A stretch of DNA of 37,489 nt, from assembly GCF_015207375.1 (NCBI RefSeq), contig NZ_JADEWY010000062.1:1-37489 (forward strand), read 5' to 3'. This document shows positions 1 to 37,489 of the stretch, in pieces (positions within the stretch are counted from its first letter, which is position 1; every line of letters begins with the position of its first letter). The notes beneath the pieces are model-generated. The model made no database searches. It saw only the letters and a list, made by a program, of their open reading frames with translations, and was not told the origin of the DNA. A program made the translations under genes and the position numbers. Source of the stretch: Coleofasciculus sp. LEGE 07092. GTDB taxonomy: Bacteria; Cyanobacteriota; Cyanobacteriia; Cyanobacteriales; Coleofasciculaceae.

Positions 1-100
1 CTGCTCCCCTGCACCCCTGCACCCCATCCCTGCAATTACCAATATCTTCTCTTATAGTTGGAAGTTGGAACGTTGGAACCTAACAATCCCGTGGCGAGCC

Positions 101-1789
101 ATGCCTATCTGTATCAATCCTAGCTGTCCCAGACCCCATGACCCGAATAACGATAACCAGCGCTTTTGTCAAAGCTGTGGTTCAGACTTGGTGCTACAAG
201 GGCGCTATCGGGTAATGCGCCTGCTGAGTGACAAAAGTGGTTTTGGCAAAATCTATGAAGTGTATGAAGGCAGTACGCCCAAGATCCTCAAAGTCCTCAA
301 AGAGAATCTCAACCATGATGCCAAAGCTGTAGAACTGTTCAAGCAAGAGGCAGTGGTATTGGGACAGTTAAGTCATCCCAGCATTCCTCAGGTAGATGGC
401 TACTTCGAGTATCAAAGCAGGAATAATCTGCCGTTGCACTGCCTGGTGATGGAAAAAATCGAGGGACCCACTTTAGAGGAGTGGTTACAGCAGCAGGAGA
501 ATCGCCCCATCTCGCAGGCGCAAGCGATCGCTTGGTTGAAGCAGTTGGCGATCATCTTACAACTTATCCATGACAGGCAGTACCTGCACCGGGATATCAA
601 ACCCTCTAACATTATGCTCAGACCCGATGGGCAGTTGGTGTTAATTGATTTTGGTACGGCGCGGGAAGTTACCCGAACTTACCTGGCAAAACTCGGCGCA
701 GGACAAGGCATCACGGCAATTATTTCATCAGGATACACCGCACCGGAACAAATGAACGGTGAGGCGGTAAAGCAATCGGATTTCTTTGCCTTGGGACGCA
801 CGTTTGTGTTTTTGCTAACCGGACGGCAGCCGATGACGATGTACGATGCCCAACAGGATGCCCTCAACTGGCGTGGTTATACGACTGGGATTGCTCCGAG
901 CTTGTTGAATCTGATTGACGAGTTGATGGCACGCAATCCGAGCGATCGCCCTAGCGATGCCAGAGAAATTCTACAGCGCCTTGAGGAAATGGAGGGGGAT
1001 GGGGCGCAAACCTTTACAGAAACGGTTAAAGTGGGCGGCAGTCCCATCCCTGCATCCTGTCCGCCTCAAGAGGAACCGCACCGCAAATGGTACATTATTG
1101 CTGTTTTGGGAACACTGCTGGGATTAGTCTTAATCGGCATGATTGGTTTAGCAGTGTCCAATCCCGAGTTTATTTGGGTTTTCACGCCCGCCCAAGCACC
1201 GCAAAAGAAAGGGGAAGTCGATTATTTTCCCTATGTAGAAGGAACAGATAGCCAGGGAAGGACGGCTGAATTTAGCGTCGCGGTTCTGTCTCGGGAATAT
1301 AAGTGGAAAATTGGCAGTTCCTATCAAGTTAGATACAACGATCGCCTTATCCCCATTGACGAATTAAAGTCCAATCTGGAAGACGAAGGCATCCAACGAA
1401 TTATGGATAATCCCAGCGAGATTATTTCCGTGGGAACGGCATCCTGTGAGGGGGCTGCGGGTGCCGAAGAACGCAGGGCATTAGAACGTGCCAAGCAAAT
1501 CCAGCTATTAGGTAAACGACTCTTTCGGGATGTGCCTTCCGTTCAAGATTATCGCTTGTTAAATTTGGGTCAATTTATCGGAGATGACTGTCAGGCGGAT
1601 CAGGATTCAACGTCCTACCAACGCAGTATTATTATTATTGGCGTCAAGAACAAAACCGAAGGGGTAATTCTGGATGAAGCCTTGCGATCGCGCCTGGAAG
1701 ATACACCCTTTGGGGATTTTCGGCTAGAAGATTATTCCCTAGGTTCGCCGGCAGAGTTTCAAACGATACCCAGTCAATTAGAAGGCTGA
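101..1789 (+). CDS. Zinc-ribbon Ser/Thr protein kinase with one membrane span and a C-terminal extracytoplasmic domain
   Basis: Phosphorylates Ser/Thr on unidentified proteins from the inner face of a membrane. An N-terminal zinc ribbon (Cys4, Cys9, Cys23, Cys26) is followed by a Hanks-type kinase domain at about 33-305: a glycine loop SGFGKIY, an ATP lysine in KILKVLK, the catalytic loop HRDIKPSN (Asp165) and DFG starting at Asp183. A hydrophobic span lies near 329-352, followed by about 200 residues outside the kinase fold. That tail (VGTASCEG, then a charged ERRALERAKQIQ helix, then RSIIIIGV) has a pattern reminiscent of OmpA-like domains; this is inference only. The open frame extends upstream to a TTG at 65, but the ATG at 101 puts the zinc ribbon at the N terminus, as in the kinase at 7472. 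Kinase assignment is secure; target and signal are unknown. Confidence 0.93.
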   Translation: MPICINPSCPRPHDPNNDNQRFCQSCGSDLVLQGRYRVMRLLSDKSGFGKIYEVYEGSTPKILKVLKENLNHDAKAVELFKQEAVVLGQLSHPSIPQVDGYFEYQSRNNLPLHCLVMEKIEGPTLEEWLQQQENRPISQAQAIAWLKQLAIILQLIHDRQYLHRDIKPSNIMLRPDGQLVLIDFGTAREVTRTYLAKLGAGQGITAIISSGYTAPEQMNGEAVKQSDFFALGRTFVFLLTGRQPMTMYDAQQDALNWRGYTTGIAPSLLNLIDELMARNPSDRPSDAREILQRLEEMEGDGAQTFTETVKVGGSPIPASCPPQEEPHRKWYIIAVLGTLLGLVLIGMIGLAVSNPEFIWVFTPAQAPQKKGEVDYFPYVEGTDSQGRTAEFSVAVLSREYKWKIGSSYQVRYNDRLIPIDELKSNLEDEGIQRIMDNPSEIISVGTASCEGAAGAEERRALERAKQIQLLGKRLFRDVPSVQDYRLLNLGQFIGDDCQADQDSTSYQRSIIIIGVKNKTEGVILDEALRSRLEDTPFGDFRLEDYSLGSPAEFQTIPSQLEG

Positions 1790-1824
1790 CGGTTTGCTTG
1801 CCTTCTCTCCTTTCCCCACCTTAA

Positions 1825-1844
1825 TAGACATCTCCAGAATAGAA
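1825..1844 (-). repeat. Dispersed 20-bp repeat abutting the alaS stop codon
   Basis: Read on the minus strand this is TTCTATTCTGGAGATGTCTA. It starts at the base after the alaS TAG. The same 20 bases occur at 16107-16126 on the plus strand, and a 14-base core recurs at 16023-16036. Confidence 0.75.
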
Positions 1845-4523
1845 CTACTTCCTCAATTCCGACTGCAACTGAGTCCGCGCACTCTCTAACGCTTCTGCCA
1901 ACTTACTGCCATCACGTCCCCCAGCTTGCGCCAAGTTAGGACGTCCACCACCACCACCGCCGCAGATTTTGGCAATTGCGCCAATAAACTTACCCGCTTG
2001 CAGTCCCTTACCGTTAACACCCTGACTAAACGCTGCTACTAGACTCACTTTGTCAGAGGTAGGTGTTGAACCTAGTACCACCGCACTCTCACCCAATTTT
2101 TGCTGCAACCGTTCAGCAGCAGTTTTCAGGGCATCTGGATCGGCATCGTCCATGCTGGCAACCAGAATTTTGAACTCACCCACTGACTCGGCTTGCCCCA
2201 GTAATTGGTCGGATTTCGCCAACGCTAATTCTTGCTTGAGGGCATCGAGTTGTTTCTGAGTGGTTTTGAGTTCGTTCTGAAGATTGGTGATACGCTCTGG
2301 GAGTTCTTCCGGTTTAACTTTAAAGCGATCGCTCAAGTCCCGAACGACTTTATCCCGCACATTCAGGTAATCGAGTACCGCCGCTCCTGCTACCGCTTCA
2401 ATCCGCCGCACCCCTGAAGAAATACCCGTTTCTGAGACAATTTTAAACACCCCAATCTCAGCAGTATTATGTACATGCGTACCGCCGCACAATTCCATTG
2501 AGACGCCAGGGAAATCAATCACCCGTACCTCATCAGCATACTTTTCCCCGAACATAGCGATCGCACCTTTAGCCTTTGCCTCTGTTAATGGCATCACCGC
2601 TATATCTGCATCATGGGCTTCACTAATCCAGGTATTAATTTGCTCCTCAACTTGCTCTAACTCCTCCGGTGTCAGGGAACGGGGACAATTGAAATCAAAG
2701 CGCAAGCGGTCAAACGCCACCAACGAACCCGCCTGAGAAATAGAAGAATCAACAAGCTTTTTCAGTGCTGCTTGTAATAGGTGCGTTGCGGTATGATTTG
2801 CTTGAAGGCGACGACGGCAAGCACGGTCAATCTGTGCCGATACCGTTGTCCCTAACTGTAATGTACCCCGCTCAACGCGACCGAAGTGGACAAAAAGATT
2901 AGCTTGTTTCTGAACGTCTTCAATTCGGACTACCAGATTGTCACCACTCAGATAACCGCGATCGCCAATTTGTCCTCCAGATTCGGCATAAAAGGGCGTC
3001 TGGTCGAGAACCACTTGCACTTCAGTACCCGTCTCTGCTGATTCGACGGATTCGCCATTGGCAATTAGCGCCATCACTTGAGCGGTAGTGGCAGGTAAGG
3101 TATATCCCATGAATTCGGTAGCCGCAACACCGGATGTCACTTCGTCCAGAGTGCCTTGCGCCAACAAATCAATAGTTTCATGAGCGTCTTTGGAGCGTTG
3201 GGTTTGCTCCTCCATTGCCGCTTCAAAGTCTGCAATATCAACGGTTAAACCCTGTTCTTCGGCAATTTCTTGGGTCAATTCTAAGGGGAAACCGTAAGTA
3301 TCGTAGAGTTTAAAGGCATCTTGACCGGAAATTTTCCGTGTTTGCTCAATATTTTTTTGCAACCCTTTTACTACAGGCGATTCCTGTATCTGCTTCAGTA
3401 TGTCCGCCAGCATTTTCTCGCCCCGTTCCAGGGTTTTGAGGAAACTAGCTTCTTCCCGTTCCAGTTCGACTTTGATGAAAGACTCCCGTTCGCGGACATT
3501 AGGGTAGGCTTCTTCAGAGAGTTTGATTGCCGTTTGAGCCACTTGCCAGACAAAAGCCCCTTCAATACCAATTAAACGCCCGTAGCGCACTACCCGACGC
3601 AGCAAGCGGCGCAAAATATAGCCTCGACCTGTATTTGACGCGGTAATTCCATCGGCAATCATGTGAACGACTGCGCGAACGTGATCGCCAATCACCTTGA
3701 GCGAGATTTTCGTCTTCTCGTCACTCTTGGCATAGTCAATCCCGGCAATTTTCGCTGCTGTTTTGATAATTGGGAAAATTAAGTCAGTTTCGTAGTTATT
3801 GGGAACCTTTTGGAGGATTTGCGCCATCCGTTCCAGTCCCATACCCGTGTCAATATTTTTGTTCTTGAGCGGTGTCCGATTGCCGCTAGCATCCTGGTTG
3901 TATTGCATGAATACCAGGTTGTAGAACTCGATGAATCGGGTATCATCCTCTAAATCAATCGTGTCGTCGCCTCGTTCGGGGTGGAAGTCGTAATAAATTT
4001 CCGAACAAGGACCACAAGGACCTGTAGGACCCGATGTCCAGAAGTTATCGTCCTCTCCCATGCGCTGAATGCGATGTGCCGGGATACCGATTTTATCCCG
4101 CCAGATGGCAAAGGCTTCGTCATCATCTTGGAACACGCTGACGACTAGGCGTTCTGGGGGCAACCCAAAGACTTGAGTAGACAACTCCCATGCCCAGGCG
4201 ATCGCTTGTTCCTTAAAATAATCCCCAAAGCTGAAATTCCCCAGCATCTCAAAGAAGGTATGATGCCGCGCCGTGCGTCCGACATTCTCAATATCGTTGG
4301 TACGCAGGCATTTTTGGGAGGTGGTAGCACGCTTAAATTCTGACTGGCGCTGTCCTAAGAAAATCGGTTTAAACGGTAACATTCCCGCGATCGTCAGCAG
4401 CACTGTGGGGTCTTCCGGCACTAGGGAAGCCGAAGGGAGTGCTTTATGTCCCCGCTGGGCATAGAAGTCGAGGAATTTTTGCCGGATTTCGTTACCGCTT
4501 AGGAACTGGGGAGTTTCAGGCAT
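1845..4523 (-). CDS. alaS: Alanyl-tRNA synthetase
   Basis: Charges tRNA-Ala with alanine in the cytoplasm and hydrolyses mischarged product. The 892-residue length fits full-length bacterial AlaS. The class II catalytic core is N-terminal ([19 protein letters not shown] near the start, [14 protein letters not shown] after it). The editing domain carries the zinc-site histidines His577 and His581 (NHTATH) and the CGGTH motif with Cys679 and His683, matching the canonical editing site. A coiled linker and the Gly-rich C-Ala segment ([14 protein letters not shown]) close the protein. The open frame reaches back to 4562, but the ATG at 4523 ([15 protein letters not shown]) places the conserved N terminus as expected. 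It converges on the upstream kinase and is probably transcribed alone. Confidence 0.98.
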
Positions 4524-4667
4524 GATCGTTTCAGGGGACTTTAAGCAATCACCAGCAATCAAGGCTAGGTGATTCTTCCTTTACGGGGAGCTAGTTTTAC
4601 AACATTTGTTCTGCACACACTACATGATACACCCAATCAAGTAGGTTTTGGGTCTTGAAAAATCATG

Positions 4668-4943
4668 TTAATACTCCTCAAGCCAAATTCGCATTTCAGA
4701 TTCAGAAGACCGAGAAACTGAGCGACCTGTCACTGGATCATAGCCGTGCCAACAGGTTTTGCCAAAACGATCTCGGCTTTGCCAAATTCGCGGCTCATTC
4801 CTTGTAGCCCAAGCTTTGATAGTTTGCCTCCAAATGCTTTTAATTTTTGAAAAACGTGGCGTTTTTTTTGCTAGATTAGATTCGCTTGTATTAAAAATAG
4901 TTTCTAACCCTTCGGTATCCGAACAACGGGTAGAGTGCGTCAT
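4668..4943 (-). CDS. Small hypothetical protein, 91 residues
   Basis: No named family is recognised with certainty. The C-terminal half (EPRIWQSRDRFGKTCWHGYD, then a TGRSVSRSSESEMRIWLEE stretch) has the look of a small cyanobacterial protein with a compact beta fold and conserved Trp, Gly and Asp positions. The first 40 residues are polar and probably disordered. A good Shine-Dalgarno, GAGGTGA, lies 6 bases before the ATG, which favours real translation. It is divergent from the LysR-type gene, with about 180 bp between the two starts, so the two could share a control region. It lies 144 bp upstream of alaS on the same strand. Function unknown. Confidence 0.65.
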   Translation of the reverse strand: MTHSTRCSDTEGLETIFNTSESNLAKKTPRFSKIKSIWRQTIKAWATRNEPRIWQSRDRFGKTCWHGYDPVTGRSVSRSSESEMRIWLEEY

Positions 4944-5125
4944 AAAAAATCACCTCTAGAGAATGAGGCATAATTTGGTAAATTTCCCTCTCAACTTCAC
5001 TCTAGCGATTTATAACTTGACATTCCAAAGCTTCCTTCGATAGGTTGTATGAATAAAATCGATACATAAAATTAAACCTATTGTCCAGCTTTGGCAATAC
5101 ATCAAACCCTCCTGGCATTACCCCG

Positions 5126-6043
5126 ATGGATGCAATCAATCCCTATAAATTAAAAATCTCTCAACTGCGTGCCTTAGTTGCAGTGGCAAACCACGAGAAT
5201 TTCAGTGAAGCAGCCCTGCAGTTGCAACTCTCACAGTCAGCAATCAGCCACGCGATCGCATCCTTAGAAGAAGAGTTGGGAGTAGTATTACTCTCACGGG
5301 GGCGTCACGGTGCCCATCTAACACCAGTAGGAGAACGGGTACTCGTTCAGGCACGTCAGGTGTTACAGCTATTAGACGGGATAGTCAAAGAAGCCAATCG
5401 GGAAAAAGGATTGCATGGCGGACAGGTACGAATTGCTACGTTTCGGAGTGTAGCAACTCACATACTGCCAGGAGTCATCGCTCGATTTATCAACAGCCTG
5501 CCAGACATTGCCGTAACCATCACTGAACATAGTGATTATGTGGGTGTAGAACAAGCGTTGCGTGAAGGACGTGCGGATATTGGCTTCATTTATCTCCCTG
5601 CTAGTACCGAATTTGAAACCTGGGAAATTTTACGAGATGAGTATGTTGTCTTGCTACCCCCCAATACCCAATTCAGTAACGATGGACTAACATGGGAGCA
5701 GTTAGCAATTTACCCACTGATTTTCCCCCCTGCTAGCAATGCTTGCCATACGCGCATTCATGGTCACTTGAGAGTTTCGGGGCATCCTCTCAAAGCAGCT
5801 TACGAAGTTAACGAAGACTCAACTATTGTCAGTATGGTTATGCAAGGTTTGGGAGCTGCTATTTTACCCCGTCTTGCTGCGGAACCCTTACCCAAAGAGA
5901 TAAAGGTCTGCAGTTTACCAGTACCATTGGAACGAATCATCGGAGCAGCAATTCGGACTGATACATTTCAGACTCCCGCTGTTTTTGCATTTCTAGATGC
6001 CCTGAGGAATACAGGTCAATTCAGTACTAAGGCAACGGTTTGA
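5126..6043 (+). CDS. LysR-family transcriptional regulator
   Basis: DNA-binding regulator of 305 residues, the usual length for the family. A winged helix-turn-helix lies at about 8-66 (LRALVAVANHENFSEAAL, then LSQSAISHAIASLEEELGV), followed by the linker helix and a two-lobed substrate-binding domain from about 95 (VRIATFRSVATHILPGVI). The effector cannot be read from sequence. The ATG at 5126 is chosen over a TTG at 5081 because it puts the helix-turn-helix at the normal distance from the N terminus; no strong ribosome site precedes either. LysR genes often control a divergent neighbour, which here is only the 91-residue ORF. About 270 AT-rich bases separate it from the glycosyltransferase downstream. 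Confidence 0.93.
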   Translation: MDAINPYKLKISQLRALVAVANHENFSEAALQLQLSQSAISHAIASLEEELGVVLLSRGRHGAHLTPVGERVLVQARQVLQLLDGIVKEANREKGLHGGQVRIATFRSVATHILPGVIARFINSLPDIAVTITEHSDYVGVEQALREGRADIGFIYLPASTEFETWEILRDEYVVLLPPNTQFSNDGLTWEQLAIYPLIFPPASNACHTRIHGHLRVSGHPLKAAYEVNEDSTIVSMVMQGLGAAILPRLAAEPLPKEIKVCSLPVPLERIIGAAIRTDTFQTPAVFAFLDALRNTGQFSTKATV

Positions 6044-6311
6044 GTGGATAAGTTTTTGGCATTAAAATGCTATAATTGAAATAATCTAGTTCTTTGTTTT
6101 TGATTTTCTTGTAATTTAATTAAAAAACAATATTTTTAAAAAGCTTTTTTTAGTCTTTTCCAAAATCTTCTATAACCCGTCTAAATAAATTGTGAAATCT
6201 CTTATTGTATATCGCCATTTTCAACAGTAGATTCACGAATTAAATAAACTGGCTATAGTACTTTTATAAAATTTACTGGACAAACGTTGCTTAAATCAAG
6301 AGGGATTAGTA

Positions 6312-7271
6312 ATGGTTCACTTTAGCATCATCATCACAACCTACAACCGTTTGCCCCTGTTGCAACGGGCTGTGGAATCGGCTTTGGCACAAACTGTCCC
6401 CTGCGAGGTTATCGTAGCTGACGATGGTTCCTCAGATGGTACAGAAGCCTACGTTCGGAGTTTGGGCAATCGTGTTGTTTACCATCGCAATCCTCTCAAC
6501 CTCGGACACTGCGCCACCATGAATGCTGGAGTTAGTGTTGCCTGTGGGGATTGGATCAAACCCATTGATGATGATGACTATCTGGCACCCAACTGTATTG
6601 AAGAGATGGTAAAAGCGATCGCTCAATACCCCCAAACGGTTTTGTGTTCCTGCCAAGCCGCTCAAGTAAAAGCTAGCGGCACAGAAGTATCTTGTACTCA
6701 ATCAGTCGGTGCTGGCAAAGCATTTTACGTCCTCCAAGAAGATATCCATTACAGAATGCTCTTGGAACAACTGCCCTTTGGCACTCCTGTGCAAGTTGCC
6801 TTTCGCAAAAATGCCTTTCTCCAGTCAGGAGGGTGGAACACTGACTTTGAGGTGAACTACGATGATATTGACTCTTGGGTAAAAATTGCTCAGTATGGAG
6901 ATGCTGTATTTGTGAATCAGTGTCTAGCTTACCGCACCTTATGGTCAGAAGCGAACCATCTTAAGTTTTCCTTGCAACAGCGCCTCCATAAAAATATCTC
7001 GATCAAGAATAAAATCTATGCCTTGGTGCATGAAAAGTATCGGGAATCTTTACCTAGTCTTAAACACATCCATGCTTTTTTACAATTGCATTGGTGTTTG
7101 ATTGGCTTTAAGCAACGAAAATTTTGGGAGGCGGCAACTCTACTGTTTCCAGCTATTTTTGACTTAAAGGCTTGGCAGCTTTTAATCTCAGTAATTTACT
7201 CTAGAAAACTTAAGATACCTAAAATTTACCAGCAGTCACTTCCGGCAAGCACCAACTTACAGGGAAGTTAG
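6312..7271 (+). CDS. Family 2 glycosyltransferase
   Basis: Inverting GT-A sugar transferase using an NDP-sugar; the acceptor is unknown (cell-surface polysaccharide or a glycoconjugate is likely). The N terminus FSIIITTYNRLPLLQRAVES, the nucleotide-binding ADDGSSDGT and the metal-binding IDDDDY segment are diagnostic of GT2. A WNTDFEVNYDDIDSWVKIA stretch fits the acceptor/catalytic-base region. The C-terminal 70 residues are hydrophobic and basic (HWCLIGFKQRKFWEAATLLF) and could attach peripherally to the membrane. AGAGGGA just before the ATG is a good ribosome site. No other polysaccharide genes adjoin it, so it appears to be an orphan transferase. Confidence 0.93.
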   Translation: MVHFSIIITTYNRLPLLQRAVESALAQTVPCEVIVADDGSSDGTEAYVRSLGNRVVYHRNPLNLGHCATMNAGVSVACGDWIKPIDDDDYLAPNCIEEMVKAIAQYPQTVLCSCQAAQVKASGTEVSCTQSVGAGKAFYVLQEDIHYRMLLEQLPFGTPVQVAFRKNAFLQSGGWNTDFEVNYDDIDSWVKIAQYGDAVFVNQCLAYRTLWSEANHLKFSLQQRLHKNISIKNKIYALVHEKYRESLPSLKHIHAFLQLHWCLIGFKQRKFWEAATLLFPAIFDLKAWQLLISVIYSRKLKIPKIYQQSLPASTNLQGS

Positions 7272-7471
7272 GATAATAAATCAAGACTGTTGGAGACTTC
7301 ACAGTCCCTCGATGTGGCTAGATAGCTGAACAGAAAGGTTGAACGTTCCCTCGCAATCATACCCCTAATGTTGCTTGCTTGAGAAAATGGATAGGGGAAT
7401 AATTTTGGGTAGAGAGCAATAACTAATGATACAGTTTAGGAAGTCGGATTGCTAGCACTATCCCCAGCATC

Positions 7472-8569
7472 ATGACAGTCTACTGCATTAACTCCAAATG
7501 TCCACGGCGCAAGAATGCTGACTATCTAGAGTTTTGCAAAGCCTGCGATACTCCATTGACTATTAAGAATCGATATCGGCTGCTTCGCCCACTCAGACCT
7601 CTAAACGCACCAAACCCTACAGAAATATTTGAAATTCAGGATTTGGGCGCTGATGCCATTAAAGGAAAAAAATACAAAGTCTTAAAAATATTAAGACGAA
7701 ACAATACCTATTTAGTTCAACTGTTTAAACAAGAAGCGGAGATCTTAAAGAAGCTCAACCATCCAGGTATCCCCAAAGTTCCACCGGAGGATGACTATTT
7801 TACTGTGTCTTTTTCCAAACGCAGGCAATTACATTGCTTAGTCATGGAAAAAGTTGAAGGAGAAAACTTACAGTCATGGCTGAAACACAACAACCAAATT
7901 TCTGAAGATAAAGCGATTGAATGGCTTAAACAGTTGCTGGAGATGTTGGACGCTCTCCACCAAGAGCAGTATTTTCATCGGGATATTAAACCTTCTAACG
8001 TCATGCTACGACCTAATGGTCAATTGGTGTTGATTGATTTTGGTACTGTTTGCCAGATGACAGGTACAATCGTGCAACGATTAATGGGAAAAGATGTTAC
8101 AGGGGAAGGCGTTTTTTCACCGGGCTATACGCCTCCTGAACAAATCAATGGTAAGGCAGTTCCACAATCTGATCTTTATGCTTTAGGACGCACTTTTGTC
8201 CATTTGCTCACGGGTATACATCCTCTTAAGCTAAATAGTGATGATAAAACGGGTCAGTTGATTTGGCGAAAGCATACCCGTAAAATTTCAGAGCCATTGG
8301 CAGAGTGGATTGATTACCTGATGGACCCGTTTGTGTATCGCAGACCGCCCAATGCATCGTTTGTTTTGCAACATCTCAAAAAAAAGCCGTTATTACATCC
8401 TCCAGATCGAACTCTTCCCTCTTCACCGCCACCGTGGTTAATTATCTTAAATCTAGTACTTTTTTCCTTATTGTTAGTGACTGGCGTTCTATGGCTTCAA
8501 GCTTGGCAGCAACATCAGCGACGGATGGCTCCTGAAACTATCTCTCAAGTTGATAAACTTCCAAACTAA
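7472..8569 (+). CDS. Zinc-ribbon Ser/Thr protein kinase, short form with C-terminal anchor
   Basis: Related to the kinase at 101 but with 365 residues and no C-terminal sensor domain. The zinc ribbon uses Cys5, Cys10, Cys22 and Cys25. The kinase domain has HRDIKPSN (Asp171), DFG at Asp189 and a clear activation/P+1 region (SPGYTPPEQINGKAVPQSDLY without a break). The ATP-lysine region KVLKIL is present, but the glycine-rich loop is not recognisable: RPLRPLNAPNPTEIFEIQD takes its place. A single hydrophobic span at about 322-345 (WLIILNLVLFSLLLVTGVLW) would anchor it, leaving about 20 residues on the far side. It probably lacks transcriptional partners. The degenerate ATP loop means its activity should not be assumed. 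Confidence 0.92.
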   Translation: MTVYCINSKCPRRKNADYLEFCKACDTPLTIKNRYRLLRPLRPLNAPNPTEIFEIQDLGADAIKGKKYKVLKILRRNNTYLVQLFKQEAEILKKLNHPGIPKVPPEDDYFTVSFSKRRQLHCLVMEKVEGENLQSWLKHNNQISEDKAIEWLKQLLEMLDALHQEQYFHRDIKPSNVMLRPNGQLVLIDFGTVCQMTGTIVQRLMGKDVTGEGVFSPGYTPPEQINGKAVPQSDLYALGRTFVHLLTGIHPLKLNSDDKTGQLIWRKHTRKISEPLAEWIDYLMDPFVYRRPPNASFVLQHLKKKPLLHPPDRTLPSSPPPWLIILNLVLFSLLLVTGVLWLQAWQQHQRRMAPETISQVDKLPN

Positions 8570-8581
8570 TTACTATTCCCT

Positions 8582-8746
8582 TTAAAGAGCATCGGGAGCG
8601 TAACGTACAGGGATGCTAGTAGCCTCGTGAATCTGAGTGACAGTTGAAGTGACGCCGATGGGATCGATGCCTAGAGAGCGCCCATATCGCCAAGAATTGA
8701 CAGATCTGTAAACGGCGGTAAATGTAGACGGTGATTGAGTTATCAT
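8582..8746 (-). pseudogene. Relic of a radical-SAM gene, internally deleted
   Basis: A 54-codon frame whose residues 8-32 (FTAVYRSVNSWRYGRSLGID and following PIG) look like the conserved N terminus of a radical-SAM family widespread in cyanobacteria, in which a Cys-x3-Cys-x2-Cys cluster motif follows directly after a TSTCSFNCVYC-like segment. Here the TST is followed by VTQIHEATSIPVRYAPDAL and a stop, so the cluster motif and almost the whole barrel are gone. The last 18 residues may be the original C terminus rejoined by deletion. There is no convincing ribosome site. The family match rests on memory of the motif, not on a search. Confidence 0.5.
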
Positions 8747-8904
8747 CCGGTTCGCTTCTGCTTGACAGGAGTAGTGTCTGCTCGAACTTTACAAATGCCA
8801 AACTTTTTTCACCAAAATTTAAATTTATGCGCTTTAATTACTAAATAAGCCCAGGTAGTGTTCTGGTGCGACCAACTCATCATTTTACCAAAGTGAAGAA
8901 GGCT

Positions 8905-8982
8905 ATGACAGTCAAGTCTATTACTGCACTTGCTATCGTTTCACTCTTAAGTCTGGGATTAACGAGGCGATCGCTAAGTTGA
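8905..8982 (+). pseudogene. 25-codon signal-peptide-like stub
   Basis: An ATG with GAAGAAGG just upstream opens MTVKSITALAIVSLLSLGLT, a typical start of an exported or lipoprotein precursor. The frame then runs into a HIP1 octamer and stops, with no mature domain. It may be the 5' end of a lost gene. An alternative is chance, since the stretch is short. Confidence 0.3.
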
Positions 8983-9033
8983 TAGTCGTTCCTAAGCCAG
9001 TTAGTATCAATCCGACATCGTATCAGAATCGTT

Positions 9034-9073
9034 AAGCGATCGCACAGGGAGTCCCCAGGAAGCGATCGCTTTT
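9034..9073 (+). terminator. Terminator-like hairpin made of two HIP1 octamers
   Basis: AAGCGATCGC at 9034-9043 can pair with GCGATCGCTT at 9062-9071, followed by a short T run. The 18-base loop contains its own GGGA/TCCC complement. It would end transcription of the stub at 8905 or read-through from further upstream. Each arm is itself a palindrome, so other pairings are possible. Confidence 0.4.
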
Positions 9074-9216
9074 GTATTGGCTGTCATGACATTAAGTAAG
9101 TGGGAGTAGGGAGTAGAAATTTCTCTCATTACGCAATTGAGCTGCAATGGGGTATGAGGCTGCAAAAGTAACAAAAAAAGTTTAAACTTTTGTTAAGAGT
9201 TCTAAGAAATATAATC

Positions 9217-9648
9217 ATGACCCCTAAAGCAGGATTTGGCAAAACCCAGCCCGAGAAACAGACAGCCAAGGTAAACAAGGCAAAACGGACAGCCGCCTCT
9301 GGCAAGTATGACAAGATGAAACAGTCAAACTTGCCAGAGTTCAATATTTACATTCGTATTCAGGGACAGCAAAATTGGTTGCCAGCAGGTTCGATGGCGG
9401 TGAATCGCAGTAATCAAATTAACCGAGCGTTGTTTGAGCAAGAAGAAGAGTTGCGCAAGGGAGCATTTCGTCTGTTTCCCAAACTGCGCAAGCAGCAAAG
9501 TCAGTTGGAGTACGGCTATCGACTCAAAGAATTCAATGATGAGCCGATTGTTGTGGCAACTCGTCCCCCAGAAACGGTGGGGAGTTTGATTCAATCTACG
9601 ATAAGCCAAGTCAAAGAGCGCTTTTCTTCTATGCTTAAGCGCCGTTGA
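9217..9648 (+). CDS. HHL1-like protein, 143 residues
   Basis: The sequence resembles the cyanobacterial counterparts of plant HHL1 (hypersensitive to high light 1), a thylakoid protein involved in photosystem II protection and repair. An N-terminal Lys/Ala-rich, probably disordered segment (residues 1-45) leads into FNIYIRIQGQQNWLPAGSMA, then a conserved GAFRLFPKLRK and LEYGYRLKEFNDEPI block. There is no membrane span in this sequence. The ATG at 9217 is preferred over a TTG at 9190 because MTPKAGFGK matches the expected N terminus. The gene stands alone. Its role in the cyanobacterium is inferred from the plant family only; the family call is from recognition of the motif. Confidence 0.7.
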   Translation: MTPKAGFGKTQPEKQTAKVNKAKRTAASGKYDKMKQSNLPEFNIYIRIQGQQNWLPAGSMAVNRSNQINRALFEQEEELRKGAFRLFPKLRKQQSQLEYGYRLKEFNDEPIVVATRPPETVGSLIQSTISQVKERFSSMLKRR

Positions 9649-9758
9649 AGTGGGTCGTTAAAGTCAAAAGTTCGACTACTATACCATCCAATGTAAATTT
9701 TAACGATGACAAAAATCATTGATCGGAACAGTTAATCCGGTTAAGTATTTAATTTTCG

Positions 9759-9796
9759 CACCCAAAGTCTTTCTGTATCGGCTTGGGTGTGGTTTT
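9759..9796 (+). terminator. Probable terminator after the HHL1-like gene
   Basis: CACCCAAAG at 9759-9767 pairs with CTTGGGTG at 9782-9789 (one bulged A), followed by TGGTTTT. The U tract is weak. It is about 110 bp past the stop codon. Confidence 0.35.
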
Positions 9797-9878
9797 GATG
9801 GAATTAAACTGCCCAACAGCTAACCTGCATCGGCAGTGAATGCCATTTGAGTCTGAATTTTGTCGCTAAATAGTACCC

Positions 9879-11984
9879 ATGACTGCCAATTTAACTGCTA
9901 CTCAGAACCCGCTATTAATCGGTAAAGGACTACCCCCCTTCGACGCCATCGAGCCAGAGCACGTCGTGCCTGCCCTAACCGAACTACTAGCCCAACTAGA
10001 GAAGGAGCTTGAAACCTTAGAAGCAACGGTTACGCCAACTTGGAGTGGTTTGGTGGAACCCCTAGACCGCTTGACAGAATGCCTGAGATGGAGTTGGAGC
10101 ATCGTGGGTCATTTGATGGGTGTCAAAAACAGCCCCGAACTGCGCGAGGCTTACGAAACAGTACAGCCCAACGTCGTGCAATTCATCAACACGCTCAATC
10201 AAAGTCAACCGCTTTATAACGCTTTCAAAGGGCTGCGAGACAAAGAGGAGTGGAGTAGTCTAGAACCCGCGCAAAAGCGAATTGTGGAAGCTGCGATTCG
10301 AGATGCCGAACTCTCTGGTGTGGGACTAGAAGGGGAAAAACGTAATAGGTTCAACCAGATTCAGATGGAGTTGGCAGAACTCAGTACCAAGTTCTCTAAC
10401 AACGTGCTGGATGCAACCAAGGCATTTAGCATGACTCTGACCAATCCAGAAGAAGTGAATGGCTTACCCCCTAGCTTAAAGAGTTTAGCAGCACACCTCT
10501 GCCGGGAAGCTGGGGAAGAAAACGCCACTCCTGAAAAAGGTCCTTGGCGGATTACCTTAGACTATCCCAGTTATGTTCCTTTTATGCAGCACAGCACCCG
10601 TCGGGATTTACGGGAAAAACTCTATAAAGCCTTTATCAGCCGTGCCTCTTCGGGGGATTTAGACAACACCCCCCTCCTGGAGCGGATTTTAGCGCTGCGT
10701 CAGGAGAAAGCTAAACTATTGGGCTTTGAAAGTTATGCCGAATTAAGTCTTGCCAGTAAGATGGCTCCTAATGTTGAAGCTGTGGAGACACTGCTGGAAG
10801 AATTGCGTCGTGTTAGTTACGATGCAGCAGTGAAGGATTTGGAGGCGTTGAAAGTGTTTGCTGCTTCTAAAGGTGCAGAGGCAGCCAGCGACTTGAAGCA
10901 CTGGGACATCAGCTTTTGGTCAGAACGCCAGCGGGAAGAAAAATTTGCCTTTAGCGCTGAAGAACTGCGTCCTTACTTCCCCCTGCCTCAGGTACTGGAT
11001 GGGTTATTTGGACTAGTAAAGCGACTGTTTGGCGTCACTGTCACTCCAGCCGATGGGCAAGCCCCGGTTTGGCATGAAAATGTGCATTATTTCCAAGTGA
11101 CTGACGAGACAGGTACACCCATCGCTTACTTCTATTTAGATCCCTATAGCCGTCCCTCTGAAAAGCGGGGTGGTGCTTGGATGGATGAGTGCATTACTCG
11201 CGCCAGAATTGCTGACAATGGCACGACGACAACCCGCTTACCCGTGGCGTATTTGGTCTGTAACCAAACGCCCCCAGTTGATGGCAAGCCGAGCCTGATG
11301 ACCTTTGGGGAAGTGGAGACACTCTTCCACGAATTCGGTCACGGTTTGCAACACATGCTAACCCAGGTTGATTATCCTGGAGCGGCGGGCATTAATAATG
11401 TGGAATGGGATGCGGTGGAACTGCCCAGCCAGTTTATGGAAAACTGGTGTTATGATCGCCCCACCTTAATGGAAATGGCGAAGCATTATGAAACTGGGGA
11501 ACCCCTGCCGGAGCATTATTATCAGAAGTTGCTGGCAGCACGCACCTACATGAGTGGCAGTGCCATGTTGCGGCAGTTGCACTTTAGTTTTGTGGATATC
11601 GAATTGCACCACCGCTATCAGTCAGGTGGGGAGGAGAGTCCAGCCGATGTCCGTAAGCAGATTGCTAAAACAACTACAGTTTTGCAACCGTTACCGGAAG
11701 ATTCTTTCCTCTGTGCCTTTACCCATATCTTTTCCGGTGGCTATGCCGCCGGCTATTACAGTTACAAATGGGCAGAAGTATTGAGTGCCGATGCCTTTGC
11801 TGCATTTGAAGAGATTGGTTTGGATAATGAGGAGGCTGTTGCCCAAACGGGGAAGCGCTACCGGGATACAGTCTTGGCTTTAGGGGGTGGCGTACCGCCG
11901 ATGGAAGTGTTTAAAACATTCCGGGGACGGGAACCGAGCACTGAACCGTTACTGCGGCATAGTGGGTTGGTTGCGGTGTCCTAG
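9879..11984 (+). CDS. M3-family oligopeptidase (oligopeptidase A type)
   Basis: Zinc metallo-oligopeptidase that degrades short peptides in the cytoplasm, including cleaved signal and transit peptides in related enzymes. The 701-residue length fits the M3A family. The catalytic HEFGH sits at 484-488 in the stretch LFHEFGHGLQHML, with the third ligand Glu expected in the downstream NNVEWDAVELPSQFMENW segment. Other family marks are YFYLDPYSRPSEKRGGAW and the C-terminal FSGGYAAGYYSYKWAEVLS. No signal peptide is seen. The ATG at 9879 gives the usual N terminus. It is followed by a 12069 gene in the same direction but separated by about 80 bp, so co-transcription is possible but not required. Confidence 0.96.
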   Translation: MTANLTATQNPLLIGKGLPPFDAIEPEHVVPALTELLAQLEKELETLEATVTPTWSGLVEPLDRLTECLRWSWSIVGHLMGVKNSPELREAYETVQPNVVQFINTLNQSQPLYNAFKGLRDKEEWSSLEPAQKRIVEAAIRDAELSGVGLEGEKRNRFNQIQMELAELSTKFSNNVLDATKAFSMTLTNPEEVNGLPPSLKSLAAHLCREAGEENATPEKGPWRITLDYPSYVPFMQHSTRRDLREKLYKAFISRASSGDLDNTPLLERILALRQEKAKLLGFESYAELSLASKMAPNVEAVETLLEELRRVSYDAAVKDLEALKVFAASKGAEAASDLKHWDISFWSERQREEKFAFSAEELRPYFPLPQVLDGLFGLVKRLFGVTVTPADGQAPVWHENVHYFQVTDETGTPIAYFYLDPYSRPSEKRGGAWMDECITRARIADNGTTTTRLPVAYLVCNQTPPVDGKPSLMTFGEVETLFHEFGHGLQHMLTQVDYPGAAGINNVEWDAVELPSQFMENWCYDRPTLMEMAKHYETGEPLPEHYYQKLLAARTYMSGSAMLRQLHFSFVDIELHHRYQSGGEESPADVRKQIAKTTTVLQPLPEDSFLCAFTHIFSGGYAAGYYSYKWAEVLSADAFAAFEEIGLDNEEAVAQTGKRYRDTVLALGGGVPPMEVFKTFRGREPSTEPLLRHSGLVAVS

Positions 11985-12068
11985 ATAATGCCTGACGGTC
12001 GTTTGTCGGCAATTCACGGTAAGCTGAGGGTTAGAGTTATCGGTAGGCGTTAATTGTTGGTGCAGTTT

Positions 12069-12509
12069 ATGCGATTTCGAGCTTGGTTAGCTACTGTTAC
12101 GGTTGCTTGTCTTTTTTGGATACTCAGTTGGGTTGTTACTCCCCCGGCTTTAGCCTTAGTTCCGGTTCAACTGTCAGACCTTTCTTACCGTGAATGCCCC
12201 CCAGAGTTGGCAGAAGGGACGGTAATACCAGGTGGGAGTTCTGGTGCTCTAGCCAATTGCTTCATCGTTTACGGAAAAGCCACTAATAAGTCAGGTAAAC
12301 TAGTTCTCAATGCTGACATCTACGGTCGTATCTACGATGCCAACAACAACCCAGCATTACAAAATCGCACCCGGTTAGGTTCCATTGATGAAGTCCCACC
12401 GGGCGTTAGCGATTTTGAACTGAGAATTACTGTTCCTGCTAATCAACCAACACCTCTGAAGCTGAAGCAATTCAAGGCTTCCGGTTTTACAGGCAAAGTC
12501 CGTCGCTGA
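12069..12509 (+). CDS. Secreted hypothetical protein, 146 residues
   Basis: No named family is recognised. An N-terminal signal peptide (WLATVTVACLFWILSWVV, then TPPALA just before the likely cut) directs it to the periplasm or thylakoid lumen. The mature part of about 120 residues has two Cys (in YRECPPEL and ALANCFIVYG) that could pair, and alternating beta-strand patterns (FIVYGKATNKSGKLVLNADI, then a DFELRITVPA strand) resembling a small immunoglobulin-like or FxLYD-type sandwich. The frame extends to a TTG at 12054 and a GTG at 12060; ATG 12069 is chosen because it still keeps the basic n-region. It converges with the YggT gene. Confidence 0.75.
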   Translation: MRFRAWLATVTVACLFWILSWVVTPPALALVPVQLSDLSYRECPPELAEGTVIPGGSSGALANCFIVYGKATNKSGKLVLNADIYGRIYDANNNPALQNRTRLGSIDEVPPGVSDFELRITVPANQPTPLKLKQFKASGFTGKVRR

Positions 12510-12589
12510 AGTAGGGAATAGGATTTTTCCACAATAGACCGACTCAACTGTTGACGGGCAGCCTCTGCCAGTGACTCTTCCAGACAGAG

Positions 12590-12850
12590 TTAAAGGCTGC
12601 CAAACAGTCGAGCCACAATTTGCAGGACGATAATTGCCAGAATGGGAGACAAATCTAAACCCCCGATAGGCGGGATAAAGGAACGAAAAACGTTGAGATA
12701 AGGGTCGGTAATCGGACTCAAGAAAGCAGAAACTTGGTTCATCCATTCAATGGTTGGGAACCAGGTTAACAGGATTCTGACGAAAATGAGCAGTAAATAG
12801 ATATTGATAAAGTTAGCGAGGCTGTTGGTCAGCAGTTCTGTCGCACTCAT
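12590..12850 (-). CDS. YggT-family (Ycf19-like) membrane protein
   Basis: Small integral membrane protein of 86 residues, the normal size for a single YggT repeat. It has two hydrophobic segments: FINIYLLLIFVRILLTWFP at about 13-31 and LDLSPILAIIVLQIVARLFG at the C terminus. Between them sits the family signature SAFLSPITDPYLNVFRSFIP with the PIGG turn. In plastids and cyanobacteria the family has been linked to thylakoid or nucleoid organisation and to division, but the biochemical role is unsettled. It lies 134 bp downstream of the glycine-zipper gene on the same strand, so a shared transcript is possible. Confidence 0.93.
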   Translation of the reverse strand: MSATELLTNSLANFINIYLLLIFVRILLTWFPTIEWMNQVSAFLSPITDPYLNVFRSFIPPIGGLDLSPILAIIVLQIVARLFGSL

Positions 12851-12984
12851 GAATTGAAAATTTTCCTTACTAAACTTCGATGACGGATCAAGCCTTTAAG
12901 TAAGTTTAACGGATATTACGGCACTCCGCCTTACCCCTAGGATGGCAAGAGGCTCAAATTCAAAGGCTGAGTGGGGTTTGCGGC

Positions 12985-13320
12985 TTAAGAATCGAGCGAT
13001 CGCTTCTGCTCTGCAATTTCAGGATTTCCATTAACCGTACCCAATTGCTGGCGCACGTCATCAATTGCCGTATTAAGCTGGGCGATTTTATCTTCCAAGC
13101 TACGACGCGCTGCCTCAATGCTTTCTTCAGCCTTTTGCCGAGACTTTCTGCCTTTGACTGCTTTAGTCTCCGATACACCGGAATTGAGCAAAGACTGTTC
13201 GGTTTCGTTACTTTCACCGTTGCGTTGGGCAGCCACTAGCGCTCCAAGGACTCCACCGACTAATCCGCCCACTACGACTCCAGCGAGAAATCCGCCTGTA
13301 AAACCATCGCGCTGACTCAT
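12985..13320 (-). CDS. Glycine-zipper/coiled-coil membrane-associated protein
   Basis: 111 residues. A Gly-rich hydrophobic helix at 9-30 (GGFLAGVVVGGLVGGVLGAL) is a glycine zipper, similar to YtxH-type proteins. A charged helical segment (RQKAEESIEAARRSLEDKIA, then QLNTAIDDVRQQLG) predicts a coiled coil on the cytoplasmic side. AGAGGA upstream of the ATG is a fair ribosome site. Neighbours: upp upstream and yggT downstream on the same strand, separated by 94 and 134 bp, so grouping is loose. Function unknown; a structural or stress role is only a guess from family resemblance. Confidence 0.8.
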   Translation of the reverse strand: MSQRDGFTGGFLAGVVVGGLVGGVLGALVAAQRNGESNETEQSLLNSGVSETKAVKGRKSRQKAEESIEAARRSLEDKIAQLNTAIDDVRQQLGTVNGNPEIAEQKRSLDS

Positions 13321-13414
13321 TTTTCCTCTCGTACCCGTGATCTAAACGAAACTTTTCTCCAGATTAACGGTTGGTGGACTCTGCTGCCTAGAAAGATAGC
13401 TCCCTACCTCCCTC

Positions 13415-14065
13415 TCACGTCCCAAAGGCGCGATCGCCTGCATCCCCCAATCCTGGCACAATATATCCCTGCTGGTTTAGTTCTTCATCAATGATTGCCG
13501 AATAAATCGTCAAACTCGGATAACTCGCACCCAACTTTTGCAATGCTGGTGGTGCGGCAACAACGCTGATAATCCGTGTTAATGCTGGATCAAGACCCCG
13601 TTTCGCCAATTCTGCCATCGCTAGCATCATTGTGCTACCCGTTGCCAGCATCGGATCGACGATCAAGATTCGTGCGCCTGCCTCAAATTGATTCGGTAAC
13701 TTATTCAGGTAACAGTGAGCTTCTAAGGTTTGCTCGTTGCGTACTAACCCCAGATGGTAAACCGATGCCAGGGGTAACAACGTCTGCGCCCCCTCTAATA
13801 GTGCTAATCCTGCCCGTAGAATCGGCACTACTACCAAGGGAGTTTCTGGATTAACCATTGTCGCTGGACAGGGAGCTAGGGGCGTCTGTACCATAAGGTC
13901 TTCCGTTGGCAACCAGTCACGAATTGCCTCATAAGTTAGCCAGCGTCCCAACTCTGTCATCGCGCTTTTGAACAGGGGCGATGGTGTCGCCGCGTCGCGG
14001 GCAACGCCCAGCCAATGTTTGATCAGAGGATGAGGTGGAACGTAGACACGCAGTTGGGGAGACAT
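13415..14065 (-). CDS. upp: Uracil phosphoribosyltransferase
   Basis: Makes UMP from uracil and PRPP in pyrimidine salvage, in the cytoplasm. The 216-residue length is typical. The PRPP-binding stretch ILIVDPMLATGSTMMLAM is present and the uracil-binding C terminus reads YIVPGLGDAGDRAFGT, as in Upp rather than in PyrR. The N terminus (VYVPPHPLIKHWLGVARDAA) also fits. No uracil permease lies next to it. The gene is divergent from the crtH side; its start codon is about 180 bp from the strong promoter at 14244, which points the other way. Confidence 0.96.
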   Translation of the reverse strand: MSPQLRVYVPPHPLIKHWLGVARDAATPSPLFKSAMTELGRWLTYEAIRDWLPTEDLMVQTPLAPCPATMVNPETPLVVVPILRAGLALLEGAQTLLPLASVYHLGLVRNEQTLEAHCYLNKLPNQFEAGARILIVDPMLATGSTMMLAMAELAKRGLDPALTRIISVVAAPPALQKLGASYPSLTIYSAIIDEELNQQGYIVPGLGDAGDRAFGT

Positions 14066-14243
14066 AACAGGTAACGCAGAGGGGATAACTGAACAATATT
14101 AACGCATAGCCTTTCATTCGTATCCCTTATAAAGGGACAGTATGTCTGGCTGTATTTTATAATCCTTTGTTTTCAGGGACACTGACTCGGAATCCGGGTT
14201 AAATTGCGTTTTCCTTGACTATTGCTATTATTTTTCAATAGTG

Positions 14244-14272
14244 TTGACATAGATTTTCAATAAAGCTATAGT
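14244..14272 (+). promoter_or_regulatory. Strong sigma-70-type promoter
   Basis: TTGACA at 14244-14249, a 17-base spacer and TATAGT at 14267-14272: a perfect -35 and a five-of-six -10. The expected start point is near 14279. A terminator follows after about 30 bases, so it drives either a short free RNA or an attenuated crtH leader. Confidence 0.8.
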
Positions 14273-14278
14273 AACGGT

Positions 14279-14353
14279 CAGTGTTCTCCTCTCATTAAGG
14301 ATCGGTAGGTGGGACGGGTAAGCCAAAGCTTGCCTGTACCCCCACTTTTTTTT
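14279..14353 (+). ncRNA. Candidate ~75-nt small RNA upstream of crtH
   Basis: Bounded by the promoter at 14244-14272 and the terminator at 14309-14353. The unpaired 5' part, about 30 nt, is pyrimidine-rich (GTGTTCTCCTCTCATTAAGG). CUCCUCUC is complementary to Shine-Dalgarno-like GAGAGGAG sequences, so a base-pairing sRNA is plausible. No ORF with a ribosome site fits inside. It does not match the Yfr1 or Yfr2 motifs as I know them. The alternative is premature termination in the crtH 5' leader. Confidence 0.45.
14309..14353 (+). terminator. Intrinsic terminator between promoter and crtH
   Basis: Arm GTGGGACGGGTAAGC at 14309-14323, loop CAAA, arm at 14328-14345 with a three-base bulge and two G-U pairs, followed directly by eight T (14346-14353). 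It is a textbook Rho-independent terminator on the plus strand. Confidence 0.85.
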
Positions 14354-14356
14354 AAG

Positions 14357-14375
14357 GGTTCATGGGGCATGAACC
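14357..14375. promoter_or_regulatory. Perfect 8-bp inverted repeat in the crtH leader
   Basis: GGTTCATG, spacer GGG, CATGAACC, located 58 bp before the crtH ATG and right after the terminator T run. It could be an operator or an RNA hairpin. No known regulator is assigned. Confidence 0.45.
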
Positions 14376-14432
14376 GTCAACCATAAACGCTACACTCAAA
14401 TTTGATCACAAAGTCAAAAAACGCTCACGTTC

Positions 14433-15971
14433 ATGCCTGTTGCTTCCCAACTTCGCTCCTCTACCAATCAATCTCCGACTCGTGAATTTGATGCCATTGT
14501 CATTGGTTCCGGCATTGGAGGACTGGTAGCTGCTACTCAGCTTGCCGCAAAAGGCGCAAAGGTGCTAGTCCTAGAACGCTACCTAATTCCGGGTGGCAGT
14601 GCGGGTTACTTCGAGCGCCAAGGGTATCGATTTGATGTTGGTGCGTCGATGATTTTTGGCTTTGGTACAGACGGAACGACAAATCTGCTCACCAAGGCGC
14701 TTGAGGCAGTGAATGTCAGTCTGGAGACAATGCCGGATTTCGTTCAGATTCACTATCACCTCCCGGAAGGATTAGAGCTGAAAGTTCACCGAGACTATGA
14801 GAAATTCTTGCAAGAACTAATAGCTCAATTTCCCCAGGAAGGACAGGGAATTCGCCAGTTTTACGACGAATGCTGGAAGGTGTTTAACTGCCTGAATGTG
14901 ATGGAGTTGTTGTCTTTGGAGGAAGTCCGGTATCTGAGGCGAGTCTTTTTCCAGCATCCGCTAGCTTGTTTGGGATTGGTGAAGTACTTACCCCAGAATG
15001 CAGGGGATATCGCTCGGAAGTATATCCGTGACCCACAGTTGCTAAAGTTTATTGATATGGAATGTTACTGTTGGTCAGTGGTGCCTGCGGAGCGGACGCC
15101 GATGATTAATGCAGGGATGGTATTTAGCGATCGCCATTATGGAGGCATCAACTATCCTAAGGGGGGTGTGGGGCAAATTGCACAGAAACTGGTAGAGGGA
15201 TTAGAGAAAGCTGGGGGGCAGATTCGGTACCAAGCCAGAGTGACGGAAATTCTCATCGAAAATGGCAAAGCAGTCGGAGTGCAATTAGCCGATGGGAATG
15301 TTTATCAGGCAAAACGAATTATTTCCAATGCCACCCGCTGGGATACCTTTGAGAAATTACTGCCACCTGAACAAATGCCAGCCAGTGAGAAAAAATGGCA
15401 GCAGCGGTATCAGAAGTCACCGAGTTTTTTGAGTTTGCACTTGGGGGTTGAGGCGAGTGTCTTGCCAGTTGGTACAGAGTGCCACCACATTTTGTTAGAA
15501 GACTGGGAGAATATGGAAGATGCAGAGGGGACAATTTTTGTATCGATTCCCACCCTGCTTGACCCGGATTTAGCACCACGAGGGTATCACATTGTTCATA
15601 CCTTTACACCCAGTTGGATGGAGGATTGGCAGGGGTTGTCTGTTAGAGAGTACGAACAGAAGAAAGAAGATACCACAGGGCGAATTATTGAACGACTAGA
15701 AAATATTTTTCCGGGTTTAGATGCAGGATTAGATTACATGGAAGTAGGAACCCCTCGCACTCATCGGCGCTTTTTAGGGCGCGAGGATGGAACCTATGGA
15801 CCAATTCCGAGACGCAAGTTAAGGGGATTACTGGGAATGCCGTTTAATCGAACGGCAATTCCAGGACTTTATTGTGTAGGGGATAGTACGTTTCCTGGAC
15901 AGGGGTTAAATGCGGTGGCGTTTTCGGGATTTGCTTGTGCTCATCGAGTTGCTGTTGATTTGGGATTGTGA
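14433..15971 (+). CDS. crtH: Carotenoid isomerase (prolycopene isomerase)
   Basis: FAD-dependent enzyme that converts poly-cis lycopene to all-trans lycopene in cyanobacterial and plant carotenoid synthesis, at the membrane. The dinucleotide-binding motif [16 protein letters not shown] lies at about 22-38, followed by [20 protein letters not shown], which matches the CrtISO group rather than CrtI desaturases. Further family marks are [26 protein letters not shown] and the C-terminal FAD segment [20 protein letters not shown]. Length 512 is normal. No other carotenoid gene is adjacent. The strong promoter at 14244 is followed by a terminator, so expression of crtH may need read-through or a second, unseen start within the 80-base leader. 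Confidence 0.95.
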
Positions 15972-16022
15972 GTGCTTTGAGAACGATAACTACGCTATTT
16001 CATCAGAGGCTTTCATGATTTT

Positions 16023-16036
16023 TGGAGATGTCTAAT
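16023..16036 (+). repeat. 14-bp core copy of the dispersed repeat
   Basis: TGGAGATGTCTAAT, identical to 16115-16128 and 92 bp from it. Together they flank the non-homologous end of the P450 relic. Confidence 0.6.
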
Positions 16037-16053
16037 GTAATCTAGTAGCTCAC

Positions 16054-16590
16054 TCATGGCTTGGCTTTCTGAAAATTGATATTATACCAGTTTTTTAGGT
16101 CAGAGTTTCTATTCTGGAGATGTCTAATAGTCTCCCAGCGCTGTGGATTAAATGCCTCTGGATCGGGATAGAGTTCACTCATATGATGAGTATGGTAAAG
16201 GCTGACAAATACCTCCGTGCCTGTGGGTAATGCATAATCTCCCAGCTCAGTGGGTTGTGACGTGACACGCCCGTTCCAAGGCACAGGGGACAAAACGCGC
16301 AGACTTTCTTTGACGACTCGATCCAACAACGGCAACTGTTGCAACTGCTCAACGGTTGGAGCTTCACCCTTGAGCACACTTTGCAGTTCATCCAGCATGG
16401 CAACCATATCATCGCGGTAAGACTCTAGGCGCTGTTTATGAAAAGCGGGCATCATGAGTTGACGATGTTGCCGATGCTGCTCACTGTTGACGCCAAATAA
16501 CCCGACGAGAAAATGTTTTAAGGGTTCAGTGCCAAAACCCTTTTTCTTTGTATAATTTACTACCAAAGGGTAAAGCAATTTTAAGACCAT
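16054..16590 (-). pseudogene. Cytochrome P450 remnant
   Basis: A 178-codon frame made of two P450 pieces. Residues 1-72 correspond to the helix B'-C region (VNSEQHRQHRQLMMPAFHKQ). Residues about 73-150 jump straight to the K helix and beyond: LDRVVKESLRVLSPVP with the ExxR pair, then PTGTEVFVSLYHTHHM and the YPDPEAFNPQRW segment. The I helix with its oxygen-activating Thr is missing (roughly 130 residues lost), the first 70-80 residues are absent, and the haem-Cys segment is replaced after RWETI by unrelated residues coming from the dispersed repeat at 16107. It cannot bind haem. Its ATG lies 3 bp from the stop of the Uma2 gene, so it may still be transcribed. Confidence 0.85.
16107..16126 (+). 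repeat. Dispersed 20-bp repeat at the P450 breakpoint
   Basis: TTCTATTCTGGAGATGTCTA, identical over 20 bases to the minus-strand copy at 1825-1844. On the minus strand the P450 homology ends exactly where this repeat begins. Confidence 0.75.
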
Positions 16591-16593
16591 AGC

Positions 16594-17490
16594 TTACAAA
16601 CTACTCACCTGTTCCGTCGATAAGCCCAAAAGTTCTGCGACTTGTACCACCGTCATTCCCGTCGCCAACAGATTTTTGGCAGCTTGCAGCACTTGAGCCT
16701 GAGCCTGCTCTTTAGCTTGTCGTTCTTGCTCTTTCTCTAAACGCTCCTGTTCTGTATCAGTCAATAGCCAATTGCCATCTTCATCACACCACCGCAGCCA
16801 GGAGCTAGAGATGCCCTCAAAGTTACCCTCCCAAAGCCCTAAGCCAATATTTAGATCCGCTAGCCATACTTGGGGATTGCTCTCATTAACCTGCTGTTCT
16901 TGATAGCGTCCTCCGACCCACTGAAAATAGCGCAGTCGCTGCGTTTGGCGGCTATAAACTAGATAGTGAGGCACCCGGAGCTGCTGTTCATACACCGAAA
17001 ACTTAGCCAGGGGACGTTCTGTTTCACTGCTCTGGATAGCTGGTGGCGATGCAGTATCTTCTCCCTCCACTGCATCTTCAGCTCGATAAAACCGCCCCAA
17101 GTCTTCTCGCTCGGTGCCTGAAGACAAAAACTCAATCACCACGTAGGGGTTCTGCCCCTCTTGCCAGGTGACATAACTCCGCCGAAAGTCCTGCCCGTTA
17201 TAAAGCCTGGGGACTCCCACTGCCAGAAACCAGTCGGGTCGCTTATACCACAGCGGATGATGGACATCGTAGTAAAGATTAAGATCGGCTCCAGTGAACC
17301 ATTGATCACGAGGATAAGCTACCAGAGATAAGGTTCGGCTCAGGAGCTGAGGCTGTAAATCATGAAATTCGTCTGGCAATCCTGGTTCTCCTATGTATTC
17401 ACTGGGTAAGTCATACATGGTTGGCAGCGTCTCGCGAGGGGAACGAGGCGGCTCAGTTTGAGGAATGGAGTGTCCAATTGCAAACGTCAT
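16594..17490 (-). CDS. Uma2-family endonuclease-fold protein with C-terminal helical tail
   Basis: Member of the Uma2 (DUF820) restriction-endonuclease-like superfamily, abundant in cyanobacteria and without settled function. The PD-(D/E)xK core is visible as RPDWFLAVGVPRLY, then NPYVVIEFLSSGTEREDLG and VPHYLVYSRQTQRLRYFQW. After about residue 235 an alpha-helical charged tail (ERLEKEQERQAKEQAQAQVL) ends in LLATGMTVVQVAELLGLSTE, a short helix-turn-helix-like element also seen at the end of Rpn-type nucleases. The ATG at 17490 is used; the open frame reaches 17502 only through a TTG. It is divergent from the second Uma2 gene. Its stop is 3 bp before the P450 relic. Confidence 0.88.
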   Translation of the reverse strand: MTFAIGHSIPQTEPPRSPRETLPTMYDLPSEYIGEPGLPDEFHDLQPQLLSRTLSLVAYPRDQWFTGADLNLYYDVHHPLWYKRPDWFLAVGVPRLYNGQDFRRSYVTWQEGQNPYVVIEFLSSGTEREDLGRFYRAEDAVEGEDTASPPAIQSSETERPLAKFSVYEQQLRVPHYLVYSRQTQRLRYFQWVGGRYQEQQVNESNPQVWLADLNIGLGLWEGNFEGISSSWLRWCDEDGNWLLTDTEQERLEKEQERQAKEQAQAQVLQAAKNLLATGMTVVQVAELLGLSTEQVSSL

Positions 17491-17808
17491 GGCAGCGCTC
17501 AATTTTCTATGGTTTCTATTTTATCCAGGCGGGTTGTCTATTGAAGGTATTGGCGCAGAACAGCAGATGTGGAAGGATGCGATCGCTGCGGATTTTTCGG
17601 CTCTCCCGTATTTAGGTAGATAAGTCTAGCTTATACTTCAGCAAAGCTTTACAGTCTAAGGCTTTTAGAACAACATTTGATAGAAAGCTATCAGTATCAG
17701 TAAGAGAGACCGTCTGGGAGTTCTCAAGCGCTATCCTGAAGTAATACCGACACAAAGATTATCGAGAGCAATTGTTGATAGTTTTTATGTATCAATTGGA
17801 GATTACCC
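17491..17808. other. Divergent intergenic region between two Uma2 genes
   Basis: 318 bp carrying one HIP1 octamer near 17580. No ORF, hairpin or consensus promoter stands out. Promoters for both Uma2 genes are expected here. Confidence 0.5.
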
Positions 17809-18408
17809 ATGAGTTTCTCACTTTTGGATAAACCAAATCCCAAGCCCATAGAGGAAAAAATTGTTACTCTGCATGGCATTAGCTGGAAGCAGTTCAAAAC
17901 AATTGAAGCTCAGTTGGAAAATAACCGGGATGTCAGGCTGACTTATTTATCAGGGGTAATGGAAATCATGTCTCCTATTGGAGCGGAACATGAATACGTC
18001 AAAAGGACTCTGGGACTTCTACTAGAAGCCTACATGAGAGCGAAAGGCATTCGATTTTATGCAACTGGTGGTTTCACGCTAGAAGCACCTGGGTATGCTT
18101 CTGGCATCCCGGATGAATCTTACTGCATTGACAGCCGGAAGGAAATCCCTGATATTGTCATTGAAATCATTATCACCAGTGGCACTATAGACCGTAAGGA
18201 GTTATTCAAACCGTTGAGAGTCCCTGAAGTTTGGTTCTGGAAGTCTAACCAACTTAGAATCTTCCAACTCCAAGGCGATGACTATCAAGAGGTAAACCAT
18301 AGTCAATTTTTCCCAAATTTAGATAAGGCTTTGTTGCTGCTATCAATTGCCCATCCTGACCAGTATGATGCTGTCAATGAATTTGTAGAAATTATCCGTC
18401 AAGCCTAA
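17809..18408 (+). CDS. Uma2-family endonuclease-fold protein
   Basis: 199 residues, the standard size of a cyanobacterial Uma2 protein. The N-terminal half has TYLSGVMEIMSPIGAEHEYV (the conserved glutamate/Sxx region) and the core motif is ESYCID followed by IPDIVIEIIITSGTIDRKEL, where Asp, Glu and Lys-equivalent positions of the nuclease fold lie, then VPEVWFWKSNQLRIF. The usual position of the catalytic Lys after the Ser-Gly turn is occupied by IDRKE, which keeps a Lys nearby. No methyltransferase or antitoxin partner is next to it. Only distantly similar to the Uma2 protein at 16594, so the pair is not a recent duplication. Confidence 0.9.
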   Translation: MSFSLLDKPNPKPIEEKIVTLHGISWKQFKTIEAQLENNRDVRLTYLSGVMEIMSPIGAEHEYVKRTLGLLLEAYMRAKGIRFYATGGFTLEAPGYASGIPDESYCIDSRKEIPDIVIEIIITSGTIDRKELFKPLRVPEVWFWKSNQLRIFQLQGDDYQEVNHSQFFPNLDKALLLLSIAHPDQYDAVNEFVEIIRQA

Positions 18409-18813
18409 CTAGGGAGCATGGTTAAGCACCTAGGGTCACTCAGACGGGCTTAGGTGTTAATGTCAGGAATCGCGCCGGGGCAGGGTTTTGACTTGCATTC
18501 ACTTTTGAACTCTGTAGCATTTCCCAGTCTGCTGAGGTACATCGATCTGGCTGAAACTAAGGCTTGTAGCTTAGAAGCTGTACCTCACTTGCTTGGGAAG
18601 CGCCATATAAGGTTGTGCTGGTGATTTAGCAAGTAAGGCGTCCTGCTGTCTACTAGCGTTGTTATACCAATGTAGAGGCGGACACACGATCACATAATTC
18701 AACTTCCGATACACTGCGCGATCGCACCCACTCTATCTGAGTCCCCCTTTTCAAGGCTAGGGAGGATCTAGGATCTGTTGCAAACATGAATAAAATTAGT
18801 ACAACGTATTGAC
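18409..18813. other. Gene-poor stretch with two inverted repeats
   Basis: A hairpin at 18422-18460 (TTAAGCACCTA against TAGGTGTTAA, one bulge) follows the Uma2 stop but lacks a T run. A second inverted pair, GAGGTAC at 18534-18540 and GTACCTC at 18580-18586, encloses the smaller AGCTTAGAAGCT palindrome. No start codon with a ribosome site opens a credible gene. Mobile-element debris is possible, but nothing identifies it. Confidence 0.4.
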
Positions 18814-18853
18814 AAAAAAGCGATCGCTTCCCACTCCCCCAAAAGCGATCGCT
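18814..18853 (-). terminator. ppsA terminator built from two HIP1 octamers
   Basis: On the minus strand AGCGATCGCTT (18853-18843), a 13-base G-rich loop, AAGCGATCGCT (18829-18819) and then five T (18818-18814). It sits 46 bp past the ppsA stop codon and has the full form of an intrinsic terminator. Confidence 0.7.
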
Positions 18854-18899
18854 CTTTAGCAGACTGCCCCCTAAGTGCAGACTAAAGACACCTCAATAA

Positions 18900-21404
18900 C
18901 TAACCTTGAGTGGCTTCAACTTCAGCAACCATCAACAGTGTCTTCATCACCGAGTCAGGATTCAAGCTCATTGAGTCAATTCCCAACTCAACCAAGAACT
19001 TGGCAAACTCAGGATAGTCACTAGGCGCTTGACCGCAAATCCCAATCTTGCGACCATTCTTCTTGGCTTTTTCGATTACCATCCGCACCATTTCCTTAAC
19101 ACCGTCATTGCGTTCATCAAAGATGTGAGCAACCAGTGCCGAGTCACGGTCAAGACCCAAAGTTAACTGCGTCAGGTCATTGGAACCAATCGAGAACCCA
19201 TCAAACACTTCACTGAACTGATCCGCCAAGATAACATTACTAGGAATCTCGCACATCACATAAACTTGCAAGCCGTTTTCGCCGCGCTTGAGTCCATGTT
19301 TCTCCATTTCAGCTAGCACCTTACGACCCTCATCAGGAGTGCGGCAGAAGGGAATCATCGGGATAACATTGGTCAAGCCCATTTCATCCCGTACCCGCTT
19401 GAGCGCCTTGCACTCTAAGCCGTAAGCTTCGGCATAATTTGGATCGTAGTAACGAGACGCACCACGCCAGCCAATCATCGGGTTTTCTTCTTTTGGCTCA
19501 AACTGCTTACCGCCCAAGAGGTTGGCATACTCGTTGCTCTTAAAGTCGGACATCCGCAGCACCACAGGGTTGGGATAGAACGCCGCCGCAATCATGCCAA
19601 TTCCACGAGCTAGCTTATCCACAAAGAAGTCAGACTTGCGCTCGTAGAGGTAAGTCATCTTGTAGATATCCCGCTTGACTAATGCATCTTCTAGGTCATC
19701 GAAGTGCAGCAGCGCCAAGGGGTGTGCTTTGATGTGATTCGCAATGATGAACTCTAAACGAGCTAATCCTACACCATCACAAGGAATCGAAGCTAAACCA
19801 AAGGCTTCTTCAGGGTTGCCCACGTTCATCAAAATCTTGGTGCGGGTGCGAGGCAGGTTATCCAGTTGCGTTTCTTGAACTTCAAAGGGCACCAAACCGT
19901 CATAAACTCGTCCTTCTTCCCCTTCGGAACAGGAGATAGTCACTTCTTGCCCACTGGTCAAAACACCTGTGGCATTACCGCAACCAACGATCGCAGGAAT
20001 ACCCATTTCACGGGCGATAATTGCCGCGTGGCAGGTGCGTCCACCTTGGTTGGTGACAATGGCACTAGCTCGCTTCATAATGGGTTCCCAGTCGGGGTCA
20101 GTCTTATTCGTAACTAAGACTTGACCGGGTTCAAACTCATCGATCTTGTGGACATCCAAAATAACATTGGCTTTGCCCTGACCAATCATTTCCCCAACAG
20201 CACGACCCGTTACCAATACGTCAGAGGTTCCCTTGAGCTGATAGTTCTTGAGGACGCTACCTGACTTCTGGGATTGTACGGTTTCGGGACGAGCTTGAAC
20301 GATGTAGAGTTCGCCCGTGAGTCCGTCTTTCGCCCACTCAATATCCATCGGAGTATATTGACCCCGGACTTGAGAATAGTGGTCTTCAATAATACAAGCC
20401 CAACGTGCTAGGACGAGAATTTCCTCATCATTGATGGCATATTTCTTCTGTTCAGACTCCGGCACTGACACGTTCTTCGTCAGTTTCGTACCGCCGATGT
20501 CATAAATCATCTTGATTTCTTTGCTGCCCAAGCGCTTCTCTAGAATCGGGCGGAATCCTTCTTTGAGAGTAGGCTTGAACACAAAGTATTCGTCAGGGTT
20601 GACGGCACCTTGGACAACGTTTTCACCCAAACCGTATGCCGCAGTAACGAGGGCTGCATTCTTGAAGCCGGTTTCGGTGTCGATTGTGAACATGACACCA
20701 GAGGATGCCAAGTCGGAGCGCACCATTTTTTGTACGCCGACCGATAGGGCAACATCAAAATGGTCGAAGCCTTTGACGGTGCGATAGGAGATTGCCCGGT
20801 CGGTAAAGATAGAGGCAAAGCAACGATGGCAGGCTTCTAAGACATCTTGAACGCCAAAAACGTTCAGGTAGGTTTCTTGCTGACCGGCAAAGCTAGCATC
20901 GGGTAGGTCTTCCGCCGTGGCGCTAGAACGAACTGCCACATCAACGGCGGCACTGTCCTGTTTGCACTTTTCTTGGAATTCCGGGTCATCAAAGCGATCG
21001 CACAATTGGGCTGTGTAGCCGTAGCGTTCGCACAGTTTAAGGTAAGCTGCGGCGATCGCATCTTGCAAGTCTTGGGGGAAGGGGGTATTGAGCAGTAAAG
21101 ACCGCGCCTGCTTACCCCGTATCCGCAAGTTGTTAACATCTTCAACATCCAGGTCAGCAAAGAGTTCGCGTAGTTTTTCTTCTAAACCCGCACCTTGGAT
21201 GAAATAACGATAGGCATAAGCTGTAGTCGCAAATCCTGTAGGAACCCTGACGCCCTTCGCGGTCAGTTGTTGAATCATTTCGCCGAGGGAGGCATTTTTA
21301 CCGCCAACCAAGGGAATATCAGCAATTCCTACTTCTTCAAACCAGAGAACTAACGCTTGTTCTTTAGACGTTTGGGAAGAGGTGGTTTCGGTAGCTGCAA
21401 CCAT
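18900..21404 (-). CDS. ppsA: Phosphoenolpyruvate synthase
   Basis: Makes phosphoenolpyruvate from pyruvate and ATP (giving AMP and phosphate), the gluconeogenic step, in the cytoplasm. The 834-residue protein has the N-terminal ATP-grasp domain (VGGKNASLGEMIQQL, VRSSATAEDLPDASFAGQQE), the swivelling phospho-histidine domain with His459 in GGRTCHAAIIAREMG, and the C-terminal PEP/pyruvate barrel (GSNDLTQLTLGLDRDS, then ICGQAPSDYPEF). It ends close to the usual PpsA length, so it is PEP synthase and not pyruvate phosphate dikinase. GGAGG, 9 bases before the ATG, fixes the start. The gene is monocistronic with its own terminator; the upstream gap is long and AT-rich. Confidence 0.97.
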   Translation of the reverse strand: MVAATETTSSQTSKEQALVLWFEEVGIADIPLVGGKNASLGEMIQQLTAKGVRVPTGFATTAYAYRYFIQGAGLEEKLRELFADLDVEDVNNLRIRGKQARSLLLNTPFPQDLQDAIAAAYLKLCERYGYTAQLCDRFDDPEFQEKCKQDSAAVDVAVRSSATAEDLPDASFAGQQETYLNVFGVQDVLEACHRCFASIFTDRAISYRTVKGFDHFDVALSVGVQKMVRSDLASSGVMFTIDTETGFKNAALVTAAYGLGENVVQGAVNPDEYFVFKPTLKEGFRPILEKRLGSKEIKMIYDIGGTKLTKNVSVPESEQKKYAINDEEILVLARWACIIEDHYSQVRGQYTPMDIEWAKDGLTGELYIVQARPETVQSQKSGSVLKNYQLKGTSDVLVTGRAVGEMIGQGKANVILDVHKIDEFEPGQVLVTNKTDPDWEPIMKRASAIVTNQGGRTCHAAIIAREMGIPAIVGCGNATGVLTSGQEVTISCSEGEEGRVYDGLVPFEVQETQLDNLPRTRTKILMNVGNPEEAFGLASIPCDGVGLARLEFIIANHIKAHPLALLHFDDLEDALVKRDIYKMTYLYERKSDFFVDKLARGIGMIAAAFYPNPVVLRMSDFKSNEYANLLGGKQFEPKEENPMIGWRGASRYYDPNYAEAYGLECKALKRVRDEMGLTNVIPMIPFCRTPDEGRKVLAEMEKHGLKRGENGLQVYVMCEIPSNVILADQFSEVFDGFSIGSNDLTQLTLGLDRDSALVAHIFDERNDGVKEMVRMVIEKAKKNGRKIGICGQAPSDYPEFAKFLVELGIDSMSLNPDSVMKTLLMVAEVEATQG

Positions 21405-22106
21405 TAGGTATTTCCTCCTAGTCTTGGTCTTAGTTTCAGTTTAACTAGGACGAAGCTCATTGGATTAACTCAATAATCTTTTCTTTACAATTTAGAACTT
21501 AAATAAAATAGGATTATTGCGCTTTGCTATTGTCCGTATTGATTTGCAAGCTTACTATTGATTGATCTAATTCTTATTAAGGCTTTATCCTTATAATCTC
21601 TATTCTTATACAAGGAAAGCTTGAATGAAATTTTAGGCAATACACTACAAACTATTTTATCATCATTTTCATTCGCTTATCCGTACAATTAAACAAATGT
21701 TTATTTTTTTAATGACTCTTTCCTAGTTAGATCTATCCTAAAAGTAAATGAGATAAATTCTGACGATAGAGAGCAGGGATTGAATAACTACAAGGTTTAC
21801 AGCTCTTGGCGTTTCGCATTGCTTGTAGAGTTACTTCACCTAAAATCCCAGAGTAAGGAGCGGAAATCAGGATTTTGATAGCAGAACTTATACCCGTCTT
21901 TACCGTGAATCTTAAGGGAATAATACAGCCCCCTTGATCCTGAAGAGAAGATGGGCAAGACTTCGTATTTTACAATTATCGCAATTGAGAAAGTTTTGAG
22001 ATAACGATAATTAAATAATGAGACAAGTCTAACTCTAGTTTCAACTCTATCTTAGCACTTATGATCTGTATCCACCTTCAGTTGCAAGCCGTTGACTTGA
22101 GAGATT
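21405..22106. other. Long AT-rich intergenic region upstream of ppsA
   Basis: About 700 bp without a credible gene. The first 350 bases are strongly AT-rich and carry many short T/A runs, as expected for promoter DNA of ppsA. No consensus promoter, tRNA or repeat could be assigned by eye. Confidence 0.4.
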
Positions 22107-22192
22107 ATAATCAGTGAGACGAGGGCTTTCACCACGCTCAGTACCATGGACTTGGTGCTATTAGACAGGGAATAAATTCCCTGGCTGATTAT
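22107..22192 (+). other. Foldable multibranch element upstream of the peroxiredoxin
   Basis: An outer 8-bp pair, ATAATCAG (22107-22114) with CTGATTAT (22185-22192), encloses two hairpins: AGTACCA with TGGTGCT (22140-22146/22153-22159, one G-U) and CAGGGAAT with ATTCCCTG (22166-22173/22176-22183). A weak GTGA/TCAC pair at 22114-22131 could form a third arm. It lies 91 bp before the next ATG. Leader RNA, sRNA or DNA operator are all open. Confidence 0.4.
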
Positions 22193-22283
22193 GAGGTTAA
22201 TTGAGAAGGGTGCGAGATGTCAGGTGTACTCCACTCAAGCGAGAATCAGTATCTGACGTGGGTTAACATCTGACTGTAAACTT

Positions 22284-22868
22284 ATGTCAAGTAAAAGTCT
22301 GAATTTAACCATGATTTCTCGTCGCACTGTTCTCAGCATTTTCTTAGCTACCTGTGTCGCCAGCTTCACTTGGTTTAACTTCACCCCAACCGCATCGGCT
22401 CTTGGTGGCAAACAACCGCCAGTAAATGAACCAGCACCAGAGTTTACCTTACCCACCAATAGTGGCGAGGGTAAGGTGTCGCTCTCTGATTACCGGGGGA
22501 AGTGGGTTGTTCTCTATTTCTATCCCAAGGATTTCACCTCGGGTTGCACCCTAGAAGCTCGTCGCTTCCAGCAAGATTTACCGAAATATATAGAGAAAAA
22601 TGTGCAGATTTTGGGTGTGAGTGCAGATGATGTGGAGTCTCACGCTGACTTTTGTGATTCAGAAGGGCTAAAGTTCCCCCTGCTGGCAGATACTGACGGT
22701 TCAGTAAGCAAGGCGTATGGCTCTTGGATGGGTTTTATCTCCCTGCGCCATACCTATATTATTGATCCAGAGGGTATTCTGCGGGAGATATATCTCGGTG
22801 TCAGACCAGCAATTCATAGTACAGAAGTACTGGCGCGTCTGGATGAGTTGCAATCGACGGCTTCTTAA
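22284..22868 (+). CDS. Exported PrxQ/BCP-type peroxiredoxin
   Basis: Thiol peroxidase reducing hydrogen and organic peroxides with thioredoxin-like donors. After a signal region (SRRTVLSIFLATCVASF, ending TASALG) the mature domain begins near 45. The peroxidatic Cys is in YPKDFTSGCTLEA. The common PrxQ resolving Cys five residues later is absent (LEARR instead); a Cys 36 residues downstream, in ADFCDSEGL, matches the spacing of the alternative helix-3 resolving Cys. The SRRTVL motif suggests Tat export, so action in the periplasm or lumen is likely. An internal ATG at 22311 also keeps the signal and is possible; neither has a clear ribosome site. Confidence 0.9.
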   Translation: MSSKSLNLTMISRRTVLSIFLATCVASFTWFNFTPTASALGGKQPPVNEPAPEFTLPTNSGEGKVSLSDYRGKWVVLYFYPKDFTSGCTLEARRFQQDLPKYIEKNVQILGVSADDVESHADFCDSEGLKFPLLADTDGSVSKAYGSWMGFISLRHTYIIDPEGILREIYLGVRPAIHSTEVLARLDELQSTAS

Positions 22869-22873
22869 GGTGG

Positions 22874-22897
22874 GGGAGTTGGGAGTTGGGAGTTGGG
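22874..22897 (+). repeat. Short tandem heptamer GGGAGTT
   Basis: Three full copies plus GGG, the kind of heptameric short tandem repeat that is common between genes of filamentous cyanobacteria. It follows the peroxiredoxin stop codon. Confidence 0.8.
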
Positions 22898-22950
22898 ACT
22901 GGGTACTGGAAATTGCTCAATGATGTTTTTGAGGACAACTTGGTATTAAA

Positions 22951-23844
22951 TTACCGAGCTACATGATGAAAATCAATCATCGCCTGCCGATAAAACTCCG
23001 GCATTCCCGTATCAAAATACTGCCCTTTAACCAAATACCCAATCATTCCCCCTTCTTGCCGCAACTTGTCAAGGCAGGTTGTTAGTTGAAATTCTCCTCT
23101 TTCCCGGATGTTCTGGTTAATATTCTTTTCGAGAATGTCAAACATTTTTGGCTCTAGTACATAGATTCCAAATATACCCAGAAAATAATCCTTTGTTATC
23201 CCTTTAACCTGTAGATGCTGACGTGCGTACTCTACATCTGGTTTTTCACAAACCTGGGTGACAGTAATAATTGAGTCAGATTCCTGCCAAGTGCCGGCAA
23301 CACAACCTGCTTTATGAATAAGTTTTGCTGGCATAATGGTTAATCCAATCACACTCTGATTGACTTGTTCATAAACCTTTAAAACTTGATCAGTACATGA
23401 AGTTTCATTATCTGAGGTATAAACATGATCGCCGAGCAGTAACAGAAATGGCTCATTATTTACCCAGTCTTTTGCACAGAAAACGGCATGACCGTAACCT
23501 TCTTGTTCCGCTTGAACTAGAATAGTAATTCGCTGTCCTAGTTCTTGGAGATATTTACAGTAGGTTTGATTTTCTGGGGAGAGTTTGTTCCACAATTCTG
23601 GCTTGGGTGGAGCTTTAAAGAAGTCCTCAAAAATTTTGCGATCGCTCGGTTGCACAACAATCCCAATCTCTTCTATCCCGCCACTCACAGCTTCTTCTAC
23701 AATCGCTAAAATTACGGGTTTGGCACGACCTTCTCGATCGATAATGGGGAACAGTTCTTTTTTGAGGACTTTTGTAGCGGGAAACAGGCGAGTGCCGAAG
23801 CCTGCTGCCGGAATCACGGCTTTGCGAACCTTAGGAGTCTGCAT
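22951..23844 (-). CDS. GalU-like sugar-1-phosphate uridylyltransferase
   Basis: Nucleotidyltransferase that joins a nucleoside triphosphate, most likely UTP, to a sugar 1-phosphate. The N terminus has the signature VIPAAGFGTRLFPATKVLKK, with KPVILAIVEEAVSGGIEEI after it and LLLLGDHVYTSD for metal and nucleotide binding, then KGQYFDTGMPEFYRQAMIDF at the end. 297 residues fits GalU. The start overlaps the end of the GHMP kinase by 14 bp, so translation is probably coupled and the substrate is likely the kinase product. That argues for a salvage role rather than general UDP-glucose supply, though UDP-glucose pyrophosphorylase cannot be excluded. Confidence 0.9.
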   Translation of the reverse strand: MQTPKVRKAVIPAAGFGTRLFPATKVLKKELFPIIDREGRAKPVILAIVEEAVSGGIEEIGIVVQPSDRKIFEDFFKAPPKPELWNKLSPENQTYCKYLQELGQRITILVQAEQEGYGHAVFCAKDWVNNEPFLLLLGDHVYTSDNETSCTDQVLKVYEQVNQSVIGLTIMPAKLIHKAGCVAGTWQESDSIITVTQVCEKPDVEYARQHLQVKGITKDYFLGIFGIYVLEPKMFDILEKNINQNIRERGEFQLTTCLDKLRQEGGMIGYLVKGQYFDTGMPEFYRQAMIDFHHVAR

Positions 23845-24883
23845 GAATGGTTAAGGTTAACGGTTGCATTTGAGGGAAATCACGCTTAATTAGTCTAATA
23901 ACTTTTTGTTGACTGGTCTTGTCTTTAACAATAAATTGGGCAGTGCCATCCCCTTGAGAACCAACACCCTTACCTCCCCAAATATAAGGCTGAATGGGTT
24001 CGTAATTGAGCAGTTGGTGCAAGACAGGAGCTTTCAACTGTCCGGGGCAGGCGGGGATAAGATATCGGTCAAATTCAGCTTGAGCTTTTTTCATTAGAGT
24101 ACCAAGTTGTTCGGCATTTCCCTGTTGCAGTGCGTCAACGGCTTCCTGGGTAATTTTAGAACTGATAGCACCGAGATAGTTCTGCACATTCTTCTGTACA
24201 GTGTCAGTAGCGAAGGGATAACACTGATTAAGCTGGCTGAGAATTTGTCGAGTATTTTTGCTAGCTCCAAGGTCTACCATCACAAAAAATAAATCATTCG
24301 GCACCTTTAGCTCGATAATATCAATGCGATCGCCATCAAAAATCATCAAGATGGGTTGACTGCCGTAGGCACAAGCTTGATCCATGCGCCCACACAGAGA
24401 AGGGGTAGCAATTTCCCCCAAATAAGCATATTCCATTTCCCCTCGGAGGGTCATTTTCAAGTCATACAACTGATTGAAAGCCCGTGCCGCTAAAACGCAG
24501 ATAGTAGCACTCGATGCCAATCCTTTCTGAACGGGTAAATCTGTTTGATAATTGTCGATTTCTAGTCCACCCACCTGGAAGTAAGAGAGAAATTGGTAAG
24601 CAACGCCAGCGGCATAACTAAAAAAACCACCCCTTCGGGCTTCCGTTAGCAAAACCTCCCGTTCCATAGGGAGCTCAATTACCTCTGGAGGGGTGCCATC
24701 ACTGAGGGAGGCGTGAAGTATAAGGTGGGTAGGATGGGGCTTTACCTCGGCATACAGTCCCTGATTGGTGCCAGTGATAATGGCATAACCCTTTTCTAGC
24801 TGACGATTCAGGCGGCGATAGCTTCCTGCCCAATCGCTATGTTCCCCAAACAGACACAACCGACCTGGAACGAAAAGTTTCAT
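23831..24883 (-). CDS. GHMP-family sugar kinase
   Basis: ATP-dependent kinase of the galactokinase/homoserine/mevalonate superfamily, 350 residues. It starts with the family motif VPGRLCLFGEHSDWAG, has the ATP loop LPVQKGLASSATICVLAARA at about 115-134, and a C-terminal Gly-rich motif WGGKGVGSQGDGTAQFIV. The substrate is not readable; the galactokinase-like GEHSDWAG and a uridylyltransferase overlapping its end suggest a free sugar or uronic acid phosphorylated at C1, as in plant glucuronokinase, arabinokinase and fucokinase salvage routes. It is the first gene of the two-gene operon. No strong ribosome site is seen before the ATG. Confidence 0.87.
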   Translation of the reverse strand: MKLFVPGRLCLFGEHSDWAGSYRRLNRQLEKGYAIITGTNQGLYAEVKPHPTHLILHASLSDGTPPEVIELPMEREVLLTEARRGGFFSYAAGVAYQFLSYFQVGGLEIDNYQTDLPVQKGLASSATICVLAARAFNQLYDLKMTLRGEMEYAYLGEIATPSLCGRMDQACAYGSQPILMIFDGDRIDIIELKVPNDLFFVMVDLGASKNTRQILSQLNQCYPFATDTVQKNVQNYLGAISSKITQEAVDALQQGNAEQLGTLMKKAQAEFDRYLIPACPGQLKAPVLHQLLNYEPIQPYIWGGKGVGSQGDGTAQFIVKDKTSQQKVIRLIKRDFPQMQPLTLTIHADS

Positions 24884-25465
24884 TCGTTTATTCTGTTAAG
24901 TTTGCGTTCTCCAGTCAATAGCTTACAGATTGAATCTCTTGCCAGCATTGGTGTAAAGCAATCGCGCAAACTACGCTAACACATCAAGCGGGATGTCGGT
25001 AAAAATGGGACGTGTCCTTCTCGATATACCTTTACAAACGACTCGACCCCTTCAGACGAGTACGGTTTGAGCCAGAGTTTACCCAATTCAGCACGGATTT
25101 TAGAGAGTAGGGAATTCTAGAAAACCTCATTTCCCTACTCCCTGAGTTTAAAGTTTTCGTGAAGATGACGATTTTCCCTGGCAACCTCACTAGAACCTTG
25201 TTATATTTATGTAAAGAAAGAAAACGCAGCCGCTAGCAAATTAAACACACTCAGCTTTCTAAATTGCTTGTGAAATCTAGGTAAAATCGAAACCAACAAC
25301 GTCTTAACCGATGATATAGACACTGATGTGCCTACTTCATCCAATGTTAAGAAGCTTGAATTAGACACACTCGGCTGACTCCATCACGGGACTCACAAAT
25401 AAAAATCTTATTTTCAGGGCATCAGCAGACTACATCTTCAATACCTCTATCAAGGAACGAACTTT
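24884..25465. other. Intergenic region upstream of the PEP-CTERM gene
   Basis: 582 bp between divergent genes, with no ORF of merit. It contains the near-identical 18-mers at 25239 and 25359. No consensus -35/-10 pair could be fixed. Confidence 0.45.
25239..25376 (+). repeat. Paired 18-bp near-direct repeats, 120 bp apart
   Basis: AATTAAACACACTCAGCT at 25239-25256 and AATTAGACACACTCGGCT at 25359-25376 match at 16 of 18 positions. They lie 210 and 90 bp before the PEP-CTERM start codon and may bind a regulator. Confidence 0.5.
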
Positions 25466-26254
25466 ATGAACTTCCAACACATAACAAACTTTCTTCGCAA
25501 TACTGGTGCCGTCGCTTCACTCGTTGCTGCCTCCACAGTAGCTACAGGATTTCTCGCACCTTCAGCCTCGGCTATTTCCTTTGTTCCTACTCAGGAAGGC
25601 GAGGTTAATGTTGGTTTCGACAATCCCCTAGCTGGTTCTTACTTGCAACTCAATCCCCTCATCCAGAGTATCGAAAGTCTAGTAGACCCGTCTACCAATA
25701 CCCTGAGCCGCCTCTTCGTTGACTTAGCTGGAACGCCTAATACCTATGGTCAAGTGGATTTCCTACCCAATGATGTGGGTACACCAGCAGGTCAATATTT
25801 CTTCCGTCCTGTGGCGCTACAGGCAGATGGTGAAACACCACTGGTTGAACAGGGGCAATTGGAAGTAGGTCGGTTCAAGTTCAACTTTGCACAAGTTATA
25901 GACTCCCTTTCCGTTACCTTCTTTGATACTGAGTTCTTCGACGCGAATGGAGTAGGTGGATTAGGAGGTGTAGGCGCTGGAACCACCTATGAAGGCATTG
26001 AAACCGATGGCACAATCACAGATTATGTTTCTGCTGGTGGAAACAAGAACTTCCAAACCGTAACCTTTGAAAATGTCAGTATGCTCACCCTCGATTTAGG
26101 TGAAAGAGGTGCATTCTTTACCTCTACTGGCGATGGGGTTCTCTTCCAGGTTGACGGAGAGGTATCTGTGCCTGAACCTGGAACTGTCTTGGGCTTAGGT
26201 GCTTTAGCTCTCACCGGTGCTTTCGGCTTACGCAAGCGTAATAAGAAGGCTTAA
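25466..26254 (+). CDS. PEP-CTERM sorting domain protein
   Basis: Exported, probably surface- or matrix-linked protein of 262 residues. It has an N-terminal signal peptide (GAVASLVAASTVATGFLAPS, cut near SASA) and the C-terminal exosortase signal: VPEPG, a hydrophobic stretch TVLGLGALALTGAFGL and a basic RKRNKK end. The mature body is beta-rich, low in Lys, free of Cys, and has Asp/Gly/Thr-rich loops (ANGVGGLGGVGAGTTYEGIE). Its binding partner or polymer is unknown. AAGGA stands before the ATG. An exosortase gene is not in this window, as is usual, since targets are scattered. Confidence 0.92.
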   Translation: MNFQHITNFLRNTGAVASLVAASTVATGFLAPSASAISFVPTQEGEVNVGFDNPLAGSYLQLNPLIQSIESLVDPSTNTLSRLFVDLAGTPNTYGQVDFLPNDVGTPAGQYFFRPVALQADGETPLVEQGQLEVGRFKFNFAQVIDSLSVTFFDTEFFDANGVGGLGGVGAGTTYEGIETDGTITDYVSAGGNKNFQTVTFENVSMLTLDLGERGAFFTSTGDGVLFQVDGEVSVPEPGTVLGLGALALTGAFGLRKRNKKA

Positions 26255-26316
26255 ATAACTCTATCTCAAGGCGGTTGTTACTCTTCAGCACTCTCAGTAA
26301 CTAGATGTGCTATAGG

Positions 26317-26345
26317 TAGGGTGGGCAATGCCCACCCTATTATTA
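26317..26345 (+). terminator. Terminator after the PEP-CTERM gene, also a dispersed palindrome
   Basis: TAGGGTGGGCA and TGCCCACCCTA form an 11-bp stem, followed by an ATTATTATT tract. This GGGTGGGCAATGCCCACCC palindrome is a recurrent intergenic repeat in cyanobacteria, by my recollection. Confidence 0.65.
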
Positions 26346-26402
26346 TTATTAGGGATTTCCAGAAAATAAAAGAGGGTTTTGTGCATCTGCCCATGTATAT
26401 AT

Positions 26403-27467
26403 ATGCCCCACTCTCCCTACACTCCCCCTTGGTATCTGAGAAATGGCTTGGCAATGACTCTCTATATCGCCTTTAAAGCCAAGGGCAATTGGGAGACAAC
26501 TCTAACTGCTCCGGAACCGCCTTATCAAGAAAAAATCTTTATCGGTGCGCAAAACGTACCAATTTATGGTAGGCTTTCTAAGCCTGATAACCCTAAAGGC
26601 ACAATTATTGGCACCTATGGGATTACCGGAACTCTGGATAATCAGTGGTATTTAAAACTCTTAGGGCGCAAAGCATTTGCCCAGAACTATGCCGTTGTTT
26701 TATTTGACTGGCGTGCTCATGGCAAAACTGCCCGATTATCTCCCACGTTAACCTCCGATGGCTTGTACGAAGGTGAAGATTTTGTCAGAATTGCTGCCGC
26801 AGCCAAGGCAATCGGTTGTCCGCCACCGTTTTGGTTTACGGGCTATTCTCTAGGGGGGCAACTGGCACTGTGGGGAGTAAAAGCGGCTCAATCGCTCGCA
26901 TATTGGGAAGAGGATATAGGATTAGAAGAGTCAGATATTGGCGGTGGTGCGGTTATTTGCCCCAGCTTAGAGTCTAATCGCTCCCTTTCCTATCTGGTTC
27001 AGCATCCCTTGGGCAGGTATTTAGAACGTGCGATCGCTCAAAACTTAAAGAATCTCGCTCGCCAATTGTATCAAGCACATCCAGATGCCATTGATCCAAC
27101 CGCTATTGAAAAAACGAATAGTATTTGGGGGTTTGATAAGGCACTGGTAATCGAGAAATTGGGTTTTTCATCGGTAGAGGAATATTATGAAGCCAGCAGC
27201 GCTCTTCACCTGCTGCCTCACCTGACTAAGCCCACTTTAATCCTTTACGCTGCTGATGACCCGATGTTTGACCCCACTCTTATTTCAGATTTGCAAACGG
27301 CTTGTGCTGAGAACCCGGTGCTTGATTTAGTTTTAACCCAGCAAGGGGGTCATGTGGGCTATATAAGCAGTAAAGAGACTCAATGTCAAGCCCTGTATTC
27401 AGATTGTTGGTGGGCGTGGAATCGGGTGTTGGAGTGGTGTGATCTAAATTCACGCCCTCTAGACTAA
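26403..27467 (+). CDS. Alpha/beta hydrolase (YheT-like)
   Basis: Serine hydrolase of the alpha/beta fold, 354 residues, substrate unknown (an ester or lipid is likely). The nucleophile elbow is GYSLGG, the acid is likely Asp in YAADDPMFD and the base His is in QGGHVGY, in the normal order. The oxyanion region is around GTYGITGTLDNQW. The conserved opening PPWYLRNGLAMTLYI supports the ATG at 26403; the frame reaches 26379 through a TTG, and another ATG occurs at 26454 inside the conserved part. No signal peptide is obvious. It is 46 bp before the CheB-like gene and in the same direction, so co-transcription is possible, but a functional link is not evident. Confidence 0.88.
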   Translation: MPHSPYTPPWYLRNGLAMTLYIAFKAKGNWETTLTAPEPPYQEKIFIGAQNVPIYGRLSKPDNPKGTIIGTYGITGTLDNQWYLKLLGRKAFAQNYAVVLFDWRAHGKTARLSPTLTSDGLYEGEDFVRIAAAAKAIGCPPPFWFTGYSLGGQLALWGVKAAQSLAYWEEDIGLEESDIGGGAVICPSLESNRSLSYLVQHPLGRYLERAIAQNLKNLARQLYQAHPDAIDPTAIEKTNSIWGFDKALVIEKLGFSSVEEYYEASSALHLLPHLTKPTLILYAADDPMFDPTLISDLQTACAENPVLDLVLTQQGGHVGYISSKETQCQALYSDCWWAWNRVLEWCDLNSRPLD

Positions 27468-27513
27468 AGACATTGACGACTATTCACTCATCAATTGAAG
27501 GGACTAAATTAAC

Positions 27514-28140
27514 GTGGAACCCCCTAAAGCCGAGGAAGCACGCCATCTCACTCATGCTGCCTTCGATATTATTGCCATCGCCTCTTCCGCAGGTGGATTA
27601 AAGGCATTAATCCAAGTTTTATCCCATTTACCGACTAGCTTTCCCGCCGCAATTGTGGTGGTGCAACATATCGATCCTCGACATCGTTCTTTGATGTCAG
27701 AGATTCTCAGTCGGCGCACTCCGTTGCAGGTGAAGCAAGCAGAGGAGGGGGATTGTTTGCAAGGAGGCGTTGTTTATATTGCGCCGCCAGATTACCACCT
27801 GCTCGTCAACCCAAATGGGACTCTTTCTCTGAGTCAGTCAGAAACCGTGAATTTCGTGCGTCCTTCTGCTGATTTGCTGTTTAATTCAGTGGCAACGAGT
27901 TACAAAGAGCGATCGCTCGCCGTGGTGCTGACGGGTACGGGACGAGATGGGATGATGGGAGTGCAGGCAATTAAAAAAATGGGTGGTATGGTAATCGCTC
28001 AAGACAAACCAACGTCGGAATTCTTTGGGATGCCGGGTGCCGCTCTTGAGACGGGGGCTGTGGATTTTGTCGTATCGTTAGTGAAAATAGCTTCTGTTTT
28101 AGAGAAGCTGGTGATAGATAGAAAGCACGATGAACTCTAA
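27514..28140 (+). CDS. CheB-like methylesterase domain protein without receiver
   Basis: Stand-alone C-terminal domain of CheB, which removes methyl esters from glutamates of receptor proteins. 208 residues. The catalytic triad is visible: Ser25 in IASSAGG, His52 in VVQHIDPRH and Asp145 in GTGRDGMMG. The receiver domain that normally gates CheB is missing, so regulation must come from elsewhere. A GTG at 27514, with GAAGGGA about 14 bases upstream, is the start. The last 11 bases overlap the CheR-like gene, which implies coupled translation. No chemoreceptor or CheA/CheW is present, so the target is probably not a classical chemotaxis array. Confidence 0.9.
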   Translation: MEPPKAEEARHLTHAAFDIIAIASSAGGLKALIQVLSHLPTSFPAAIVVVQHIDPRHRSLMSEILSRRTPLQVKQAEEGDCLQGGVVYIAPPDYHLLVNPNGTLSLSQSETVNFVRPSADLLFNSVATSYKERSLAVVLTGTGRDGMMGVQAIKKMGGMVIAQDKPTSEFFGMPGAALETGAVDFVVSLVKIASVLEKLVIDRKHDEL

Positions 28141-29971
28141 CGAAGAGGATCGGGTATTTGAAGCGCTGCTGGATTATCTGAGGCGATCGCGGGGGTTTGA
28201 CTTCACCGGCTACAAGCGCACCAGCCTCAAGCGGCGAGTGCGTAAGCAAATGCAAAAGCACACTATCAACACTTTTGGCGATTACTTAGACTACTTAGAA
28301 GTTCACCCCGATGAGTTTCCATCCCTGTTCAACACGATCTTGATCAACGTTACCTCCTTTTTTCGGGATGCTTCTGCCTGGGAGTATTTACAGAATCAGA
28401 CACTCCCCAATCTTTTGCTTCAAAAGACGGTTGAAGAACCGATACGAGTTTGGAGTGCAGGGTGTGCTTCTGGAGAAGAAGCTTATACCATCGCCATCAT
28501 CCTAGCGGAAATGTTGGGTGCAGAGCAGTTCCGGCAGCGGGTTAAGATTTACGCCACTGACGTAGATGAAGAAGCCCTAGCTTATGCCCGTCAAGCTAGC
28601 TACACAGCTCAAACCCTCGAAACCCTACCCGATGAACTGCAAAAGCGATACTTTGAACAGACAGGAAACCAGTACCTTTTTCGCCCTGACTTGCGCCGTG
28701 CCATAATCTTTGGCCGCCACGACTTAGTACAAAATGCCCCAATCTCCCGTCTTGACTTGCTCGTGTGCCGTAATACCTTAATGTACTTTAATTCAGAAAC
28801 TCAAGCTAGAATTTTAGCTCGCTTTCACTTTGCCCTCAACCCAATAGGCATTTTGTTTTTGGGTAAGGCAGAAATGCTACTGACTCACACCAACCTCTTC
28901 AATCCCCTCAGTTTGCCGCAGCGCATTTTTACAAAGGTGTCAAAAATTAACCTGCGCGATCGCTTGTTAGTATTGGCTCACTCAGGTAAGGAAGAGGTAG
29001 ATAACCGTTTGGCTAACTATGTACGTCTCAGGGAAGCGGCATTCAATGACGTTCCCCTTGCTCAGATTGTTATCGATCTCAAGGGGCATCTGATCCTGGC
29101 AAATACGTCAGCGCGATCAATATTCAGACTCAGCCTCCAAGACATGGGCAAACCTTTCCAAGATTTAGAGTTATCTTACCGTCCCATTGAGTTGCGTTCT
29201 CTAATTGAGCAAGTTTATCAAGAGCATTCCTCAAAGACGATTAACGATGTCATGCACTATCAGTCGGATGGGATGATCCAGTACCTAGAGGTGCAAGTCT
29301 CACCCTTGCAGGAAAACGGCAACGATTTGTTAGGGGTGAGCATTAGTTTTAGTGATGTCACCCGCTACCATGACCTTCAGATGGAACTCCAACGTTCCAA
29401 TCAGGAACTCGAAACCACCAACGAAGAACTGCAATCGACCAATGAGGAACTCGAAACCACCAACGAAGAACTGCAATCGACCAATGAGGAACTCGAAACC
29501 ACCAACGAAGAACTGCAATCGACGAATGAAGAACTCGAAACGATGAACGAAGAACTGCAATCGACTAATCAAGAATTGCAAACCATTAACGATGAATTGC
29601 AGATACGCACTGCCGATCTCAACCAGGTAAATGTTTTCTTGAATTCGATTCTAGTTGGTCTTCGGGCTGGAGTCATTGTCGTAGACCGTCAATTCAATAT
29701 CTTAACCTGGAACCCTGGAGCCGAAGAACTCTGGGGACTCAGAAGTGATGAGGTATTGGGGCAATCCCTACTAAGTCTAGATATTGGCTTGCCCATTGAC
29801 CAACTCGGGGAACCGATTCGCAATTGTCTCGGCGATGAAGAGCGTCAAGAATTAGTCCTTCAATCCCTAAACCGTCGGGGTCGTACTATTGATTGTCGCA
29901 TTAGCTTCAACCCATTGAGAGGTCTGGACGCAGAACTGCGGGGAGTCATTCTGCTCATGGAGGAAAATTAA
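28130..29971 (+). CDS. CheR-like methyltransferase with PAS domains and repetitive coiled coil
   Basis: 613 residues. The N-terminal alpha domain and SAM-dependent methyltransferase span about 1-275: FTGYKRTSLKRRVRKQM, the NVTSFFRD substrate motif, SAM-binding VWSAGCASGEEAYTIAI and VCRNTLMYFN. A PAS domain follows at about 300-415 (FNDVPLAQIVIDLKGHLILA). Residues about 422-495 are a coiled coil of ELETTNEELQSTNE units. A second PAS domain lies at about 505-610 (LNSILVGLRAGVIVVDRQFN). The order matches the middle of large CheB/CheR/PAS/histidine-kinase fusion proteins. It overlaps the CheB-like gene and is 240 bp from the next kinase. Confidence 0.92.
   Translation: MNSNEEDRVFEALLDYLRRSRGFDFTGYKRTSLKRRVRKQMQKHTINTFGDYLDYLEVHPDEFPSLFNTILINVTSFFRDASAWEYLQNQTLPNLLLQKTVEEPIRVWSAGCASGEEAYTIAIILAEMLGAEQFRQRVKIYATDVDEEALAYARQASYTAQTLETLPDELQKRYFEQTGNQYLFRPDLRRAIIFGRHDLVQNAPISRLDLLVCRNTLMYFNSETQARILARFHFALNPIGILFLGKAEMLLTHTNLFNPLSLPQRIFTKVSKINLRDRLLVLAHSGKEEVDNRLANYVRLREAAFNDVPLAQIVIDLKGHLILANTSARSIFRLSLQDMGKPFQDLELSYRPIELRSLIEQVYQEHSSKTINDVMHYQSDGMIQYLEVQVSPLQENGNDLLGVSISFSDVTRYHDLQMELQRSNQELETTNEELQSTNEELETTNEELQSTNEELETTNEELQSTNEELETMNEELQSTNQELQTINDELQIRTADLNQVNVFLNSILVGLRAGVIVVDRQFNILTWNPGAEELWGLRSDEVLGQSLLSLDIGLPIDQLGEPIRNCLGDEERQELVLQSLNRRGRTIDCRISFNPLRGLDAELRGVILLMEEN
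29405..29572 (+). repeat. 42-bp tandem repeats coding the coiled coil
   Basis: Four units starting at 29405, 29447, 29489 and 29531. The first two are identical and the later two diverge slightly. Each codes a 14-residue double heptad ELETTNEELQSTNE, so copy changes keep the frame. Confidence 0.92.
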
Positions 29972-30211
29972 GTTGGGGGGGCTAAATGCAGCCTGGCTGA
30001 GTTAGAAGCTAGATAGGTGTGCAAAAAAGTAGATGGGAGAGCTATTTTGACAAACAATTTGTACAATTCACGATAAGGGTAGGGGGTTTATCCGTTGGAA
30101 TTGGACATCGACTGAATTTTTGTCAAGATTCTCAGCTTAAAACTTTCACGAGTTGGGTATATACCTTTTACACAATCCTAGTGCTAACCTATTTGAATAA
30201 TCAAACCATCT

Positions 30212-31579
30212 ATGAGCGATCATAACCAGGTCAACAACAAACCAATAATACCCTCCTACTCCTTGGCGGAGCAATTCGAGCAACATATTGAACTGGCTCA
30301 GGAGTTCTTGGCTACCCTTGGATATCATAAGACTCACTTCTTATTCGCTCATTCTTCCCAAGTGCTAACAGAGATACTAGAGAACTTTACCTCAACCTTG
30401 GAAGAATTGAAAGTTGCGGCAGAAGAACTACAGCAGCAAAATGAGGAATTAGTCATGGCTCGCCAAGCCGTGGAAATAGAATGCCAGCGCTACCAAGAGC
30501 TATTTGAATTTGCCCCAGACGGTTATCTGGTGACTGACGATAGGGGTGTGATTCAGGAGTCAAATCGGGCAGCCGCCATTCTGTTAAACGTTGCTCAAAA
30601 GTATTTACCAGGTAAGCCCCTCACGCTTTTTGTGGCTGAAGCCGACAGGCACACCTTCACAAGTCAACTAGAACAACTCAGACAATTACCCTACAGCGGC
30701 ATTCCCGCGGCCATTCTGTATCGAGACTGGGAAATATCCTTGCAACCCCGCGAGTGCGAACCCTTTCCCGCCGAGATTTCTATCTCTGCCATCCAAGGCT
30801 ATCCAGAAAAAGTGATCGGTTTACGCTGGTTAATCCGGGATATGAGCTATCGCCGACAGGTAGAATCTCTCCGCAGGCAGCTTGCTGAAGAAAAAGAACT
30901 GAGCGAACTGAAATCCCGCTTTATCAATACCGTCTCCCACGAATTCCGCACGCCCCTCAACACCATCTACGTCACCGCTCAATTACTGGCACAAACTCGC
31001 TACAATTTGAGTGCAGAAAAAACTAGCCAATTACTCCAGAGAACCGATGGCGCAGTGCGGCGCATCACTCAGATGTTAGATGACGTACTGCTTTTTAATA
31101 AAGCCAATGCTAACAAACTGGAGCTAAAACCCGCATTGCTAGATTTAGAGCCGTTTTGTGAGACGTTAGTCGAAGAACATCAGTTCCTAGCGAGCGACAG
31201 GCACGAGATTCAATTTATTAGTCACGGCTGTTGTCAATCCGCTTGTTTAGATAAAAAACTTCTCCATCAAATCCTGAACAATTTACTCTCAAACGCGATT
31301 CATTACTCCCCTAAAGGTGGTGTCGTTCGTTTGGAATTGATTTGCAACTCCGATCAAGTTACCTTTCAAATTCAAGATCAAGGTATGGGTATCCCGCCGG
31401 AAGAGCAATCCCAACTTTTTGAACCCTTCCATCGGGCAGAAAACGCTAAGAATTTATCCGGCACAGGGCTGGGATTGGCAATTGTCAAAAAGGCAGTTGA
31501 TATCCAGGGGGGAACGATAACGGTTGATAGTGAAGTTGGGGTGGGTACGACGTTTACCGTTACCTTACCGTTGAAGTAA
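30212..31579 (+). CDS. PAS-domain sensor histidine kinase
   Basis: Cytoplasmic sensor kinase of 455 residues with no membrane span. A coiled start (LEELKVAAEELQQQNEEL) leads to a PAS domain at about 95-215 (QELFEFAPDGYLVTDDRGVI). The HisKA domain has the phosphorylated His243 in VSHEFRTPLN, followed by HATPase with NNLLSNAIHYS, DQGMGIP and GTGLGLAIVKK. No receiver domain is attached and no response regulator is nearby, so the output partner is elsewhere. It follows the CheR gene in the same direction and lies 42 bp before its broken paralogue. Confidence 0.94.
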   Translation: MSDHNQVNNKPIIPSYSLAEQFEQHIELAQEFLATLGYHKTHFLFAHSSQVLTEILENFTSTLEELKVAAEELQQQNEELVMARQAVEIECQRYQELFEFAPDGYLVTDDRGVIQESNRAAAILLNVAQKYLPGKPLTLFVAEADRHTFTSQLEQLRQLPYSGIPAAILYRDWEISLQPRECEPFPAEISISAIQGYPEKVIGLRWLIRDMSYRRQVESLRRQLAEEKELSELKSRFINTVSHEFRTPLNTIYVTAQLLAQTRYNLSAEKTSQLLQRTDGAVRRITQMLDDVLLFNKANANKLELKPALLDLEPFCETLVEEHQFLASDRHEIQFISHGCCQSACLDKKLLHQILNNLLSNAIHYSPKGGVVRLELICNSDQVTFQIQDQGMGIPPEEQSQLFEPFHRAENAKNLSGTGLGLAIVKKAVDIQGGTITVDSEVGVGTTFTVTLPLK

Positions 31580-31621
31580 GGCAGAGGACAGAAAACAAGG
31601 GGGTGAGCATTACTAAACAAT

Positions 31622-32949
31622 ATGGATAAATCAGAGATGAACTTCGGCAATAATTTTGAACACCAAATTCAGTCTGCCCAAGAGTGGTTAATTAGCTTTA
31701 ATAAATCTGTCCATAACTCCCAAACTATCTCACCCGAACTTCAAGAAGAAGCGCTCGCTGAACTAGCTGTTATCCTAGAAGAATTACACCAGCAAAATGA
31801 GGAATTATGCAGGACTAGGGGAGAGCTAGAATTTGAACAGCAGCGCTACCAAGAGTTATTTGAATACGCCCCCGACGGATACTTAGTCACCGACTTGGGG
31901 GCATTATTCAAGACGCTAACCGTGCAGCAGCAACCCTGCTCAACGTATCTCAAGAAAAGTTAGTCGGCAAACCCCTCCTCGTCTATGTTACCCAAGCCGA
32001 CAAACAAAACTTTCACCTCAAACTGAACCAACTCAGTGAATTAGCATTGAGAGAGATTTCAGGGCAACCCTTATGCCAAGACTGGGAACTGTCCCTGCAA
32101 CCGCGCAATATCCAAGGGTTTCCCAGCTCAATTTCTATTTCTGCCATGTACAAACAAGGTAAATTAACAGGATTGCGCTGGCTAATCCGAGATATTAGCG
32201 ATCGCAAACAGGTAGAATATAAAGTCATTTGCCAGCAATTAGCCAAAGAAAAAGAACTCAGCGAACTGAAATCCTGCTTCATCAACACCGTTTCCCACGA
32301 GTTCCGCACTCCTTTGAGTGTTATCCTCAATTCCGTAGAAATGCTAGAAGGCTATAGCGATCGCTTGAGCGAAGCCAAAAAATCCAACCATTTCCATAAA
32401 GTTCGCCTCTCGATCGGATATATGGTGCAACTCTTAGAAGATATTCTATTTTATGGCAAAGCCGAGGCAAATAAGCTGGAATTTAACCCCGCTCCCCTAG
32501 AGTTAGAAGACTTTTGCCAAGCTTTAGTTGAAGAACTGCGAGTCAGTGCAAAGGAGGGGCAAGATATTGTTTTTAGCAGTAAGTGCGATCGCCCTTCCGT
32601 CTGCCTAGATCCAAAACTTCTCAAGCAACTCTTGGGTAACTTACTCTCGAACGCCATAAAGTATTCGTCCAAAGGCAGCAAAATACAGTTTAAAACAATT
32701 TGTGAAAATAGCCAAGTTATCTTTCAAATTCAAGATAGCGGTATCGGCATTCCCAAAGAAGATATTCCCCACCTATTCGATCCATTTCATCGTGCCAAAA
32801 ATGCAACGACTATTTCTGGAACAGGACTAGGTTTAACCATTGTCAAAAAGGCAGTAGACTTGCATAGAGGAACGATATCGGTAGAAAGCGAAATCGGCAC
32901 AGGCACCACTTTTACCGTTACCTTGCCCTGTTCACCAACCTGTCAATAG
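31622..32949 (+). pseudogene. PAS-domain histidine kinase broken by a 1-base frameshift
   Basis: Paralogue of the kinase at 30212. The first frame (31622-31963) reads through QELFEYAPDGYLVTDLG and then leaves the homology; in the next frame IIQDANRAAATLLNVSQEKL and all the rest follow without a stop to 32949, including VSHEFRTPLS, NLLSNAIKYS, DSGIGIP and GTGLGLTIVKK. The switch is at a run of five G (31897-31901); six G would restore one 443-residue protein. Every catalytic motif is intact, so the break is recent, a sequencing error, or a slippage switch. As written, the product stops at 113 residues. Confidence 0.88.
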
Positions 32950-33042
32950 CACTCCCTGTGAGGGTTGGGTTTCGCGATCGCTCTATATCAACCTACAATT
33001 TTCTAGTTACCTTTCCCCCACTCCCCGCTCCCCTTCGTAACT

Positions 33043-33047
33043 GGAGG
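33043..33047 (+). promoter_or_regulatory. Ribosome binding site fixing the PEBP-like start
   Basis: GGAGG nine bases before the ATG at 33057. No such site precedes the longer open frame from 32958, so the shorter form is the gene. Confidence 0.8.
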
Positions 33048-33056
33048 CAATTCATC

Positions 33057-33650
33057 ATGCCTAATCCTATAGGTAGAAGAGACTTTCTACAACGCAGTGT
33101 TAACGTACTCGGGTTAGCAGCACTGTTCCTAGTTAGTTGCAGTTCCGCTAGCAACAGCTCAACCCAAGCGGAAACCACACCTGCACAAGAGACTATGAAC
33201 CTTGAGAGTCCAGCGTTTGACACAAACGAAATGATTCCTTCCCAGTACACTTGTGACGGTGAAGACATTTCACCAGCATTAAACTGGGATGCTCCCCCCA
33301 CAGGAACACAAAGCCTTGCTTTAATTGTTGATGACCCCGATGCTCCGAATCGAACCTTCGTCCATTGGGTTGCTTATGATATTGCACCGGAAGTCCGCCA
33401 GCTTCCTGAAGGAATTCCCACCCAAGCCACTCTAGCCAATGGGGGAACTCAGGGAGAAAATGATTTTGGCAATTTGGGATATGGAGGTCCTTGTCCCCCC
33501 AGTGGTACTCATCGTTACTTTTTTAAACTTTATGCCCTTGATCGAGCCTTGGGGCTAGAATCCGGTGCGACAAAAGCCCAATTAGAGGCAGCGATGAGCG
33601 GTCATATTCTGGGGAGTGCTGAACTGATTGGACGCTATTCGCGTTCGTAA
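33057..33650 (+). CDS. Exported YbhB/YbcL (PEBP/RKIP-like) lipoprotein
   Basis: Phosphatidylethanolamine-binding-protein fold, 197 residues. The family motifs are VDDPDAPNRTFVHWVAYDI and GPCPPSGTHRYFFKLYALD, which form the anion-binding pocket. The N terminus carries GRRDFLQRSVNVLG, a twin-arginine signal, followed by ALFLVSC, a lipobox, so it should be exported folded and lipid-anchored at the Cys. A Ser/Thr/Gln-rich linker follows the Cys. The bacterial members have no established ligand; kinase inhibition is known only in eukaryotic relatives. It is 107 bp after the broken kinase and probably independent. Confidence 0.92.
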   Translation: MPNPIGRRDFLQRSVNVLGLAALFLVSCSSASNSSTQAETTPAQETMNLESPAFDTNEMIPSQYTCDGEDISPALNWDAPPTGTQSLALIVDDPDAPNRTFVHWVAYDIAPEVRQLPEGIPTQATLANGGTQGENDFGNLGYGGPCPPSGTHRYFFKLYALDRALGLESGATKAQLEAAMSGHILGSAELIGRYSRS

Positions 33651-33698
33651 CGAGGGCAGCTCCAAAAAAGAAGTTATCCCGTAGAACAGGCAGCCCTT

Positions 33699-33717
33699 GA
33701 CAGGCGAGACGCCTGTC
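33699..33717 (+). repeat. Palindromic intergenic repeat, possible terminator
   Basis: GACAGGCG, AGA, CGCCTGTC: a perfect 8-bp stem 49 bp past the PEBP-like gene, with no immediate T run. The AGGCGAGACGCCT core recurs in many cyanobacterial genomes, by my recollection. Confidence 0.6.
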
Positions 33718-33817
33718 CTACGAAACTATCTTTCCCATTTTTGTTAATATTAACCGTTTTCCTCTGATAAAATCCTTTTTGTTCAAAATCTTGCTTGAAA
33801 ACTGGCAACTATCAACA

Positions 33818-35023
33818 ATGCCTTTTTCCACGAACAATCCGTTCCTGATTCAGCGCTCTAAGGAGCGTAACACTGAAACATTGCACCGATTATCTGCGAA
33901 AAACGTGACTGTGCTAAAGCAGACTATATTTGTAGCGAGTACTGTAGTGTTAACAGGGCTGATGGCTACCTTGCCACCCATTGCCCAAGCCCGTCAACCT
34001 ATACTCGTGAGCCAGCAACAGCCCAACCAACAGCTCCGAGTGAATGAATTGCTCCGCCAAGGGCGAGAATTTGTAGATGCCGGGGATTATGCTAGGGCGA
34101 TCGCTACTTACCAGCAAGCCGCTAACTTAGATGGGCGAAATCCTAAGATTTTTTCTGGTATCGGTTATTTACAGGCACGTCAGGAAAATTTCCGGGAAGC
34201 GGCTAGAGCCTACCAACAGGCAATTGCCCTCGAACCGAATAATGCTGAGTTTCACTACGCCCTAGGCTATAGCCTTGCCAAGGCTGGAGATAATGCGGGT
34301 GCGGCGGCTGCTTATCGCCGTTCCATTCAGCTCAAGGACGATAATATCAATAGCTATTGGGGTTTGGGTGTAGTGCTGCTGCGTCAGAAAGATTATGATG
34401 GAGCGATCGCAGCTTACCGCCGGGTGAGTGAACTCCAACCCAGCAATGCCGAAGCTTATGAGTTGATGGGTTCAGTGTTGTTACAGCAGGGGCGTCCCCA
34501 AGAAGCCGTCAAAGTCTTGCAACAAGCCGCAGTACTAGCTCCCCGTGAGAGCCGTGTGCAGTTGAGTTTGGGAGCGGCTTGGGTAAGTCAAGGTGATATG
34601 GTGGCTGGATTAGCCGCATTTGAGAAGGCGGCGCAGCTATCACCAGGCAATGCTCTAGTGTACCTTCAGATTGCTAAAATTTTGCAAGCCCAAAAAGATG
34701 TATCGGGTGCTCTGGAGGCTTACAAACACGCAATGTCAATCGATCCAGAGTCTGTAGAAGCTCAGGCAGCAATAGGAGAAATTTTACTATCCCAGGAAAA
34801 TTATTTGGAAGCCATCGTTGCTTACCGACACCTAACTGAGCTAGCGCCCCAAGATGCAAACGCTTTCTTCAAGTTAGGAGTGGCACTAAAAGGACGCGAT
34901 CGCCTAAAAGAAGCGATCGGCGCCATCGAAAAAGCCCGTGATCTCTATCGGCGTCAAAACAATGCAGAAGGATTACGGGAAGCCGAATCCCTAATCCGGG
35001 AACTGCAGAAATCCCGACGCTAA
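33818..35023 (+). CDS. TPR-repeat protein with N-terminal signal
   Basis: 401 residues. A signal or anchor helix at about 36-56 (TIFVASTVVLTGLMATLPPI, then AQA) is followed by nine or so tetratricopeptide repeats from about 70 to the end. The repeats show the W/LG-Y/A-F-A-P pattern, for example AIATYQQAANLDGRNPKIFS and AARAYQQAIALEPNNAEFHY. TPR arrays hold protein partners, so a scaffold role in the periplasm or at the membrane is likely; the partner is unknown. The ATG at 33818 is preferred to a TTG at 33779. The C terminus (RQNNAEGLREAESLIREL) is a last helix pair. No co-directional gene is closely linked. Confidence 0.88.
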   Translation: MPFSTNNPFLIQRSKERNTETLHRLSAKNVTVLKQTIFVASTVVLTGLMATLPPIAQARQPILVSQQQPNQQLRVNELLRQGREFVDAGDYARAIATYQQAANLDGRNPKIFSGIGYLQARQENFREAARAYQQAIALEPNNAEFHYALGYSLAKAGDNAGAAAAYRRSIQLKDDNINSYWGLGVVLLRQKDYDGAIAAYRRVSELQPSNAEAYELMGSVLLQQGRPQEAVKVLQQAAVLAPRESRVQLSLGAAWVSQGDMVAGLAAFEKAAQLSPGNALVYLQIAKILQAQKDVSGALEAYKHAMSIDPESVEAQAAIGEILLSQENYLEAIVAYRHLTELAPQDANAFFKLGVALKGRDRLKEAIGAIEKARDLYRRQNNAEGLREAESLIRELQKSRR

Positions 35024-35534
35024 TCCTTACACAGACTGCCCAGCTCAACAAAAAACTATTGCCGCCAACTCGCTATTAAATTGTGGGATTTTGGCGCAGG
35101 CGCAACAGCACCAGGCTGGGTAGTATTTGGCGGACTCATATGAGCCAGCAGGTTCAGCAACAAGGTAATTGTGACGGCTTGGAGAAGTCTTTTGACCATA
35201 AGGGATACTCCTCAATCTTAATCATCTTTACTAAAAGTAGAATTAACAACTACCATCTCACTTCCTCTAACAAATTGACCCACACGTGGGGTTTGGTGTA
35301 ATTCTACTGAAAGATGACTTAATGTTCATCCTTTCAAGTTCCCCCAAATTTGAAGGGCTGAGGGCTTTCTTCGTAAGTCCTGTTGAAGATGAGGTAAAAA
35401 AGGGCGCGACCCAAGGAACCCTGAACCATAAGGAAATTTTCATGGTAAAATTGTCACATAGGGGTCAGCCCAAGAATCATCGTAGCTTTAGCTCGATGAG
35501 TGTCAAGTGATTTCAAAAACAGCTTTCCAGATAA
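35024..35534. other. Gene-poor region after the TPR gene
   Basis: 511 bp. Only short frames with no family resemblance were found, including a 22-codon one from 35442 with AAGGA upstream, which I do not call. A short CCCAC/GTGGG palindrome lies near 35280. No promoter or terminator could be fixed. Confidence 0.4.
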
Positions 35535-35657
35535 ATGGATATTAAACTCGTTTTAGTGGTCTTAACCATTGTCTTTACAGTGTTATCCCTGATTTTTGGC
35601 ACGAAAAACGGATTTTACGACTCAGACAACTATCACGGTAACGGTTCTGCTCATTAA
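35535..35657 (+). CDS. Small single-span membrane protein, 40 residues
   Basis: A short complete frame: MDIKLVLVVLTIVFTVLSLI spans the membrane, then FGTKNGFYDSDNYHGNGSAH forms a polar, Gly/Asn/Tyr-rich tail of 20 residues that does not look random. The size and design (one N-terminal helix, short charged tail) match the tiny subunits of thylakoid complexes, such as NdhP/NdhQ of the NDH-1 complex or Psb peptides. I cannot assign it to one of these by memory with confidence. No clear ribosome site precedes the ATG. It stands alone between the TPR gene and the metallo-beta-lactamase gene. Confidence 0.6.
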   Translation: MDIKLVLVVLTIVFTVLSLIFGTKNGFYDSDNYHGNGSAH

Positions 35658-35859
35658 GCTCATTTAATCTAGTTCAGCTTTCAGCCAATAGCTCTCGACT
35701 CTCAGTGATCTGAAGTTATAAGTTTCCCGACACCTGATAGTAGGGAGCACCCTACAAGAGCTGATAAATGTGCCAGCATCCTGCTAGGTTCTTGAGGAAA
35801 CACCCTCTTTTAGAGCTAGCACTAATGGCTGAGTGTTGTTCGCTAATTTTCAATAGCTC

Positions 35860-37489
35860 ATGAGCAATCAACGCCCACCAGCATCCTCTGGCGAGGATGA
35901 TCGATTAGCCTGTTTCCCCTATGGTGTTGGTCACAGTGCGGAGGGAGTTTGTTTGCTAGTGCAGATGGGGCCGCACCGCATTCTTCTTGATTGTGGATTA
36001 AACGACATTTCACCCCTACAAGCGGCAGGCAGTCCACCAGCAGATGTAGTGTTGTGCAGCCATGCCCATAGTGATCATGCTCAGGGATTGTTAGCCCTTC
36101 ATAACGCTTTCCCACAGCTACCGATTTATGCCAGTGAAGTCACCACTCAGTTATTGCCCCTCAACTGGCTTGATGTGCGACCCGAGGACGTGCCTCGATT
36201 CTGTCAGGCATTGCCTTGGCAAACGCCGATTGAATTCCGAGAGGGTCTGAGTGCCCAATTGTTTCCTGCTGGACATTTACCAGGAGCAGCGGCAATTTTG
36301 CTGACCTATACCGCTCCCCATCGAACTTACCGACTTTTTTACACGGGTGACTTCTTTTTGTCAAATGCGCGGTTAGTAGAGGGGTTGTCAGTTGAAGCCT
36401 TGCGGGGTACACAGCCAGATGTGCTGATTGTGGAGGGCAGTTACGGCACAGCTCGATATCCCCACCGACGCCAGCAGGAAAACCAGCTCGTGGAGCGAAT
36501 CGACCAAGCCCTTGCTGCTAAACGCTCCGTACTCTTACCCGTACCCACCTTAGGTTTAGGTCAAGAATTACTGATGCTGCTACGCAGCCACCATCAGTTT
36601 ACAGGTCGTAATCTAGATATTTGGGTAGACGGAACCGTAGCAAATGCCTGCGACGCTTACTTAGAACTGCTGCCGCATTTGCCAACATCCGTACAAAACT
36701 TTGCCCGCCATCAACCCCTCTTTTGGGACGAGCGAGTGCGCCCTCGAGTGCGTAGGCTAGATGAGCAACAGCAGCAAAACCTCGGTCAGACTCCCTGTAT
36801 TGTCTTGACCGACGAAACAGTTAACTTGAAGACTTATTGCGGTTCTGATCCGAGTCTTTGGGCAATTTTACGACCGGAACGACTTCGATATCCGTCCACT
36901 GTGAACGACACTGGCATCACGGGAGTGGAAACCTACCTGCTGACTGAGCACAACGATTGTATGGGAACCAATCAGTTGATTCACAATCTTCGCCCCCAGC
37001 ACGTTATTTTTATTCATGGCTCTCCAACCTACTTGGCTGATTTGGCGGGGTTGGAGGAGTTACAAAATCGCTACCACCTCCACACTCCAGGAAGAGGAAC
37101 TCTGGTAGAACTGCCCATTGGCGAAACATTCATACAGCCAGCACCGCCAGAACGAAATTATGAAGGGGAACTGACTGAGTTTGGCACTGTAGTTACAATT
37201 ACCTTACCAGAAGCGATCGCGGCTGATCCCCGGTGGCAAGACTTTGCCGATACCGGTTTAGTGGAAGCCCGTTGGCAAGGAGAAGAGCTAGTCTTACGGG
37301 GCTTATCACAACGCGAACTCCTCAGTCAGAGCAGCAATGCTAAGATGCCAGCCAATGTAGATTGCTGCGCTAACTGCCGTCACCAACGCGGTCAGAGGTG
37401 CTGGAATCCGGCTTCTCCTCTGTATGCCTTTAAGGTAACACCTGAAGGATACTGTCCAGTCTTTGAACCCATCGAATTTCCTACAGGGG
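35860..37489 (+). CDS. Metallo-beta-lactamase-fold protein with beta-CASP features and C-terminal Cys cluster (cut by window end)
   Basis: The frame stays open for 543 codons to the window edge. The metal site is complete: HAHSDH (His68, His70, Asp72, His73), His139 in PAGHLPGAAAILL and Asp164 in YTGDFF. IVEGSYG (Glu192) and FIHGSP (His386) match beta-CASP motifs A and C, so a nuclease acting on RNA or DNA is likely. It is not a typical RNase J: the C terminus instead holds Cys502, 503, 506, 514 and 532 (CCANCRHQRGQRCWNP, then GYC), a probable zinc or Fe-S site. ATG at 35860 has no strong ribosome site. The true stop lies beyond 37489, probably soon after. Confidence 0.87.
   Translation, partial: MSNQRPPASSGEDDRLACFPYGVGHSAEGVCLLVQMGPHRILLDCGLNDISPLQAAGSPPADVVLCSHAHSDHAQGLLALHNAFPQLPIYASEVTTQLLPLNWLDVRPEDVPRFCQALPWQTPIEFREGLSAQLFPAGHLPGAAAILLTYTAPHRTYRLFYTGDFFLSNARLVEGLSVEALRGTQPDVLIVEGSYGTARYPHRRQQENQLVERIDQALAAKRSVLLPVPTLGLGQELLMLLRSHHQFTGRNLDIWVDGTVANACDAYLELLPHLPTSVQNFARHQPLFWDERVRPRVRRLDEQQQQNLGQTPCIVLTDETVNLKTYCGSDPSLWAILRPERLRYPSTVNDTGITGVETYLLTEHNDCMGTNQLIHNLRPQHVIFIHGSPTYLADLAGLEELQNRYHLHTPGRGTLVELPIGETFIQPAPPERNYEGELTEFGTVVTITLPEAIAADPRWQDFADTGLVEARWQGEELVLRGLSQRELLSQSSNAKMPANVDCCANCRHQRGQRCWNPASPLYAFKVTPEGYCPVFEPIEFPTG

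Follow-up and report, generated by a model that had tools for sequence, protein, structure and literature searches.

The closest described counterpart of the RNA reported here is IsaR1 of Synechocystis sp. PCC 6803, described in passages of several papers (PMC6202907, PMC5386190, PMC12090762, PMC7247011, PMC9915242, PMC8136909) as a 68-nt sRNA, conserved in many cyanobacteria, that iron starvation induces through a Fur-type promoter. The targets given in those passages are petF, petJ, petABDC1, hemA, sufBCDS, sodB, acnB and chlN, and its published start in Synechocystis 6803 is given as 3164320; in a passage of PMC12090762, the authors suggest that such an sRNA may be absent from Trichodesmium. 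A second RNA of the same strain, NC-181, is reported in a section of PMC3516471 as about 70 nt long and strongly induced by iron starvation on Northern blots, with possible homologues noted in widely different cyanobacteria. NC-181 is probably the same RNA as IsaR1, which we infer from these descriptions, having found no paper naming both. Among proteobacteria, RyhB and PrrF offer an analogy, without any claim of sequence relation, as Fur-repressed sRNAs that lower iron-using proteins when iron is scarce. Here, we analyzed a 37,489-nt stretch of Coleofasciculus sp. LEGE 07092 (contig NZ_JADEWY010000062.1, hereafter the window), and we put at roughly 93% the probability that it holds this cyanobacterium's isaR1, an iron-stress sRNA gene acting on the sufB and petF mRNAs. 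Its anatomy, its conservation, a Fur-type box and its pairing with sufB and petF were all established by computation.

The gene, on the forward strand, begins with a promoter that can be read directly in the DNA: a TTGACA −35 box (14244–14249; at least five of six matches in 89 of the 91 loci compared below), a 17-base spacer and a TATAGT −10 box (14267–14272), as the sequence-only reading had described. It scores 11/12, the highest among 10 promoter-like sites within 11 kb, a count not above chance (12.3 expected); a scan of the 381-base intergenic region found three such sites against 1.0 expected. Seven bases separate the −10 box from a conserved A at 14280, and we place the predicted start there from this spacing and from the conserved first base. 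The predicted RNA runs from 14280 to 14353, about 74 nt, so that the free, terminated RNA proposed earlier stands with its length corrected from about 75 nt; an RNA model matches 14280–14351 with E = 4.0e-23, the window sequence itself being among the 28 used in building that model. Between the start and the hairpin lie 28 mostly open bases with CUCCUCUC, in which CTCCTCTC can be read at 14286–14293; the block AGTGTTCTCCTCTC at 14280–14293 is followed by AAGGATCGG and then by a GC-rich hairpin (about 14308–14345) with eight T (14346–14353), together forming an intrinsic terminator at 14308–14353. The strong hairpin and T run after some 30 transcribed bases that had been noticed in the letters thus hold.

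Folding of 14279–14355 gave −28.5 kcal/mol (z = −3.6), and none of 200 shuffles was as stable. The hairpin at 14308–14345 was not listed by a simple terminator scan, probably because its stem has bulges. The 5′ part is mostly open, in keeping with the earlier description of it as single-stranded, but its CUCCUC core is not wholly so: UCCU (14287–14290) and AGGA (14298–14301), 7 bases on, can pair in a weak helix of 4 bp, worth about −2.3 kcal/mol and leaving UCCU with an unpaired probability of about 0.2 in a 73-nt RNA. RNAalifold also places the seed core in a short helix, in which no compensatory change was found and which is therefore no evidence for that pairing. Being weak and lacking compensatory change, the UCCU/AGGA helix would be at most a weak lid on the core.

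This RNA gene is old and conserved, and it is not an orphan. With promoter and RNA as the DNA query, 92 of 97 genomes matched at E ≤ 1, the weaker of these matches having been only partly checked, and 67 of 97, own genome included, at E ≤ 0.001. Nor is the RNA universal: of 20 genomes from the family to which the window belongs, 14 reached E ≤ 0.001, and the six that did not include some incomplete assemblies, together with one genome (G007) that is 99% complete and also fails the RNA model. Two genomes, G059 and G081, have a DNA match that the model did not recover. Across the phylum, a covariance model of the RNA alone matched 95 of 386 genomes (E ≤ 0.01); three of these matches near the threshold, including both outside the class, are probably chance. 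Among 388 genomes of the order, 223 contain the pattern TTGACA, then 26–34 bases, then GTGTTCTCYTCTC, and one contains the reversed pattern used as a control. In an alignment of 28 RNAs, the first 12 positions (AGTGTTCTCCTC) of the 5′ seed AGUGUUCUCCUCUC (14280–14293, forward strand) are invariant in 28/28, all rows having been picked by that motif; a second conserved segment, UUAAGGAUCGGUAGG, follows at 14295–14309 on the same strand. More distant genomes carry seed variants such as CUCUUC. The RNA is also present on a contig named Synechocystis salina, lying 50–85 bases before crtH in the locus (L065) that we take to be this contig, and all five genomes of its genus match; the four copies read there have CUCUUC, whereas the Coleofasciculus RNA has CUCCUC.

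To compare whole loci, we took 91, one per genome, from genomes with a match: 30 came from the DNA query, one from a search of the genus and 60 from the RNA model alone. The query included the promoter, so the 30 loci and the one are not independent evidence for it. A promoter scoring at least 9/12 is present in 90 of the 91 and in 59 of the 60 loci that came from the RNA model only, and a 3′ hairpin with TTTT, at −8 kcal/mol or lower, in 86 of 91; promoter and hairpin are thus conserved together beyond chance. No Rfam family matches the RNA at the gathering threshold, and a relaxed threshold returned chance matches only. It is very probably a new copy of a known kind of sRNA that has no counterpart among the Rfam models.

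A FurA-type box lies across part of the promoter, pointing to putative control by Fur. The box-like site ACATAGATTTTCAATAAAG (14247–14265, forward strand) covers part of the −35 box and spacer and has 15 of 19 matches to the Anabaena FurA consensus AAATAAATTCTCAATAAAT printed in a section of PMC4005646. At least 14 of 19 matches to this consensus occur within 75 bases upstream in 51 of the 91 loci, against 5.2% of shuffles, with 36 of the 91 overlapping the promoter and 29 lying further upstream, some loci having both; among the loci found by the RNA model only, 37 of 60 reach this level. An inverted repeat, CTATTG...CAATAG (14219–14241, forward strand), can also be read upstream as a possible Fur-type site; one relative (L012) has a fuller repeat, GTTGAAAATTATTTTCAAC, at the same place, and other relatives have looser forms. 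The genome encodes three Fur-family proteins.

To predict targets in 15 genomes with both sRNA and target loci, we paired nucleotides 1–30 of each sRNA with the sufB, petF and hemA start regions, taken from 80 bases upstream of the start codon to 6 bases beyond it. The background consisted of 161–215 windows from the same loci, leaving out 250 bases around each target start; these are random stretches rather than start regions, and Shine-Dalgarno sequences are thereby only partly controlled for. A first duplex-energy background was dropped, its controls still containing sRNA loci and target sites. Measured against these local windows, rather than as a whole-genome ranking, sufB paired at p < 0.01 in 13 of 15 genomes and at p < 0.05 in all 15, and petF at p < 0.01 in 8 and p < 0.05 in 13. 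In the Coleofasciculus genome itself, sufB reached −30.7 kcal/mol, with none of 215 windows as good, and petF −23.6 kcal/mol (p = 0.005; one of 215 windows as good), both beating the start regions of all 28 open reading frames in the window (best −22.2). By contrast with its published listing as a target, hemA pairs weakly here (own genome p = 0.15; p < 0.01 in 1 and p < 0.05 in 2 of the 15 genomes). Target prediction with the 5′ 30 bases had been suggested with the first description of this RNA, and together with the conservation it gives good computational support to the free, translation-repressing sRNA with an anti-Shine-Dalgarno seed proposed there.

The sufB match has two parts: bases 1–9 of the RNA pair with GAGAACACT near the start codon, and CUCU, together with AUUAAGGAU of the second conserved segment, pairs with the more distant upstream site ATCCTTAATAGAG. 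The petF site, which pairs with the seed, coincides in part with that gene's Shine-Dalgarno sequence, so that some of the petF signal may be nothing special. When the longest perfect seed match is taken instead, no more than 5–6 nt can be matched in 4 of 15 sufB start regions, and the mean shuffle fraction is 0.17 for sufB, 0.05 for petF and 0.55 for hemA; this test has little power where pairing includes G-U pairs or is split into two parts. Exchanging sRNAs between genomes changed mean sufB pairing from −28.0 (own) to −26.7 (exchanged), a result only mildly positive for co-evolution. Separately, a GHMP-kinase-like gene in the window (23831–24883, reverse strand), with weak similarity to mevalonate kinase, has in its start region a 7-nt perfect match to the seed complement, the longest of 22 open reading frames tested from the window, which may be chance.

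The RNA lies between two genes that recur beside it: upp, for uracil phosphoribosyltransferase (13415–14065, reverse strand; over the cut-offs of NCBIfam NF001097 and TIGR01091), which is divergent here and in 63 of the 91 loci in all, and crtH, for carotenoid isomerase (14433–15971, forward strand; TIGR02730, 976 bits), which follows the RNA in the same orientation in 68 of 91. Beyond crtH, a 178-aa cytochrome P450 fragment (16054–16590, reverse strand) has as its sole listed Pfam stretch profile positions 299–393 of 462 and looks like a deleted remnant.

The same-strand order of RNA and crtH in those 68 loci, and the crtH ATG only 79 bases after the T run in the window, are what favor a cis attenuator, in which the promoter would be crtH's own and the hairpin a conditional terminator setting read-through into crtH; the sequence-only reading had held such control of carotenoid supply to be equally possible. 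It also draws on our scan of the stretch from terminator to ATG in the window, which found no sigma-70-type promoter with both boxes and no −35 box. An attenuator would be expected always to lie upstream of the gene that it controls, however, and at 22 of the 91 loci the RNA and its promoter persist although tblastn (E ≤ 1e-10) over more than 1.4 kb of downstream sequence finds no crtH; 15 have neither neighbor, one of them (L026) with just 750 bases downstream. Measured in the 55 loci whose crtH ATG is clear, the distance from the RNA ranges between 45 and 970 bases, the other 13 of the 68 crtH loci having been dropped from this and the following count. Past the terminator, a −10-like element TACACT lies at 14391–14396 on the forward strand, 42 bases before the ATG, and TA[AC]ACT recurs between terminator and ATG in 31 of 55 loci (the window's own included) against 8.9% of shuffles, most often about 42 bases before the ATG; from this conservation, crtH probably has its own transcription start after the terminator. 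The strongest conservation sits in the 5′ seed, and pairing at the crtH start region does not rise above background in the Coleofasciculus genome (p = 0.83). We accordingly consider an attenuator very unlikely and no longer on a par with a free sRNA.

Pairing above background was likewise not found for the upp start region (p = 0.45). A 2026 review (PMC13414033) gives upp and crtH as IsaR1 targets in its Table 1 and in a passage of its text, citing Georg 2017, and the pairing test in this genome lends that passage no support; as both genes flank the RNA here, the review probably mistook neighbors for targets. The two are best described as syntenic neighbors without predicted pairing.

We judged the identity of the RNA against published descriptions of IsaR1, not by sequence alignment, and it is this reliance on descriptions rather than a reference sequence that leaves some room for a different, uncharacterized sRNA with a CUCCUC seed merely at the same place. 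Against such a coincidence, which we hold to be highly improbable, stands agreement with IsaR1 in flanking genes, length class, Fur-type box, phylum-wide spread, sufB and petF pairing and occurrence within the genus Synechocystis. In the Synechocystis 6803 system, as here, a free small RNA in a upp-crtH context is widely conserved, has a Fur-type promoter (a putative one here) and finds pairing partners in the sufB and petF start regions; the length published in the passages cited above (68 nt) is shorter than the roughly 74 nt predicted here. Because length, neighbors, Fur box, targets and spread match the published accounts, the window very likely carries a copy of IsaR1. Yfr1 is another cyanobacterial RNA with a CUCCUC-type single-stranded core. 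That this RNA should be Yfr1, or some other known anti-Shine-Dalgarno RNA of cyanobacteria, is nevertheless scarcely credible, since no Rfam family matches it and Yfr1 sits, according to a passage of PMC6202907, between guaB and trxA in Synechococcus elongatus, not between upp and crtH.

With IsaR1 as the preferred identity, one variation on its architecture was seen in relatives. The seed AGTGTTCTCCTC is duplicated, with copies 9–12 bases apart, in 7 of 388 genomes of the order, from one family and two genera (L088 2659–2694 in G078, L089 2328–2360 in G056 and L090 2553–2585 in G028; also L171–L173 and L175). One promoter precedes the pair in the three loci that were read out, and a single strong hairpin follows in the one that was folded. 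IsaR1 may conceivably be two-handed, its seed and AAGGAUCGGCAGG gripping two sufB sites and a duplicated seed able to hold two mRNAs, and its lasting position ahead of crtH might mark a residual read-through link from iron starvation to carotenoid isomerization; we consider this combined proposal speculative and on balance rather unlikely.

Induction by low iron, repression by Fur and repression of translation are carried over from work on Synechocystis, and together with the features above they suggest how the gene would operate. When iron is plentiful, iron-loaded Fur would occupy the box overlapping the −35 region and spacer and keep isaR1 off. As iron falls, Fur would leave, the strong sigma-70-type promoter would start transcription at A14280 and the terminator at 14353 would release the RNA, some 74 nt long, in free form. 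The 5′ part of this RNA (AGUGUUCUCCUCUC and UUAAGGAUCGG) would then pair with the ribosome-binding regions of mRNAs for iron-rich and Fe-S-assembly proteins, foremost among the tested targets sufB, through the two-part match, and petF, and pairing would block translation and lower synthesis of the target proteins; crtH and upp would be bystanders. The RNA model and the promoter-plus-seed pattern find this sRNA across the phylum, and the identification gives a name and a testable job to an RNA without a matching Rfam model: in this cyanobacterium, by analogy with Synechocystis, it is very probably the product of a gene switched on in iron shortage that turns down iron-hungry photosynthesis proteins.
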